The position numbers were made by a program, and so were the translations under genes. DNA of 56,329 nucleotides. It comes from a virus. Of the stretch, positions 1-56,329 are shown piece after piece (the stretch's first letter is position 1; the number at the start of each line of letters is the position of its first letter). The notes below the pieces were generated by a model. It was not told where the DNA came from. It ran no database searches and saw only the letters and a list, made by a program, of their open reading frames with translations. The stretch lies in IMG/VR virus record IMGVR_UViG_3300031718_000014, positions 1 to 56,329 of that record; one strand, given 5' to 3'.

Positions 1-127
1 GTCCGTGCACGCTGGGATGCCGTTCGTTCCGCCCACGCTTCTTACATGGCTCCCTTCCACGACGAGAGCATTGAAGACGCCATGCGGTATCTGGAAGAGT
101 TACGCAAGGTCTGTGAGGAAGGCGCGC
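1..127. repeat. Left copy of the 127-bp terminal redundancy
   Basis: Bases 1-127 are identical to 56203-56329, and the reading frame of the gene crossing the join is kept. The simplest reading is an assembly overlap of a circular or circularly permuted genome of 56,202 bp. A true short terminal repeat cannot be excluded from sequence alone. Confidence 0.95.
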
Positions 128-369
128 GCATAATGAACGACCGGATCAACGACGAGAAGAATCCCAAGATGTGCTCCGGTCCCGGCTGCAAGAAAAGCTG
201 CGAGGACCGTGTGGACGGTCGCGGTCAGAAGCATCCCGGTTACGTCTCGGTCAAGTACGTCAAGGACCCCAACCAACCTGGTATCGGTCGCAATCTCTTC
301 TTCTGCTCAGAGCTTTGCGATAACAAGTTCGCTCGCCAGCACAACGGAGCCATGGGAGGCACCCAATAG
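1..369 (+). CDS. Small zinc-binding protein before TerL (3' part; 5' part at 56128)
   Basis: This is the 3' part of a 147-residue protein whose ATG lies at 56128. Codons are in phase from base 1, and the internal ATG at 46 is probably not the start. The N-terminal half is helical and basic. The C-terminal half has a Cys-rich unit (CSGPGCKKSC) and later FFCSELC, the pattern of FCS/treble-clef zinc fingers. It sits directly upstream of terlarge terminase, where many phages carry the small terminase, but I see no clear small-terminase signature. Role in DNA recognition is inference. Confidence 0.8.
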   Translation, partial: VRARWDAVRSAHASYMAPFHDESIEDAMRYLEELRKVCEEGARIMNDRINDEKNPKMCSGPGCKKSCEDRVDGRGQKHPGYVSVKYVKDPNQPGIGRNLFFCSELCDNKFARQHNGAMGGTQ

Positions 370-380
370 ATTTCGATGCA

Positions 381-2105
381 GTGGAACGATTTCTTTCCCG
401 CTGCTCTATCCGGGACCGCGACAGTCACGTCCGCATTCCCTTCGTTCTCAATTACAATCAGAAGCTCATTCATCAAAAGGCCAAAGAGCAGTACGAATCC
501 GGCCAGCCCGTTCGCATTCTCGTAGACAAGGCCCGTCGCGTCGGTGTCTCCTCTTGGTCCGAAGGTCTTCTCTTCTGCCACTGTCTCTCACTCCCCGGTT
601 CCCACGCTATGATAGCCGCTCACGAGTTCAAATCATCCAAAGCTCTGTTCTCCATACCAATGGGCTTCGCAGACTCTGTCCCGTTCCTCAACATAGACGC
701 AGTCGAACGTGAAATGCGCTTCCCTCATCCCTCTTCCGAATCTTTAATGCAGATTATAACCGCCGGAAAGAAAACCAGTGGCAGGGGCTTTACTTTGTCG
801 GCGCTCCACATGTCGGAAGGCGCTCACTACGAATCACCGGAACCTTACATCTCCATGCTCCCCGCTGTTTCTAATCACCGCAACACTATCGTCATCATCG
901 AGACCACACCAAACGGCATGGAAGGCGAGGGCGAGCCCTTCTATCAAATGTGGATGGATGCCATCGGCGGTAAGAACGATTACATCGCGGTCTTCCTCTC
1001 CTGGACCGACGATCCCGCCTGCATCGCTCCAGAAGAGATGGCCAAAGACGCTCCCATAGACGAAGAGGAGAAGGATCTCATCAAGCGCGGTCTATCCCGT
1101 TCCCAACTGGCATGGCGTCGTATGAAGATCAACTCTCCCGAGTGTGGTGGCTTCGTAGACAACTTCCATCAGGAGTTCCCCGTCACTTGGGAAGAGTCTT
1201 TCATTACTTCCGGTATGCCCGCTTTCACTCCCGAAGAAAAGCGCTGGGCTCGCAAGAACATTCGCCCTCCCAAATGGCAAGGTTTCCTAGAACGCCGTCT
1301 CACCGGGGCGTGGGATTTCCGTGAGCATTACAAAGGCGATCTGCGTATCTGGGAGGACCCAAAGTCGGGGCATTATTATTACATCGGTCTGGACGCCGCT
1401 CGTGGTGAAGAAGGGCGGGACTTCTCCGCTTCCGTCTGTTTCGACGGCAACACAGGGCACCAAGCGTTCACCTACGCAGCGCACTGCGTCCCCGAACACT
1501 TCTCCGCTTACATGAACTCAGCTGGTCGCCGTTACAACAAAGCTATGCTCAATCCAGAACTAACTGGCGGCTACGGGTACAACGTCCTTTCTAATCTGCG
1601 CGACGCGTTCCGTTACCCCAACCTCTACTATTGGAAGGGCAAGGACGACAAAGTAGCGGGGAGCACAACTCGCCGCACGTTCGGTTTCGAGACCACCGGC
1701 CACATGCGGACCGTCCTTTTTGAAACCATGCGAGCCTCCATTCGTGAAGCTGCTGGCACTGACGGCGATTACGGCGTCACCATCTACGACGAACAACTGG
1801 CCAGCCAAATCGACCTCTCCACTCGCAAGGACACTCGTATCGACGTAGAGAAGGGTCACGACGACATTCTGTTCGGTGCTATGCTAGCTAACATCGCCAT
1901 GAAGCACTGGGCTCCTCCTCGCAATCCCAATCCTTCCCGTGGCAAGGACGCCGAAGAAGAACGCGCTGCTTTACAGAAAATGCGCGATGACGGTTACGTG
2001 GTGGAAGACGATCACAAGCACGCGCTACAGCGTCATCACGACAAGATCGCCCGGTCCATCAAGTCTTATCGTAGCGACCGGGAATTGGAAATGGAGGAAG
2101 TCTAA
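381..2105 (+). CDS. terL: Terminase large subunit
   Basis: ATP-driven DNA-packaging motor and genome-cleaving nuclease, 574 residues. A Walker A-like segment DKARRVGVSS is at about residues 49-58, a Walker B-like LHMSEGA at about 142-148, and a coupling motif ETTPNG at about 174-179. The RNase H-like nuclease part begins at YYYIGLDAARGEEGRD (about residue 335) and ends with GHDDILFGAMLANIA. The only canonical start in frame is GTG 381. There is no Shine-Dalgarno at usual spacing from it; GGGAGG at 354-359 is better placed for an ATA at 366, so the exact start is open. The stop overlaps the next ATG by one base. Confidence 0.95.
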   Translation: MERFLSRCSIRDRDSHVRIPFVLNYNQKLIHQKAKEQYESGQPVRILVDKARRVGVSSWSEGLLFCHCLSLPGSHAMIAAHEFKSSKALFSIPMGFADSVPFLNIDAVEREMRFPHPSSESLMQIITAGKKTSGRGFTLSALHMSEGAHYESPEPYISMLPAVSNHRNTIVIIETTPNGMEGEGEPFYQMWMDAIGGKNDYIAVFLSWTDDPACIAPEEMAKDAPIDEEEKDLIKRGLSRSQLAWRRMKINSPECGGFVDNFHQEFPVTWEESFITSGMPAFTPEEKRWARKNIRPPKWQGFLERRLTGAWDFREHYKGDLRIWEDPKSGHYYYIGLDAARGEEGRDFSASVCFDGNTGHQAFTYAAHCVPEHFSAYMNSAGRRYNKAMLNPELTGGYGYNVLSNLRDAFRYPNLYYWKGKDDKVAGSTTRRTFGFETTGHMRTVLFETMRASIREAAGTDGDYGVTIYDEQLASQIDLSTRKDTRIDVEKGHDDILFGAMLANIAMKHWAPPRNPNPSRGKDAEEERAALQKMRDDGYVVEDDHKHALQRHHDKIARSIKSYRSDRELEMEEV

Positions 2106-2554
2106 TGTCCGAAGCCACTAAGAAAGCCCAGCAGATAGAACTTATGTGGCGTTACTTTTATCAACAGGGCAGCCTTCCAACGGAACTTACCAACGCGGAA
2201 CTGAAGGTAGCGGTTCCACGAACAATCGACATAATGGTCATGCAGCTCATCACTCACATAGCCGGTGAACGCGTGGAAGAAATCCGCTATCCTCTGGATT
2301 GGTGGCAAGCTATCCGTGAACGCTGGCTGCCTGTATTCTGGCTGCGTCTCTATCCGGTCAAATATAAACACTGGAAGATGGACTTTCTCTATCCCAAGAT
2401 CAGGACTTCCGAAGAACCAATGATCGCTCTTTACCACAACAGGGGACCGGCAGGTTATCCTCACTGGGAAGACGAAAAGGTAATCTACAGAAAGAAACGG
2501 GACGGCGTACCTGCTTGGTTGTGGGTACTACTTTCTGTTCCAGAGGAGGATTAA
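2105..2554 (+). CDS. Hypothetical protein between TerL and portal
   Basis: A 149-residue protein starting in a TAATG overlap with terL, so probably translationally coupled. It is rich in Trp and Tyr (for example DWWQAIRERWLPVFWLRLYP near residues 65-84). No signal peptide or catalytic motif is visible. Position suggests a packaging or head-assembly accessory role; family not recognised. Confidence 0.85.
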   Translation: MSEATKKAQQIELMWRYFYQQGSLPTELTNAELKVAVPRTIDIMVMQLITHIAGERVEEIRYPLDWWQAIRERWLPVFWLRLYPVKYKHWKMDFLYPKIRTSEEPMIALYHNRGPAGYPHWEDEKVIYRKKRDGVPAWLWVLLSVPEED

Positions 2555-2974
2555 GTGCCCGCACACACTATCGACCTGAACGATCCCAAGACCATCGCTC
2601 GCCTTCTAACCTGCTTGGTTATTCATCGTGGCGGCGAGATTCGCATTCCCGCTGCCGCTTACGATTCCTATGAGCGGGGTAGACTTCTCTTGGTGGACTA
2701 TGATAGAGATAAGGGCGACCTTGTGCTCCGCTCCACCTCGGACTTCGGTCGGGTTGTTGTCGTGCCCCCGGAAAACTCGCAATGGTTAAGACCACAAGAG
2801 GAAATCCCCCGAGAGAGATCGCGAGTCCAAGCCGAGCAGTCGGCGGCTCGCCGGATCGTCCGCTCCGACGAAGAGTTAGCGGAGTTCGAGGAGATGAGGG
2901 AGAAGGAAGCGCAGCTAGCCCGCGAGTCCAAAGAGGGATCGCTCCCCAGAGTGCCGTTCCACACAAAGCAGTAA
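2555..2974 (+). CDS. Hypothetical protein with charged C-terminal helix
   Basis: 139 residues, GTG start immediately after the previous stop with an AGAGGAGG ribosome site. The first 75 residues look globular; the last 60 are strongly charged and likely helical (SDEELAEFEEMREKEAQ). The following coding stretch starts in the -1 frame right at this stop codon without a usual start codon; see the finding on 2555-3430. Confidence 0.75.
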   Translation: MPAHTIDLNDPKTIARLLTCLVIHRGGEIRIPAAAYDSYERGRLLLVDYDRDKGDLVLRSTSDFGRVVVVPPENSQWLRPQEEIPRERSRVQAEQSAARRIVRSDEELAEFEEMREKEAQLARESKEGSLPRVPFHTKQ

Positions 2975-3270
2975 AAAAGAATCCCCGTGTCGTCTGGGGT
3001 GAAATCTGGGCCGACTTCTCCATCCGTCGTGAAAAGGATCGTACTTCTGCTTATCTTAATCTTCTTCGTCATCTTTCCGACTCTGGTAGTATCCTTGTTC
3101 CTGAACTTGTTTCTCCCAAGGACTTCGCGGACCTTGTCATCCATATTGAATCGTTTGTCAAAGCGGATACTGGAGCGAGAGAAGGTTCGGCTATCGAAGC
3201 CGTCCAACGCTTTCTCAACGGAGACTCCAACGACAAGCCAAAGCAATCCGGTTCCATTAGGGTCCAGTAA
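2971..3270 (+). CDS. Hypothetical protein, start codon unclear
   Basis: This frame shows the genome's usual codon pattern (pyrimidine third bases, Gly/Ala/Asp/Glu codons) from about 2971 to the TAA at 3268-3270, about 100 residues with an amphipathic segment IEAVQRFLNG near the end. No ATG, GTG or TTG occurs in this frame near 2971. The only canonical start is ATG 2782, which lacks a ribosome site and would overlap the previous gene by 193 bases. Rare initiation, -1 frameshifting from the previous gene, or an indel in the A-run at 2973-2978 are all possible. Confidence 0.6.
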   Translation, partial: VKKNPRVVWGEIWADFSIRREKDRTSAYLNLLRHLSDSGSILVPELVSPKDFADLVIHIESFVKADTGAREGSAIEAVQRFLNGDSNDKPKQSGSIRVQ

Positions 3271-3430
3271 TCCCGATCTGGCACCGCCCTGTTCCCACTG
3301 CGGACAGCCGATGCAGAAGAACACCGCTGTTTCTACTCCCTACGTCACCCAATTCATCTGTGCTTGCATGGGCACCGTTCACTTCGTTAACATTCACAAG
3401 GGAGACAAGACGCGAGAGGGTAAAACCTAA
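3260..3430 (+). CDS. Small zinc-ribbon protein, start codon unclear
   Basis: Coding pattern resumes in a different frame around 3260 and ends in TAATG overlapping the portal start. It reads a zinc-ribbon-like unit: CSHCGQPM, then FICACMGTVHF. No canonical start lies near 3260. Upstream in the same frame is a long hydrophobic reading frame (from 2987) that looks like an antiphase shadow of the previous gene. Together with its neighbour this is the same start-codon problem; the 54 C-terminal residues themselves look genuine. Confidence 0.5.
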   Translation, partial: GSSNPDLAPPCSHCGQPMQKNTAVSTPYVTQFICACMGTVHFVNIHKGDKTREGKT

Positions 3431-4926
3431 TGGCTTTCACTGTCTTCCGCACTAGCAAGGGCGCTTCTCCCGAGCACACACCAGCCGATTCCGGTTCCGA
3501 GAAGGACCTTCGTTCCCGTCAGATAGATGAGTTGTGTCGGCTCTCTGACAACGCTCGCCGTGAGTTCTACGGTCCCAACCACGACGAAGACACTCGCCAA
3601 TTCTACAACCTTCTGGACAAGACCCGCCGCACCCCCACCTTTCGTCCGAAGATCAGCGCCCCTCAATTGCAAGTCCTTCTTCTCTCCGAGGCCGGAGACT
3701 TGACCGATAGCAGAGTCCGAGTCACTATCAACCATAAAGAGAATGGACGAGACAAAGAGCGCGAGCGAGCTTTTCAGGAGCATTGGCGACAGGAACAGTT
3801 CGATTTTGCCCTTCTCCAGTCGAAGATTTACTCTCAGTTCGCGGGCACTGCATTCATACAAGTTGGCTTCGATCCCCTGGCTAGACGTGGCGATGGCTCT
3901 GTCTGGATGGCAGCAAGGGAGCAGCGTTCCGTCTACTGCGACACAATTAGTCCTTGGCCAAACCATTGGAGCTGGCAAGTCGTAGAAGACCTGATGTACC
4001 TAGACGAGATCAAGCTGCGGTATCCAGACCGCGCCGATCAGATTAAGCCTCGCACAGCCAAAGCAGAACAACTGGCCGGGCCTCCTGCTGGCGGCATCGA
4101 GATGCCTCCCGGTCCCATGAGTGTGACCGTTCGTGGTCTGCCGGGTGGTGAGCAGTACAGCACAGACGGTGTTCTATCGGTCCGCACTCTGTTTGCCAAA
4201 GACTCTTCCATTGTCGAGCCGACCGACGCTCAAGTGGCCGCATTCGAGAAGCGCAACATGGTAGTGCCGAAGTATTTGCCGAAGTATCCTCTCGGTCGGA
4301 TGATCGTAGACTGCGAAGGCACCATTCTAGTAGACGGCCACTCCTGGGTTCCACTCGGTCTCATGTGGCCAGCCATCCCGGTCTGGTCCATGCCACCGTG
4401 GGACAACGTGTGGTGCCCGCCTCCGTCCAAATACAGCCGGTCGTTGCAAGAAGCAGGCGAACGCATGATGAGTCAGACTGAAGAGAACGCGCGACGCCTG
4501 AACAACGGCATGATCGTGATTAACGCCGCTTCCGACCTGACCGCTGATTCTGTCGGCGGTATGCCCGGTGAGATTCTGGTGATCTCCGCTAACTCTCCTC
4601 AGAACGCAGTAGAGATCAAGTACCCTGCTCCCATGCCCGCTCAGATGATCCAACTTCCTCAGACCTACTTCGCATTCCAGAAAGAATTGCAAGGTTTCAC
4701 TGCCGCACGCCAAGGGAATCCCGGTGCTGGTAACGTGGGCTCCGATCTATTTGATTCTGCCGTTAGTCAGTCTCAATCCATCACTCGCTTGCGATCCAAG
4801 CTGTTTAGTTACAGTGTCCAGAAAGCCGCCGAACTGGTCTTCTACACAATGTGCAAGTTCTACAAGAATCCTCGGCACTTCTATTCCAATTTAGCCCGTC
4901 AAGTCCCGGAGCAGAAATCCGCATGA
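3430..4926 (+). CDS. Portal protein
   Basis: 498 residues. The portal is the dodecameric ring at the capsid vertex through which DNA is pumped by TerL. N-terminal region holds RPKISAPQLQVLLLSEAGDL (about residues 76-95), a typical portal wing segment, followed by the mixed stem/clip region and a long C-terminal helical part (QTYFAFQKELQGFTAARQGNP about 410-430). Length and place, three genes after terL and before the scaffold, agree. The ATG starts in TAATG overlap with the zinc-ribbon gene, and the TGA overlaps the next ATG. Confidence 0.85.
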   Translation: MAFTVFRTSKGASPEHTPADSGSEKDLRSRQIDELCRLSDNARREFYGPNHDEDTRQFYNLLDKTRRTPTFRPKISAPQLQVLLLSEAGDLTDSRVRVTINHKENGRDKERERAFQEHWRQEQFDFALLQSKIYSQFAGTAFIQVGFDPLARRGDGSVWMAAREQRSVYCDTISPWPNHWSWQVVEDLMYLDEIKLRYPDRADQIKPRTAKAEQLAGPPAGGIEMPPGPMSVTVRGLPGGEQYSTDGVLSVRTLFAKDSSIVEPTDAQVAAFEKRNMVVPKYLPKYPLGRMIVDCEGTILVDGHSWVPLGLMWPAIPVWSMPPWDNVWCPPPSKYSRSLQEAGERMMSQTEENARRLNNGMIVINAASDLTADSVGGMPGEILVISANSPQNAVEIKYPAPMPAQMIQLPQTYFAFQKELQGFTAARQGNPGAGNVGSDLFDSAVSQSQSITRLRSKLFSYSVQKAAELVFYTMCKFYKNPRHFYSNLARQVPEQKSA

Positions 4927-5273
4927 GCGACCCATCAAATCCGTTTGCCGGTCTGTTAGAGAAAATCAACTCCAGTCCAGACGATAACCAAGACGGCAAA
5001 CAGACTGGGGGCGGTGACTCCTCTCGTCCTGACAAAGTCACATGGCAGCCTGACGAAGCCTCTGAGGACTATGATGTTCGCTTATCCGATGGTTCTATTC
5101 GCCCGCAGTCTGAGTCCGCTCTGCGTTCCATGGTCATTGAGCTTCGTAAGGCCAATTTGATCGACGCTCGTCACGCTCTGATGATGCTGGACATCCCGGA
5201 CGCGGACGAGATCGCAGATGCATTGGAGAAAGAATTACAACTCAGTGCGTTGGCAAAGTTGCAGAGAAAATGA
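4923..5273 (+). CDS. Hypothetical head-region protein with a recoded 3' end
   Basis: 116 residues starting in an ATGA overlap with portal. Acidic, disordered N-terminus, then a helical C-terminus ending KELQLSALAKLQRK. The last 14 codons plus stop (5229-5273) are repeated in recoded form at 5711-5755 behind the antisense endonuclease gene. The downstream copy keeps the ATGA overlap with the next gene, so it is taken as the original 3' end and this copy as one brought in with the endonuclease. Confidence 0.85.
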   Translation: MSDPSNPFAGLLEKINSSPDDNQDGKQTGGGDSSRPDKVTWQPDEASEDYDVRLSDGSIRPQSESALRSMVIELRKANLIDARHALMMLDIPDADEIADALEKELQLSALAKLQRK

Positions 5274-5710
5274 TTCAGCAGAACTTTCCCCAAAAGGCTG
5301 CTCGTCCTTTGTCAATTGCGTCGCGTCTGTTCTTTTTGTTGTTTCCAAGAAAGAGATGTTCTGGATTCACGCAGAGCGGATTGTCGCAAGTGTGGAGCAC
5401 CAATTTGTTTTTGGGGATGGCTCCAAAATGAATAACCCAAGAAACGTGGTGTGCCCAGTGATTCCTTTTTCTGTTGGGGGCTCCCATGGCAATGAGTCCG
5501 TAGTGATCGTTCGTGGCTCCGATCCAAAACCAACAGCCCTCTGTTTTGTAAACGAACTTCCAGAACCTCTCAGCCACGGGAGTGGCGCGGCATTTATTGC
5601 TGCAAAAGTTGGCTTGGCCGTTTCTGACTTGATAAGGTTTACATTGGAAAGGGCGTTTACATCTTTTACATATTCTGGTTATTGGCATGAGCAAGTATAC
5701 TCTCTTTAGT
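5229..5710. mobile_element. HNH insertion unit carrying a replacement gene end
   Basis: A unit of 482 bp: 45 bp of recoded host-gene 3' end plus stop, then an antisense HNH endonuclease gene (5275-5688) and its leader. Removing 5229-5710 restores a continuous upstream gene whose TGA overlaps the next ATG (5752), the normal spacing in this operon. Of the 14 codons 12 specify the same residue, yet the DNA matches at only about 31 of 45 positions, mostly differing at third bases. Confidence 0.75.
5275..5688 (-). CDS. HNH homing endonuclease with N-terminal zinc finger (element 1)
   Basis: 137 residues, antisense to the head genes. N-terminus has CKRCKRPFQC and NFCSNKC, an FCS-type zinc finger likely for DNA binding. 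The C-terminal HNH_3-type core reads LHTCDNPLCVNPEHLFLGNN. Start chosen at ATG 5688, before the zinc finger. The stop abuts the stop of the upstream plus-strand gene, tail to tail, as in elements 2 and 3. Predicted to cut an allele lacking the insertion and so spread itself. Confidence 0.85.
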   Translation of the reverse strand: MPITRICKRCKRPFQCKPYQVRNGQANFCSNKCRATPVAERFWKFVYKTEGCWFWIGATNDHYGLIAMGAPNRKRNHWAHHVSWVIHFGAIPKNKLVLHTCDNPLCVNPEHLFLGNNKKNRRDAIDKGRAAFWGKFC

Positions 5711-5755
5711 AAGGAGATGCAACTGGCTGCATTGGCCAAGCTCCAACGCAAATGA
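5711..5755 (+). pseudogene. Stranded original 3' end of the 4923-5273 gene
   Basis: Reads KEMQLAALAKLQRK then TGA, in the sense of the operon, with no start of its own. It matches residues 103-116 of the gene upstream of the endonuclease. Its stop overlaps the ATG of the next gene as ATGA, the junction style of neighbouring genes, which marks it as the ancestral gene end. Confidence 0.75.
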
Positions 5756-5934
5756 CTAACGATTTCTTTCCTCCCGACAACACTTACCGTTCCGTCTCTT
5801 ACGCTGCTCGCTTCTTTGGCCGAGCTGAGCGCACTATTCGCTACTGGGCTCAGTTCGGAGTATTCGCCACTCTCAACATCCCTACCTTCAAAGATCGGAA
5901 GGGCCGCTTGTGGATACGCATTCCCTCTGACTAG
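5752..5934 (+). CDS. Small helix-turn-helix (MerR/excisionase-like) protein
   Basis: 60 residues. The central part (YRSVSYAARFFGRAERTIRYW) looks like a MerR-type winged helix-turn-helix recognition unit. Start in an ATGA overlap with the stranded gene end at 5753-5755. It ends at TAG 5932-5934, but coding character continues in the same frame past this amber codon to 6261. DNA-binding is inferred; in head modules such proteins may be small-terminase or regulatory factors. Confidence 0.7.
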   Translation: MTNDFFPPDNTYRSVSYAARFFGRAERTIRYWAQFGVFATLNIPTFKDRKGRLWIRIPSD

Positions 5935-5997
5935 TATCTGTACTCCGGCAACACCTACATTGACACTCCCCCTTACCCAGCCTTCATACTCCCACTC

Positions 5998-6261
5998 GTG
6001 CAGCAGCAGAATCAATCTACTAGTTTCGAGTTACTCTCTATCGACCCTTTGTACGACTCTGAAGGTTGGCGCTACGTCGAAGTAGCCGTCAACGGGGTGC
6101 GTGCTCTCCCATTCGCGTTCCACAAGACCGTGGCTTCCCAGTTCCCAACCGAAGACAGTCTGATGGCGTACCTCTGTCGTCAGGCCAAGACCATGATCGA
6201 ACGCTATGGTGATGCACGCAATCCCAAAATTCCCGATGCAAGGGAAGGAAGAGTCAACTGA
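5998..6261 (+). CDS. Hypothetical protein, coding signal extends upstream of GTG start
   Basis: 87 residues from GTG 5998, the first canonical start. The codons between the amber stop at 5932 and 5998 (reading SGNTYIDTPPYPAFILP) also have strong coding bias in the same frame. The real protein therefore begins near 5935, by CTG 5938, by restart after the stop, or by amber readthrough from the HTH gene. No recognised family; residues after 20 look globular (GWRYVEVAVNGVRALPFAF). Confidence 0.65.
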   Translation: MQQQNQSTSFELLSIDPLYDSEGWRYVEVAVNGVRALPFAFHKTVASQFPTEDSLMAYLCRQAKTMIERYGDARNPKIPDAREGRVN

Positions 6262-6291
6262 TGGGTCAACTTCATAACAGGAGCAATACTC

Positions 6292-6369
6292 ATGGCCAAG
6301 CGTGGAGGCAGTATGCGTGGTAGGCACATGGGAAAGACTTCCACCCGTCGAGGGGGAAAGCGGTACTAA
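6292..6369 (+). CDS. 25-residue basic peptide ending GGKRY
   Basis: ATG 6292 with AGGAG eight bases upstream. 25 residues, almost all Lys, Arg, Gly, Ser or His, ending RRGGKRY. The final 11 nucleotides, including the stop, match the end of the small gene at 18794-18955. Strongly basic composition suggests nucleic-acid binding, perhaps packaged with DNA (inference). A hairpin spans the stop codon. Confidence 0.55.
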   Translation: MAKRGGSMRGRHMGKTSTRRGGKRY

Positions 6370-6380
6370 CGCAGTACCGC
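6360..6380 (+). repeat. Hairpin over the stop of the 25-residue gene
   Basis: GCGGTACT (6360-6367), loop aacgc, AGTACCGC (6373-6380): an 8-bp perfect stem. A second AGTACCG follows at 6385. There is no T-tract, so it is more likely an mRNA processing or stabilising structure than a terminator. Confidence 0.5.
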
Positions 6381-6447
6381 TGGCAGTACCGTCAAGGGGG
6401 ACTCTCCTCTCAGTGTGAGGATGACCTTGGCAGAAAGGAGTCCAACG

Positions 6448-6489
6448 ATGGCGCGACGCAGACATCGGCGCGGCGGAAAACGGAAGTAG
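6448..6489 (+). CDS. Possible 13-residue arginine-rich peptide
   Basis: ATG 6448 preceded by AGAAAGGAG at good spacing; reads MARRRHRRGGKRK then TAG. Too short to trust on its own, but the ribosome site and the shared GGKR tail with the genes at 6292 and 18794 support it. Codons after the amber stop to about 6590 keep some coding character (SDTKHGDWGGENITLPLP), so it may be the start of something longer or decayed. Confidence 0.35.
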   Translation: MARRRHRRGGKRK

Positions 6490-6596
6490 CTGCTGCCGAA
6501 CAATCGAAAGTCTCAGGTGGATTCGGATACGAAGCACGGGGATTGGGGCGGCGAAAATATCACGCTGCCCCTTCCGAGTAACAAAGGAGAACAAGG

Positions 6597-6797
6597 ATGC
6601 CTGACAAATTTAATGCCGGAAAGTACACAGAGTTGCTCACTCCCGTAGACGAAGAGGGCAATCGCACTAAGAACGATCCCCCGACCGCTAACCCTCCTCA
6701 AGAGATCGACCCCCCGGACCCGATGGGCCTGATGCACGGTCTGGATAAGGGAAACCGCTTGGCTAAGGACGGAAAGGCTCGACGCGACCGGAGTTAA
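6597..6797 (+). CDS. Small hydrophilic protein
   Basis: 66 residues, ATG with AAAGGAG upstream. Pro- and Asp-rich middle (PPTANPPQEIDPPDP) and basic end; probably disordered. The TAA is directly followed by the next ATG. Function unknown; virion-gene neighbourhood. Confidence 0.7.
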   Translation: MPDKFNAGKYTELLTPVDEEGNRTKNDPPTANPPQEIDPPDPMGLMHGLDKGNRLAKDGKARRDRS

Positions 6798-6926
6798 ATG
6801 GCAGGTACTCCATCATCGAACGAAACAAGGGCACTTGCTGCGCGAGCGATGACTCGTAGAGCAAGACGCCGACAGTTGTTCGAGGATCAACGTAAGGCAG
6901 TACGTAGTTCGGGGAAGAGAAAGTAG
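6798..6926 (+). CDS. Small basic protein (42 residues)
   Basis: ATG directly after the preceding stop and TAG directly before the next ATG, so tightly coupled. Helical, Arg/Ala-rich (RALAARAMTRRARRRQLFEDQ), ending SSGKRK, similar to the GGKR tails of the other tiny basic genes. Likely nucleic-acid-binding; function unknown. Confidence 0.6.
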   Translation: MAGTPSSNETRALAARAMTRRARRRQLFEDQRKAVRSSGKRK

Positions 6927-7346
6927 ATGGGAGCTTTCAATCCACAAGCGCTTCTGCAAATGCTCTCCGCTCGCGGTGGCGGCGCGGTCCCCGGTCAGCC
7001 CGGTCCCACCTCCACAGGCACCGGCTCTGGGGACGAAGCTGTGGGCAACGCTTCTACTCAGTTGCAGGGCGCTAATCCTGAATACGCTCTCAAGGAGATC
7101 ATGGACGTGAAGCAGCGGGTGGTGAATAACATCACTACTCTGGCGTTCCGTGTTCCCTCTGCATCCCGTGCGTTGAGTTCAATCCTTAAAGGATTGGACG
7201 CCGCGATCAAAGAGTTGCAGAACGCCCAATCCACCATGCAAGCCATCGGTGGCCCGGTCAATCTCAGTGCAATTCCGCGTCCCTCGCCACCGGGAGGATC
7301 ATCTCTCCCGTCACCGGGGGCGACCCCCAGTTCGCAAGGATTCTAG
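6927..7346 (+). CDS. Hypothetical virion-region protein
   Basis: 139 residues. Gly/Pro/Ser-rich N- and C-termini flank a helical middle (YALKEIMDVKQRVVNNITTL, then SSILKGLDAAIKELQNAQST). Starts immediately after the preceding TAG. Sits just before the scaffold gene; perhaps a head-completion or minor structural protein (inference). Confidence 0.75.
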   Translation: MGAFNPQALLQMLSARGGGAVPGQPGPTSTGTGSGDEAVGNASTQLQGANPEYALKEIMDVKQRVVNNITTLAFRVPSASRALSSILKGLDAAIKELQNAQSTMQAIGGPVNLSAIPRPSPPGGSSLPSPGATPSSQGF

Positions 7347-7370
7347 CTGTAAGGAGAAGGAGTCAACACA

Positions 7371-8186
7371 ATGGCATCGTTAGAAGAAATTCTGGCAAAA
7401 GCCGATCTGAACGACGACATCGCATTCGAGTTCGGTGGCAGCAAGTTCACCGTTGGGGACGTTCGTAAGTTGCGAAAAGGTTTGGACGCGGAGACCAAGA
7501 CCGCCAAGCAGAAGCGCGAAGAGGCTGAACAACTGGCCATCCAAGCGGCTACCTTACTGACACAATTACAGGAAGCCGAAGCCAAGGCCAAGGAAGCTGC
7601 TGCTGCACGCAAAGTGACCGAAGGCAATAACGGAGGCAATGCGAACGATTGGCGCAAGGACCCCTTCTACGCGCCCGTTGCCGAAGAACTGGCCCGCATC
7701 TCCGGTACTTACGACACCGCGATCAAAGAAGTCCGCGAACTGGCTGGTGCTCTCAAAAAGACCATGGACCAGTACAGTTCCGTTTACGCCTACGAACGCT
7801 TGCGTGCCCAGTACGACCGCAACGCCGACAAGTTGAAGGGCAAGGGGGAGTTCAAAGATCTGGCTAAGCAAGCAGTCGAGCGAAAGTTGCTCGATGACTA
7901 TGGTCTGCCCACTCTCGAACCTCTGATCTCCGAGCTGACTCTCCCCGAACGCATCGCCGCCGAACGCAAGGCAGCTGTGGACGAAGCCAAAGCCACTTGG
8001 GAGAAGGAACAGGCCGCGAGATCAGTGGCCAGCCAACGTCCTGGTGCTGCCGCTCGCTTCAGTGTCAAGAAGGACGAGAAGCCCCCGATTGCGAAAATCG
8101 AGGAACTCTCCAGTGAGAAAATCATGCAGGGCATCGCGGACGATCCCGAGTTCGCCAAACAGATGGCGGGAGAAACAGTTCAGTAG
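7371..8186 (+). CDS. Scaffolding-like protein
   Basis: 271 residues, highly charged and predicted mostly coiled coil (residues 35-85 and 105-135), with an Ala/Glu-rich centre and basic patch near 230-240. These are the features of phage scaffolds, and it lies immediately before the major capsid gene. Good AAGGAGAAGG ribosome site. An antisense endonuclease gene starts one base after its stop and separates it from the capsid gene. Confidence 0.75.
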   Translation: MASLEEILAKADLNDDIAFEFGGSKFTVGDVRKLRKGLDAETKTAKQKREEAEQLAIQAATLLTQLQEAEAKAKEAAAARKVTEGNNGGNANDWRKDPFYAPVAEELARISGTYDTAIKEVRELAGALKKTMDQYSSVYAYERLRAQYDRNADKLKGKGEFKDLAKQAVERKLLDDYGLPTLEPLISELTLPERIAAERKAAVDEAKATWEKEQAARSVASQRPGAAARFSVKKDEKPPIAKIEELSSEKIMQGIADDPEFAKQMAGETVQ

Positions 8187-8187
8187 A

Positions 8188-8703
8188 TCAACATGCCGGT
8201 TCGATTCCATATTCGGGTTCTTTGTTGTGGGGACAATAACCAAAAAACCCCAGCGAACAGTTGCAGTTGTAACAGAGAACCCGAAAGTCGTCAGGGAAAC
8301 CGTGACGGATTATCCAGAGATAAAGGTCCGTCGAATTTGTCAATTTCGCATCTCTTCGATGCTTGTTCCCACCGCCTTTTACGTGGTCGATTGACAAGAA
8401 CTCGATGCGGGTCTCTCCACAACACGCGCACAGTCTGCCGTAGTGATCGAAAATCAGTTCGCGCTGTTTTATTTTATAATTCAAAATCCTCGCACGGTTT
8501 TCTTCCGGATGCTTTGCTCGCCACTTGGCGCTGTATTCGTTCGTCTTTCCAGGATGAGCGTCTAGCCATTTGCGAGTGTTTGCTTTCTGTTGTTCCTTAT
8601 GTGTCGCATAGTATTTTTTGCAATTTGCGAGGATTTGTTCGCGCTTTGCGAGATACCTCTCTCTGGCTTTCTGTCGAGCGACTTCTGGATCTTTGTAAGG
8701 CAT
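8188..8703 (-). CDS. HNH homing endonuclease (element 2), between scaffold and capsid genes
   Basis: 171 residues, antisense. N-terminal half is basic and helical with repeated KxHPxxxRxxxxxW-like units; C-terminal HNH core has CACCGE, then FLSIDHVKGGG and VLCYNCNCSLGFFGYCPH. Start ATG 8703 chosen for its GGGAGG site; a TTG 12 bases upstream overlaps that site. Same subfamily as element 5 at 40846 and the remnant at 38676. No duplicated scaffold end is evident here. Confidence 0.85.
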   Translation of the reverse strand: MPYKDPEVARQKARERYLAKREQILANCKKYYATHKEQQKANTRKWLDAHPGKTNEYSAKWRAKHPEENRARILNYKIKQRELIFDHYGRLCACCGETRIEFLSIDHVKGGGNKHRRDAKLTNSTDLYLWIIRHGFPDDFRVLCYNCNCSLGFFGYCPHNKEPEYGIEPAC

Positions 8704-8752
8704 TTGTCCTCCCAACCGGCTTTGTAGAGTTTACCACAAAAGGAGAACTAAC

Positions 8753-9736
8753 GTGGCCTCAGTAACAGGTACCGGTATAAGTACGCCACCTGCACAGTTA
8801 GTTAATACCGTGCAAGCTATTGTGCAAAAGTTTATTGCCCCCGTTCTCGGTGATCAAATTCTGTTACCAAGTCCGACCATGTGGGCTCTTGTCCGTCGTG
8901 GCAAGAAGATGGCTGGCGGCGCTCTGGTCTACCCGGAGTTCTTCTCTGAGGAAACCACCGGTGGCGCTTACTACGGCGCTCAATTGCTCAACACTGCCCT
9001 ACAAGATGTCGTCACCCCGGCTGAGCAGCAGTGGCGGTTCTATTACGAAGCCGTGGTCATTCCGTACACCGACATCATCCTAGGCCGTGGCGGTTACGCC
9101 GGTGTCGATATCGTGCGCCAGAAGTTCCAGACGGCAGCCGGGTCCTTCATGCAGAAGCTGGCCCGCGCTCTGTGGCACACTTCCCCGCAAAACACTTCCC
9201 TGGACATCGACGACATCAACTCATGGCTGGGTCTAACCACCAACAACATCGCCGGGATCGACCGCTCACAAGCAGTCAACGCTTACTGGAAACCTCAAGC
9301 GAACGTCTCCGCTGGCAATGCCAACCTGACCATAGCCAACGCGGACGCGGCCTATTGGTCCACTGTCTTCGGTTACGACGAGCCCGACTTGATGGTCGGG
9401 GATAACACTCGTTTCGCCAACTTCAAGCAAGCCTTCGTCGGCAACATCCGTTATGAGGGTAACATCCAGGACAAGGAAGCGTTGCAAGGCGGCTTCCGTT
9501 ACCACTTCCTGTTCAACAACTGCATCGTGCTCGCAGACCGCAACGCTCCGGCGAACGCGTTCTATATTATGAACACCAAGTACATGTTCCCGGTGTTCCA
9601 CGAAGCCGATTACTTCACTATCGATCCTTGGGTCAAACCAAGTAATCAACGTGTGCTGGTGTCAAATATCTACCTCACGTGGCAATTGGCCGATATGTCG
9701 CCGCGCATGGGAGTAGAAATCACGAACGCTTCCTAA
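8753..9736 (+). CDS. Major capsid protein (HK97-like, probable)
   Basis: 327 residues, GTG start with AAAGGAG site. Follows the scaffold and contains long beta-rich and helical segments with aromatic residues typical of HK97-fold capsid proteins (VTPAEQQWRFYYEAVVIPYTD about 85-105; VFGYDEPDLMVGDNTRFANF about 205-224). No protease domain. Identification rests on order, size and composition. Confidence 0.8.
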   Translation: MASVTGTGISTPPAQLVNTVQAIVQKFIAPVLGDQILLPSPTMWALVRRGKKMAGGALVYPEFFSEETTGGAYYGAQLLNTALQDVVTPAEQQWRFYYEAVVIPYTDIILGRGGYAGVDIVRQKFQTAAGSFMQKLARALWHTSPQNTSLDIDDINSWLGLTTNNIAGIDRSQAVNAYWKPQANVSAGNANLTIANADAAYWSTVFGYDEPDLMVGDNTRFANFKQAFVGNIRYEGNIQDKEALQGGFRYHFLFNNCIVLADRNAPANAFYIMNTKYMFPVFHEADYFTIDPWVKPSNQRVLVSNIYLTWQLADMSPRMGVEITNAS

Positions 9737-9750
9737 AGGAGACGACCGCA

Positions 9751-10356
9751 ATGTACGCAACGATCATCACTTTGTTCTCTCTGTTTCTGTTTTACCCAGT
9801 CGCCTCCTTGCTAGCTGCTCTGGGCGTTCTGGGATTGTGGGGTCTGTTCAAAGGCTTCGGTCTGGCCAAGGTCCTTTTCTTGGTGGGCATGGCGATCAAC
9901 AATTCCGTGGCCAACAACTCTCCGGGCTTCGGTGCTCCCCAGTTGGTTCAGCGTCTAGGTGTTGCTCTGTCGGGTTCCTCCCAGCAGACCACTTCCATTC
10001 CGTCCAGCGGTTCCATCTCTCCTGGTGTCTATCAAGGCAAGATCCGCATTAAGGTCTACAACGGCACCGGGACCGGCGTGACTCTGACCGACATGTTGAT
10101 CCAGATCACGGACGGGACCAACACAGCGGTCTTAGCCGAGTTCCATCCCAACAGCGCAACCGCTTTGACTTCTACTCAGTGGGTGGACTACCTGAACGAC
10201 TTTACAGTGGACTTCGGTACTACCACTGGCGGTGCCACCGGCCAACTGATCGCTCCCGGTGCCGCTACCGCAGCTGCTATCGTGGTCCAAGTGCTAACCA
10301 CCTTGGGTGTCCCTGGCGGTGCAAGTATGGATGTTGAAGTCATCGGGAATCCCTGA
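9751..10356 (+). CDS. Membrane-anchored or capsid-associated structural protein
   Basis: 201 residues. ATG 9751 has an AAAGGAG site. The N-terminal 50 residues contain one or two hydrophobic helices (LFSLFLFYPVASLLAALGVLG, then VLFLVGMAI); the rest is Gly/Ser/Thr-rich and beta-like. Directly downstream of the capsid gene, where decoration or head-fibre proteins occur, but the hydrophobic N-terminus is unusual. A strong hairpin follows. Confidence 0.65.
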   Translation: MYATIITLFSLFLFYPVASLLAALGVLGLWGLFKGFGLAKVLFLVGMAINNSVANNSPGFGAPQLVQRLGVALSGSSQQTTSIPSSGSISPGVYQGKIRIKVYNGTGTGVTLTDMLIQITDGTNTAVLAEFHPNSATALTSTQWVDYLNDFTVDFGTTTGGATGQLIAPGAATAAAIVVQVLTTLGVPGGASMDVEVIGNP

Positions 10357-10388
10357 GTTCCTTACGAAGAGGGTGAGGGTGGCTCCTT

Positions 10389-10446
10389 CCGGGGGTCTAG
10401 AGTTAAAGGTCGCAAGACTCAGACTCTACGACCCCCGGCTCCTTTT
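10389..10446 (+). terminator. Strong terminator-like hairpin after the capsid genes
   Basis: CCGGGGGTC plus TAGAGT (10389-10403) pairs with ACTCTA and GACCCCCGG (10423-10438), a 15-bp stem with one bulged C, followed by ctcctttt (10439-10446). It lies between the capsid pair and the adaptor gene. It may lower transcription into the tail genes relative to capsid. Confidence 0.65.
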
Positions 10447-10455
10447 AGGTGAGCA

Positions 10456-11688
10456 ATGTTAGTTGGCGACATCATCTTCGGTATCCGTTCGGCAATTACC
10501 GACTTGCCGGGTACTCTTCCCGCTCCGGCCAATCCCACCGTCGCCAATAATGCCGCTGCTTCTACTCTCCCCAACGGAGTCTATTTCGGTTTCATCACTT
10601 TCCGTACTCCGTGGGGTGAGACTCTTCCTAACGCAACCGAGTTCACCGTTACGACTACAGGCGGCAGTCCGTCCATCCAGATCACCGCTCCCGCACTTCC
10701 TCCGGGCGCATCCGTCATGCGAGTGTACTTGACTCTGGCTGGCGGATTGGCTGGCACTGAGCAACAGATGCTGGAATCGGCCACTTTGCCGTTCACCATC
10801 TCTACCCCCGGCACTGCTGCCTTGGTTCCTACTCGCAACACCGCTTACATTCCAGATGCGGACGGGGACTCTTTCTCTGCTGGTCTGATCTACCAGTGGT
10901 TCAATGATGCACTGAAAATATGCTCCCAGATCTGCGGCGGTCTGCCTGATTGGGGCGGTGTGAGCACCGTCAGTGGCCAAGGTTCTTACGTCGTCCCCGG
11001 CATGTGGCGTACTATCTCTGATGTGTGGTACGACGGTTACCCTCTGGCCATGGATAAGCGCGGCAATATATTCCGGCGCAACCCGGTCACTTCCAGCGTT
11101 CTCTCTCAAGTCGTTACGTCCTTGTTCACCGAACGCATGATGATAGAAGTCTGGCCACAGGCAGCACGCACTGCCGCCAGTTCCACATTAGCAAGCGGCA
11201 TGGCTTCGACTGACACCAGCGCCACTCTTGTTTCCACTGCTGGGTTCCTCTTAACTAACGGCTTCGCTCAGATTGGTTCCGAGATCGTCCAATACGCGGG
11301 CACTGCGTCCAACATTCTGGCCGGTCTGATTCGCGGTCTGGCCGGTGGTGCTCCCTCCGCTTATGCGATTGGAACTACGGTCAGTGAGATCAACTTATTC
11401 TTCGGCGGTTGGCGCATGTATGCTCCCGCCTTCACTCCTGGCCAAGCATTGCTCACCATCCCCGTCCCGGTGGGCTGGGAAACCATGCTGCCGATCTACG
11501 GGTTAGCCAGAGTCAAACTGGCCGAACAGAACGCACAGGAATACAGTGCATTGAAGAAGGATTTTGAAGAGACTATGAAAGCGTGGTGGAAGACTAATAA
11601 GGTCACAACTGGTCCGAGGCAAGTGGGAGAAGAGTCCACGGCACTTGAGGTCGTTCCGAATTTGGGCGGCGGATGGGTAATTCCTTGA
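10456..11688 (+). CDS. Head-tail adaptor-like protein with inserted beta domains
   Basis: 410 residues. After an N-terminal helical turn, residues about 20-125 form an Ig-like beta domain (NGVYFGFITFRTPWGETLP). The core (FSAGLIYQWFNDALKICSQICGGLPDW, then GSYVVPGMWRTISDVWYDG) resembles podovirus head-tail adaptor proteins. A second insert near 245-310 (TDTSATLVSTAGF, IGSEIVQYAG, GLIRGLAGGAPSAYAIG) is a small module common in phage virion proteins. Position between capsid and nozzle agrees. Assignment is by pattern, not a search. Confidence 0.65.
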   Translation: MLVGDIIFGIRSAITDLPGTLPAPANPTVANNAAASTLPNGVYFGFITFRTPWGETLPNATEFTVTTTGGSPSIQITAPALPPGASVMRVYLTLAGGLAGTEQQMLESATLPFTISTPGTAALVPTRNTAYIPDADGDSFSAGLIYQWFNDALKICSQICGGLPDWGGVSTVSGQGSYVVPGMWRTISDVWYDGYPLAMDKRGNIFRRNPVTSSVLSQVVTSLFTERMMIEVWPQAARTAASSTLASGMASTDTSATLVSTAGFLLTNGFAQIGSEIVQYAGTASNILAGLIRGLAGGAPSAYAIGTTVSEINLFFGGWRMYAPAFTPGQALLTIPVPVGWETMLPIYGLARVKLAEQNAQEYSALKKDFEETMKAWWKTNKVTTGPRQVGEESTALEVVPNLGGGWVIP

Positions 11689-11705
11689 AAACAAAGGACT
11701 TATAA

Positions 11706-14700
11706 GTGGTTAGACCTTCTACAATCGGGCCATTCCTTAAGGGTACTGTCGCCAGTACAGATTCATATACGGTGCCTCGTGGCTCCGTTCCTCGTTCATC
11801 CAACTTGCTCTTGACCACTCGCGGCAGTTTGACTGAGTGTGACGGTACTCAAGTCATTAACGCCTTCAACGGCACTGTTCAATCCGGTCGCGGGCGCTTC
11901 CTGGAAGTTTTCATGTTCGCTCCCACTGGAGTCCAGCCTTACTACCTAGTCTTGTCTCAGGGTTTGGATCAACCTCTGGGCTTCCCTCGCAATCTAGCCG
12001 CTTCCGATGGCGGTGCTATCTCTTCCGGTCTAGCTGCGGGAACTTACTTCTACGTAGTGACAGCGGCAGACATATTCGGCAACGAGACCGTAATCTCGAA
12101 TGAAGTCAGTCAGACTGTCCTCGTCAATCACAAGATCAATCTGACTTGGAATGTAGTCCCCAACACTTACGGTTACAACATCTATCGAAGCACCACCACA
12201 GGCACGGAGACCTTTCTCGTCCAGGTCCAGCAACCGTCCCCTATTACAGCCAGCGTGAGTTACAGCGACACCGGCCAAATTACTCCCGGAGTCAAAGTCC
12301 CTCCTCTAGTGGACACGACCAGCCAGACCGTTCTGTTCAAGATGCCTCCTGGTTCTGTCCTCCCCATCACTTACACGAATAACAATATCGTGGCTCTCTT
12401 CCCCAACACCGTAGTCGGGTTCGGTTCCCCTCCTGCCGGTGTGGTGGGAGCGGGCAGTCCTGCCATTTGCACTCGTTGCACTCCCTCCGGTGGCATTGCT
12501 GGGATGTGTTCTCTCCTCCCCCAGATGGTCCAGTTCACCAACCGGGTCGCTATCGCTCTGGGAAACGGATTCTCTCCTCAAATTTACTTCGACGCCACAG
12601 GCACGCCGACAAATCCAGCAACCGTCTTATCCATAACCGGAGTCAGTACGGATGCCAACGGAGTGGTTACTGTAACCACTTCTATAGCAAGCGGATTCAT
12701 AGTGGGAACCAACGTAATTCTGTCCGGCATGACGGACTCTATCTACAATGGCGTGTTCGTGGTCATCACCTCTTCCGGGACCACGTTCACTCTGCAAAAC
12801 ACTTTGGCTACCGGTCACGGTTCGGCCACAGGAACAGTCACTTCCACCACCGTTCCCCTCTTCAACAATTTTATTCCCGCTTACCCTAAGTGGGTTGCCA
12901 GTTCCCAGTACTCCATCAACTCGATAGTGGAGCCCACTTCCGGCACCGGCAATTTCTTCAAAGCAGTCCAAGCCGGTGTCACCGCTGGCTCCGAACCTGT
13001 TTGGGCTAACGCTCCTGCTCTGGGCAACGAGATTGGCGACGGCACGGTGATCTGGCAGAACCAAGGTCCCATTCTGGGATCCGTTCCCGCTCCTATTGGT
13101 GCCGGTCACGTCTGGGTCTACGCTGGATCTCTGTGGTTCCTGAACACAGCTACTATTAACACTGCTTCTGGTTTGGACGGTCCAACTTCACTCCGAATGT
13201 CCGACGCTAATAATCCATTCTCTTACAACCCCGTGAACCAAGCCTTCTTGGACAAGGACGACGGGACCGAAGGCATGGGACTGGCTACGTTCACCATCAG
13301 CGCCGAAGGCATCCCTCCCGAAGGGTCTCTGATCGCCTTCAAAAACTACGCCGGTTACCAGATCGTCGGTGTTTTCGGTGCCAGTTTCTTCTCTATCCAA
13401 CGTACCCGTTCGGACATGGGCTGCATGGCCCCTCGTTCCATTCGCTTTGTCCCCGGCTTTGGCATTAGTCGCATCGCTCACTTGGGTATCGCCAACTTCG
13501 ACGGGGTCCGCGACACCGTTGCAAGTGAAGAAGTTCGCCCTTACCTCTTCCCTTTGAACGACCCCTTGGTATCCGACATCACAGTAGCGGACGCCACTTG
13601 GATCGCTGGAGCACAAGCCGATCTCACAGCGAACCCTCCTCTCTACTCCACTTTCATTCCCATCGGAAATTCTAACGGTGCTTTAACTCGCGGTTTGGTC
13701 TACGACATGGTGATGAGAACTTGGAGCGTGGTAGACCTTCCTTTCTCCATTAGTTGCATCTACCAAGCGCGTCCTGTGGCCAGCAACCCGATCACTCTGT
13801 TCGGTGGATTCCAAGACGGCTTGCTTCACCGCTGGCAAGGCGGCGACGTGCAGTGGCTACAAGGGGCTTCCCCTACTTATATCGTCGGGTCTGCTTCCGC
13901 TACAGGTACTGGTCCCGTTGTATTTAATTTGGGTTTCCCCGTAGAAGTAGGCGACTATATTACCTTTTTTTGGATAAAGAACGATTCTGCTGTTGGAACC
14001 ACATTTATCTCTGATAACTTAGGAATCTCTTATTCCAGCGGCACTATTCTGTCTGATTTCTCGACCTTTTTTGGGATTGCTGGTTTTGGCATAGCGGGTT
14101 CTTTGGGACAGACAGTCGGTACTGTCTTAGGCACCCCGACCATCACGGTTAATTTCCCTGCTGGTAAGGTGGGAGCTGTCATAGTGTTTGTAGTGCGCGG
14201 CATTACAGCAGGGCCTCCACTTGGTCCTTTCGGAGTAACTTTCGACCGGAATGTTATAGGTGGGCCATCTAGCACAACATCTCTCACGGCCACCATGTCC
14301 GGTTCCACCACCAATCCCAGCGATATACTGCTTAGTTTTGGTTTCTCCAAAGGTCTGGGTCTTGCTAATGGAGATGGGATTCTTATTGGAACAGTTACCT
14401 CCAGCTTGAATTGGATGATAGGGGCTTCTTACCGTAAAGTAGAAGCCACTGGGACTTATTCCACCACTTGGAACCAGACTGGAAGTGCTACCATGATGAC
14501 TTATCTGATAGCACAGAAACTTCCGTTCCAAGCCAACAGCGTGGGCACCGATGTGATATGGAGCGTTAATCTGCCGGATGAATACAATCGTCAGGACCCC
14601 GGTAACAAATTGTTCTGCCGACGCTTGGTTGTTCGCGGTGTCGGTGCGGGTGCCAAAACTCTGACTGTCACACCGATTGTCAACGGAGTGTCTAAACCCG

Positions 14701-14870
14701 CTCAGAGCTATCCCCTTCCCGCGTCGGGGGATTTCGAGGTGTTTGCCGGAATACAACGTGACGGGTTGCGGTTCGCGGCTAAACTCTCTGGCAGCGGTCA
14801 CATAGAGATCGACAGGGCTGTCTGGCACATCCAGCCCAAGCAGATCGGGGCTAAGAGCGTGGTGGCTTAG
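11706..14870 (+). CDS. Large tail nozzle-like structural protein
   Basis: 1054 residues, GTG start behind AAAGGA. The opening (GSVPRSSNLLLTTRGSLTECDG) and length are like podovirus nozzle or DNA-stabilising tail proteins built on a beta-propeller. Residues about 105-175 look like a fibronectin-III domain (GTYFYVVTAADIFGNETVIS). Residues about 720-940 are a separate jelly-roll-like domain whose codons are more A/T-rich than the flanks (13880-14530). The C-terminal 110 residues return to the parental style. Confidence 0.65.
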   Translation: MVRPSTIGPFLKGTVASTDSYTVPRGSVPRSSNLLLTTRGSLTECDGTQVINAFNGTVQSGRGRFLEVFMFAPTGVQPYYLVLSQGLDQPLGFPRNLAASDGGAISSGLAAGTYFYVVTAADIFGNETVISNEVSQTVLVNHKINLTWNVVPNTYGYNIYRSTTTGTETFLVQVQQPSPITASVSYSDTGQITPGVKVPPLVDTTSQTVLFKMPPGSVLPITYTNNNIVALFPNTVVGFGSPPAGVVGAGSPAICTRCTPSGGIAGMCSLLPQMVQFTNRVAIALGNGFSPQIYFDATGTPTNPATVLSITGVSTDANGVVTVTTSIASGFIVGTNVILSGMTDSIYNGVFVVITSSGTTFTLQNTLATGHGSATGTVTSTTVPLFNNFIPAYPKWVASSQYSINSIVEPTSGTGNFFKAVQAGVTAGSEPVWANAPALGNEIGDGTVIWQNQGPILGSVPAPIGAGHVWVYAGSLWFLNTATINTASGLDGPTSLRMSDANNPFSYNPVNQAFLDKDDGTEGMGLATFTISAEGIPPEGSLIAFKNYAGYQIVGVFGASFFSIQRTRSDMGCMAPRSIRFVPGFGISRIAHLGIANFDGVRDTVASEEVRPYLFPLNDPLVSDITVADATWIAGAQADLTANPPLYSTFIPIGNSNGALTRGLVYDMVMRTWSVVDLPFSISCIYQARPVASNPITLFGGFQDGLLHRWQGGDVQWLQGASPTYIVGSASATGTGPVVFNLGFPVEVGDYITFFWIKNDSAVGTTFISDNLGISYSSGTILSDFSTFFGIAGFGIAGSLGQTVGTVLGTPTITVNFPAGKVGAVIVFVVRGITAGPPLGPFGVTFDRNVIGGPSSTTSLTATMSGSTTNPSDILLSFGFSKGLGLANGDGILIGTVTSSLNWMIGASYRKVEATGTYSTTWNQTGSATMMTYLIAQKLPFQANSVGTDVIWSVNLPDEYNRQDPGNKLFCRRLVVRGVGAGAKTLTVTPIVNGVSKPAQSYPLPASGDFEVFAGIQRDGLRFAAKLSGSGHIEIDRAVWHIQPKQIGAKSVVA

Positions 14871-15272
14871 ATGCAGACCGCTACCCAAGCCCGTGTAATG
14901 CGTCGTGGCGATCTGATCCCCGATGGTCTGTACGATCTCGGTTTGGGCAAGTTGGACCCGGATTGGGTGTGGCTGTCACTGGAAAACGAGCGCGTGGTGG
15001 GATGTCTGACAGCCACCCCGTGTCACGGCATCATCATCATTCTGCGAGTAAAAATGGACAAGAACGCCCCTCGTACCGCTCTGCGTCGCTTACTGCGAAC
15101 TTGTTTCCACGACGCTAAACAAAGGGGCTTCGATGGCTATATGACTTGGTTCGCGGAGGACTCCGAGGACGAACGCATTCTGATGACCATTGCACGCAAC
15201 AGCGGCGGTCTGGTGATTCACAAGGTAGGGACTGCGGTAGCGAGTTGGTTCCCACCGGAAGGTACGGTCTGA
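14871..15272 (+). CDS. GNAT-fold-like protein in the tail cluster
   Basis: 133 residues, ATG right after the previous TAG. The stretch GIIIILRVKMDKN followed by ALRRLLRTCFHDAKQRGFDG resembles the acetyl-CoA-binding half of GNAT acetyltransferases. Proteins like this often sit beside podovirus tail genes; catalytic activity is unproven. The TGA is six bases before the next ATG. Confidence 0.55.
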   Translation: MQTATQARVMRRGDLIPDGLYDLGLGKLDPDWVWLSLENERVVGCLTATPCHGIIIILRVKMDKNAPRTALRRLLRTCFHDAKQRGFDGYMTWFAEDSEDERILMTIARNSGGLVIHKVGTAVASWFPPEGTV

Positions 15273-15277
15273 TTCCG

Positions 15278-15577
15278 ATGCCTGCCGTCATTCCATTGCT
15301 AGGAACTATCTTCTCTATCGTGGGGGGCGGCGTGGGAGCCGGTGAAGCTATTGCCAGTGCGGTGTCCGGTCCACCGTCTGTGTCACAGCCTCCCAACGTT
15401 CCTACGAACGCTCCACCTAAAGTCGCTCCGTCCACTGTGGCGGCAGCCAATTCGTCTACGGCAGCAGACATTCAGGCTCGCGGTGGTGGCGGGCTTTCTC
15501 CTCTGTTCACTCAGTTGATAGAAGGCACACCCTCTCCAGATGGCAGCGGTGGAGGAGTCCCGTACACAGGGGCGTAA
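15278..15577 (+). CDS. Small Ala/Gly/Pro-rich membrane-active protein
   Basis: 99 residues. Hydrophobic N-terminus (PAVIPLLGTIFSIVGGGVGAG) followed by a Pro/Ala-rich disordered tail. Position before the internal virion proteins suggests a small ejected protein that inserts into membrane (inference). Confidence 0.65.
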   Translation: MPAVIPLLGTIFSIVGGGVGAGEAIASAVSGPPSVSQPPNVPTNAPPKVAPSTVAAANSSTAADIQARGGGGLSPLFTQLIEGTPSPDGSGGGVPYTGA

Positions 15578-15581
15578 ATCT

Positions 15582-16199
15582 ATGCCTGAAGTCGTGCAAG
15601 GTCTAAGCAGCATATTCAAATCTCCTGCGTTCGGTCCCGCAGTATCCGGTGGGACTCTGGCTCTGGGAGAAGTGGGCAATCTGCTCGCTGGCCGACAGCA
15701 ACAGAACGCTTACAACGCCGTCACCAAGATGACTCCCGATCAGATTGCTCGGGACGCTGCTCGCACCGCAGCGCCGCTGGACCGGGCTCTGACTCAGAGC
15801 GTGACCAACCAAGTGAGTGGCGACTTGGCTTCCCGTGGTCTATCACAAGCCCCTGGCATTCTAGCCTCCACTGAATCTCAAGCGCTGGCTCCTTACGCTT
15901 ATCAGAATTACCAAGCGGCTTTGCAGGCTGTCCTACAGAAGCTGGGGCTGAACCTGAACGCTGCCGAACTGTTGCCCAAAGGACAGAACCTCACTCCTGC
16001 AATGATGCTGTTCCTACAACAAATGGCCAAGCTCAAGCAGACCAATGCGAACGCGGGCGCGACTCCACCCACGTTCCCCAATACCAACCTACCACAAGGA
16101 CCGTCGCAATTCCCTGCTGTCCCTGAAGGGACTACGTTCGGCCCACCAGCAGTAGCACCGGAAGCCGATCTCGCCGGTCTCGGGGTGAATCCAGGATAA
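15582..16199 (+). CDS. Internal virion protein candidate
   Basis: 205 residues from ATG 15582; an in-frame ATG at 15540 inside the preceding gene is the alternative. Gly-rich hydrophobic start, then Ala/Gln/Leu-rich helices (DRALTQSVTNQVSGDLASRG, NYQAALQAVLQKLGLNLNAA) and a Pro-rich tail. Pattern and position match podovirus ejection proteins. Confidence 0.65.
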   Translation: MPEVVQGLSSIFKSPAFGPAVSGGTLALGEVGNLLAGRQQQNAYNAVTKMTPDQIARDAARTAAPLDRALTQSVTNQVSGDLASRGLSQAPGILASTESQALAPYAYQNYQAALQAVLQKLGLNLNAAELLPKGQNLTPAMMLFLQQMAKLKQTNANAGATPPTFPNTNLPQGPSQFPAVPEGTTFGPPAVAPEADLAGLGVNPG

Positions 16200-16201
16200 C
16201 C

Positions 16202-17062
16202 ATGGGTGGCTTCGGCAATATCGCTCGGACTATCGGTGGTGTGGGCAACGAAGTCATGGCTGCCCAGACTGGTTTGCAGGACCTTAACCAGAAGCTAGTC
16301 GAAACCAAAGTCAAGAACCTGATGGATCAGTTGAAGATCCAGCAGACTCAGCAGCAGATTAAGAAGGGTGAGACCGATCCCCTACAGCAACAACTCGCAG
16401 CTATGGAACAGATTCTCGGTCGCAAGTTAACCGACCAGGAGAAGATCACTTTTCTAAATCTGCTGCCACCACAAGCGAAGGCGCTTCCTGATACTCCATT
16501 TGCAGCATGGCGTGAGCAGAATCCCACTGCTCCTATATCTGAATGGCTGAAACTGGAGAGTAAGCCAGCAGCACAGTCCACTCCATTTGAAGTGTGGCAC
16601 GCTGCAAATCCCAACGCTTCGGTAGCGGACTGGCTGAAACTGGAACAGAGTGTTAAGCCTAAGAGGGCCGCGACTCCCTCTCCCGCCCTCGACCAGTTAG
16701 TAATCGGTCTGTCTACAGGCCAGATCAACAAATGGCCTACCGGGAAGTTGCTCGCACAGGTACTGACTAGGGCCAAAGAAATGGATATTAAGTTACCCAA
16801 GCAGCCCGGTCTGCCTGACAATTCAGCTAAAGCTATTGCTGCCGCTCAAAAGGAGTACCAGTCCGAACTGGACAAGTACAACAGGTGGAACACCGATCAC
16901 TACATGATGCGGCACTTTGAGGACAACCCTTATAAGCAATCTCTATCTGAGAAGATGGATAAGTTGAAAGCACTTAAGACCGGAGCAGTCACTACTCCCG
17001 GTGCTCTTGGTCCCGCTGGAACCGATCTTTCCGATCTAGGTGCAAAGCCGGTGTCGCCGTAA
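16202..17062 (+). CDS. Internal virion/ejection protein candidate with two internal repeats
   Basis: 286 residues, mostly helical and Gln/Lys-rich. Contains two copies of a roughly 22-residue repeat at about residues 98-119 and 121-142, each starting TPF, with a W-x5-NP core and ending WLKLE. Overlaps the next gene by one base (TAATG). Functions of such proteins are in DNA ejection; the family is not recognised. Confidence 0.65.
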   Translation: MGGFGNIARTIGGVGNEVMAAQTGLQDLNQKLVETKVKNLMDQLKIQQTQQQIKKGETDPLQQQLAAMEQILGRKLTDQEKITFLNLLPPQAKALPDTPFAAWREQNPTAPISEWLKLESKPAAQSTPFEVWHAANPNASVADWLKLEQSVKPKRAATPSPALDQLVIGLSTGQINKWPTGKLLAQVLTRAKEMDIKLPKQPGLPDNSAKAIAAAQKEYQSELDKYNRWNTDHYMMRHFEDNPYKQSLSEKMDKLKALKTGAVTTPGALGPAGTDLSDLGAKPVSP

Positions 17063-18780
17063 TGCCTGACGCTGCCACAGTCCGAATGCAGACTCCTGAC
17101 GGCAAAGTATGGGATGTGCCACAGGAGAACGTCCAGAAGGCGCTCTCTCGCGGAGCCAAATTGAGTGGCATCAGTGCTGGAGGGGTGCAGCCATGGGAGC
17201 GCCGCGTTGTCTCTGGGATGGGATTGGATGCGGACAAGATTGCTTCTGCTGGAGGTGTAGGTGCTCAGTGGAAGGAAACCGGCAGCGAAGTTCTCTCTGG
17301 CATTGAAGGCATCCCCAGTTGGCTGCTCTCCGTTCTCAAGGACCCTTTGCACGCCGCCGACCCGGTAGCCAACCCTCTGATGACCATGAAGAAGGCCATG
17401 GACGAGGGCGATTACGCCACTGCGGTTGGGGCTTTGTCTTCAGCGGTGATGGGCAAGAAAGCAGTGGAAGCGGAAGTCCCTTCTATTCGCTACCTGTTTA
17501 ACAAGCCGATTCGCTCTGCCGCTCAGTTCGTCAGCGGGGTAGGTAAAGACGCGGTCGCGGACGCGGAAGCCGCTCACGAAGCCAATATGAGCAACTTGCG
17601 TCAAGGCTACTTGGACGACCTTCGCAAAGCCACTGAAGAGCATGGCAAGAAACTGGACGCGGTTAAGAGCAAGAACGTGGACATTGAGTCCGCTAACGAA
17701 GCCGCTCGTGCCGCCTATCAAGACAAAGTGGCGGGGATCAAAAAGACCTATGCGCAAAAAGTGGCAGACTACCTGAAGAAGTCCAAGGAAGCGTCGGTCA
17801 AACAAACCGAAGCCGGAGTGAAGGGCAAGACCTTTGCCGGTCTCCCAGGCGGCGCAGCGGTCCAGCGTCTTTACGAACTGGCGGACACCGCGTCCGATCA
17901 CGTGAAATCGGTGTACCGGCAGACCAAGGCTGCCATGGATGCTCGATGGAACAATCTTCGCCAAATGGTCGGTCCCGATGCCACAGTAAATTGGGAGCCT
18001 ATTCAGAACGCTGTGATCGCGGCGGAAGACAATCTCCTCAAGGGTTCTCAGGACAACATCAAGTTGTTCCGGGAGATTATGGGGAAGGACGTGATCGGTC
18101 GCAGTGTTCCCTATGAGCAAGCTCGTGGTTTCTTCACCGAGTTGGGAGAGAAAATTCAGTCCCAAGTCATTCCGGGCGACGTGTGGAGAGCACTGAATTA
18201 CGTTCGTGACACCATTGACGACGAGATCGGTAAGACCAACAAGGCAGTAAGTCCTCGCGTGCAGTCATACTACGAGAACCTGAAGAAGGATTATTCTCAG
18301 TACATGCAGGACTTCAGGGATCGTGGCAGTCCTCTTCGTAACCTGATGGAAGCGACCAACCCCAAGGACCGCGTGTCCGCGATTACAGGCAAAGAGGGAG
18401 CCAACGCTATAGATTCTTTGGGTAGGTATACGGACAACGGGTCCAACCCGACTGCTTTGGGTCGCGTTCGCAGCCTATTCAGCGATCTTCGGCAACTATC
18501 TTCCAGTGCTCCTGCATCGCCAGAGAAACCAGGTGCTCCCAAGATGCCTTCGGAGCCTATTCCCAAAAAGACAGTGGCCGAACCGAAGTTCACTCCACCG
18601 GAAGAACCTAAGACCACTGCGTTCAGTCCAACGGAAGCCCGGCTTAAAATCCTTCGCAGCCGTGGCACTGGCGGCGTTACTCCTTCCCTGTTCTGGAAGT
18701 ACACACTGCTTCGGGCTCTGATGCGCAAGCTAGGCAGGAACCCTGAAATAGAGAAGTGGCTCTCGCAGAATTCGCAATAA
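17062..18780 (+). CDS. Large internal virion/ejection protein candidate
   Basis: 572 residues. Begins with a short beta unit (VRMQTPDGKVWDVPQENVQK), a motif often at the N-terminus of phage ejection proteins and read as a DNA- or membrane-interaction module. Residues 160-260 are a long Ala/Lys/Glu coiled coil; the C-terminal 100 are Pro-rich, then basic (RALMRKLGRNPEIEKWL). No lytic transglycosylase motif is seen. Likely forms part of the ejection channel. Confidence 0.65.
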   Translation: MPDAATVRMQTPDGKVWDVPQENVQKALSRGAKLSGISAGGVQPWERRVVSGMGLDADKIASAGGVGAQWKETGSEVLSGIEGIPSWLLSVLKDPLHAADPVANPLMTMKKAMDEGDYATAVGALSSAVMGKKAVEAEVPSIRYLFNKPIRSAAQFVSGVGKDAVADAEAAHEANMSNLRQGYLDDLRKATEEHGKKLDAVKSKNVDIESANEAARAAYQDKVAGIKKTYAQKVADYLKKSKEASVKQTEAGVKGKTFAGLPGGAAVQRLYELADTASDHVKSVYRQTKAAMDARWNNLRQMVGPDATVNWEPIQNAVIAAEDNLLKGSQDNIKLFREIMGKDVIGRSVPYEQARGFFTELGEKIQSQVIPGDVWRALNYVRDTIDDEIGKTNKAVSPRVQSYYENLKKDYSQYMQDFRDRGSPLRNLMEATNPKDRVSAITGKEGANAIDSLGRYTDNGSNPTALGRVRSLFSDLRQLSSSAPASPEKPGAPKMPSEPIPKKTVAEPKFTPPEEPKTTAFSPTEARLKILRSRGTGGVTPSLFWKYTLLRALMRKLGRNPEIEKWLSQNSQ

Positions 18781-18793
18781 GGAGGTACTAGCA

Positions 18794-18955
18794 ATGGCAC
18801 GAATACGATTCGGCGGTGACGGCGTTCACGACGGCGAACCTTCCGCGCAATCTCACGGTGAAGAGATGATGGCACCGGGAGTACGGCCTCACAAGCGTAA
18901 GGGCAAGAGGGGCGGTGGCCGGAAACACTCGCGCAAGGGTGGCAAGCGGTACTAA
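18794..18955 (+). CDS. Small basic protein ending GGKRY
   Basis: 53 residues, AAGGAGG site before ATG 18794. Acidic/His-containing N-terminal half and a very basic Gly/Lys/Arg tail (HKRKGKRGGGRKHSRKGGKRY is its last part). The tail matches the 25-residue gene at 6292. Likely binds DNA or RNA; function unknown. Confidence 0.65.
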   Translation: MARIRFGGDGVHDGEPSAQSHGEEMMAPGVRPHKRKGKRGGGRKHSRKGGKRY

Positions 18956-18956
18956 G

Positions 18957-19139
18957 ATGGCCAGGAGAAGGAAACGCAGTCTGGTCTCTCAGAAGATCAG
19001 CCGTTTGGTGCGCGAGGAACACGTTCCGCAACGCCAAGCTATAGCTATGAGCCTGTCCATGAACCGTGCTCATCGCTTGCGTCCGGGAGGGGTTTACAAA
19101 CACGTTAGAAAGTCACGAAGAAAAGGGAGGAGGATGTGA
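18957..19139 (+). CDS. Small basic protein (DUF6496-like pattern)
   Basis: 60 residues, Arg/Lys-rich. The middle (LVREEHVPQRQAIAMSLSMNR) resembles the conserved '...QAIAIAL...' end of small basic proteins found in many phages and environmental bacteria. ATG one base after the preceding stop. Role unknown. Confidence 0.65.
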   Translation: MARRRKRSLVSQKISRLVREEHVPQRQAIAMSLSMNRAHRLRPGGVYKHVRKSRRKGRRM

Positions 19140-19140
19140 G

Positions 19141-19371
19141 ATGGGAAGAATGACATCTACCAAGGAAGATAAGTTCACCGACCGGCTACGCACTACTTGG
19201 GACTCGGAACTGGAACCAGAGATGGTTACTCCCAACACAGCCGGTTGTGAGGAACAGGAAGGCCGGGAGATCTTCCCTTTGGTTAACAAATTCAATCAGA
19301 CTAACATGCGTGATCGTCCACATCACGGTCGCCGTCGCAGCACATCCGGTCGCGGTGAGGATCAAGACTAG
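19141..19371 (+). CDS. Small hydrophilic protein
   Basis: 76 residues, ATG 19141 behind GGGAGGAGG. Contains acidic N-terminal half and an Arg/His-rich tail (DRPHHGRRRSTSGRGEDQD). Likely disordered. Precedes the signal-peptide-bearing fibre gene. Confidence 0.65.
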   Translation: MGRMTSTKEDKFTDRLRTTWDSELEPEMVTPNTAGCEEQEGREIFPLVNKFNQTNMRDRPHHGRRRSTSGRGEDQD

Positions 19372-19393
19372 ACCCGAAGAAAGGAGGTTCCAT

Positions 19394-22300
19394 TTGAAGA
19401 AAACTCTACTCACTGTCCTGTTGTCACTGGCTTTCCTGTTCACATTCTCAGGCAAGTCTCGTGCTCAGGATTTCGTGACATTCGGTCTGACCGCACAAGC
19501 AGCAGCGTGCCCGACTAACCCTGGAAACATATCCACATCCACTTCCGCTGTCACACTAGCTACTGTTAACGCGGGTGGAGCTACATTCACCATCGGGTCC
19601 ACCGCTTTCTCCGGCACTGTGTCGTTCTTCGGGTCCGGTGACGGTGGAACCACTTGGCAGGCTCTCAACGTCACGCCGTCCAATAGCACTACCGCTGTGA
19701 CCACCGCGACAGTGACTGGGCTTTGGCAGGCTAATGTAGCAGCTTACACACATGTTTGCATGGTCGTAACAGCGTTCAGCTCAGGCACTGTGACTGCCAC
19801 TATTCGCAAGTCCACTGTCTCCGCGCGTGCTGGGGGTGGTGGTGGCGGTGGTGGCAGCGGCACAGTTACCAGCGTGGCCACGACAGGCCCGATTACAGGA
19901 GGAACTTTCACCACATCGGGAACCATAGCCTGTGCCACTTGTGTCACGTCGGCAGCTGCACTAACTTCCACCGCTATCGTGACCGGGGCGGGCTTGCAAG
20001 CGGAACAGACCCCCTCTGCCACTTCCACCCTAAGCGCAGCAGGAAACTTAGCCATTGCCGGGTCGGTTTCTACAGGAGGTGCCACAGCGACGTTCGGTAC
20101 TGGTGGCGGGATCTCCATGAATGAAGGGACAGCTGCCACCGGAGCTGCCGGGACCGACATCTGCTATGCGGATTCCACCACTCATTCAGAGAAATGCTCT
20201 TACAACAACGGGACGTTCGGAGTTGTCCCTAATGCAGTCACTGCCCCGGTCACTTTGAGCAATGCCGGGAATATAGGATGTGCCACCTGTGCGACCACGA
20301 CCAACGGGGGAGCGATCAGCGGTACTGCGCCGGTCACCGTCTCCGCAGCCGGAGTGATCGCTTGTGCCATCTGCGCTACCACTACGAACGGCGGCGCAAT
20401 CAGCTTCGACAAGAGCGCCACTGGCCTCATCAACCCGACCGCCGATGCCACGTTCACTTACATCAACACGTCGGTCAGCGGTCTTACTTTGGCAGGCACA
20501 GCTCCGGCATCGTCAGCAGGTGCAGGCACAGCAGCGTCAACTCTGTTCAACGTCAATGCCATCATCGGCGGTGCCAGTACGGGAAGTGCGACCACAGCGG
20601 GAGCGGGATCGGCACCGTCCATAGTGGCAGGAGCAGGCGGGTCGGGTGCAGGTGGGACCAATGCCATCGGTGGTGCAGGCGGGTCTATTGCTCTGACAGC
20701 CGGAGCAGGCGGAGCATCAGGTGGCACAGCCATCAACAGCAACGGCGGTTCCATCAACATGACTGTAGGTTCGGCTGGTACTGGGGGCTCTGGCACTGCG
20801 GGTAAAGCCGGTGTGGTAAGCGTCACTGGACCTACCGCTGGATTCGTTTATCTGACGCAAGGCTCCGCGCCGACCACAGCTAATACCAATATCCCAGCGA
20901 ACACCATCATAGATAACGCTCCTGTATCTGTAACTGCATACTCCATCACCAGGGCAGGAGCGGCTGCTACGGGTCTACCTCACTACGCCAACGCCTCGAA
21001 CGTCATCACCGAGACCATCAGCGCAGTCAACTTGGCTTCTGCGGACGTGACCGGCTTGCTTCCCATTAATGACGTGGGCAGCGCCACCGGAGCTATAGCC
21101 ACCATAGCGGACGGTAACAATCCTCTCACCATCAACTGCGCTTTGACCAGTGGCACCACGTGTCTGACTACCGGAGAGACCACGGCGGCTACTACTGCCG
21201 GGGCAGTGGAGTATCAGATTACCACCCTTACGACTTCGACAGCCATCCCGTTGCAGTTAACTCAAGGTGCTAACGGTCCAGCCAGCGCAAACGCCCCTGC
21301 TTTGTTGAACGTCTCAGCAGCTGCTGCGGGAGGATTGGCCACTGCATCACAAAGCGGTTTCGTAGGCGCACCAATTACTTTTCTAACGGGTGCAGGTTCA
21401 GCAGGCGGAGCGACTACAGGCACAGGCGGCACTGGTGGAGCTTACAACCTGACTACGGGCAACGGCGGCGCAGCAGGCGGGAACACCGCTAACCCTGGCG
21501 GGCAGGGCGGCGCTATCAACGAGACCACCGGCAACGGCATTGTGGGTGCAGCTACAGGAGGAGGAGGAGCGGCAGGAGTCTATCAGTATACTGGTGGGAC
21601 AGGGGGTGCTGGAGGTGCTACGTCCGGGACCGGAGGGGCTGGGGGCGACTTCTTAGTCTCCACTGGAACAGGGGGAGCGGCTACTGCCGGGAGCACTACC
21701 GGGCGAGGTGGAAACGCAACATTCACCCTTGGTTCGGCGGGTGGTACTGGTACAGCAGGTGCTCCTGGTCAAATGAGAATAGCGGCTGGTACTACGGCAG
21801 GAGCCAATACAACACCGTTCATCAATCTGACCGGGACTTGGAATACCACTGGGGTTGTGGATGCAGGGATATTCGAGAACGTCACTAATACTGCGTCGGG
21901 AACAGGTTCACTACTATTGGACCTTCAACTGGCTGGGGCTTCGGAACTCAAATTAGAGAAGACCGGACTCTTAACCGCTGCCAATATCATTCAATCCACC
22001 GTAGGTACACAGGTAGTCTCAGGAGCCGACTATACTAACAGCACCACCACGCCATCCACGGTATTTAGTTGGACTCTCCCTGCCACTGCTGCTGCTAAGA
22101 ATTATCGTTACACCTGCGATATCATGTGGGAGAGCACTAACACCACTCTGACGGGTCCACAGTTCGGAGTGAGTATCTCTGCGGCACCTACGCAACTAAC
22201 TTCCTCTAATTCCGTTCAGAACACCTTGGCTGGAGCCGACATCAACGGGTATATATCAAATACTACAACAGGGCACCAGAATGTGGGTGTCGGCACTGCT

Positions 22301-22456
22301 GCGGGTGTAACTAACACTAATTACTGGGCTAAGATTTGGGGCACTATAGAAGGAGCGCCTGTGGCAGGCAGCACATTCATCATCGACGCCGCTGCTCTCA
22401 GCAACACGACATCGACCTTAAATATAAGACGTGGCAGTGGTTGTACCCTAAATTAG
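19394..22456 (+). CDS. Large Gly/Thr-rich fibre-like protein with signal peptide
   Basis: 1020 residues from TTG 19394, chosen for its AAAGGAGG site and because it starts a textbook signal peptide (KKTLLTVLLSLAFLFTFSGKSRAQ). A poly-Gly linker at about 140-150 is followed by GTVTSVATTGPI, a module frequent in phage tail proteins. Then come imperfect repeats (CATTTNGGAIS twice) and long Gly/Ala-rich collagen-like tracts (about 400-480 and 690-800). The C-terminal 170 residues look globular. Probably a receptor-binding or surface fibre, but a Sec signal is unexpected for a virion protein. Confidence 0.7.
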   Translation: MKKTLLTVLLSLAFLFTFSGKSRAQDFVTFGLTAQAAACPTNPGNISTSTSAVTLATVNAGGATFTIGSTAFSGTVSFFGSGDGGTTWQALNVTPSNSTTAVTTATVTGLWQANVAAYTHVCMVVTAFSSGTVTATIRKSTVSARAGGGGGGGGSGTVTSVATTGPITGGTFTTSGTIACATCVTSAAALTSTAIVTGAGLQAEQTPSATSTLSAAGNLAIAGSVSTGGATATFGTGGGISMNEGTAATGAAGTDICYADSTTHSEKCSYNNGTFGVVPNAVTAPVTLSNAGNIGCATCATTTNGGAISGTAPVTVSAAGVIACAICATTTNGGAISFDKSATGLINPTADATFTYINTSVSGLTLAGTAPASSAGAGTAASTLFNVNAIIGGASTGSATTAGAGSAPSIVAGAGGSGAGGTNAIGGAGGSIALTAGAGGASGGTAINSNGGSINMTVGSAGTGGSGTAGKAGVVSVTGPTAGFVYLTQGSAPTTANTNIPANTIIDNAPVSVTAYSITRAGAAATGLPHYANASNVITETISAVNLASADVTGLLPINDVGSATGAIATIADGNNPLTINCALTSGTTCLTTGETTAATTAGAVEYQITTLTTSTAIPLQLTQGANGPASANAPALLNVSAAAAGGLATASQSGFVGAPITFLTGAGSAGGATTGTGGTGGAYNLTTGNGGAAGGNTANPGGQGGAINETTGNGIVGAATGGGGAAGVYQYTGGTGGAGGATSGTGGAGGDFLVSTGTGGAATAGSTTGRGGNATFTLGSAGGTGTAGAPGQMRIAAGTTAGANTTPFINLTGTWNTTGVVDAGIFENVTNTASGTGSLLLDLQLAGASELKLEKTGLLTAANIIQSTVGTQVVSGADYTNSTTTPSTVFSWTLPATAAAKNYRYTCDIMWESTNTTLTGPQFGVSISAAPTQLTSSNSVQNTLAGADINGYISNTTTGHQNVGVGTAAGVTNTNYWAKIWGTIEGAPVAGSTFIIDAAALSNTTSTLNIRRGSGCTLN

Positions 22457-22469
22457 TAATAACAACCTA

Positions 22470-24230
22470 ATGAGATATATAAATCTCTCTTTCAAAATAG
22501 CGGTGCAGGCTTTCCTCGTCGCCATCCTGGCAATAGGTGTGATCGCTCAATTTGGAGGGAACTCCGGCTTCGGGGGAAAGGCAGGGATCAGCGGAGTATC
22601 TGCATTGGTAGGGAACTCCGATTGCGTCAACGTGCTTTCCACGGGAGCGCTGGGCAACAATTCCAACGACGATACTGCCGGATTCGCGGCGGCTATAGCC
22701 AAAGCAGACAACAGCCAGACAGGGCCGCTATGTGTTTCAGTTCCATCCACCGGAAGTTTTTACTTAATTAAGACCTCCACGGGACTGGCCTTACCACGTT
22801 ATGTCCGAATCGTCTGTGATCCCGGTACTGTGATTAAATTCCCCAACGCAAGTGGAACCTTGTTCCAGTATGGAACAGCTACCGGAGTGGACACCACTTA
22901 TCTTCCCGGAGGCATAGAGAACTGCGGTTTGTTAGGCAATAATGGCGGATCGGATACCAGTCGCGGCCTTCAGCTATGCTCCAATTCCACGGGACAGCGT
23001 TGTGATAACGGAGTATTCCGCAACGTCGATATCTGCTGTTTTGGAGAGGACATCGTCTTCTCCGGCACCAGTGGAACCACTACTCCTTATATGGATGTTT
23101 TTGAGGATGTGCGTACTCACGGTGCCATCACAGATGGCCTTCTTTCAGAAGCCAGCGGCATAGGCGAGCCCAGCACTTTTAACGACTCTGTATTTTTCCA
23201 GAACGGTATCGGCTCGGCAACCGGGTGCGCGATTAGGGTAGCGGCGTCCTCGACCATAATCCTCAATATTACGAACGGTCACATAGACAACAATAGCCCT
23301 ACCAGCGGACAGATATGCACACCGGCGACAGGCAGTATAGAACTTCACATGACGCGGGATCACGTCGAGAAGTCTAACGGAGCAGCGTCCACCGATCTTT
23401 CTCTCTTGGGTACAGTAGCTAATTCAGCCATCAGTCAGGTCTTCTTGAACGACGTGGATTTCGTGGAGAATCAGGCAGCAGCCACTACTATTCTGCCATC
23501 CATTACCATCGTCAATGGATCGTTGCGCATAGACAACGGGACCTGGACTTACGCAGCCGGAGCATCCCAAACTCCCCTCATCAATGCCGGAAATAGCGTG
23601 ACTGGCCAAAGTCTGTTCGTCACTCTCAGCAATTCCAAGGCAACTTGTTCCAATACTTCGGCTAACTGCCAGTTCATATCCTTCACAGGCACCACCGCCA
23701 ACGATACGTACAACATAGTAGGGACCACCCTTTTAACTTTTACTTCCGCCACCAACATAGGCAGCTTCGGAAGCGCCAGTGGTATATCGGACTTAACGCT
23801 GAACGGCGGGGGAACCAGCCCCAGCGGGTCTTCCACTGCCACGGGAACGCTCGCGGCTAACGGCATGACCTGTTTTATTGCCTGTCAAGTGGCCGAAGTA
23901 AATCTCGGCAGCGGCCATGTTCTTATTTCAGGCACGGCTCCTACAATCACCACTCATTTTAACACCAGCGGCGACTCTATAGTAAGTAACGGCACGGCTT
24001 CTATAACGGTCACCGTGGGCACTGGTACAGGTACAAGTACCGGGGTTATTGGGTTGCCTACGGCAACGGCGGGGTGGAACTGTCACCTGGAAAATCAGAA
24101 TCGCGCCGATCAGATACAGCAGACAGGAAGCTCAACTGCTTCTGCTACTTTCACCAATTTCGGAACCACTTTTGCAGCGACAAATTGGACTAATGGAGAT
24201 ACCCTAAGAGGCTGGTGCTCAGCTAACTAG
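22470..24230 (+). CDS. Pectate-lyase-like beta-helix tailspike candidate
   Basis: 586 residues. Hydrophobic N-terminus (KIAVQAFLVAILAIGVIAQ) then LGNNSNDDTAGFAAAIAKA, the usual opening of pectate-lyase-superfamily right-handed beta-helices in phage spikes. Repeating N/G/D-rich beta rungs follow to about residue 450, then a compact C-terminal domain. Likely host-glycan binding or cleavage; catalytic residues cannot be assigned. Confidence 0.65.
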   Translation: MRYINLSFKIAVQAFLVAILAIGVIAQFGGNSGFGGKAGISGVSALVGNSDCVNVLSTGALGNNSNDDTAGFAAAIAKADNSQTGPLCVSVPSTGSFYLIKTSTGLALPRYVRIVCDPGTVIKFPNASGTLFQYGTATGVDTTYLPGGIENCGLLGNNGGSDTSRGLQLCSNSTGQRCDNGVFRNVDICCFGEDIVFSGTSGTTTPYMDVFEDVRTHGAITDGLLSEASGIGEPSTFNDSVFFQNGIGSATGCAIRVAASSTIILNITNGHIDNNSPTSGQICTPATGSIELHMTRDHVEKSNGAASTDLSLLGTVANSAISQVFLNDVDFVENQAAATTILPSITIVNGSLRIDNGTWTYAAGASQTPLINAGNSVTGQSLFVTLSNSKATCSNTSANCQFISFTGTTANDTYNIVGTTLLTFTSATNIGSFGSASGISDLTLNGGGTSPSGSSTATGTLAANGMTCFIACQVAEVNLGSGHVLISGTAPTITTHFNTSGDSIVSNGTASITVTVGTGTGTSTGVIGLPTATAGWNCHLENQNRADQIQQTGSSTASATFTNFGTTFAATNWTNGDTLRGWCSAN

Positions 24231-24245
24231 TATCTGGATAAGACT

Positions 24246-25052
24246 ATGTGCATCGGAACTACAAAGCGATTACTTCTCGCTCTCGTATTACTGTTCATCG
24301 CGGTTCAGGGGGCTCAGGCCCAATCCTTAGTCAGTCACACAGAAGGATCGAACAAGACTGCCAGCACTCAGAGCACTATAGCGACTAGTTCTACGATGAA
24401 CGTGGCAAGCGGCAACGCTCTGGTGGCCTGTGTGCGGCAAGGCACCAATAATACAGCGCCAAGTTCGGTTGGCGACGGCGGTTCTAACGCTTTTACGCAC
24501 ATAACGGCATCGGACGCTACATTCAATAGCACCAATCTTTTATCCCTTTGGGTTAACCAGAACTCTGTGGCCAATGCCACGGCAACCTTTACGGCGACAT
24601 GGGGCACCGCACAAGCGTTCAATTCAATCCTAGTGCGGCAGTATTCGGGAGTTGCGACCTCGGGCGCAGTCGATGCATCAGGAACGGGAACTGCTGCCGG
24701 TCCGGTTTCAAGCGTAACGTCATCGGCGTTTACAACCACGCAGGCTACTGAATTGATCTCCGTGTGTGCCACTGGCAGTGGCACGACTCTGACATTTAGC
24801 GCAGGCAGCATAGGGGGCACCACAGCGACCAATCTGCTCGCCGATGGAGCGGGCGGCGCTGAAATGACAGGAGAAGAGGACTTGACCGTTTCCAGTATTC
24901 AGACAGCGATCACCGCCGCAATGAGCAATGGCACCAGCGTAACTGGTTGGGAAATATCCGTCGTGACCTTGAAAGCGCACAGCGGCAGTGCTGGCGGTGC
25001 GGGAGCGGGAGGGACAGCTGGCTTTGGAGGGACAGGGGGAGTTGGTGATTAA
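24246..25052 (+). CDS. Signal-peptide protein with jelly-roll domain and Gly-rich tail
   Basis: 268 residues. Signal peptide TTKRLLLALVLLFIAVQGAQA, then a beta-rich domain (about 30-235) resembling the domain inserted in the nozzle-like protein (11706-14870), and a Gly tail (GGAGAGGTAGFGGTGGVGD). Possibly a surface adhesin or fibre accessory. The next gene starts inside its last codons. Confidence 0.6.
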   Translation: MCIGTTKRLLLALVLLFIAVQGAQAQSLVSHTEGSNKTASTQSTIATSSTMNVASGNALVACVRQGTNNTAPSSVGDGGSNAFTHITASDATFNSTNLLSLWVNQNSVANATATFTATWGTAQAFNSILVRQYSGVATSGAVDASGTGTAAGPVSSVTSSAFTTTQATELISVCATGSGTTLTFSAGSIGGTTATNLLADGAGGAEMTGEEDLTVSSIQTAITAAMSNGTSVTGWEISVVTLKAHSGSAGGAGAGGTAGFGGTGGVGD

Positions 25053-26925
25053 ATACTTTCTCTTTATCACCGTCCTCTTTATCGCCGTCATCTTTCTATT
25101 TGCACAACCGATTCAGGCGACCACTTGGTATGTTCGCACCGATGGCGGCACGGCTACGCAATGCACCGGCACGACCAATGCAGCTTATCCAGGCAGTGGG
25201 TCGGCTCAGCCTTGTGCGGTGAATCATCCATTCTGGCTGCTTAATCAATCTACATTCGCTTGGCTGATCTCTGGTGGCGACACGGTTCAGTTTGAAGATG
25301 TCGGGCCGTACTACATGGGTCAAAAGAACTCCACCTCAGGTATCGGCACTGGATGGTCTCCGTTCTGCGGCAGTTTAAGTGGCAGCGGCAATACTTCTTC
25401 CTGTATTTGGGGCAGTTTACCATCGGGCTCAATGGGAGCACCTACTCGTATTCTTGGGTTAGGGGCCGGTAACTGCCATCAAACCGATCCCAATATGCTA
25501 GGACCATCTGCTCTGACAGGAGCATGGTCGGGACACGGTATGCTAAAGAATGCTACACAGCTACTAGGTATCAATGGTGCTTTCGGGGTTATGAACCTAG
25601 AGGGTGCCGCGTGGATTGATGTGGAATGCTTCGATATCTCGCAACCTACGACCTGCACGGCATTTGGAGTTGATTATACACACTGCACGTCTAGCGCAAG
25701 CAACGATTGGGCCAAGTATGGCGTGGACCTTGCCGATGTGACGCATCAAGGACCGATTAACGCAGTTTTGAAGGACATCGCGGTACACGGAATGGAAAAT
25801 GAATGCTTCCACGGCGGTCATCTCAATTCGGCGGGAACCGATACTTTCACGGCGTCCGATATTTATTTATTCGGATGTGGCGGGGCCGGATGGAATTTCG
25901 ACGGAGGCAGTTGCGGAAATTCGTGCGAGAACCTCGGCACAATGAATATAAGCTGGCTGAGAATTGAGTGGGCTGGCTGTGTAGAAGTAAAGCCTAATGG
26001 CGGCTCTATCGGTGGAGCGGGATACACATTGTGTGCCGACGATAATCACGGCGGATATGGAGATGGCTGGGCGCTGATAGCCACCCAAGGAACATTTAAC
26101 GTCAACCATGCAATTTTTCGTTGGAACACGCAAGACGGATTCGATAGCTTGCATACGGGCGACGACCAAGCGCATCTGCCGACAGCGCTGAACATAAGCA
26201 ACTCATGGAGCGAGGGTAACGAAGGGCAAACATTTAAGATGGGCGTGGCAACTGCTGCTTTGGCCTACAACAATGTGTCTATCTCTAATTGCCGTAGGCT
26301 AGGCTCGGCATTCTCGCCTAATCCCACGGGGTACAACACCGATCTAAGCGATTTTTGCCGCGCCTCCGGTGATGAATGGGCGATAGAGCTTCTGAATGGA
26401 AATTCGGTAACTTTAGAGCACAATACTAGTACCGGCTACGGTGCGACGATGTTTGACATTTTTTGTGTTGGTGGTGGAACTTGCACAACTACGACGCAAA
26501 TGACCTTCAAAGACAATCTCTCGATGGGATTTGTGGACCCGAACACCAGCACACTGGCCGCAGGAATCAATTTCGGTACAACTAACCCGTTTGGTAACGC
26601 CGGATCGTCTATAGATCACAACCTGTGGTTCTCTATGAAGAACGGCACTTGTCCGCAGGACGCCACCAATGAAACCAATGCCGTCTGTGCCGATCCGCAC
26701 CTTACATCCGAATCGAACATCGATGCCATCGTTCCCACGCTGCTTTCCACAAGCAATGCGAAATACGCGGGAGTGACCATCGGCGGTCAAACAACGGATT
26801 TCCTGAGTAACTCGTGGAACGCGACTACTCCCAGTATCGGTGCGTATGAATTTGGTTCGCAGATATCCGGGGCTAGCGATGTGATCTCCAATGCAATCTT
26901 CGGCCCGACTATAGTCGTTCACTAA
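25045..26925 (+). CDS. Secreted right-handed beta-helix protein
   Basis: About 626 residues from GTG 25045 (TTG 25042 is the alternative), overlapping the previous stop, with GGGGGAG upstream. Signal peptide MIKYFLFITVLFIAVIFLFA then QPIQATTWYVRTDGGT, a common start of secreted parallel beta-helix proteins. Many Cys and Asn. C-terminus SIGAYEFG is the ending typical of bacterial choice-of-anchor/beta-helix proteins. Likely glycan-acting spike or exported enzyme. Confidence 0.65.
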   Translation: MIKYFLFITVLFIAVIFLFAQPIQATTWYVRTDGGTATQCTGTTNAAYPGSGSAQPCAVNHPFWLLNQSTFAWLISGGDTVQFEDVGPYYMGQKNSTSGIGTGWSPFCGSLSGSGNTSSCIWGSLPSGSMGAPTRILGLGAGNCHQTDPNMLGPSALTGAWSGHGMLKNATQLLGINGAFGVMNLEGAAWIDVECFDISQPTTCTAFGVDYTHCTSSASNDWAKYGVDLADVTHQGPINAVLKDIAVHGMENECFHGGHLNSAGTDTFTASDIYLFGCGGAGWNFDGGSCGNSCENLGTMNISWLRIEWAGCVEVKPNGGSIGGAGYTLCADDNHGGYGDGWALIATQGTFNVNHAIFRWNTQDGFDSLHTGDDQAHLPTALNISNSWSEGNEGQTFKMGVATAALAYNNVSISNCRRLGSAFSPNPTGYNTDLSDFCRASGDEWAIELLNGNSVTLEHNTSTGYGATMFDIFCVGGGTCTTTTQMTFKDNLSMGFVDPNTSTLAAGINFGTTNPFGNAGSSIDHNLWFSMKNGTCPQDATNETNAVCADPHLTSESNIDAIVPTLLSTSNAKYAGVTIGGQTTDFLSNSWNATTPSIGAYEFGSQISGASDVISNAIFGPTIVVH

Positions 26926-26943
26926 GGCAAAAGGAGGAACGGC

Positions 26944-27135
26944 ATGACTGTAAGGGTACACGCAATTTTGCAAGTCCTCGGGGTTCTTATTTCAGCAGGG
27001 ACGCTTCTGCAAAACGGCAGTTACATTCCGGTCAAATACGAACCAATCATTGTGCTGGTTGTGAGCACCTTGCAGGGAATCGTGGGGCTCATAAATCACT
27101 ATTACGCTCCCAGTGGTGTTAAGATCTCTTCGTGA
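26944..27135 (+). CDS. Small two-helix membrane protein, holin candidate
   Basis: 63 residues, AAAGGAGG site. Two hydrophobic helices (VLGVLISAGTLLQ and IIVLVVSTLQGIVGLINHYY) with a short turn and a small C-terminus. Size and place upstream of the lysis enzymes suit a holin, although two other small membrane genes compete for that role. Confidence 0.55.
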   Translation: MTVRVHAILQVLGVLISAGTLLQNGSYIPVKYEPIIVLVVSTLQGIVGLINHYYAPSGVKISS

Positions 27136-27140
27136 AATGA

Positions 27141-27464
27141 ATGTTCCAAACTGGGCCAGATGCTATCACTTTAACCGGGTTGGGGTCCACAGGGCTACTG
27201 ATCTACCTAGTGGTCAAGGAAGCGCTGACCGTTGGCGGTAAGAAACGGAACGGCAAGAGCAGCGGGGAACTGAGCGCAGAATGGTGGGAGCTTAAGTTCA
27301 CCGAGATTGTAGAAAAACAGATGGAACCGTTGTGCAGGTTACTAGAATCGAACAACGAGAAGTTGGATCGAGTTCTAAAGAATCAGATCGACACCCAATA
27401 TGCTATTGCTCAGTTGGTGATGCAGAAGGGTATAATGCCTAAGCGAATTTCAGAGGAGGAATAG
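27141..27464 (+). CDS. Membrane-anchored coiled-coil protein
   Basis: 107 residues. One transmembrane helix (TGLGSTGLLIYLVVKEAL), a basic linker, then a coiled coil (KQMEPLCRLLESNNEKLDRVLK). Topology resembles XhlA-type holin accessory or spanin-like proteins. Function inferred from the lysis neighbourhood. Confidence 0.55.
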   Translation: MFQTGPDAITLTGLGSTGLLIYLVVKEALTVGGKKRNGKSSGELSAEWWELKFTEIVEKQMEPLCRLLESNNEKLDRVLKNQIDTQYAIAQLVMQKGIMPKRISEEE

Positions 27465-27468
27465 CCAA

Positions 27469-28071
27469 ATGGAAGCAATCAATCGCAGGACCTTCGGGAA
27501 GTGGTGGGGCGTAGCAATGGCATCGCTCACGCTGGGCGGTGAGATGTTTATGATCGGATGTGCATCGTTCGCGCAGATACTGGCTTGGGTGCAGACCGGG
27601 CTAGATGCCTTTCAGTCCGTGGTCGATCTGCTGGCAGGGAACGGCGTTATCACCATCGTCATCGGATCGGCTATAGACCTTATCATCAAGGCGATCAAAG
27701 CGGCTATCGCAGACATCGGGACGGCAGTGGATAATTACAATAACGCTCCCGCTGCTTCCAAGGCCACTCTGTTAGGGAAGATCACGGAAGCTCTGATCGC
27801 AGCTCAGAACGAGATCGGCCAGTTCTGGAATGACCTAGCGATACCAGACCCCAAAGTGGCGTCTACTACTGCGGGACTGCTTGGACTGATCGTGAGCCAA
27901 CTGTCTGCGTTCCAAGCCACTATGCCGGTGACCGCTGCGGTAAGGACGCAGATACAGTCCTTCCCTAAGAAGCTCAATGCTGCATCGAAGATGCGATCTA
28001 TCGGGGCATTCAAACAGGAGTTCAACACGATACTGGAGTCTAATGGCTATGCGCAGTACAAACACTTCTAA
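27469..28071 (+). CDS. Putative lipoprotein
   Basis: 200 residues, GAGGAGG site. N-terminus RRTFGKWWGVAMASLTLGGEMFMIGC has a lipobox-like cysteine at about residue 31; the leading RR could also suit Tat export. The mature part is Ala/Ile-rich and helical (SAIDLIIKAIKAAIADIGTAV). Could be a spanin-like or superinfection-related surface lipoprotein. Confidence 0.5.
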   Translation: MEAINRRTFGKWWGVAMASLTLGGEMFMIGCASFAQILAWVQTGLDAFQSVVDLLAGNGVITIVIGSAIDLIIKAIKAAIADIGTAVDNYNNAPAASKATLLGKITEALIAAQNEIGQFWNDLAIPDPKVASTTAGLLGLIVSQLSAFQATMPVTAAVRTQIQSFPKKLNAASKMRSIGAFKQEFNTILESNGYAQYKHF

Positions 28072-28531
28072 GCACGTCCTGTTCTTCTTATTACTACTGT
28101 TACTTTCTGGACTGAGCTTCCCGACGCACGCGCAGAATGTTCAGGAGGCTCAGGGGGCTCAGGGAATTCAGTTCCAGCTCAAGGTCACTGCGACCACTCC
28201 ACACAGTGTTACCCTATTCTGGGTAGCTTCTACCGATGCAGCACTTAACCCGACCTTGGGCTATCAGATCTATCGGTTGAACGGAGTGTGTCCGGCCATA
28301 CCACCGACAACGGTTGCAGCAGCTACAGGGTTCCAACTCATCAGTGGCGCAGTTGCTTTAACTGTGCTAACTTATACTGACCTAGGCTTCCCGACGACGC
28401 CACTACCACCAGGGAACTATTGTTACTTTGCCACTAGTATCTTAAACGGGGCGCAGTCTGTCCCGTCTAATCTTGCACCAGCGGTGGTACTTCCGGCACC
28501 GCCGGTCTTGGGTGTGCCAACCACCACTTAG
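28043..28531 (+). CDS. Signal-peptide protein with fibronectin-III-like domain
   Basis: 162 residues starting inside the previous gene (ATG 28043, GGAG upstream). Signal peptide (HVLFFLLLLLLSGLSFPTHAQ), then a beta domain with the fibronectin-III pattern (HSVTLFWVASTDAALNPTLGYQIYR). Ends in a Pro-rich tail. One of five proteins with export signals in this region. Confidence 0.6.
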   Translation: MAMRSTNTSKHVLFFLLLLLLSGLSFPTHAQNVQEAQGAQGIQFQLKVTATTPHSVTLFWVASTDAALNPTLGYQIYRLNGVCPAIPPTTVAAATGFQLISGAVALTVLTYTDLGFPTTPLPPGNYCYFATSILNGAQSVPSNLAPAVVLPAPPVLGVPTTT

Positions 28532-28558
28532 CTGGGTAGTGTGGTTTCTTACCGGTGA

Positions 28559-28786
28559 GTGCTATTGATCCTATTGATCCTGATGATCCTGACCAATGCA
28601 CTGTCGGTCAACAACGACAGGATTGACATAGACTCAAGCGCCATCGAGGTGGTGTACGAGAACAGCAGTGTGGTAGGTGGATGCGTGGTCGTACTGAAGA
28701 GTGGGGAGACTTACTTGGTGAGGGAAGACTTTGAGACCATAAGGAGATTAAGAGATGACGCTGCCACTCAGTCCACTGGGACGTAG
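28559..28786 (+). CDS. Small protein with hydrophobic N-terminus
   Basis: 75 residues from GTG 28559. Hydrophobic start (LLILLILMILTNALS) then a hydrophilic beta-like segment (GGCVVVLKSGETYLVREDFETI). Overlaps the start of the protease gene. Could be a small membrane or exported protein; function unknown. Confidence 0.5.
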   Translation: MLLILLILMILTNALSVNNDRIDIDSSAIEVVYENSSVVGGCVVVLKSGETYLVREDFETIRRLRDDAATQSTGT

Positions 28787-29525
28787 ATACGGGTACAGAC
28801 CTAATCCACCGGATCACAGGGATTACGGACTAAGCAGGATAGAGCTGGTCAGAACACTTCCTACGGCGTTCTCGCTGAAAGACTCTCTAGGTCCGGTCAA
28901 GGACCAGGGCGACGAAGGGAGCTGCACTGCTCATGCTGGGACAGAGAATCTGGAGTTCTTGTACCGCAAGTACAAACACTCGGAACCCATATTTAGTCCC
29001 GCCTTCCTCTATTATCAGGAGAGAGTAATAGACGGAGATCCGAACTACGACGGCGGTTCTACTGGCCGGTCGTCTTGTCAGGCCATGCACAACTACGGGG
29101 TCTGCCTGGAAAGCCAAGACCCCTATGTGGCAGGACAGTATGCGATCCCACCCACAGCAGAACAGGTCCAAGATGCTTTGCAATACAAGTCAGGAGCGTA
29201 CCACTTCCTGACTACGGTCGGGGACATCAAAGCGTGCATTGCTAGTGGATACTGTGTGATGGTTGGGTTCACTGTCTATCAGAGTTTCGAGAGCATTGGC
29301 AGCGATGGCTTGATGCCTACTCCAGACAAGAATGCCGAACAGGTGCTAGGTGGCCATGAAACCTTGATTTACGGATACGATGACGCTACCGGACTACTCA
29401 GCATTCTCAATTCGTGGGGTCCGTCGTGGGGCGATGCCGGATCGTTCAAGATGAAATACAGTGACGCCGCTGATTCTGATATTGTGATGGACTTGGTGAT
29501 TCAACACTTAGGGCTGCCATGGTAA
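28755..29525 (+). CDS. Papain-like cysteine protease (C1A)
   Basis: 256 residues. All hallmarks of the papain family are visible: oxyanion Gln51 and catalytic Cys57 in VKDQGDEGSCTAHA, His201 in GGHETLIYGYDD, and Asn219 in ILNSWGPSWGD. No signal peptide or pro-domain; the N-terminal YGYRPNPPDHRDY resembles the lead segment of bacterial C1A enzymes. It lies among the lysis genes directly before a small membrane protein. Substrate unknown: host surface, host defence, or virion processing are options. Confidence 0.85.
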   Translation: MTLPLSPLGRRYGYRPNPPDHRDYGLSRIELVRTLPTAFSLKDSLGPVKDQGDEGSCTAHAGTENLEFLYRKYKHSEPIFSPAFLYYQERVIDGDPNYDGGSTGRSSCQAMHNYGVCLESQDPYVAGQYAIPPTAEQVQDALQYKSGAYHFLTTVGDIKACIASGYCVMVGFTVYQSFESIGSDGLMPTPDKNAEQVLGGHETLIYGYDDATGLLSILNSWGPSWGDAGSFKMKYSDAADSDIVMDLVIQHLGLPW

Positions 29526-29728
29526 TCATTCTCCCTGGCACCCCAATCGACCGCGCTCTATGGGGAGTGTGGGTCATCATGTTCGCAGTTCTTGAAGGTG
29601 TGGGAATCGCTCGCAAGTGGGGCTCAACCAGCTTGACCCGACTGACACTGGCAATAGTTCCGCGTTGGGCGCTTGCAATGGGACTTGGATGGACTGTTTA
29701 CCATTTTCTCATCCAGTACAGTCATTGA
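29519..29728 (+). CDS. Small membrane protein, holin candidate
   Basis: 69 residues, ATG overlapping the protease stop. Two hydrophobic stretches (ALWGVWVIMFAVLEGVGIA and WALAMGLGWTVYHFLIQY). In the ancestral order it would directly precede the endolysin gene; an antisense endonuclease gene now separates them, sharing the last seven bases. Confidence 0.6.
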   Translation: MVIILPGTPIDRALWGVWVIMFAVLEGVGIARKWGSTSLTRLTLAIVPRWALAMGLGWTVYHFLIQYSH

Positions 29729-30240
29729 AAATTTAGATGGGCAAATTCACCAAACATACTCTTGGCAGCTTCATCATAGACTCTCGCTGCAATCTCCTTG
29801 CTTCGATAAAATCCAAGGGCCTTAGTTTTCCCGTGAATTCTGATAGACGCATACCATTTGTTTTTTACCTTGTCCCACGAAACTCCTTTGAAGCCACTGC
29901 GATTGTTGCTACGTATCTTCTGATTTCTATGATTCTGACTACCTACGGCACGTCTCAAATTGCTACGTCGATTGTCAAGGGTATCGTGGTTGCGATGGTC
30001 AGCTTGCTCCCACTTATTACAGTCAAGGATAAGGCGGTGCATGTATATTCCAGACGACCTTCGTTTAGCGTAAAAGCCGCCCATGGAATTTGGCAGAGCG
30101 GTCCAATTCCACTGGTTAAGCCATTCAAAATCGGCAGTGTCTACAAGGGCATTTTGTCTTTTGGTAAGTGGAATAATCTTGTAAGATGGGTCTCGCGGCT
30201 GGGTGACTGCGTGACGCTTCACGCGGTATTTTCTAGGCAT
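29722..30240 (-). CDS. HNH endonuclease with AP2-like DNA-binding domain (element 3)
   Basis: 172 residues, antisense, GGAGG site before ATG 30240. An HNH core is centred on MHRLILD and ADHRNHDTLDNRRSNLRRA (about 68-95). The C-terminal part (GFKGVSWDKVKNKWYASIRI through FGEFAHLNF) is an AP2-like three-stranded DNA-binding domain, a known pairing in phage homing endonucleases. It sits between a holin candidate and the endolysin, tail-to-tail with the former. Confidence 0.9.
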   Translation of the reverse strand: MPRKYRVKRHAVTQPRDPSYKIIPLTKRQNALVDTADFEWLNQWNWTALPNSMGGFYAKRRSSGIYMHRLILDCNKWEQADHRNHDTLDNRRSNLRRAVGSQNHRNQKIRSNNRSGFKGVSWDKVKNKWYASIRIHGKTKALGFYRSKEIAARVYDEAAKSMFGEFAHLNFQ

Positions 30241-30288
30241 CGGTCCTCCTTGAAAGGATCGCTGTTACCAGCCGCATTCTAACATACA

Positions 30289-30762
30289 ATGTCACTCGAT
30301 AACATCTCGCTTGCCAGACTAGCTGAAGTCCACCCGGTCTTGTCGGCTCGTGTTCAGAGTTTGGCATCGCAGCTGGATTTCCCTATCAGGGTCACGCAGG
30401 GCATTCGGACAGTTGCTCAACAGAACGCTCTGTGGCAGGAAGGCCGGGATAACGATGGGAATGTGATTGGTAGGACCGTGACGAATGCTAAGGGTACTGA
30501 GAGCAATCACGTCATGGGAGTAGCGGTAGACGTAGTGCCAATGGATCTGCCGGACGATCACCCGGACTGGGACGAAAACTCAGCGTCATGGCAGAGGATA
30601 GTAGCATTGGCTTCGTCATGCGGATTGAGGGATGGCAAGAGCTTCCATGACGAGCCTCATCTGGAACTGATGGAAGTACCGGAAGTTCCTACTGAGGAAA
30701 TTCAGAGTATCTATCTTCAGGCCGGAGCGATGGCAGTGTGGCAGGAGTTGAATATCGCTTAG
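30289..30762 (+). CDS. Endolysin, M15-family peptidase
   Basis: 157 residues. Zinc-ligand set of VanY/M15 peptidases: His74 and Asp81 in SNHVMGVAVDVV, and His124 in HDEPHLEL. It would cut peptide cross-links in peptidoglycan. No signal peptide, so export through a holin is expected. Last gene of the plus arm. Confidence 0.85.
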   Translation: MSLDNISLARLAEVHPVLSARVQSLASQLDFPIRVTQGIRTVAQQNALWQEGRDNDGNVIGRTVTNAKGTESNHVMGVAVDVVPMDLPDDHPDWDENSASWQRIVALASSCGLRDGKSFHDEPHLELMEVPEVPTEEIQSIYLQAGAMAVWQELNIA

Positions 30763-30782
30763 CGCTCGCTCACTTCGCTAAC
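30757..30782. terminator. Possible bidirectional stop between convergent arms
   Basis: The arms converge with 15 bases between stop codons. TTAGCG (30759-30764) pairs with CGCTAA (30776-30781) across an 11-base loop, weak stem and only short T-tracts nearby. Low-confidence terminator, mainly supported by position. Confidence 0.3.
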
Positions 30783-31143
30783 TCCTTTCCCGGCAGGCGG
30801 CGATGGCTGCTCGTAGCTTTGGGATGTCGCATCGCGGGCCGTGCCAGTCTTTTTCGCTAGACGAATGGCAACTGCAGCGCCGCTCAGAAGCATATGTAGC
30901 CGCAGCCAGCAACTCCCTTGCCTTCTCAAGCTCCCCGCGGCCTTGTACGACAACTTCGAGCACCTCCGCTTTGCCTACGAAGCCATCCCAGTCAAGAATC
31001 TTTTGCAGCGCTGGGAAGCTCTTAGGTTCAGCCATCTTTGACCTATCAAGAGAACATCCTTGAGCATGGTCGTATTCGTTTTCTTTGTGCCGTCCTGGCT
31101 TAACCGGCTGGCCACACTCTTTGCACAACTTAGGCTCAGCCAT
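30778..31143 (-). CDS. Hypothetical protein with zinc-binding N-terminus
   Basis: 121 residues. N-terminal CKECGQPVKPGRHKENEYDH is a small zinc-knuckle pattern; the middle is helical (ELEKARELLAAATYASE) and later CSCHSS and C-D-I-P occur. Last gene of the minus arm, partly overlapping the upstream gene. Unknown role. Confidence 0.7.
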   Translation of the reverse strand: MAEPKLCKECGQPVKPGRHKENEYDHAQGCSLDRSKMAEPKSFPALQKILDWDGFVGKAEVLEVVVQGRGELEKARELLAAATYASERRCSCHSSSEKDWHGPRCDIPKLRAAIAACRERS

Positions 31144-31342
31144 TCGCTAACTCCTTTCGGTATCCCCGCTTGAACTCCCCTATGCGCATAACTTTCTGGC
31201 ATCTACGACAAGTTGGTTTGAGGGCGCACTCAATTCGTGTGTTCACGGCAGTATCAAATTCATTGGCAACTTCCGTTCTATAAGCCAAGATTCCACAGGC
31301 TGTTTTATTGGAATACCCAAGATGCCAATGTGTGCGATTCAC
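31136..31342 (-). CDS. Small zinc-finger-like protein
   Basis: 68 residues, GTG start with AAAGGAG. Starts with the HWHLGYSNKTACGI pattern and has CALKPTCRRCQ, a layout seen in many small phage proteins. Likely zinc-binding; function unknown. Confidence 0.7.
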   Translation of the reverse strand: MNRTHWHLGYSNKTACGILAYRTEVANEFDTAVNTRIECALKPTCRRCQKVMRIGEFKRGYRKELANG

Positions 31343-31366
31343 GCTCTACTCCTTTTTACTCCAGAA

Positions 31367-31531
31367 TTATTGGGGTCCCTTGGGCTTGGGCGCGGCCCCG
31401 GCGATGCGTAACGCTACTCTCAGTGCCTCGGCCCACGTCTTATAGCAGCGCGAAAAGAAGCGCCATTCGTCGAAGGTTTCGACGCACCAATGATTGCCGC
31501 AACGTTCCAGTCTTGGCTTGGCCCAACTCAC
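31367..31531 (-). CDS. Small protein (54 residues)
   Basis: GTG start overlapping the previous TGA (GTGA). Trp- and Arg-rich: SWAKPRLERCGNHWCVETFD then EWRFFSRCYKTWAEALRVALR, ending AGAAPKPKGPQ. The DNA for the APKP tail is nearly the same as the end of the next gene upstream (repeat at about 31380-31397 and 31541-31558), suggesting local duplication. Confidence 0.6.
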   Translation of the reverse strand: MSWAKPRLERCGNHWCVETFDEWRFFSRCYKTWAEALRVALRIAGAAPKPKGPQ

Positions 31532-31710
31532 TTATCCCCCTCGGGCTTGGGCGCGGCCCTCACATGTCTCACTATTGCAGCAATCTTGTTGCCCACTTTC
31601 TTCTCGACTTGCACCAATGGCGGGGCGCACTTGCTCTTGTGTTCGTGACAGCTACGGTCGAATTGAGCCATCAATAGTGCTGCTGCACCTATCCCAGCTA
31701 AGAGCCACAC
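31528..31710 (-). CDS. Small membrane-anchored protein
   Basis: 60 residues, GTG start with GGAGGGG. Hydrophobic N-terminus (WLLAGIGAAALLMAQF) then a basic helical segment and tail RAAPKPEGDK. Overlaps both neighbours. Possibly a small inner-membrane protein. Confidence 0.6.
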   Translation of the reverse strand: MWLLAGIGAAALLMAQFDRSCHEHKSKCAPPLVQVEKKVGNKIAAIVRHVRAAPKPEGDK

Positions 31711-31991
31711 TTTTCCCCTCCGTTTGCGTTGCCCTTATATTCTGCGCTCATCACTGCTGCCGTGGCCTGATAGACCTGTAACGCGGCGATGAAATCCATT
31801 ACAGCGCCATGGCCGTGAGAGTCTATTACTTCAAGATTATCAACCCACTTCACAGCATCTTTTTCCGCGATGCCACAAGCTGCGACAGCGCGAATCAGCT
31901 TCTCAAATGCCGACAGTAGAGCGCTGCCTTCTGTTTGTATCTCTGGGTGCTCCTTCATAACCTGCGACCACTTTTCATTCACTACGGTCAT
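31698..31991 (-). CDS. Hypothetical helical protein
   Basis: 97 residues from ATG 31991 (GGAGG five bases upstream); a longer frame upstream lacks a site. Helical, with SALLSAFEKLIRAVAACGI and VMDFIAALQVYQATAAVM. No recognised family. Confidence 0.65.
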   Translation of the reverse strand: MTVVNEKWSQVMKEHPEIQTEGSALLSAFEKLIRAVAACGIAEKDAVKWVDNLEVIDSHGHGAVMDFIAALQVYQATAAVMSAEYKGNANGGEKCGS

Positions 31992-32637
31992 TCTTGCCTC
32001 CGTCTGCCTTACCCCCGCTAGGGGGTTCGTTGGCCAGTTTGCTGATTGCATCGTAGATTTGCTCTGGCTTGTAGCCTTGAATCGCCAGCGTTTGCGCTAC
32101 AGACGCGCATCGCAGATACGCTTCCCGCCTGATCTTGGCGTCGTGCTCTTTAGCTAGCGCTTTCTGGATCACCTTGTAGGCATCTAAGGCTTCCTGTGCG
32201 AACTTCTCGCGGTCGTCGGTGCAATACGCTTGCTTAGCGGCATCGTAACTCTCTTGCCACGCGGCTGTCTCAAGCTGCTCCTCCCGCTCTTTAGCCTTGG
32301 CAGCGATGTCGGCGGGGATGAGGGCCACAACTTGCTGCCTTAAATCGTAAAGGTATCGCTGCACGACGTTTCGAGAATATTCGATCATTTTGTCGTCTAC
32401 GTCAGCGCCATGTTTCTCGTTAACCATTGCCAATGCTGCTGCATCGTGAATGAGTTGCTTGACCGCTTCCAGTGCATCGGCGGTCGCTTGCGCTAGTTCT
32501 TGTTCGGTGTAGGTGCGAGGCGCTGGATCATCCCATGCAAGTGTGCTGATAGTCGCTCGGTCGTGGTGCCTCCCGATGTGGCCCGCAGGAAGAATGCACC
32601 GCAAATCCTGATAGGTAGATTTACATTGGCCGCTCAA
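31975..32637 (-). CDS. Hypothetical protein with CxC/GHxGxH zinc motif
   Basis: 220 residues, TTG start overlapping the previous TGA. N-terminal CKSTYQDLRCILPAGHIGRHHD is a zinc-binding pattern also present in the small gene at 40118. The rest is helical and charged (EREEQLETAAWQESYDAAKQ). Accessory phage gene of unknown role. Confidence 0.7.
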   Translation of the reverse strand: MSGQCKSTYQDLRCILPAGHIGRHHDRATISTLAWDDPAPRTYTEQELAQATADALEAVKQLIHDAAALAMVNEKHGADVDDKMIEYSRNVVQRYLYDLRQQVVALIPADIAAKAKEREEQLETAAWQESYDAAKQAYCTDDREKFAQEALDAYKVIQKALAKEHDAKIRREAYLRCASVAQTLAIQGYKPEQIYDAISKLANEPPSGGKADGGKNDRSE

Positions 32638-32906
32638 GCCTTGCCCCCTCTAGCGCGAATTTCGGCGGACCAATCGCGGAATATACTCTTGCCTGCTGGA
32701 ATGTCACCATCGCCATACAATTCGTGATAAGCCGCGCACCGCTCATACGCTTGCACTATCAGGTCGCAGATAGCTGGCTCGAATACGGCTGCGATGGTTT
32801 CTGTCATCTCTTGCTCATACTTAGGCCACGGGCTTCCTTTGCCCATAATGGATCGCGCAGCCTTCTCCGTCAGCCCCTTCACGGTGTCAGCCAAGTCTCG
32901 CGTCAT
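32634..32906 (-). CDS. Hypothetical protein
   Basis: 90 residues, overlapping both neighbours by four bases in ATGA/TTGA style. Helical N-terminus (RDLADTVKGLTEKAARSIMG) and acidic centre. No recognised family. Confidence 0.65.
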   Translation of the reverse strand: MTRDLADTVKGLTEKAARSIMGKGSPWPKYEQEMTETIAAVFEPAICDLIVQAYERCAAYHELYGDGDIPAGKSIFRDWSAEIRARGGKA

Positions 32907-33091
32907 GGCTTGCCTCGCTCGCGCTTGGTGAGGGGACGCAGATCGCTTTCATCGCATTCTCTAAATATGCCATCTCTATAGAATCCAACCTTCGTCTCAA
33001 GGCCAGCTTGGTAGTAGGAATGTATGAGGACAAAAATCAACTTGCTGCCCCTGAAGCTAACCACCTGCCCTACTCGAAACTTCCTCTTCAT
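32903..33091 (-). CDS. Small beta-rich protein
   Basis: 62 residues from ATG 33091, with GGAGG at the right distance. Starts KRKFRVGQVVSFRGSKLIF, an SH3/KOW-like beta pattern common in small phage proteins; ends basic. Upstream (33092-33216) I see no convincing gene. Confidence 0.6.
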   Translation of the reverse strand: MKRKFRVGQVVSFRGSKLIFVLIHSYYQAGLETKVGFYRDGIFRECDESDLRPLTKRERGKP

Positions 33092-33216
33092 TTCGCCTCC
33101 AGTCGCCTCCAGATACCATCTCACCGGCACCGCGTTCTCGGCTAACTGTGCCGCCGTTACAACTGAGGCCCACGTTCAGGCGGACTTTCCATTCCTGTGT
33201 ATGTGAGCAGATGGCA

Positions 33217-33423
33217 TCACCTCGCTTTCGTCGCAGGTTGCGCTAAATACCATCGTACGAGTAAGGCAATCGAGTTCACCTTCAGCTTCATATACAAATG
33301 CCGCCTGTGCGCATCCACAGTCCACGGCGAGATGCCCAGCAGCCCCGCGATCTCCCGCGTAGTCTTGCCATCGCAGATCAGATGGACTACTTCTATTTCC
33401 CTGTCGGACAAGTTAGATGGCAT
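33217..33423 (-). CDS. LuxR/GerE-type helix-turn-helix regulator
   Basis: 68 residues from ATG 33423 (GTG 33432 is the alternative). Nearly the whole protein is a GerE domain: LSDREIEVVHLICDGKTTRE, then LLGISPWTVDAHRRHLYMKL and VNSIALLVRWYL. No sensor domain, so a stand-alone DNA-binding protein that may alter phage or host transcription. Confidence 0.85.
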   Translation of the reverse strand: MPSNLSDREIEVVHLICDGKTTREIAGLLGISPWTVDAHRRHLYMKLKVNSIALLVRWYLAQPATKAR

Positions 33424-33445
33424 TCCCTCCACTCGTAGCCACCAC

Positions 33446-33772
33446 TCATTGGCCTTCGGCCAATTTCGTGCTGCCTACTTCCTCCCTGCTCTCAAAATCC
33501 TCACGCACGGTGGCATCCAGCACCTTACGGAACCGCCAGAGTGCTTGCACTCCCACCAGACCCCACCTTGTCCAGATTAAGCCCCCAGTGATGGCGAAGG
33601 TAGTCAAGACCATGTACCCAATGTAACTCAAGAGGTCGAGCGTGGTTGATGTAGATTGCGGGTTAACCTGTGTGGCTCCCACTACCCCGCCCTCATGGGC
33701 CTCACTGGTCTGAGCCTGGATGTTGAGAGACACAGTGACCGTTAGGAGTAGTAAACATACTGCCCCCGCCAC
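33446..33772 (-). CDS. Membrane protein with signal-like N-terminus
   Basis: About 108 residues if GTG 33772 is used; the start is uncertain because the coding frame may begin inside the overlapping upstream gene. Hydrophobic leader (GAVCLLLLTVTVSLNIQAQ), a Thr/Ser linker, then a transmembrane helix (LLSYIGYMVLTTFAITGGLIW) and basic cytoplasmic tail. Possibly affects host envelope. Confidence 0.6.
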   Translation of the reverse strand: MAGAVCLLLLTVTVSLNIQAQTSEAHEGGVVGATQVNPQSTSTTLDLLSYIGYMVLTTFAITGGLIWTRWGLVGVQALWRFRKVLDATVREDFESREEVGSTKLAEGQ

Positions 33773-33917
33773 CAGTTTTTTCGTCAGAAACGAAGTCCCA
33801 ACCGGGCGGGCATTTGGCAACCATGATGTAATTAAAGTCGCCGGGGAATTGGTAGCCTTCATACGGTTCACCTTGTGCTCTCCACTTCGGCTCAGGTGCT
33901 TTGGTGTCATTGGGCAT
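33702..33917 (-). CDS. Hypothetical protein downstream of a structured leader
   Basis: 71 residues from ATG 33917 (GGAGG two bases upstream; further in-frame ATG at 33950). Sequence PYEGYQFPGDFNYIMVAKCPPGWDF and a Gly-rich turn. Overlaps the next gene by about 70 bases. Its leader holds the three-way-junction structure at 33940-34002. Confidence 0.55.
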   Translation of the reverse strand: MPNDTKAPEPKWRAQGEPYEGYQFPGDFNYIMVAKCPPGWDFVSDEKTGGGGSMFTTPNGHCVSQHPGSDQ

Positions 33918-33939
33918 CACCTCCTTTTTAGGTGGGATA

Positions 33940-34002
33940 GCTCCGGTCACCCAGAGGCCGTTCGTGCCTCACTAGATGCCCGCGTCGTCAGGCGACCGGA
34001 GC
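33940..34002 (-). ncRNA. Putative three-way-junction RNA element
   Basis: The outer arms GCTCCGGTC and GACCGGAGC (33940-33948 and 33994-34002) pair perfectly over 9 bp. Inside, GAGGC/GCCTC (33954-33958 and 33966-33970) forms one hairpin, and GCC/GGC around 33978-33993 a second. On the transcribed minus strand this is a compact three-way junction in a leader of about 95 nt ahead of the gene starting at 33917. No known riboswitch class is recognised. Confidence 0.45.
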
Positions 34003-34012
34003 ACAAAACTAT

Positions 34013-34318
34013 TTAGGCTTCCACCTCTATCCCGTCTTCCTGTTGCCTAGGTCTCACCCTGACTCCTATCGGCTTCCTTGTTGCCGGTCTGGACTTGGAC
34101 TGGGTGGATCCTTCCTGTCTCTTCCTGTGAGCGTGAGCCAATCGCAACTTCTGCTTGGTCTCCTCGCTCATGGGGCCACGGGGCTTCGATCTCCCTTGAC
34201 CCTTGGCACCCTTGCCGTGGACGAGACGGATCGCATTGTCAATAGTCTCGATGGCCTGCTCCAACTCCCGACGCTTTGCTGTTAGACCGGAATACAGACT
34301 TCCTCCTGCTCTGGGCAT
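34013..34318 (-). CDS. Basic, histone-like-tail protein
   Basis: 101 residues with a strong AAAGGAGG site. N-terminal helix (AKRRELEQAIETIDNAIRLV) then a long Lys/Arg/Ser/Pro tail. The section RGPMSEETKQKLRLAHAHRK resembles NUMOD3-type DNA-binding helices found in homing nucleases and also in bacterial nucleoid-type tails. DNA binding inferred. Confidence 0.6.
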   Translation of the reverse strand: MPRAGGSLYSGLTAKRRELEQAIETIDNAIRLVHGKGAKGQGRSKPRGPMSEETKQKLRLAHAHRKRQEGSTQSKSRPATRKPIGVRVRPRQQEDGIEVEA

Positions 34319-34754
34319 TGCTGTTACCTCCTTTCTCGATAGATTTTACTCCTGATCGTTTCTCCTGACCGCGAGTGCGACCTTTGGCTGTGTCGTACAC
34401 CCGAAGGTATGAAGAATGAGATACCACCGTAGCGGCTTCGATTGTAGTGGCCGGTACTCCAAGCTCCAACAACTTCTCAGCTGATATGGAGCGGCGGTCC
34501 TGATCCACCACAGTCGGTCTGAAGTCGTCCACCTGAACTGCCTTGAGCCCGGTCCCGGCCAGATCCTCAAATATCTGGTCGCTGAGACCTTTCTTCTTCT
34601 CTTCCAACTCGTCAATCTGATCGGAGATGGCTTGGCGCTCCAACACGGTCTTGGCGAACTTGGGAGTGAGTCCGACATCGCGGTAGCTGGGTATCTGGCC
34701 CATGCCTTCCATTGCCGTTGCCTCACGGAGTTGTTCGGCCTGTTTAGCTGTCAT
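34239..34754 (-). CDS. Hypothetical coiled-coil protein
   Basis: 171 residues, ATGA overlap with the RHH gene and AAAGGAG site. Residues 35-70 form a short coiled coil (RQAISDQIDELEEKKKGLSD); a beta-like part follows (GLKAVQVDDFRPTVV). Similar small proteins accompany phage recombination genes, but no family is named. Its last 25 codons overlap the next gene. Confidence 0.65.
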   Translation of the reverse strand: MTAKQAEQLREATAMEGMGQIPSYRDVGLTPKFAKTVLERQAISDQIDELEEKKKGLSDQIFEDLAGTGLKAVQVDDFRPTVVDQDRRSISAEKLLELGVPATTIEAATVVSHSSYLRVYDTAKGRTRGQEKRSGVKSIEKGGNSNAQSRRKSVFRSNSKASGVGAGHRDY

Positions 34755-34909
34755 TTTCGGTGCTCCTTTCCAAGTTCAAGAACTAAAGCTCTTATCAGCA
34801 TGATCCGTAACTGACCGGCCAGGGTCCGTCCCTCTTCTTCGGCCAGCTTGCGACACTTCACCAGAATGTGATTGTCTATCTTGACAGACGTGGCTTGTTT
34901 CTTCTTCAT
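34751..34909 (-). CDS. Ribbon-helix-helix DNA-binding protein
   Basis: 52 residues: KKKQATSVKIDNHILVKCRK then a helix with GRTLAGQLRIMLIRALVLEL, the strand-helix-helix pattern of Arc/CopG repressors. First gene of the distal minus operon, directly behind a TTGACA promoter with almost no leader and no ribosome site. Plausible operon autorepressor. Confidence 0.75.
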   Translation of the reverse strand: MKKKQATSVKIDNHILVKCRKLAEEEGRTLAGQLRIMLIRALVLELGKEHRK

Positions 34910-34918
34910 GGCGTGGTC

Positions 34919-34946
34919 ACGATACCACTTTTAACAACTTTGTCAA
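34919..34946 (-). promoter_or_regulatory. Promoter for the RHH-led operon
   Basis: On the minus strand TTGACA (34946-34941), 16-bp spacer, TATCGT (34924-34919). Transcription would begin about 34912, three bases before the ATG at 34909, so the message may be leaderless. Confidence 0.5.
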
Positions 34947-34947
34947 G

Positions 34948-36486
34948 CTATTTTTCAAGGGAAGCCCAATTATTTGCAAACGCCACATGGACTCCGATAG
35001 GAACGACCAGAGGGTAAGCCGTTTCCATGATCTCTTTGACCTCGTTCCCGGCATAGGTCTTCAGGAAGTCGTGGTCAGTCAGCTCGAACAGCAATTCGTC
35101 GTGGACTTCCAGTATGGGCTCCAACCGGAACTCACTGAAGTCCCGCCAGAACTCCAATAGCCACTGCCAGATACGAGCTTCCATGATCTTCTTCAGACAG
35201 TGAGCACTCGACTGCACTACGTGAGTAAAGCTCTGACGTTCGGCCTCCGTTTTCAGCGACTCAATGGCCGAATGGATGTTAGGCAGGTATCTGATCCGGC
35301 CAAACATGTCTTTCACGTAACCGTGACGGCGGCAGAACTCCATCTCCTTCTTCTGCCACGCACGGACACCGGAATAGATGTCCAGCCACGATTCTATCAG
35401 CCAGTCACACTCTTCGACGGTACGCGGGTCGCCACCCAGCTCCTGGTACTTGTCGAACTGAGCGGACAGACCCACCCCAGTGATGCCGTTGCAGATTCCA
35501 AACCCGGTACGTTTGGCTGGACCACGGTGCTTGTTCTTGTCTACCTTGCTGACTGGGATCTTGAATATCTCCGCTGCGGTCTCAGTATGAATATCCTTGC
35601 CCGAATGGAACATGTCGATTAACTTAGCGTCACCTGACAGGTGTGCCGTCACCCGGAGAAACCACTGATCCAAGTCGAACGTCCCTAGAACACAACCCTC
35701 CGGTGCAATGAACCCTCTGCGAATCTCCTTCCCGATCTCACTAGCCACAGGGATAGCCAACAGGTTAGGATCGTAAGCAGCGGTCTGACCGTTAGGTGAC
35801 GAAGTGAGAGAGAAGCGGGAATAGATGCGACTGTCATCGTGGACCCACGGTAGCATTCCGTCCACGTAAGTTCCTTTGAGTTTCTGCAATTCCCGATAGT
35901 CTAGGATCATGGGAACGATGGGGTGCTTCTTGCGATTGCCTTGCAGAGCTTTCTCGTCCGTGGACTCTCTCTTCCGGCTCTTTGTCATTCTGGTAGTGGT
36001 CAGGCCCAGCTTCTTGTAAAGTAGATCTGCCACCTGATCCCCGGAGTTGGGATTAATGTGCCCCATTTCAACGTGTTCCCCGACTAGGGAGTCGATCTCA
36101 CCACCCTTGATCTCCAGTAGCGCATCCAGGTACTCACCAAATTGATGGAAGTGTTGGGGATCGACCATGGTCCCATTGCGGTGCATCCGTTCGTAGTAGG
36201 GGATTACAGCGAGGTCTATCTCTTCCACTCTTCCCAGATCCAGACCACTATGTGCGCGACTAAGTTCAGGATAAATGCGACAAGTACAATCCGCATCGCG
36301 AGCAGCATAACGAACCGCCTTGTTTAACGGGATGTCGTCTAAAGTTGCGGACGGGATCGTGCCCCAAGCGGCTTCAATGTCCTTGCAACGGTCTGGGAAG
36401 TCCGCTCTAATCTTCTCCCAGATCCCTTTCGGATTTTCTGAGACAATGGCGTTTTGGATTCTTCTGGCCAGTGATTGCTTACCCAA
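34948..36486 (-). CDS. polA: DNA polymerase A, Exo III motif plus polymerase domain
   Basis: 512 residues from TTG 36486, which has GAGGTG five bases upstream. Begins with the third exonuclease motif (AVRYAARDADCT, Tyr60/Asp64), while motifs I and II lie in the upstream overlapping frame. Polymerase motif A is GTFDLDQWFLRVTAHLSGD (Asp271), the O-helix is RGPAKRTGFGICNG (Arg321, Lys325, Phe329), and motif C is EVHDELLFE (His462, Asp463, Glu464). Klenow Glu710 and Tyr766 correspond to Phe276 and Asn333 here. Phage genome replication. Confidence 0.9.
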   Translation of the reverse strand: MGKQSLARRIQNAIVSENPKGIWEKIRADFPDRCKDIEAAWGTIPSATLDDIPLNKAVRYAARDADCTCRIYPELSRAHSGLDLGRVEEIDLAVIPYYERMHRNGTMVDPQHFHQFGEYLDALLEIKGGEIDSLVGEHVEMGHINPNSGDQVADLLYKKLGLTTTRMTKSRKRESTDEKALQGNRKKHPIVPMILDYRELQKLKGTYVDGMLPWVHDDSRIYSRFSLTSSPNGQTAAYDPNLLAIPVASEIGKEIRRGFIAPEGCVLGTFDLDQWFLRVTAHLSGDAKLIDMFHSGKDIHTETAAEIFKIPVSKVDKNKHRGPAKRTGFGICNGITGVGLSAQFDKYQELGGDPRTVEECDWLIESWLDIYSGVRAWQKKEMEFCRRHGYVKDMFGRIRYLPNIHSAIESLKTEAERQSFTHVVQSSAHCLKKIMEARIWQWLLEFWRDFSEFRLEPILEVHDELLFELTDHDFLKTYAGNEVKEIMETAYPLVVPIGVHVAFANNWASLEK

Positions 36487-37481
36487 TTATGCACCTCAAT
36501 TAGCCACTGAATCTTCTTCTCTTTGTCCGCTTCCCCGATCACGTCTTCGTAATCGTCCTGAACCATCCCGCATAGCCTGCGACTGAGTGGCTTGAGTCCC
36601 TGTGGAAACAAACACAGGTGGTATGCTTTAACCATGGTGTCGGTGAACCGGAACCCCTCTATTCCCATGGAACGCAGAACGGCAATGTCGTGGAAAGCGT
36701 TGTGTAATACGACTGTGACTCCATTCCATTTTACATAGTCAGCAATAGCACTAAGCCATTCCTTGTCGCTTGCCAGAACCACGTATCCTTCTCCGATACC
36801 AAAAGTAAAACTCAATCCCCATGGTTTCTCTGCCGATCCCTCGGTGTCCATGTAGATTAGAGTAGGGTTCTTCCTGCCATGGAAGATCAAACTGAACAGT
36901 TCTCTAGAGTAATCCGTGAGTAACATGTACTGAGGATCAGGGCAAGTGTCGATCAAGTGGTCTGCACTACCAGACGCTCCCCGAACCATCCGGCAGAACG
37001 CTTGGAAGTCCGACCAGACTAGCGGAGTCATGCTAGCCGAATGGAGTCCGAACGCGGGATGGTACAGGGGCATCATGCGGAAACGGCCCTGTGACGAGAC
37101 GAACGGCAGACCGTGACTCCAGTCCATCTCCAGATCGCCCCCAAGGAAGTAACGCGCTGCGAAACGGCCTACTAGACCAATGTACTTGGGTCGGACGGTC
37201 TTCAACTCTTCGATCAGGAAGTGTTCATCCCGTCTGATCTCGTCCGGTGTGGGGTCTGGATTCCCCTTCAGGAAGTCTTTGCACAGATTAGTGCAATACA
37301 CATCGTCCCGATGGATGCCGCCTTCCAAGAGGTAACGGTCCAGTTCCTTGCCCGACTTCCCGCAGAAGGGGTAACCGCGACGGGACTCCTCTTCTCCCGC
37401 ACGTTCTCCCAAAATAAGTACATCACATGGCACGGGGCCACGTCCCCAGACGTACTTTAGTTGACTTGGTTTCGTTTCCAT
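36339..37481 (-). CDS. Uracil-DNA glycosylase fused to 3'-5' exonuclease (Exo I/II) of PolA
   Basis: 380 residues. Residues 1-165 form a family-4/5-like uracil-DNA glycosylase: GERAGEEESRRGYPFCGKSG (25-44) and LYHPAFG (139-145). Residues 205-330 hold DnaQ-like exonuclease motif I (YMDTEG, Asp212/Glu214) and II (LHNAFHD, Asn261/Asp265). Motif III is in the overlapping downstream polymerase frame, so the two frames probably make one UDG-Exo-Pol chain or a two-subunit enzyme. The last 45 residues of this frame look unnatural. A heptamer A AAG GGA at 36429-36423 lies in frame in the overlap. Confidence 0.85.
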   Translation of the reverse strand: METKPSQLKYVWGRGPVPCDVLILGERAGEEESRRGYPFCGKSGKELDRYLLEGGIHRDDVYCTNLCKDFLKGNPDPTPDEIRRDEHFLIEELKTVRPKYIGLVGRFAARYFLGGDLEMDWSHGLPFVSSQGRFRMMPLYHPAFGLHSASMTPLVWSDFQAFCRMVRGASGSADHLIDTCPDPQYMLLTDYSRELFSLIFHGRKNPTLIYMDTEGSAEKPWGLSFTFGIGEGYVVLASDKEWLSAIADYVKWNGVTVVLHNAFHDIAVLRSMGIEGFRFTDTMVKAYHLCLFPQGLKPLSRRLCGMVQDDYEDVIGEADKEKKIQWLIEVHNWVSNHWPEESKTPLSQKIRKGSGRRLERTSQTVARTLKPLGARSRPQL

Positions 37482-37945
37482 GTTCGTATCGCGTGACAGT
37501 TGGCACAGACAATCTCACACTTCTCCAGCTCTCTTTCGATGGTTCTCCAGCCAGTTCCCAAGAGTCTGCCGATATTGTCTCGTTTATCTCTTATGTGATC
37601 GAAGTGCATTACGTAGTGAGGAAAGTTACCGCCACAATCGGAGCAAGGGGTCACTTCCTTGAGAGCCTTGAGGTATTCCCTTATCTTTGCAGACCTTCTG
37701 TTGGCCTTCTCCCGCATGTTCTTGCGACCGCGAGGAGTTTTTCTCCACATCCTCTGGTAAGCTAGCTGATTCTCTTTTCTCTGTTCTGGAGAGAGTGTGC
37801 TTTTTGGTCTAAGTCCCATTAATCTAGCGTTAGCTCTATGCCCGGCAGAACGTCCGAAACATTGACTGGAACAGAATCTTCGGTTAGGTGCTCTACTAGT
37901 GAACTCACACCCACACTGTTCACACTTATAATTGAACGATCTCAT
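37457..37945 (-). CDS. HNH homing endonuclease with zinc finger (element 4)
   Basis: 162 residues, same strand as the operon. Starts in ATGA overlap with the ERCC4 gene and its last 25 bases overlap the glycosylase start. N-terminal FCS-type finger (CEQCGCEF and RRFCSSQC), basic linker (KTPRGRKNMREKANRRSAKI), then the HNH core CSDCGG, VMHFDHIRDKRDN and IVCANCHAIRT. Related in layout to element 1. Confidence 0.9.
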   Translation of the reverse strand: MRSFNYKCEQCGCEFTSRAPNRRFCSSQCFGRSAGHRANARLMGLRPKSTLSPEQRKENQLAYQRMWRKTPRGRKNMREKANRRSAKIREYLKALKEVTPCSDCGGNFPHYVMHFDHIRDKRDNIGRLLGTGWRTIERELEKCEIVCANCHAIRTWKRNQVN

Positions 37946-38700
37946 TTGCCATCCATCAGCGCTTTGGTCACCTTGGCCGCAATCCCCTTGCCTATCCCTT
38001 CGATCTGTTCCCACTCATCCTGATTGGCCAGTACCATCTCCACCACGCTGCCAAAATGCGCTGCCACTGCCTTGCTCTTAGTCCACCCGATATTCGGCAG
38101 TTCCGCTGCGATCCGGCGAGTCAGGTTGGGCTTAATCAGGATCTCGCTATCAACCTGAGCTTCGTCAAATGCCAGATGGGAGCGGTGCTCTTCCCACTCT
38201 TTTCCGGTCCACCACGAATGAAGATCAGCAATGTAGCGGGCAGTTTCAAGGCGTGATAATGTTCGTCGGACTCGAACGCCACCTCGCGTCTCCATAGTAG
38301 TAAGCCAGTGGTCCAGATCGCGGTAGAGGAATCTCCTGCTGCCCAGAGACAAAGGCTCCATCCGCTTCCCTTTGCGATACATGAGTAGTCCTGTTTCGTA
38401 ATCACACGAGAACTGGCCTTCCAAGACAAGCCACACGCGACCATAGTTCTTAATGAGTCCGGGCAACTGACGACCAGCAAATCGTCCATCGCAAATAGAA
38501 TTGAGGCAGTCCCTGATCTTCTTGATCTCAATTCCCACCTCCATGGTGCTGCCGTTGGGACCGTTGCCCTTTATAGCCGCGTCACCGTAATCCAATCGGC
38601 AGAGAGTGAACGGGACTCTCCACTTCTCGAAAAACACAGAGAGATCACCTGAACCTATTCTGTTATCAAGGCGAATCACTTCGATACCTCGTGAGGACAA
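37942..38700 (-). CDS. ERCC4-type nuclease with helix-hairpin-helix
   Basis: 252 residues. XPF/Mus81-like nuclease core: RLDNRIGSGDLSVFFEKW (about 9-26), LDYGDAAIKG, and the catalytic-type strand VGIEIKKIRDCLNSI (E-x-K...D). C-terminal helix-hairpin-helix: NLTRRIAAELPNIGWTKSKA and IEGIGKGIAAKVTKAL. Expected to cut branched DNA in replication or recombination. Start codon uncertain (TTG 38700); its 5' end overlaps the tail of a decayed HNH gene. Confidence 0.85.
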   Translation of the reverse strand: MSSRGIEVIRLDNRIGSGDLSVFFEKWRVPFTLCRLDYGDAAIKGNGPNGSTMEVGIEIKKIRDCLNSICDGRFAGRQLPGLIKNYGRVWLVLEGQFSCDYETGLLMYRKGKRMEPLSLGSRRFLYRDLDHWLTTMETRGGVRVRRTLSRLETARYIADLHSWWTGKEWEEHRSHLAFDEAQVDSEILIKPNLTRRIAAELPNIGWTKSKAVAAHFGSVVEMVLANQDEWEQIEGIGKGIAAKVTKALMDGK

Positions 38701-38873
38701 AACCCGAAGAAGCCTCTTGCTAAATTGCAGTACCTGAGCACGTAACTTACGAGCACGCGCTCTGCTCCAATTCCTGAAGTAAGCTTTGGACTTCTCTGGG
38801 TTTTCCCTTCGCCATTACGTCGTCTTTGTTCTAGTGTTGACACTAACTTTCTCCCAGTCACCAGTGATTCCAC
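38676..38873 (-). pseudogene. HNH endonuclease remnant
   Basis: 65 residues whose last 20 (VLRYCNLARGFFGFCPHEVSK) match the end of element 2 (VLCYNCNCSLGFFGYCPHNKE) with one residue lost in the metal-binding CYNC unit. The N-terminal two thirds show no HNH fold. It overlaps the ERCC4 start by about 25 bases, as intact elements 4 and 5 overlap their downstream genes. Read as a deleted, inactive homing gene. Confidence 0.5.
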
Positions 38874-39052
38874 CAGAGCATATAGAACCAGTTACAGATC
38901 GCTCCCAGTAGCGTCTTGTGCCCGTGACAGCACTGGTACTCGGGAGTGAACGCACTAACCGGCAGACCATCCCAGTCAAAGCACCAGTGGCATCCCGGAC
39001 CGCGTAGCACCTTGCCGCGCCAATGCAAACAATCCTTCTCCCAATCGGTCAC
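38858..39052 (-). CDS. Small CxxC zinc-binding protein
   Basis: 64 residues, GTG 39052 with GGGAGA upstream. Pattern GCHWCFDWDGLPVSAFTPEY then QCCHGH is typical of small phage zinc-knuckle proteins. The C-terminus is Trp-rich. Role unknown; in the replication operon. Confidence 0.65.
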   Translation of the reverse strand: MTDWEKDCLHWRGKVLRGPGCHWCFDWDGLPVSAFTPEYQCCHGHKTLLGAICNWFYMLWWNHW

Positions 39053-39094
39053 TGTCTGGCTCTCCCTACACGTAGTCCAGTGCTTCGCACTGCC

Positions 39095-39364
39095 CTACTC
39101 ACTCTCTGCTCCCACTACTTCACGCACTCTGGCTTTGTCGTAGATTTCTCCAACTCTCTCTACCAGACTGGCAATGAACTCCCGGTCCATAGTATCTATG
39201 TGTTCGTGTTCCACGTCGTAAACCACGCAGACTAGATTCGCACACTCAGGACACTTCTCTACGGCTTCCTTCTCCAGAACGTCGGCTTTGGTAGGGATAG
39301 TGGCCAGCAGTTCGGCAATATCGTTCAGTTCGTATTCGGTCAGTTGGAAGTCCCTCATCGCCAT
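39095..39364 (-). CDS. Hypothetical acidic protein
   Basis: 89 residues, starting in overlap with the ATPase gene (ATG 39364 or 39358, both near GGAGG). Helical and acidic with one CPECANLVC unit. No recognised family; likely recombination or replication accessory. Confidence 0.65.
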   Translation of the reverse strand: MAMRDFQLTEYELNDIAELLATIPTKADVLEKEAVEKCPECANLVCVVYDVEHEHIDTMDREFIASLVERVGEIYDKARVREVVGAESE

Positions 39365-40137
39365 TGATCCTCCGTCGTGTCAGGAAACACTAACTGGCCT
39401 ATAGTGGCGAAGTTATTCAATTCCCCCTGGTAGTCCTCTCCATCTAGTTCCGGGTTCATCCCGCATGAAATCACAGTGCTATGATAACGGTCCGGTATAG
39501 GTTCCTTGTCATCTACCCAGTGTTGCACCACTAAATCACATTCATAGACCATCTTGCCCCAACCCTCCAGCACCATCTCTCCGGTAGGCTCGCTCTTCTT
39601 AGTCTCTTTGATGTACTGGTATTCCCGCTTCATCCTGTGTGTGAACACGACATTAGCATTGCTGTTACGAGCTAGATCGACCCACATCTTCATCTCCCGG
39701 TTGACCGGACCGTATTCGCGTTCCAGCACTTTCTCAGTCCGTCCGAAGCTGGCTAGGCGAGCAATCTCGTACAGTTCCGCTGCTCCGTCTACTGCTACGG
39801 TGCGAGCCTCGCCAAGAGCTTGAATGTAGTCAGTCCGCATCTGTTGCAATTGAGCGTCTGCAGCTTCTGATACTTCCTTGGCGGAGTTCCCGTTCGACCG
39901 GATGCCTGTGAACGCTTTGCGGTAGCGTGCCACGTAGATTTCCTTTTCCTTCTGGAAGCCCTTAATGGCCCGGTGAATCCCGTCGTCAATGTCGATCACA
40001 GCAATGGGCGGCGGCCCGGTCAAGTACCAGTGGGTCTTGCCACACTTCTGCATGGCTTGGGTGCAAACGATTAGGCGGGCCGGAATGTCAATGCCAGCCC
40101 GGATAAAACCGCTCTCACTACGTTTCTGTGACGCCAC
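39355..40137 (-). CDS. Sak4-like recombination ATPase
   Basis: 260 residues from GTG 40137, chosen for GGGAG seven bases upstream. A P-loop is at CTQAMQKCGKTHW, then a Walker B-type IAVIDIDDG region and VDGAAELYEIARL, followed by NVVFTHRMKREYQYI, as in phage AAA_24/Sak4 RecA-like single-strand annealing proteins. Neighbouring PD-(D/E)XK nuclease supports a recombination pair. The first P-loop Gly is replaced. Confidence 0.7.
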   Translation of the reverse strand: MASQKRSESGFIRAGIDIPARLIVCTQAMQKCGKTHWYLTGPPPIAVIDIDDGIHRAIKGFQKEKEIYVARYRKAFTGIRSNGNSAKEVSEAADAQLQQMRTDYIQALGEARTVAVDGAAELYEIARLASFGRTEKVLEREYGPVNREMKMWVDLARNSNANVVFTHRMKREYQYIKETKKSEPTGEMVLEGWGKMVYECDLVVQHWVDDKEPIPDRYHSTVISCGMNPELDGEDYQGELNNFATIGQLVFPDTTEDQWR

Positions 40138-40279
40138 GTCGTATCTCCCGTCTGGACATCCACCGTTGCCCACAGCCGCAATAACACAGGTGTTTTCCCC
40201 TGTGTCCGTGATTCAGACAGCATCTGTATTCTAGTGTGCCGCGATCTCTCACGGCCTTGCATTTACGTTTTGGTGCCAC
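40118..40279 (-). CDS. Small zinc-binding protein in the recombination operon
   Basis: 53 residues from GTG 40279, with GGAG seven bases upstream. CKAVRDRGTLEYRCCLNHGH then HLCYCGCGQRW has five or more possible zinc ligands and shares the Cx..GHxGxH style with the 31975 gene. Overlaps the nuclease end by 17 bases and the ATPase start by 20. Confidence 0.6.
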   Translation of the reverse strand: MAPKRKCKAVRDRGTLEYRCCLNHGHRGKHLCYCGCGQRWMSRREIRRGVTET

Positions 40280-40871
40280 TACGTTTCTCCTTCTCCATCG
40301 CTCGGGCATTGGCAGTGATTAACCGCCAGTTGTCTTCTAGTTCCCTGTCAGTGAACTCCACATCGAACTGCTTTACCTGAGGTCCGCTGTCCGCGTAGTT
40401 CCCGTTCACGAAGAACACTCGCAGACTCACCCGGTTGAGTTTCATCATCCAGCAGTACGCTTTGACCTGGACAAACCACGACCAGAAGTCCGTCTCTATG
40501 CTACGGCGGCTGGACCTCCAAGTGGCTTTGGTCTCGTCTATCGCCATCCCGGTTAGCTCCAGTCCATCCGGTGTCCCCACTATCCCATCCAACTCAATCT
40601 CCCCGGTACGAACGTATTCCCCACCGAAGATAGGGGTAAGAGACTGGGCGAGTAAGTCTTCCCATGCGTACCCAACGCTCACGTAGTTCCCCATGCGCTT
40701 CTTCTCGTTAGGGGAAAGGTCCTCGTAAGGCTTCCTCTGACCACGATGTATCACTCGATTGTCCACCCAACGCAAAATCTCACTTATGTGAACTTTGTCA
40801 GTTGAACGATCCCCTCTTCGTCCAGAAAGAACAAGGGGGTCTAGTTCAATTAGTCGTTCGACTATTTTCAT
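40263..40871 (-). CDS. PD-(D/E)XK nuclease (Cas4/RecB-like) with recoded N-terminus
   Basis: 202 residues from ATG 40871. The catalytic set appears as GIVGTPDGLELTG (Asp) and AIDETKATW (Glu-x-Lys), as in phage Cas4/RecB-type exonucleases that pair with annealing proteins. The first 31 codons are a recoded copy of the codons that now start the upstream endonuclease gene (41388-41296). The start overlaps the end of that endonuclease by 26 bases. Confidence 0.85.
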   Translation of the reverse strand: MKIVERLIELDPLVLSGRRGDRSTDKVHISEILRWVDNRVIHRGQRKPYEDLSPNEKKRMGNYVSVGYAWEDLLAQSLTPIFGGEYVRTGEIELDGIVGTPDGLELTGMAIDETKATWRSSRRSIETDFWSWFVQVKAYCWMMKLNRVSLRVFFVNGNYADSGPQVKQFDVEFTDRELEDNWRLITANARAMEKEKRSGTKT

Positions 40872-41295
40872 GCGGACAAACTCCACCGTTATATTCCATT
40901 CCACAGTTACAGTTGTAACAACGAGGCTCGAAACCATCAGGGAATCCGTTGTTTTTCAACCATTGGTATATGTCCTTCTTTATCTGTCTGCGGTGTTCAG
41001 CTCCATCATTGTTGATGTGATGAATCGTTAAGAAACCAAACTCAGTTTCTCCACAACAAGCACAGACCCCACCATAGTGTTCAATTACTAGTTTGCGGAG
41101 TCTCTTTCTATAGTTTCTAGAAAGACGATTGACAATCTCGCGGTGTGTTACCTGATACTCCTTACGATGCACCTGCTGCCACGCTAAGTAATACTCCTTG
41201 TGTTTCGCTCTCCATTGCCGCGCTAATTCGGCATGTCTTCCAGGATGTTCCTTTCTCCACTTTCTTGAGCGCTCCCTTTCTTTTTCTCTCGCTGC
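40779..41295 (-). mobile_element. HNH insertion unit carrying a replacement gene start
   Basis: 517 bp: the endonuclease body followed by a recoded 93-bp copy of the host gene's first 31 codons. It lies between the original 31 codons (41388-41296) and the nuclease body. Both copies end in AGT GAG. 21 of 31 residues agree, but only about 57 of 93 bases. Deleting the unit restores one uninterrupted nuclease gene five bases after the preceding stop. Confidence 0.75.
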
Positions 41296-41388
41296 CTCAC
41301 TTACATGCAGCTTGTCTGTAGAGCGGTCCACACGACTGCGAGACATGACTAACGGGTCTAAATCGATGGACCGCTCTACGAGACGCAT
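40846..41388 (-). CDS. HNH homing endonuclease fused to a captured host N-terminus (element 5)
   Basis: 180 residues. The first 31 (MRLVERSIDLDPLV through STDKLHVSE) belong to the PD-(D/E)XK nuclease, whose present gene start is a recoded duplicate. Then a basic helical linker (REKERERSRKWRKEHPGRHA) and the HNH core CACCGE, FLTIHHINNDGAEH and PRCYNCNCGMEYNGGVCPH. Same subfamily as element 2. It is thus driven by the host gene's own translation signals. Confidence 0.9.
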   Translation of the reverse strand: MRLVERSIDLDPLVMSRSRVDRSTDKLHVSEAAREKERERSRKWRKEHPGRHAELARQWRAKHKEYYLAWQQVHRKEYQVTHREIVNRLSRNYRKRLRKLVIEHYGGVCACCGETEFGFLTIHHINNDGAEHRRQIKKDIYQWLKNNGFPDGFEPRCYNCNCGMEYNGGVCPHENSRTTN

Positions 41389-41393
41389 TGCGA

Positions 41394-42257
41394 TCACTCT
41401 GCCGCTGTAATGAACTCGCCGTCGATCACCCACGGCGCATCAGCCTGTTCCAGAAAATCGTTCTGAACCACGTACTTGATTAGTTCCTTCCTGTGCGTGG
41501 CCTTGGGAGCGGCTTGGAACGCAGCCATTCCCAGCCGCTTGACTTCGATGGGACCATCTGCCTTGGCCAGTGCAGCGACCACGGCTTCAATGGCTTCAGT
41601 ATTCAACTCGTCCGTATCTCCGTTGCTAGAAGGGGATGCAGCGGTCGCAGTAGTCGTTCTCGCACCAGCCGAACTCGCCGCACGAGACGCACCAACGGAT
41701 GACGCTTTTCCCTTTCCCCTTGCTTCCCATGGGAGTGAATGGATCTTGGTGAACACTCCAATGGGCTTGTTCCCTCCCTCCAGTCCTTCCCTCTTCTTCT
41801 TCGGTGCAATCGCGTTCATGTGACCCCGGAGTCCCACCGCAGTCTGAAACCCTTCATCCCGCAGCTTGTCTTCTGGGAACCCTTGATCGACCAGGGCTCC
41901 GAGAAATAGGTAGGCATTGCAGCTATTATTCAGCCCAGTCGCGCTGCTTCCCTCTGCCGGGTAGAAGCACGCTCCGTCGTCAGACGGAACGATCTTACTC
42001 AGATCGCCAGCGGAGTAGTATTGCTCGTGTTCAGTCCCATCGTCGTCCTTCAATTTAACCAGAAGGAACGCGCTGGGTTCCTGACTGCCGTTATAGTCCC
42101 ACGTGGTCGCGGTCATCTCCATGATGGTGGTGTCCACGTTGTCCGGTGCGCCGCCGCCTGAGACTGCGTCTGACGGTGCAACACTGATCGGTTTGCGGTC
42201 CTTACTGCCTGAGCCCGACTTCCCTTTCACAACGCTTGGCTTGCCAAGTGGCGACAT
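41394..42257 (-). CDS. Replication-operon protein, possibly ssDNA-binding
   Basis: 287 residues. Residues 40-165 are beta-rich (SAFLLVKLKDDDGTEHEQYY), followed by an Ala/Ser/Thr-rich linker (185-215) and a C-terminal winged-helix-like part (KELIKYVVQNDFLEQAD). Place between helicase and nuclease suggests a single-strand-binding or annealing partner, but no fold is certain. Confidence 0.65.
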   Translation of the reverse strand: MSPLGKPSVVKGKSGSGSKDRKPISVAPSDAVSGGGAPDNVDTTIMEMTATTWDYNGSQEPSAFLLVKLKDDDGTEHEQYYSAGDLSKIVPSDDGACFYPAEGSSATGLNNSCNAYLFLGALVDQGFPEDKLRDEGFQTAVGLRGHMNAIAPKKKREGLEGGNKPIGVFTKIHSLPWEARGKGKASSVGASRAASSAGARTTTATAASPSSNGDTDELNTEAIEAVVAALAKADGPIEVKRLGMAAFQAAPKATHRKELIKYVVQNDFLEQADAPWVIDGEFITAAE

Positions 42258-42287
42258 ATTGGTGGTTCCTCTCTTTTGTTTTGAATT

Positions 42288-44750
42288 TTACTTCTCTAAG
42301 GGTTTGGGTATTACTTTACAAATCTCGACTGCTTCAGCAAACCACTTCGGAGCGAACTTCTTGAACTTAGGCCAGAACCACTCAAAGTGGTCGTCAACCA
42401 CTAAGACCTCCGACCAGTCGTCCTCGCTCCTAGTACTTCTCCCTGCCATCTGAACGATCTCCTGCATCGCTTGGTACATAGGATAGTCTCTGTCCCGGTC
42501 GCTGCGAGCCTTGGTGACTAAGTCTCTAGTGTCTGGGAACGGGACTTTGCACAATATCTGCCAGCGACACTCGGAGTCTGGAAAATCAAACCCGGTACTA
42601 ACGCTCGGGCTCACGAGTATGGCCGGGGCTTTGGTCCCTTTAAATCTTCGTATGGTGTCTTGGGAGGACTCTCGTGTGTGGACGAGCATATGCTCTGCGA
42701 ACTCGCTGTTTCTAGCGATCCACTGCGCTCTTTGATAGGAAACAGCGTGGATAATTCCCTTCCCTTGTAGTCTGGGCCTGACGATAGCGTCGATCTTCGA
42801 TATCCAGGCTCGTAAGTGCCCCGGTGTGGCTCGCTTGTCCATGCGTACACTAGGGACAAAATAGACAGGACGCCTACCCACTGGAAAGCTGGAAGGGTAC
42901 TCCCGAAAGTCCACATCGCCATGACCAATACCCAGAAGTTCAAGAGTCTTCGGACGAATCGTGGCGGAGGTAAGAACGACTCTCTTAATCCCACAGAACA
43001 GCCTCCTTTCGGCATAGTCGGCAGGCCACACCGGATCGAAGCGGGCTACTAGGCTCCCGCTGGGTCCTCGCCGCGTCACTTGAAAGACCCAGTCTCCCTG
43101 AGCGGACGATAACTGCGCCAGTTTCCGCTCAAGTTTCTTGAGATGCTTCGCTTGATGCACGGCCCACCGACTGTCGCCGTTATTAGCCAAACCGCCCTTT
43201 ACAGCCGCCTCAAGGTCTTCTCGCTGCGACCGGGCACGGTCCAGCCAAACTCTTGCCGTCAACTTCCATGGTTCAAAGTTAATTAGTTCGGGGAAACGGT
43301 CCTCGTCTACTAACTCCAAGTCGCTAGGGAATAGTTCTACTGCCAGATAGTTACTAAGTTGGTCCAGCGCATCGTGAGCCTCGTCTAGTACCAGCATCCC
43401 GAACGCACCGAGACCGCCGCCGTGTTCCATTTGGTGCATCCAATAGGAGTAGTTGGTAGAGACTAGAGTAACTTGTCTGGCCAACTTCACACGGTCGAAG
43501 TAGACGCAGCCGCTTTCCTTCAACTCGCAGCGAACTCCACCGTGGCACGGTCCTTCGTCGCACTTGATCTCGTCCGCAAAGTCTGTTTGAACATCACGCA
43601 GAGTGATAGTCCGACCGTTCGCTTTGTACAGGCAGGGGTAATTGTTCTGACCACGAACGTCCAATAGACCGCTATCCCCAAAGTCCTTCTCCAACTGATT
43701 CTGCAACCCTCTGGTACTGGTCAGGAATGCGGTACGTTCCCCAGACAATTGCGCCGCTGCCAGATAAGCCAGTGATTTGCCGGAGTTATGCACCACCATT
43801 CCGTTTGCGACAAAGTTTTCGTGCGGTTCACAAGCTATTAGGTCGTATACCTCTTCACTTATTTGCGCTCTCTTGACCCACGATACACGAACCTCTTTAG
43901 GTATCCCTTGATGGAAACTGGTGTGATCTCCATGTAATTTCTGGTGAGCCTCGTGCGTAAGAACCTGCAAGTTATCCAAGTCGTTGTGCGAGCTATCTTC
44001 ATCTCGATGGTGGACGGCAAAAATCTCTGGATCAAGGAATGTTAGTCCTTTTGTATTTCCCCTTCGGCAAACTTCTATGAACTCGTCTATGAATAAGCCG
44101 TTAAGGTTTGCTTCGACAACGATGCAGTGATAAGGAACGCGGTACAACCTGCCTTCCACATGGTTTCCTCTGTGTCTATAAGAACCGGAGTTTCCAGCGT
44201 AGGGATGGTTTTTTAATCCTTGAATTTGTCGATACTGTGCTTTGTGGTGCTTCTTTCCGTTTGATCGCGGTCTTGGTGTATCGCAGATCACTTCATCTGT
44301 GGAGACCAAATCCTCAATGCAAACAAAGCCTCGTGACGTGAGAACCTGATGATCGGGAGTTGCTCGCAATGACTTACCATCACGCAGGGTTAAAAGGACA
44401 GTTTCGCGCCGTCCTGAATAACCTACAGATGAAAATTCGTGAAGTCTTATCTCTTTGCCGTCGAAGCTTCGCGTAAAGGGAAGAATGCCTCTAGCTCTGC
44501 GATTGATATGGTTCTGTTGACAATAAAATTCCTGTTCAATTGTTCGCTGAATACTATTCTTCGCCCGATTCACTTGGACGATAGTGTCCCCAACCACACA
44601 GCCGGTTGGGAGTGCCAGCACCACAAACCGCTTGGTACTCTCAACCGCCCGTAGCGCAGCGTCCTCTTGCCCTGGTCGCCATGACTCAAAGCGTTCTGGC
44701 AGTCCCAACCCACTGGGCTCTGGGAGTATTCCGATGGAACTAACTGGCAA
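42288..44750 (-). CDS. DinG/XPD-like superfamily 2 helicase with intein
   Basis: 820-residue precursor from TTG 44750 (AGGAG upstream); a GTG at 44891 would read the zinc-finger gene in the wrong frame. The Walker A motif is split: ALPTG, intein, SGKSLAY. After removal the helicase is about 548 residues. Motif II is LVLDEAHDAL. Four Cys (KCDEGPCHGGVRCELKESGC) match the XPD iron-sulphur domain. Late motifs VLTSATI and QMAGRSTR are present. 5'-3' DNA helicase for replication or repair. Confidence 0.9.
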   Translation of the reverse strand: MPVSSIGILPEPSGLGLPERFESWRPGQEDAALRAVESTKRFVVLALPTGCVVGDTIVQVNRAKNSIQRTIEQEFYCQQNHINRRARGILPFTRSFDGKEIRLHEFSSVGYSGRRETVLLTLRDGKSLRATPDHQVLTSRGFVCIEDLVSTDEVICDTPRPRSNGKKHHKAQYRQIQGLKNHPYAGNSGSYRHRGNHVEGRLYRVPYHCIVVEANLNGLFIDEFIEVCRRGNTKGLTFLDPEIFAVHHRDEDSSHNDLDNLQVLTHEAHQKLHGDHTSFHQGIPKEVRVSWVKRAQISEEVYDLIACEPHENFVANGMVVHNSGKSLAYLAAAQLSGERTAFLTSTRGLQNQLEKDFGDSGLLDVRGQNNYPCLYKANGRTITLRDVQTDFADEIKCDEGPCHGGVRCELKESGCVYFDRVKLARQVTLVSTNYSYWMHQMEHGGGLGAFGMLVLDEAHDALDQLSNYLAVELFPSDLELVDEDRFPELINFEPWKLTARVWLDRARSQREDLEAAVKGGLANNGDSRWAVHQAKHLKKLERKLAQLSSAQGDWVFQVTRRGPSGSLVARFDPVWPADYAERRLFCGIKRVVLTSATIRPKTLELLGIGHGDVDFREYPSSFPVGRRPVYFVPSVRMDKRATPGHLRAWISKIDAIVRPRLQGKGIIHAVSYQRAQWIARNSEFAEHMLVHTRESSQDTIRRFKGTKAPAILVSPSVSTGFDFPDSECRWQILCKVPFPDTRDLVTKARSDRDRDYPMYQAMQEIVQMAGRSTRSEDDWSEVLVVDDHFEWFWPKFKKFAPKWFAEAVEICKVIPKPLEK
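43785..44600 (-). mobile_element. HNH-containing intein in the helicase P-loop
   Basis: 272 residues. Begins with Cys (CVVGDTIVQVN), block-B-like TLRDGKSLRATPDHQVLT, and ends NGMVVHN followed by Ser as the +1 nucleophile. The centre has an HNH endonuclease (EIFAVHHRDEDSSHNDLDNL). Insertion is between TG and SGKS of the Walker A loop, so the helicase cannot bind ATP until splicing. Confidence 0.9.
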
Positions 44751-44904
44751 CTTGTGTTTGCTCCTGTGGCTTTGGTGTTCCACTGCCTTTGCATCGGTGG
44801 TGCGTTCGCTTGTTCCTGTGATCCACAATGGTTCCGTCCGACCACAGACGTACCAGTCTGCCGCACACGTCGCAGGGTATTCGGATCTCACTTTGAGTTT
44901 TCAT
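44740..44904 (-). CDS. Small zinc-finger protein
   Basis: 54 residues, ATG overlapping the previous TAA, with GGAGACGGAG upstream. PCDVCGRLVRLWSDGTIVDH followed by THHRCKGSG is a CxxC...H...C zinc finger common in phages. The TAG lies inside the helicase start region, so translation is probably coupled. Confidence 0.7.
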   Translation of the reverse strand: MKTQSEIRIPCDVCGRLVRLWSDGTIVDHRNKRTHHRCKGSGTPKPQEQTQVAS

Positions 44905-45467
44905 TAGTCTCCGTCTCCTTCGTCCTTCTGAGCATCTCTAGGTGCCACACTGATTCTCTTAGGCAGCTTGATCTTCATCTCTCTGAAGTACCGTTTGAAC
45001 CTGTTATCGAACTCCGTCAGCCATCTGTTTCTCCAGTAGTCGTCATCCATTCCCTTGACCACTTCGATTTGTTCCCGGAGAAGAGATTCGATCTCGCTCT
45101 GAGCATCCCGTTTAGCTAACCTCTCGACACACTGTTCTATCTCCCCGATGTCGTCGTAGAACCTCATGTCGTCTTCTTTGTTCTTGACTAGTTTGAGCAT
45201 GGCGCGTTCCTTAGCCATGCGATTGCTAAACCCCTTGTTTTTGAGAACAGGTTCCAAGTCGTTCATTAACCGCCAGCACGCTACACGGATAAACTCACTG
45301 TGATTAGCGATGGCTCCTTTGATCTGCTGCCTGCATTCGTACACTACTTCCTCAAGTCTCGCTGCCATCCACTTAGGGAACTTGCCGCTAATAGTGATCT
45401 CGTTGCCTTCCCCTTGTCTCACAGGAACCCGGAACGGTTCTGGCGACGGTCGTATGGGTTGGCTCAA
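44904..45467 (-). CDS. Ribbon-helix-helix-like replication-operon protein
   Basis: 187 residues, TTG start overlapping the previous TGA. Residues about 22-70 read as an RHH unit (EITISGKFPKWMAARLEEVV, then HSEFIRVACWRLMNDLE); the rest is charged helix (DDYWRNRWLTEFDNRFKRYF). DNA binding likely; could be replication initiator or regulator, unproven. Confidence 0.65.
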   Translation of the reverse strand: MSQPIRPSPEPFRVPVRQGEGNEITISGKFPKWMAARLEEVVYECRQQIKGAIANHSEFIRVACWRLMNDLEPVLKNKGFSNRMAKERAMLKLVKNKEDDMRFYDDIGEIEQCVERLAKRDAQSEIESLLREQIEVVKGMDDDYWRNRWLTEFDNRFKRYFREMKIKLPKRISVAPRDAQKDEGDGD

Positions 45468-45649
45468 CTTACCTTCTCTTTGGCTAACATCCCAGCTACT
45501 TGAGAGCGGGACACTAACACCTTACCCCAATAGGTCGTAGAGCCAAGTTTCTTCTCTTTAATCATCTGGTAGATGCGTGCTGGGGTGAGTCCCAATATCC
45601 GTGCTGCTTCCGGCACGCTGATCCAATCGTCGTAATACATACGAGGCAT
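45464..45649 (-). CDS. Excisionase/HTH_17-like DNA-binding protein
   Basis: 61 residues from ATG 45649. Helix-turn-helix of the AlpA/excisionase kind: WISVPEAARILGLTPARIYQ then TTYWGKVLVSRSQVAGML. First gene of the replication operon, directly after the promoter at 45658-45686 and the repeat cluster. No ribosome site, so it may be read from a leaderless message. Confidence 0.8.
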   Translation of the reverse strand: MPRMYYDDWISVPEAARILGLTPARIYQMIKEKKLGSTTYWGKVLVSRSQVAGMLAKEKVS

Positions 45650-45657
45650 GGGCACGG

Positions 45658-45686
45658 TTTTTAATCCCGTTCTAAGTTCTTGTCAA
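45658..45686 (-). promoter_or_regulatory. Promoter of the replication operon
   Basis: Minus strand TTGACA (45686-45681), 17-bp spacer, TAAAAA (45663-45658). Predicted start about 45651, one to three bases before the ATG at 45649, so a leaderless or nearly leaderless transcript. Confidence 0.55.
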
Positions 45687-45746
45687 GCGAAAAGTGAGAT
45701 CAAAGTTCCTTTGGTTTTCCGTCCTGTGGGAATCCCGTGGAAAACC

Positions 45747-45853
45747 GTCTACGGTCTATGGGTCTACGGTCCATGGTATACAGTCTATAGGTAAACGGGG
45801 CCTATATCTACGGTATACAGTCTACGGGTTTACGACCGTTTTGGCCGTTTACC
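45747..45853. repeat. Iteron-like repeat cluster, candidate origin or operator
   Basis: Two tandem 15-mers GTCTACGGTCTATGG and GTCTACGGTCCATGG (45747-45776); two 23-bp repeats opening GGTATACAGTCTA (45775-45797 and 45812-45834, four differences); and an inverted pair GGTAAACGG / CCGTTTACC (45790-45798 and 45845-45853). The surrounding 45656-45997 has no gene. It lies just upstream of the replication operon promoter. Confidence 0.6.
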
Positions 45854-45997
45854 TAACTACTAAGATCTTTATAAGAGAACCTGCCTAAAGGGGTAGGTGG
45901 GGTGTTTCTAAGCCTATTTACCAGACATCGGCTTGAAAATCGCTTCTACCCCCCTAGGAATCGCAGGAAACAGGGTCGTACGCAGCGGTCTGACCCA

Positions 45998-46225
45998 TCA
46001 AAACGGTCCTTTGTCCTCCGTTTCGTCCGGCTTGCCGTTCTTAGTGTCCTTCACAGGTGCCAGCAGTATCGTGGTGGGAATGGGTACAGTCTGCAATTCG
46101 ATGTCGAGCGAGATCGTTCCTTTCTCTTCGTCGCGCCATGCCACGCCAACGCGATACCACCGTGTTCTACTGCTGCTTAGCGAGTTTACGGGAACCAACA
46201 CGTTGTAGTCCGGTCGCCTTCCCAT
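45998..46225 (-). CDS. Hypothetical protein upstream of the repeat cluster
   Basis: 75 residues from ATG 46225 in a TAATG overlap. Beta-rich (RTRWYRVGVAWRDEEKGTIS) with an acidic tail ending DETEDKGPF. The pattern is that of small phage proteins with a single beta sheet; role unknown. Confidence 0.7.
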   Translation of the reverse strand: MGRRPDYNVLVPVNSLSSSRTRWYRVGVAWRDEEKGTISLDIELQTVPIPTTILLAPVKDTKNGKPDETEDKGPF

Positions 46226-46389
46226 TAGGCAACCGCCCAACAGATTGCGAACACCACCAGCAACGCGACCGCTCCGGCAATCCAGATGGCCCACTTGGTC
46301 TCGGCAGGCTGGCACTGCCACGCTCGGATCATGTAGCTGCGGCTTAGACTGGCTTTGTGCTGTAACGCTCTGGTCTCTTCGTGAGTCAT
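46225..46389 (-). CDS. Small single-pass membrane protein
   Basis: 54 residues, GGAGG site before ATG 46389. Hydrophilic N-terminus and one C-terminal transmembrane helix (WIAGAVALLVVFAICWAVA). Tail-anchored topology. Unknown role. Confidence 0.7.
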   Translation of the reverse strand: MTHEETRALQHKASLSRSYMIRAWQCQPAETKWAIWIAGAVALLVVFAICWAVA

Positions 46390-46580
46390 TCGCGTTTCCT
46401 CCACACTTCGTTCCGCACTTGGAAATGCTCGCAGATGATTTTGGCCTCGGTCGCACTCTGACAGATGGCAATTATCTTTCCCTGGCCCCATGGTACTTTG
46501 TCCCACTGGAACACGTACACGCTGTCCTCTTCTTCGTTTTGCACGTGAAAGACGCACTGCGTTAGCTTGCTCACTAACAT
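46386..46580 (-). CDS. Small protein (64 residues)
   Basis: ATG 46580 behind GGAGGG at eight bases. Sequence CVFHVQNEEEDSVYVFQWDK then SATEAKIICEHFQVRNEVW; mixed alpha/beta. Overlaps the next gene by ATGA. No family recognised. Confidence 0.65.
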   Translation of the reverse strand: MLVSKLTQCVFHVQNEEEDSVYVFQWDKVPWGQGKIIAICQSATEAKIICEHFQVRNEVWRKRE

Positions 46581-46599
46581 TGACAATTCCCTCCGTTTG

Positions 46600-46620
46600 G
46601 TGGTAAGCTCAGCTTACCAC
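46600..46620. promoter_or_regulatory. Palindromic element upstream of the 46580 gene
   Basis: GTGGTAAGCT-C-AGCTTACCAC, a perfect 10-bp inverted repeat with a one-base centre, 20 bases upstream of the start codon. Candidate operator or mRNA 5' hairpin. The rest of 46621-46687 shows no gene. Confidence 0.45.
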
Positions 46621-46687
46621 TGGCAATGCGATTGGCTATCCCCTTCACACAGTAACTCAGCGCTTTTTTCCTTCGCTTCGCGCTTCG

Positions 46688-46957
46688 TTACTTCCTCCCT
46701 GCTAATCTCGTTCCTTTGGCTCGTTCGATGGCTCGGCCCATTCTTCCAAGTAAAGTACCGTTCTCGAAATTGGCGGCTACTTTGCAGTTGATGTACTTGT
46801 ATGCGTCCTCCAAGGCTTCCAGCAACTCATCACGTTCTTGCAGTAGTCGAGTGATCTTGGCGTCAATCCGTTCGAGTGTTCCCATAATCTGTGCATGGGT
46901 GTCCAGTTTCAGATCCGCTGCGGTCACATTCCGGGTGGGCTTTCTGTCGGTGCTCAT
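46688..46957 (-). CDS. Coiled-coil protein
   Basis: 89 residues from ATG 46957 (AAGGAG seven bases upstream). Central coiled coil (GTLERIDAKITRLLQERDEL then LEALEDAYKYI) and basic tail. Possibly an oligomeric adaptor; unknown. Confidence 0.65.
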   Translation of the reverse strand: MSTDRKPTRNVTAADLKLDTHAQIMGTLERIDAKITRLLQERDELLEALEDAYKYINCKVAANFENGTLLGRMGRAIERAKGTRLAGRK

Positions 46958-46970
46958 TCTCATTCTCCTT

Positions 46971-46998
46971 GTCCCGATGGTTAGGCCGGTCTCGGGAC
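46971..46998 (-). repeat. Leader hairpin of the 46957 gene
   Basis: GTCCCGA (46971-46977) pairs with TCGGGAC (46992-46998) over a 14-base loop, immediately before the AAGGAG ribosome site on the minus strand. Could control translation. Confidence 0.4.
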
Positions 46999-47080
46999 GC
47001 TCACCGGCCAGAGCGAAAGCCTTCGTGTCCCTATCCTTGTGTCGCCTGATCGGGAGAACAGGACGTCAAGGAATTTCGTT

Positions 47081-48013
47081 CTAGCTCTGTATCGCTTCCA
47101 GTTCCGGTGCCAGTCTCTCGATCTCCTCCCACGGGATCACATGACACCCGGCGTACACGGTCCCATTCGCCTCAACCTTGTCCAGACTATACGGTCCGAT
47201 GTGGAACGTATGACCGTTACTCTTCCACTCTTCGCCCGATTGCATGACTTCCCGCACGAATACCAGTGTTCGCTTGGCATGAGCTACCGGCACTCGTGCC
47301 CCTCTCGATGTAACTACCTCTTCCCCTTCCAATCGGAGCATGGTTGGCACGTCATAGTTCCCGCCGTACCCGTAGAACTGTCCCCCATTGCGGAAGCGTT
47401 CGATAAACTCCTGTCTCTGTCTCTGGCGTCCCTCTTCCCTCAGTCTCTCGCGTTCCTTCTCGGCCTTGTTCGCTGCCGCACGTCTCTTGTCATCTTCGGC
47501 CTTGAGTTTGCGAACCAGGTTGCCATCTAGTGCCGGAACAGTAGGCGGCTTGAATCTGAGTCCAAAAAACTTGGCATACAGATTAGCTTCTGCCGCGAGT
47601 GCCAGAGCTTCTTTGTGATTCCATTCCTTATTGAAAGCGGTCCTGGCTCTGACGCTCTTCAGGGCAAACTCATTGATCCGGCGTCTGTAGCTTTCGAGAT
47701 TGGCTTTGTGTTTGTCCTTCGCGGCGTAGTTATGAGCGAATATCTCCGGCACATTGAACACTTGAATCCCTGCCGGTATCGCTCCGTGTACGTGCGAGAG
47801 ATGCTTTGACGTAGTGACACTGTAGGTTCGCGTGGTGAACATCACTGCGCGTTCCCCTTTGCGCGTCACTATGTCGGCAATGGGGAAGTGACTTCCGTAG
47901 CTGTAGATGGTTGTCCCATGGAAGTACAGATTGCCACTGCTATTCTTGGCGCTGTCTTGCGATTGGTGAATCCAGAGATGCGGTATCTCACTGCTAGGAT
48001 GTACGTGTCTCAT
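47081..48013 (-). CDS. Hypothetical phage protein, 310 residues
   Basis: A larger hypothetical with beta-rich N-terminus (YFHGTTIYSYGSHFPIADI and RAVMFTTRTYSVTTSKHLS), a long charged helix in the middle (about 165-205), and beta-rich C-terminus (GHTFHIGPYSLDKVEANGT). The TTRTYSVTTSKH segment is recurrent in podovirus genomes. No enzymatic motif. Confidence 0.75.
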   Translation of the reverse strand: MRHVHPSSEIPHLWIHQSQDSAKNSSGNLYFHGTTIYSYGSHFPIADIVTRKGERAVMFTTRTYSVTTSKHLSHVHGAIPAGIQVFNVPEIFAHNYAAKDKHKANLESYRRRINEFALKSVRARTAFNKEWNHKEALALAAEANLYAKFFGLRFKPPTVPALDGNLVRKLKAEDDKRRAAANKAEKERERLREEGRQRQRQEFIERFRNGGQFYGYGGNYDVPTMLRLEGEEVVTSRGARVPVAHAKRTLVFVREVMQSGEEWKSNGHTFHIGPYSLDKVEANGTVYAGCHVIPWEEIERLAPELEAIQS

Positions 48014-48039
48014 CTCACTTTCCTCCCGATTTTAATTTA

Positions 48040-48078
48040 GAGGGAATGCTCCCTCATCGCACGGTCTAGCAGTAGACC
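48040..48078 (-). repeat. Two small hairpins in the leader of the 47081 gene
   Basis: GAGGGA-atgc-TCCCTC (48040-48055) and GGTCTA-gcag-TAGACC (48063-48078), both perfect 6-bp stems with 4-base loops, in the 86-bp gap before ATG 48013. Possible processing or regulatory structures. Confidence 0.4.
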
Positions 48079-48099
48079 GGGCGACGCGAGTCACTCCAG

Positions 48100-48474
48100 T
48101 TACTGTCTCTTCGCTTTGCGGAGTCTCACGTATTCCCCGCTAGACTCGGGCCAGATTCCCACGTACCGCACACCATGGATAATCGCTCTGACCGATCTGC
48201 GGTAAGTATGGAAACCAAACCCGACTTGCTGTCTGTCGCCAACTTCGCAGGTGTCACTGACTGGCGTTCCCAACCACGTAATCACCACGTACATTCCGGG
48301 GGCAGTGTGCTGCTTGATGTAGAGGTAAAGATTCTGCGGCGCTGTCTTGATGTACTCCAGCTCTTTCGATTCCAATTCCCTATTGTGTTGGTCAACGTCT
48401 TGCGGCGCTATATCCGATCTGCCGCTAGGCGTAAACGTCCCGTGCGCGTTCCCTACATTGAATACGTATTCCAT
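48100..48474 (-). CDS. Hypothetical beta-rich protein
   Basis: 124 residues from ATG 48474 (GGGAG nine bases upstream). Regular beta pattern (MYVVITWLGTPVSDTCEVGD, RSVRAIIHGVRYVGIWPESS). Its 5' end overlaps the RHH gene by 50 bases. Unknown function. Confidence 0.65.
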   Translation of the reverse strand: MEYVFNVGNAHGTFTPSGRSDIAPQDVDQHNRELESKELEYIKTAPQNLYLYIKQHTAPGMYVVITWLGTPVSDTCEVGDRQQVGFGFHTYRRSVRAIIHGVRYVGIWPESSGEYVRLRKAKRQ

Positions 48475-48676
48475 CGCTCCCTCTCCCGATTGCTTCACCG
48501 ATTGTGCGTTCGGTGCTACGCTCCCCGCGTGGCCCTAGTCTAGATTTTAGCTTCTCTTGCAATGCTTCGATCACAAACTCTCGAATGGTCTGTCCCTTGA
48601 GTGCGGCTGCACTCTTGACCTTGCGAGCCAATTCTCCCGGTACGCTGCGGATATTGAGATTGGTGTCTTTGGTCAT
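48425..48676 (-). CDS. Ribbon-helix-helix repressor-like protein
   Basis: 83 residues. NLNIRSVPGELARKVKSAAA then KGQTIREFVIEALQEKL is an RHH (FitA/Arc-like) domain; basic, probably disordered tail. Candidate ligand for the palindromic operator at 48899-48913 upstream of its operon. Confidence 0.75.
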   Translation of the reverse strand: MTKDTNLNIRSVPGELARKVKSAAALKGQTIREFVIEALQEKLKSRLGPRGERSTERTIGEAIGRGSDGIRIQCRERARDVYA

Positions 48677-48870
48677 ATAATGATAAATGGATTGGCTTCC
48701 TGCGCCAACCCTCGATTAGATATCTCTGTTAGTTCTGCCACTAAGTCTCTAGGGTCGAACAAACCACGGTGCCCTGAAGGAGTAGTAGCCCAAACGTTGT
48801 ACCGACCCGCGTTTGTTATGTCGATGCATCCCAGCTCCTTCAGCTTCTTAATCGCCTGCGCTTTAGTCAT
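48673..48870 (-). CDS. Small DNA-binding-like protein
   Basis: 65 residues with AAAGGAG site, overlapping the RHH gene start by four bases. MTKAQAIKKLKELGCIDITN then YNVWATTPSGHRGLFDPRDL; helix followed by a beta part. First gene after the promoter at 48901-48929. Confidence 0.65.
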   Translation of the reverse strand: MTKAQAIKKLKELGCIDITNAGRYNVWATTPSGHRGLFDPRDLVAELTEISNRGLAQEANPFIII

Positions 48871-48893
48871 TTTCTAATCTCCTTTGTATCTTG

Positions 48894-48929
48894 CAGTACG
48901 TTTGTACCAAACGATACAAATGCTGTCAA
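48894..48929 (-). promoter_or_regulatory. Promoter with palindromic operator
   Basis: Minus strand TTGACA (48929-48924), 17-bp spacer, TACAAA (48906-48901). The palindrome CGTTTG-tac-CAAACG (48899-48913) covers the -10 box. A related CAGTACGTTTTCTGTACG lies upstream at 48945-48962. A normal leader with ribosome site follows, unlike the other promoters here. Confidence 0.6.
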
Positions 48930-49622
48930 GCGAATTATGCGTACCAGTACGTTTTCTGTACGAAGGGAAGGCGAATACGATACTGGAGTAATAGTACGCT
49001 CACTGATTCTGTTGCACTTACATCGGAGCAAATATATTGTGACTGGCGTTTATATTATTCTACGTTTCGATAAACGGGGCTTATAATTAGCGCACACTTA
49101 CATAATCGTTTGCTTACACATCGAAATAGTCGTGCCACGATAGATTAGACATTTAGACAAGTATCTAAATACTCGTGAGACGATACATTGGCCGATGCAA
49201 TGACATTGCGTCCGTTCCTATATAGTAACCTGTTCGCTTCGCGAAAGGTTACTAAAGTGTTAATACACTGGCCGAGGCAACGATAGATCGGGACGCGATA
49301 TAATGCGTTGGCGATTGCTCTGGCGATTTGCCGGACGTTTGGTCTTATGTTCGGGGGACCCTTTGGCCGATTGGCGAGCCCTGGCCGGAACCAAGGCGAG
49401 GGAAGCAGCGAGGGAGCGCGACACCCACCGGGTATGTGGGTGTGTGCTAGTACCAACCCGCTTGGTTATGGCACGGTCGGTGGTCCGGTCGGTGTCTATA
49501 TATTGGATCTATTCCCGCCCGCCACCCCTGAGTCTACCATGCCGTGTCAAGTCATTTGGAGAGCGGGAGGGAGGTAGTTACGCCGAAGGCGTAAGTACCG
49601 TGTGGAGGGACTGTGTTCTATT
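48930..49622. other. Gene-poor, repeat-rich region
   Basis: No convincing gene. It holds: TAAACGGGGCTTATA (49071-49085), one base different from 45792-45806; ATTTAGA/TCTAAAT hairpin (49151-49170); direct repeats ATACATTGGCCGATGCAATGA (about 49183) and ATACACTGGCCGAGGCAACGA (about 49263); and a long hairpin AGTAACCT...AGGTTACT with inner TTCGC/GCGAA (49226-49255). Plus-strand frames from 49303 and 49308 are open but weak. Candidate origin, control or packaging region. Confidence 0.5.
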
Positions 49623-49832
49623 CTACTGAAGCACTGGCTTGTGGGTTGCTAACTGTTCCAGATACTCATTGGCTTCGGCCAGTTGAGCAGCGATCTCCCA
49701 AGCAGCTTGCAGTTGGTACATCTGGATAGTGGTGTGCAACATTCTGGGATCGGCTTTCGTTGGGTCTGGGCAGGTCTCGGCTAGCTTGGTCATCATAGTG
49801 TTGAACACTGTCCTGCACTCTTTGGCGGTCAC
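49623..49832 (-). CDS. Small helical protein
   Basis: 69 residues, GTG start overlapping the previous TGA. Helical throughout (TVFNTMMTKLAETCPDPTKA, QAAWEIAAQLAEANEYLEQL). Last gene of the glycosyltransferase operon. Unknown. Confidence 0.7.
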   Translation of the reverse strand: MTAKECRTVFNTMMTKLAETCPDPTKADPRMLHTTIQMYQLQAAWEIAAQLAEANEYLEQLATHKPVLQ

Positions 49833-50269
49833 TCTATCCTCGCGGCACGTCTCGCTTTGCCCATGTCACTCATCTCGCGTTCCACTTCTTCTTCGTGCCT
49901 TCTGACAAACTCCTTGATAACGTACTCGCTCCCAGGGTGCCTCTCCAACCACGTAATCTCGTGATCCAACGCCATGATGTCCTCATCCAGTTGGTTGGCC
50001 ATCTGGATCTTGTCTTGGCGTCGCTTCCGCAGTTGTTCGGCCATAGTAGGCACGTGGGGCTTGATGTCTTGTGCCGGTGTCTGTGCTTGCCAGTTGATTG
50101 GTTCGGGTTTCGGTTCCTTCTTCTTTCGGTTGAACATTGGGTCGTTAGTCCTTTCCAAGTGTTCTTGGTATAGTCGCAGCGCTTTCTGCGCTCTCGTTAT
50201 TGAGTCTATAGCCCAGTCGTCCAATGGGTCTGCCGCAACGGGAGCAAAACCGCTGAGGTCTGCCGTCAT
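49829..50269 (-). CDS. Charged coiled-coil protein
   Basis: 146 residues from ATG 50269 (GAGGG five bases upstream; 50314 and 50137 are alternatives). N-terminal helix (DDWAIDSITRAQKALRLYQE), Lys/Pro linker, then coiled coil (DIMALDHEITWLERHPGSEY) and basic end. It overlaps the zinc gene upstream by 125 bases, both frames having coding character. Confidence 0.65.
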   Translation of the reverse strand: MTADLSGFAPVAADPLDDWAIDSITRAQKALRLYQEHLERTNDPMFNRKKKEPKPEPINWQAQTPAQDIKPHVPTMAEQLRKRRQDKIQMANQLDEDIMALDHEITWLERHPGSEYVIKEFVRRHEEEVEREMSDMGKARRAARIE

Positions 50270-50333
50270 ACTTTCCCTCTTGGTCCCGGTGATCCTGTGG
50301 GAATCTATCTCCATCTACTTTGCACTGGTTCAC
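50145..50333 (-). CDS. Small zinc-knuckle protein
   Basis: 62 residues, GTG start overlapping the previous TAG by one base. NQCKVDGDRFPQDHRDQEGK then PQRFCSRCGRPIGRL, a C...CxxC arrangement. The C-terminal half lies over the next gene. Unknown role. Confidence 0.55.
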   Translation of the reverse strand: MNQCKVDGDRFPQDHRDQEGKYDGRPQRFCSRCGRPIGRLGYRLNNESAESAATIPRTLGKD

Positions 50334-50503
50334 TAGAACTTCGGCTTATCCAAGGTTATTTGAACTGGTTGCAGCGGCTGGTTAAACGTGGCCACGGTCA
50401 GGTACAGTCTACCTGCCAGTGCTAATTGCAACCGCTCTTTCCAGCTAAACTTCCACAGAGTGACCACTATCCCCTTGTCTTCCGCCACAGTTTTGTCTCT
50501 CAT
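50333..50503 (-). CDS. Small basic protein
   Basis: 56 residues from ATG 50503 in ATGA overlap with the upstream membrane gene. GIVVTLWKFSWKERLQLALA then GRLYLTVATFNQPLQPV resembles a small phage protein family whose sequence sits on the membrane face; role unknown. Confidence 0.65.
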   Translation of the reverse strand: MRDKTVAEDKGIVVTLWKFSWKERLQLALAGRLYLTVATFNQPLQPVQITLDKPKF

Positions 50504-50610
50504 GCTTTCCACGCGATCCAGCTTAACAGAATGAGTTCGATGGCCATAGCACCGAGCATCAGGAATCGGTACTTGGCATCCAGCCACTCAGTGATCGGTT
50601 TCCAGTCCAT
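50500..50610 (-). CDS. Tiny single-pass membrane protein
   Basis: 36 residues from ATG 50610 (GAAGG five bases upstream; ATG 50637 overlapping the previous stop is an alternative). DWKPITEWLDAKYRFL then a transmembrane helix MLGAMAIELILLSWIAW. Both ends overlap neighbours in ATGA style. Confidence 0.55.
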   Translation of the reverse strand: MDWKPITEWLDAKYRFLMLGAMAIELILLSWIAWKA

Positions 50611-50633
50611 CCGAACCTTCCTCACACCGTACC

Positions 50634-50888
50634 TCATATCGTTACTCTGGACATCCAGTGATGTTCTTGCAATGGGTACGGTGGGTTCTCCTTAATCTTA
50701 TTGTTCGCGAAGACGATCTCTCCATCCAGTAGGGTCTGATCTACGATCACAGTGGCATTATTGAACTTGGAATTAGCCTGAACGTGCATCTTGCTGGCAG
50801 TCTGTCCGTTCAATCTCATCTCGTCCGGCTCCGAGTACCCGTAGCAAATCTTCTGGTAAGCCTCTTCGATTGCGATTAGGTCGATCAT
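50634..50888 (-). CDS. Hypothetical protein
   Basis: 84 residues, ATG overlapping the methyltransferase stop. N-terminal helix IDLIAIEEAYQKICYGYSEP, then beta-like KFNNATVIVDQTLLDGEIVF. Common type in phage genomes; role unknown. Confidence 0.65.
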   Translation of the reverse strand: MIDLIAIEEAYQKICYGYSEPDEMRLNGQTASKMHVQANSKFNNATVIVDQTLLDGEIVFANNKIKENPPYPLQEHHWMSRVTI

Positions 50889-52018
50889 TGCGGCAACCGA
50901 TATGGCGTGAAAAAGGTTCCCTTGTACTTCCCTTGGTACTTACTTCTAATCTCCTCTTCGTAGTTCCACGCGAATATGCAGGTCCACTCGGGTTGTTCTC
51001 GTAACCAGTCGTCCGGGCTCACGATCCTCTGTCCGGTCCCCGGTATGAATTTGCCGATCTTGGCCGGAGTGGAGTCTGCGATCATGGGGATGAGATCGTC
51101 ACCTATATTGCAGAAGTTCAGCATCATGGTTGCCTTGGCAGCCGCTCCGAATCCCCACACTTTCTTCTCTCTTACGAAGTTGAATAGTGCATTAGTTTGC
51201 TGAACGATCCTTTCTCTCATCAGGTCGAAGTCGAACTTCTCGTCTGCCACCGCCACGCCTTCGTACCATGGGACTTTTAGGAAGAACAATCTTAAGCTCC
51301 CTCCGTGTGCCGGTATTCTCTCCAGCTTGGTAACACGCATTCCATTGCGGAGAAAAAGATTCAACACTGCATTTATCGAGAAGTAGTAGTTGTGTTCGTG
51401 GTAGATGGTATCAAACGCGGATTGTTCCACCAGACATCCCAAGTACGGGACTTCCACCACTACTACTCCATCCGGTTTCAATATCTCCCCAATTCCAGCT
51501 ACAAAGTCGTTTAAGTCCTGCACGTGAGCCAGCACGTTATGAGCATGAATCACATCGGCCTTGGGCAGCGTCTTAGCCAGTTTCAGCGTGAAGTAATCCT
51601 GCACCGTTGGTATTCCCTTGAGTGCCGCTACATTGGCTGGTCCTCTGGCAGGATCTACTCCCAATATAGGTACTCCCAATTCTCTGTATCTAGTGAGCAA
51701 GTAACCGTCGTTGCTGCCAATCTCTATAGCTAATTCCACGTTCCTTTCGTCTGGGTTAAATACCATCTGATCTACTATCTTTCTGGCGCTATCAATAGTA
51801 GGTTCGTTCACGCTGGAATAATAGACATATTCCTCGAACATCAGGGCGGGATCGACCTGTTCTTTCAACTGTCCCAGCTTGCAACCAGGGCAGAACATCA
51901 GATCCAGCGGGTACTTCTTATAGCTCTCGCTGGGATAGTCGAGCAGATGGTTCGCCAGCGGCATCTCCCCTAGTGATAGTACGCGTTCAGTCGGGCTCCC
52001 GCAGCTTCGGCAGTTCAC
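50885..52018 (-). CDS. Sugar C-methyltransferase-like enzyme
   Basis: 377 residues from GTG 52018 (GTGA overlap). N-terminal zinc unit (NCRSCGSPTERVLSLGEMPL, then FCPGCKLGQL), SAM-binding AIEIGSNDGYLL, HAHNVLAHVQDLNDFV, and a C-terminal Rossmann-like domain (VWGFGAAAKATMMLNF). This three-part layout is that of NDP-hexose C-methyltransferases. It likely makes a branched or methylated sugar for the neighbouring glycosyltransferases. Confidence 0.85.
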   Translation of the reverse strand: MNCRSCGSPTERVLSLGEMPLANHLLDYPSESYKKYPLDLMFCPGCKLGQLKEQVDPALMFEEYVYYSSVNEPTIDSARKIVDQMVFNPDERNVELAIEIGSNDGYLLTRYRELGVPILGVDPARGPANVAALKGIPTVQDYFTLKLAKTLPKADVIHAHNVLAHVQDLNDFVAGIGEILKPDGVVVVEVPYLGCLVEQSAFDTIYHEHNYYFSINAVLNLFLRNGMRVTKLERIPAHGGSLRLFFLKVPWYEGVAVADEKFDFDLMRERIVQQTNALFNFVREKKVWGFGAAAKATMMLNFCNIGDDLIPMIADSTPAKIGKFIPGTGQRIVSPDDWLREQPEWTCIFAWNYEEEIRSKYQGKYKGTFFTPYRLPQ

Positions 52019-54048
52019 AGTTTCCTCGCCACTACGACCGTAGAGTAGTCGGCCCACACGTCGCTAATTTCCGGCATACATCCGACATCCCGCACAAATT
52101 GTGATAACTCGTCCGGCGTGAACCCCGGCCACACGTGCTCTTTGTTATACCCTGTGAACAGTTTAGGGTGCGGTGTCGCTACGATCAACTTGCCGCCTCT
52201 CTTCAGTATCCTCGCCCATTCTTTGAGCACTGCTTCGGTATCGTCCAAGTCCTCGATGCAGTGGCTGGAATAGACCCACTCGTAAATTCCATCGGCCACA
52301 GGTATTTTCCTAGCGTCTCCCCGCATGGTAACTTCAGGCCATGGATCGTCATCTAGGGCTGCACATCTGTCGGTCAGCGGGTCTCTGCCGCATCCAATGT
52401 CGATTCCCTGAGTCTCTTGGGTAATATAAGCGAGCACTCTCTCCCTGATCTTACTAGTCTCCTGGTACAACGCTTTCGCCCCCAGCACTTCCTCAATCGC
52501 TTTGACCGCGTCTTCCTCCCTCAGTCTGTCCATACACACGTCGCCCTGCTCTCTCACACATCTGCCGGGGCTCCCCTTGGGTCTCTCCGCATAGACAGTG
52601 TGGCATCCCAGACATCCGCATCCCATGAGTGGCGCTGTCAACGCTTTCACGAACGGGAACGGCAACAGTATATTCTTATGGTTCATTGCTCCGAATATCC
52701 CTACAGTCGGGATCAAACTAGCCTGTGCGAAGTTCATCAGGGCGCTGTCCACACCGAAAAATAATCCCGCTCCTTCCACCAACGAAGCCGCTTGGCGCAG
52801 GGTAGTCTTCCCCTGCAAATTGAGATCGCACGGTATTCCCGGTGTGAACTGAGTCCCCACTAGCACCGTTTTCCATCCCTTATGGTTTAGCCAATTAGAC
52901 ATCTGTACCATGAACGGTATTCTAGGATTCCGTCCCATCCACGGTTGGCCAATGTGCGGGTGAATTACCGCGTAAGGTTCGTTCCAAACGGCTTCCTTTG
53001 CCCATTTTCTGGCTTCCTCGCCGGGATACAGATGTAATCTCCAATCGTCCGTCGAGACTCCGCTTACCTCCTGGTAGGCTTCAATGATGTGCATGTCTGG
53101 TCTGCACTCGTAGGCACAATCGAGATTGATGTACTTGTCGCTTGGAGCGAAATGGTTTTCGGACTCGTTGTTAAAAACAGAAGTCACATCGGGGTTTCCC
53201 GCCAGAACATCCGGGCAACTGGTGTAAACAGTGATCTCTGCTTCGGCGTTCTGCTTTTTGATCTCTCGTAGTATGGGAGTCAGGAACAATACGTCTCCAT
53301 TGGCCCCGGTTCTTCGGATACCCCACTGCACCCGGAAGTTTCTGTTCTTGATGTAACTGCTCCACCGTTTCTTATAAGTCTCTTCATTGATCCGGTGGAA
53401 CCCATCCACATCTACTCCTTGTTGTATGACCGTTCCCATGGTCCCGCATCGCTTGTGCCGGACACTGGCCGGTACTCTTCCAATGTGATACCCCAATTTC
53501 CTGACTCTCAGGCTCAGGTCGTTGTCCTCAAAGTAGGCGAACCTGTACTCGGGATCGAACAGTCCTCCCTCAATCCTTCTGAGCAGGCTAGTCCTCCCCA
53601 TCATCACCGCCCCTTCCACGTACTCAAACGAAGCCCCTTGGAATCCATGCCCGTTCGGGTCTATGCTTCCGCAAACATCAGCAGCCTGTATTCCCACCAA
53701 GGCCATCTTAGGATCGTTCACAAATTGGTCCCGCATCATCTCCAGCCAGTCGGGACACAGGATCTCCACATCGTTGTTCAGTGTGACGAAGTATGGTGCG
53801 TGCGAGAATTCCAGTGCTTTATCCAGACATCTTCCCAGACCGGAGTTCCGTTCCATGACGATGACGCCGATCCTTCCAGCTTCCGCTTCTGTTCTCAGAT
53901 ACTCTGGGGTTTCATCTGTCGAATGGTCATCCACTACGATTACTTCTGCTCTACTAATCCCTTTGCTGATCTTCAAACTCTCCAGGCACTTCTTGGTCAG
54001 GTGCAGGTGATTAAACACAGGAATGGCGATAGTATAAAGTGGCCGCAT
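52015..54048 (-). CDS. GT2 - GT9 - methyltransferase fusion
   Basis: 677 residues in three domains. About 1-225: family-2 glycosyltransferase (VIVVDDHSTDETPEYL, TLNNDVEILCPDWL, YFEDNDLSLRVRKLG). About 240-530: heptosyltransferase-like GT9 (RRTGANGDVLFLTPILREI through GLFFGVDSALMNFAQ). About 550-677: SAM methyltransferase (GIDIGCGRDPL, YSSHCIEDLDDTEAVL). Start at ATG in TAATG overlap. Predicted to assemble or modify a surface glycan. Confidence 0.9.
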   Translation of the reverse strand: MRPLYTIAIPVFNHLHLTKKCLESLKISKGISRAEVIVVDDHSTDETPEYLRTEAEAGRIGVIVMERNSGLGRCLDKALEFSHAPYFVTLNNDVEILCPDWLEMMRDQFVNDPKMALVGIQAADVCGSIDPNGHGFQGASFEYVEGAVMMGRTSLLRRIEGGLFDPEYRFAYFEDNDLSLRVRKLGYHIGRVPASVRHKRCGTMGTVIQQGVDVDGFHRINEETYKKRWSSYIKNRNFRVQWGIRRTGANGDVLFLTPILREIKKQNAEAEITVYTSCPDVLAGNPDVTSVFNNESENHFAPSDKYINLDCAYECRPDMHIIEAYQEVSGVSTDDWRLHLYPGEEARKWAKEAVWNEPYAVIHPHIGQPWMGRNPRIPFMVQMSNWLNHKGWKTVLVGTQFTPGIPCDLNLQGKTTLRQAASLVEGAGLFFGVDSALMNFAQASLIPTVGIFGAMNHKNILLPFPFVKALTAPLMGCGCLGCHTVYAERPKGSPGRCVREQGDVCMDRLREEDAVKAIEEVLGAKALYQETSKIRERVLAYITQETQGIDIGCGRDPLTDRCAALDDDPWPEVTMRGDARKIPVADGIYEWVYSSHCIEDLDDTEAVLKEWARILKRGGKLIVATPHPKLFTGYNKEHVWPGFTPDELSQFVRDVGCMPEISDVWADYSTVVVARKL

Positions 54049-54701
54049 TAGAACCTTCCGTACAATGCAGGCTGGACTTGCGAGAACGATAGGCCAAAAT
54101 GCGAGTAGTATAAGTTCATACAAAGGGCTTGCTTCTTATTATTCTTGTTTGCCCAATCTGCGACGATAGGGTCTTGCTTGTCAGCCGGTCCTTTGAACTC
54201 CCCATAGGGCACTGCTCCACGGTAGCTCATGTAGGGGCATCCCCACCAGTAGGGCATCTCTTCCACTTCCAGCTTGGAGTTTCGTAGTCTCTCGTGGTGT
54301 CTCACTGAGTCTTCCACCGTGAGCATGGGCCTGCCGACCATCATCACGTACTTTCTATCTACGTTGTATAAGTGCCACAGATTGACCGCGTGTTCTACCC
54401 AATTCGCTCCCAGCGGCATTTCGTCGTCGTCTACCATCAGGTAGGGTTCGGTCTCAGCGTTTTCATCGGCATACTGTCTGCTGGCGAAGTGGAAGTTCTC
54501 CGCTGGAAAGCACTTCTCCCAGCTCAGCTCCAGATAGTCTCTGTAGGTGAAAGGTTCCGCCAATTTAGTCCCGCCCAAAGCTATGGGTCTGAGCCTGACC
54601 AGGGGATCGCTTTTCCATCGGGCTACGCAGGCCATTGCTATTCCCAATCTGATCCGGTCCTTGGGACCGATGCGAATGAAAAGGTCAATCTTCTCTGTCA
54701 C
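54048..54701 (-). CDS. Glycosyltransferase-like protein (GT-A type)
   Basis: 217 residues from GTG 54701 (GTGA overlap). DLFIRIGPKDRIRLGIAMAC at the start and the acidic metal-binding type motif YLMVDDDEMPLGANWVEHAV near residue 90. Lacks other conserved landmarks, so the exact family is open. First enzyme of the glycan operon. Confidence 0.65.
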   Translation of the reverse strand: MTEKIDLFIRIGPKDRIRLGIAMACVARWKSDPLVRLRPIALGGTKLAEPFTYRDYLELSWEKCFPAENFHFASRQYADENAETEPYLMVDDDEMPLGANWVEHAVNLWHLYNVDRKYVMMVGRPMLTVEDSVRHHERLRNSKLEVEEMPYWWGCPYMSYRGAVPYGEFKGPADKQDPIVADWANKNNKKQALCMNLYYSHFGLSFSQVQPALYGRF

Positions 54702-54874
54702 TTGATCTTCCTTCTCTTGGCAATCCGTCCTGTATACTTCCTTCCGGGCCACCGGGACTCTAAAGCCTTTTCAATGTTCCTTCTGGCAGCATCCTTCTTC
54801 TCTTCACTCTTGCTCTTGCCGCCCTTCTTTCCCAATTTGCTCAGGTGTTCGCTCAGAATGTTTTTGACTTTCAT
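54698..54874 (-). CDS. Small basic protein, first gene of the minus arm
   Basis: 58 residues from ATG 54874; an upstream in-frame ATG 54928 lies inside the divergent promoter. Lys/Arg-rich (LSKLGKKGGKSKSEEKKDAA, then RRKIK at the end). Likely nucleic-acid binding. Confidence 0.6.
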   Translation of the reverse strand: MKVKNILSEHLSKLGKKGGKSKSEEKKDAARRNIEKALESRWPGRKYTGRIAKRRKIK

Positions 54875-54921
54875 GGTGGGCGACCCTAGCATAACCAATC
54901 GGCTTGAGTCAATAGTACCCA

Positions 54922-54951
54922 TTGACATTTATATCCGGCTTGTTTTACATT
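54922..54951 (+). promoter_or_regulatory. Divergent-region promoter for the plus arm
   Basis: TTGACA (54922-54927), 18-bp spacer, TACATT (54946-54951). Transcription would start at about 54958, the GTG that opens the first plus-arm gene, so that message may be leaderless. A minus-strand TTGACT (54912-54907) has no good -10 partner. Confidence 0.5.
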
Positions 54952-54957
54952 CTCCCA

Positions 54958-55539
54958 GTGATCCGTCCAGGCAGACGCAACACTCCTCTCTCCGATCCTA
55001 ACCGCTTGCCTTGCGGTCATTTGAAGTCCCGCCGTCACTGGAATCCCTGGTGCCGCTTCTGCATCCAGGGTCCCAAGTACAACCGTCGCAAGTGGCTGGC
55101 CGAGCATCCTAACGATACTCACCCTACTCCTCACCACTGGCGTCGGCATCACAAGTCTAAGCATCGTAAGAGCAGTAAGTTAGGCGGTGCTGCTCTGGCC
55201 GCTCACGATCTCAAAGTGCGCCGTGAACGCCCACCCCGCATCTCTCCTAATAGCATTCGCCAGCGCAAGCTCCGTCACAAGGAAGAGATGGCCAGAATCA
55301 GTTACATTCTGTTCCATCTAGGTCAAGGCAGAATCGGCAAGCTCCCTTCCCGTGAGGCGCGGTTGGTCAGTGCTCACCGGGACAAACTGTATTCGGAGTA
55401 TCTAACCCGCCAGAAGTTCGCAGACCGCAAAACCATGACCAAGCACAACTGGGCCAGGAAAATATGGTACTGTAACCTTCGCTTGGTATATTCTCGTGGT
55501 GCTGCCAAGGCTACTGAGATGGAAATGTCCAATGGCTGA
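54958..55539 (+). CDS. Arg/Lys/His-rich zinc-binding protein, first of the plus arm
   Basis: 193 residues from GTG 54958; a TTG at 54922 would overlap the -35 box. LPCGHLKSRRHWNPWCRFC (about 15-33) is a zinc knuckle, followed by a very basic stretch (HHWRRHHKSKHRKSSK). Later SYILFHLGQGRIGKLPSREA is helical. Probably nucleic-acid binding; precedes packaging genes. Confidence 0.65.
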   Translation: MIRPGRRNTPLSDPNRLPCGHLKSRRHWNPWCRFCIQGPKYNRRKWLAEHPNDTHPTPHHWRRHHKSKHRKSSKLGGAALAAHDLKVRRERPPRISPNSIRQRKLRHKEEMARISYILFHLGQGRIGKLPSREARLVSAHRDKLYSEYLTRQKFADRKTMTKHNWARKIWYCNLRLVYSRGAAKATEMEMSNG

Positions 55540-55774
55540 CTTCCCGATCTGCCGGAACTTCCGCGAGAAGCGGGGATGCGCTCGTTCCCAAGTGGTCATG
55601 TTGGGTGAGGGTGACGATCACTTTACCTTCCGCTGTGAGACCTGTCAGTTGGAATTTGTCTGTTCCAAGACCAGCGCCATCGCCGCTTCCTCTCTTCGTG
55701 TTCAGCAGGAGAAACTACGCCGCCGCATTGAATCCCGCCGACAGCACGACAGTAGAAAGAAGATATTCGTATGA
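55532..55774 (+). CDS. Small zinc-ribbon protein
   Basis: 80 residues from ATG 55532, overlapping the previous stop. CRNFREKRGC and FRCETCQLEFVCS give four to five Cys ligands; basic helical tail (RVQQEKLRRRIESRRQHDSR). Overlaps the next gene as ATGA. Confidence 0.7.
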   Translation: MADFPICRNFREKRGCARSQVVMLGEGDDHFTFRCETCQLEFVCSKTSAIAASSLRVQQEKLRRRIESRRQHDSRKKIFV

Positions 55775-56127
55775 GTCCGGTCGAACAATCCCGTCGCGGT
55801 CGCCCAGCCCTCTCTCCCCGTCAGGATCAGCAGAACTTTGATCCTGTGACCGGCGAGATCGAACGTCCCCGTGAACTCATTCGCGTTGATTCCATCCCGA
55901 CTCCTCCATCCATTGAAGTCCGTGGTGACCGTTCCGGCACCCAGTCTATCAATCTGGAAGAGAAAGTCCTGTCCATTCTCAAAGAGGAGATGGACGACCT
56001 AGCAACCCGTTTGGATCGCTACGGAGTCAAGCTAGACACCCGTCTCCAGCAGGAACTAGTCGATCTGGCCATGGCTATGTTGGGCGGCGGATTCCAAACA
56101 GGCGGTGGCGCGATAAGGAGCAGATAG
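55771..56127 (+). CDS. Hypothetical protein, small-terminase candidate
   Basis: 118 residues. Disordered basic N-terminus (VEQSRRGRPALSPRQDQQNF) and a helical C-terminal half (NLEEKVLSILKEEMDDLATR, QQELVDLAMAMLGGG). Two genes upstream of terL; size and oligomerisation-type helices suit a small terminase, but no HTH is evident. TAG is followed at once by the next ATG. Confidence 0.6.
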   Translation: MSPVEQSRRGRPALSPRQDQQNFDPVTGEIERPRELIRVDSIPTPPSIEVRGDRSGTQSINLEEKVLSILKEEMDDLATRLDRYGVKLDTRLQQELVDLAMAMLGGGFQTGGGAIRSR

Positions 56128-56329
56128 ATGCCCAAAACAAAGCCGATTGCTACGGTGGTTGAACCTGAACGCGAATCTGAATCTTCCCACATGCGTAGAG
56201 TGGTCCGTGCACGCTGGGATGCCGTTCGTTCCGCCCACGCTTCTTACATGGCTCCCTTCCACGACGAGAGCATTGAAGACGCCATGCGGTATCTGGAAGA
56301 GTTACGCAAGGTCTGTGAGGAAGGCGCGC
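56128..56329 (+). CDS. 5' part of the zinc-binding protein preceding TerL
   Basis: ATG 56128 opens the gene that continues, in phase, at base 1 and ends at 369 in the circular genome (147 residues in all). The first 25 residues, before the repeated segment, read PKTKPIATVVEPERESESSH with a basic end. Confidence 0.85.
   Translation, partial: MPKTKPIATVVEPERESESSHMRRVVRARWDAVRSAHASYMAPFHDESIEDAMRYLEELRKVCEEGA
56203..56329. repeat. Right copy of the 127-bp terminal redundancy
   Basis: Identical to 1-127. It shows the assembly closes on itself, so all genes of the phage should be inside this window. Confidence 0.95.

Follow-up and report, generated by a model that had tools for sequence, protein, structure and literature searches.

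An HNH endonuclease gene that appears to have captured the 5′ end of a phage nuclease gene and to supply a diverged replacement

The window analysed here is the whole of IMG/VR record IMGVR_UViG_3300031718_000014, one strand of 56,329 nt from a metagenomic, uncultured phage. Two of its genes, one coding for an HNH endonuclease and the other for a second nuclease, begin with related sequences. The features of this locus are as follows:

40846..41388, minus strand: HNH endonuclease gene, 180 aa, starting MRLVERSIDLDPLVMSRSRVDRSTDKLHVSE, assigned by phrog_2255 match and family alignment
40263..40871, minus strand: nuclease gene, 202 aa, starting MKIVERLIELDPLVLSGRRGDRSTDKVHISE, chimeric (replacement start and native remainder)
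41296..41388, minus strand: native nuclease 5′ end (codons 1–31), now the HNH N-terminus, ~90% nucleotide identity to relatives L001 and L002
40779..40871, minus strand: putative element-borne replacement of nuclease codons 1–31, MKIVERLIELDPLVLSGRRGDRSTDKVHISE, sharing 56–62 of 93 nt with the native copies
40773..41295, minus strand: putative inserted element of ~523 bp, comprising the HNH gene from codon 32 through its stop and replacement nuclease codons 1–33, boundaries from comparison with L001 and L002
41394..42257, minus strand: upstream gene, intact, matching L001 and L002 on the upstream side of the insertion
40880..40886, minus strand: GGTGGAG, Shine-Dalgarno-like and putatively functional, upstream of the nuclease ATG, position within a base or two

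The first 31 codons of the HNH gene (HNH N31, 41388–41296) and those of the nuclease gene (nuclease N31, 40871–40779) agree at 21 of 31 residues and 57 of 93 bases, and both copies close with AGTGAG; a first-pass annotation had given the same coordinates and counts, and our recalculation found them right. At the first, second and third codon positions, 20, 28 and 9 of 31 agree, and in register they are identical over at most 8 bases, TAAGTGAG at the junction. Local alignment of the two starts scored 112, compared with a best score of 62 in 2000 shuffles. The pair also stood out in a six-frame protein-level scan of the whole window for direct repeats 300–2600 nt apart, scoring 114 where unrelated pairs scored at most 51 outside a low-complexity region at 19–27 kb.

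The first-pass annotation had read this pair as capture of the nuclease N-terminus by the HNH gene, and had proposed a search for relatives with an uninterrupted nuclease whose start resembles the DNA of 41388–41296. Two nuclease relatives of this kind were found in IMG/VR, contigs L001 and L002, in both of which the gene is uninterrupted, begins with MRLVERFIDLDPLVMSRSRVDRSTDK(L/I)HVSEVIRWV and is not accompanied by the HNH gene. By blastn, the relatives' nuclease starts showed 90.3% and 90.2% identity to the window HNH start; that of the window nuclease itself gave no significant match to them. At the three codon positions, HNH N31 agreed with the two relatives at 31/30/23 and 30/30/23 of 31, nuclease N31 agreed with them at 20/29/13 and 20/29/7, and the relatives agreed with each other over nuclease codons 1–31 at 30/31/21. 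From codon 34 the window nuclease is native, with 150/159/100 and 148/160/110 of 162 positions in agreement with the relatives. This remainder showed 81–84% identity to them by blastn, and the whole nuclease protein 88 and 87% amino acid identity to L001 and L002, respectively. Since the relatives' starts match the HNH start and not the nuclease's own start, capture of the native 5′ end of the nuclease gene by the HNH gene is well supported. The annotation had named one finding as evidence to the contrary, the same N-terminus on HNH proteins encoded at unrelated loci; it appeared neither in 80 HNH relatives nor in degenerate motif scans. The evidence comes from three metagenomic sequences, the window and its two relatives. 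Alignment-based searches for more distant nuclease relatives in IMG/VR and GTDB genomes returned the same two contigs or none, no nuclease relative was present in 50,697 phage records, and a search with neighbouring genes led to a contig (L088) that stops short of the nuclease position.

Two related starts would also result if the nuclease 5′ end had first undergone local tandem duplication and the HNH gene had arrived later between the copies; only a duplication is seen directly, and one genome cannot give the order of events. Duplication within the lineage would, however, leave both copies resembling the relatives, whereas the left copy differs from the relatives no more than they differ among themselves and the right copy has lost all synonymous similarity and differs in GC3. 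In addition, the HNH start shares a single reading frame with the left copy, the right ATG overlaps the conserved CPH codons of the HNH gene, and both known HNH-free relatives have a single copy. We regard this course of events as improbable.

At the left junction, CATGTAAGTGAG is followed by HNH codon 32, while at the right junction CACATAAGTGAG ATTTTG is followed by CGTTGGGTGG, where identity with L002 resumes. Insertion after codon 31, as annotated at first, agrees with the left junction; the replaced stretch probably reaches codon 33. The region containing the upstream gene (41394–42257) showed 85.6–88.9% identity to L001 and L002 by blastn. This gene and the nuclease remainder thus match the same two relatives, and therefore both flanks come from one lineage. 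As the window is a metagenomic virus record, an assembly chimera of two phage populations has to be considered, but the match of the same two relatives to both flanks and the preservation of all reading frames across both junctions make it very improbable. Capture, replacement and junctions are all evident from the comparison with the uninterrupted relatives.

The location inside a gene and the HNH core are typical of group I introns and inteins, and an intein is present in the upstream helicase gene. A self-splicing element after codon 31, either a group I intron or an intein, was therefore weighed, its removal restoring the native nuclease and leaving the second start as mere decoration. However, Rfam gave no match at E ≤ 1 in 39000–43000, and hence no known type of intron. 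Almost the entire ~523 bp insert codes for protein, and after the stop that closes the HNH frame the coding sequence goes on in a different frame. The protein sequence of the second start is conserved while its third positions are saturated; it is therefore in use. Such splicing is in our view hardly credible.

The HNH protein consists of the captured nuclease N-terminus (codons 1–31), a basic repeat region, a CxxC...HH...CYNC zinc/HNH core and a C-terminal GGVCPH. Its residues 55–166 matched the phrog_2255 HNH endonuclease in a profile search (E = 1.2e-7), and CACCGETE, HH, CYNC and CPH are conserved in the HNH family alignment. Immediately before the first catalytic His, the window HNH has His (TIHH) where every other aligned HNH has Asp (TIDH), so that HNH activity is not assured; His-His is present in colicin-type HNH nucleases. 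As expected of a free-standing homing endonuclease gene, the HNH gene occupies a site that carries no such gene in the close relatives L001 and L002. No genome with the same HNH in another target allele was found, and scanning GTDB with the HNH as query yielded no relatives. HNH relatives on unrelated contigs (L036, L038, L043, L052, L056, L057, L069, L075, L076 and L079) have C-terminal '(C)NDHP...VGPSGPKRS' and N-terminal 'TIPSQ' motifs in common. Because many HNH relatives have tails in common, tRNA sites were suspected, an idea that was dropped when ARAGORN found no tRNA in 15 loci.

The nuclease carries the motif GTPDG...DETK...QVKAY, which together with a weak profile match suggests a PD-(D/E)XK / Cas4-like enzyme: the relatives' copies weakly matched phrog_1706, 'CRISPR/Cas system associated' (E = 0.016–0.023). 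A Pfam search with the nuclease gave no match, a profile search against PDB was insignificant, and the structure model had a pLDDT of 39.5 and was unusable.

The nuclease ATG lies within the HNH codons CCG CAT GAA (CPHE), overlapping the conserved CPH motif, and GGTGGAG inside the codons of the conserved NGGVCPH of the HNH is a plausible ribosome-binding site for the nuclease. No ATG, GTG or TTG occurs in the HNH frame from codon 31 to codon 73, so full-length HNH needs the captured start, from which it would be expressed. The original 5′ end had been thought to provide the element's own expression signal and N-terminus; the comparison bears this out for the start codon and N-terminus only, since the bases immediately 5′ of the ATG are unlike those of the relatives. 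The HNH ribosome-binding site in the window is weak and not common to the relatives. In these, the nuclease start is preceded by GAGG and by a 91-aa gene, both missing from the window. The 91-aa gene stands just upstream of the nuclease in each (L001:4721-4996 and L002:4721-4996).

The GC3 of nuclease N31 is 8/31, compared with 115/169 for the remaining codons (p = 1.5e-5); the values elsewhere are 18/31 in HNH N31, 17/31 in the relatives' starts and 62/149 in the HNH body. HNH N31 and nuclease N31 have the same codon at 5 of 20 shared degenerate residues, where 6.9 would be expected from independent choice, and the captured start and the relatives have the same codon at 20 of 27–28. Nucleotide identity to the native copies is 90% for the captured start, as against ~60–67% for the replacement copy. 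Second positions are alike at 28 of 31 but synonymous similarity is gone, so we take the replacement copy to be old or foreign and conserved as protein. The first-pass description of a 'recoded' nuclease start was accurate in that a diverged replacement copy is present; in the sense of selected recoding it would go beyond the evidence, since the copy may stem from a diverged homologue. The divergence may have been selected, or may be due to mere age or foreign origin.

Based on these observations, we consider it likely that a free-standing phage HNH homing endonuclease gene inserted after nuclease codon 31, with a captured native start, a diverged replacement start and mobility by homing. Alternatively, the source may have been a related phage with a free-standing HNH gene immediately before a long-diverged nuclease; a single recombination would have brought in the HNH gene and the first ~33 codons, the left end being joined to native codon 31 in frame by chance. 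Both readings agree on capture and replacement and differ on origin and on whether there is a stable mobile element. Agreement at 21/31 residues with saturated synonymous sites fits a distant orthologue, free-standing HNH genes are common between phage genes (e.g. nrdA/nrdB, Stenotrophomonas phage ANB28), and the TAAGTGAG shared at the junction could be microhomology. In-frame fusion needs luck, however, and a similar arrangement on another contig, L040, argues for a repeated process. Nor did two degenerate IMG/VR motif scans reveal a donor-type nuclease or other donor of the replacement start: they gave two native-type relatives and one chance match, L091, which was rejected as a donor-type nuclease, the match not lying in a coding frame of that kind. 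We would place this recombination somewhat short of an even chance.

We propose that the likely homing HNH element would work as follows. To the left of the insert, the native nuclease start and 31 codons lead in frame into the HNH gene and give it a start codon and an N-terminus. To the right, a diverged copy of those codons joins the native nuclease gene near codon 34, so that the nuclease stays intact. The HNH enzyme would cut alleles lacking the homing endonuclease gene near codons 31–34, and repair from a genome bearing it, with native flanks on both sides as homology, would copy in the whole element. The diverged copy would keep the target gene working and would no longer hold the native cut site. 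It would also be too unlike the 5′ copy to recombine with it and delete the element; their longest in-register identity of only 8 bases would likewise discourage loss by recombination. Cutting, homing and protection from re-cutting are here inferred.

A flanking-duplication screen of 80 HNH relatives and 11 phage records gave one convincing further case, on L040. At L040:3340-4580, a phrog_2255 HNH gene (E = 5.9e-8) has an orphan VIKYISDLKRRFDHIKI on one side and, on the other, a 196-aa gene with the start MIKYIGDLKRRYDHIKV; this gene is located between a terminase and a portal-like gene. The two starts, 17 codons long, agree at 13/17 residues, 32/51 nt and 5/17 third positions. This HNH gene has its own start and ribosome-binding site, and the orphan is not fused to it. 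No relatives of the L040 target gene were found, and because of this its native and replacement copies are not polarised. The other candidates in the screen were discarded: L043 has a second HNH-type C-terminus upstream, L103 holds whole-gene paralogues and the remainder were of low complexity. Within the window, at 5229–5755, an antisense HNH_3 gene is flanked by two forms of the final 14 codons of a gene, ELQLSALAKLQRK and EMQLAALAKLQRK, which agree at 12/14 including the stop and at 29/42 nt. The mirror-image 3′ case annotated here is thus a real duplication, and the only relative found for it, at 51% identity, is too distant to indicate the native copy. Of the 'general strategy' that had been suggested, one further clear 5′ case, L040, speaks in favour, and the 3′ case at 5229–5755 is not polarised. 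We would suggest, tentatively and as a somewhat unlikely generalisation, that a class of phage homing endonucleases targets gene ends as natural home-and-rescue drives, cutting just inside a gene end, carrying a synonymously rewritten, cut-proof end and using the displaced native end to express the enzyme. If so, enzyme expression would depend on insertion at the right place.

The closest known counterparts are the mORFs of fungal mitochondria, described in Allomyces atp6, Rhizopus atp9, Mortierella cox2 and Glomus atp6, atp9, cox2 and nad3 (PMC3630166). As in the window element, the endonuclease ORF lies inside a gene and brings a foreign, strongly diverged version of the gene's terminus in place of the native one, and in Glomus the displaced native terminus is 91–98% identical to a relative and the inserted terminus 64–81% (PMC3630166). 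The same pattern was found in the window, where the displaced terminus is near the relatives and the inserted terminus is diverged with its protein conserved (second positions 28–29/31). mORFs, however, concern the 3′ end, LAGLIDADG or GIY-YIG enzymes and mitochondria (PMC3630166). In the phage studied here an HNH enzyme has displaced a 5′ end and uses it as its own N-terminus, and hence the element works like a fungal mORF without being a member of that group.

Mitochondrial introns of Tremella with N-terminal duplications are also similar, in that the insertion brings an N-terminal fragment resembling the host gene; the nad4 fragments are 72.5–81% like the host gene part at the amino acid level, and fragment exchange through element mobility was proposed by the authors (PMC7315562). 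These are predicted mitochondrial introns, two nad4 ones being ~2.1–2.2 kb and one confirmed as spliced (PMC7315562), whereas the phage insert is ~523 bp and intron-less. The free-standing homing endonucleases of T4-like phages (mob, seg) resemble the window HNH as intron-less phage genes that often overlap their neighbours, and mobE and mobA insert into genes of other phages (PMC2988022). Unlike the window element, T4-like insertions split the gene into two polypeptides that need reassembly, and a text search of that review for duplication returned nothing (PMC2988022). HomeR, a home-and-rescue drive of Drosophila, shares the logic of a nuclease homing into a gene with a recoded rescue; it is an engineered Cas9 system, and the resemblance is one of logic only (PMC7968924). 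In the part of the phage homing literature covered, only split genes and intergenic insertions were found and no report of terminus replacement, an absence that is weak evidence. Our verdict is that the sequence comparison confirms the capture and the replacement start, with homing as the likely means of movement, that the principle is known from organelles and that the window presents a new phage variant of it.

An intron-less, non-splicing endonuclease gene could thus settle in coding sequence by bringing a replacement for the piece that it displaces, and a phenomenon of fungal mitochondria would be extended to phages, where cleavage assays and co-infection can test it. For annotation, the N-terminus of an HNH protein may be borrowed from a neighbouring gene, and the first codons of a phage gene may have another history than the rest.

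Two observations were made on nearby genes. The helicase gene of the window (42288–44891) has an intein at the P-loop (LPTG/SGKS), that of L001 (L001:1305-3833) an apparent intein at a different site and that of L002 (L002:1573-3336) none, giving three states in three related phages. Lastly, the overlapping frames 36339–37481 and 34948–36486 (window 34948–37481) match successive parts of the DNA polymerase profile phrog_17, and the window DNA polymerase may be split or frameshifted.
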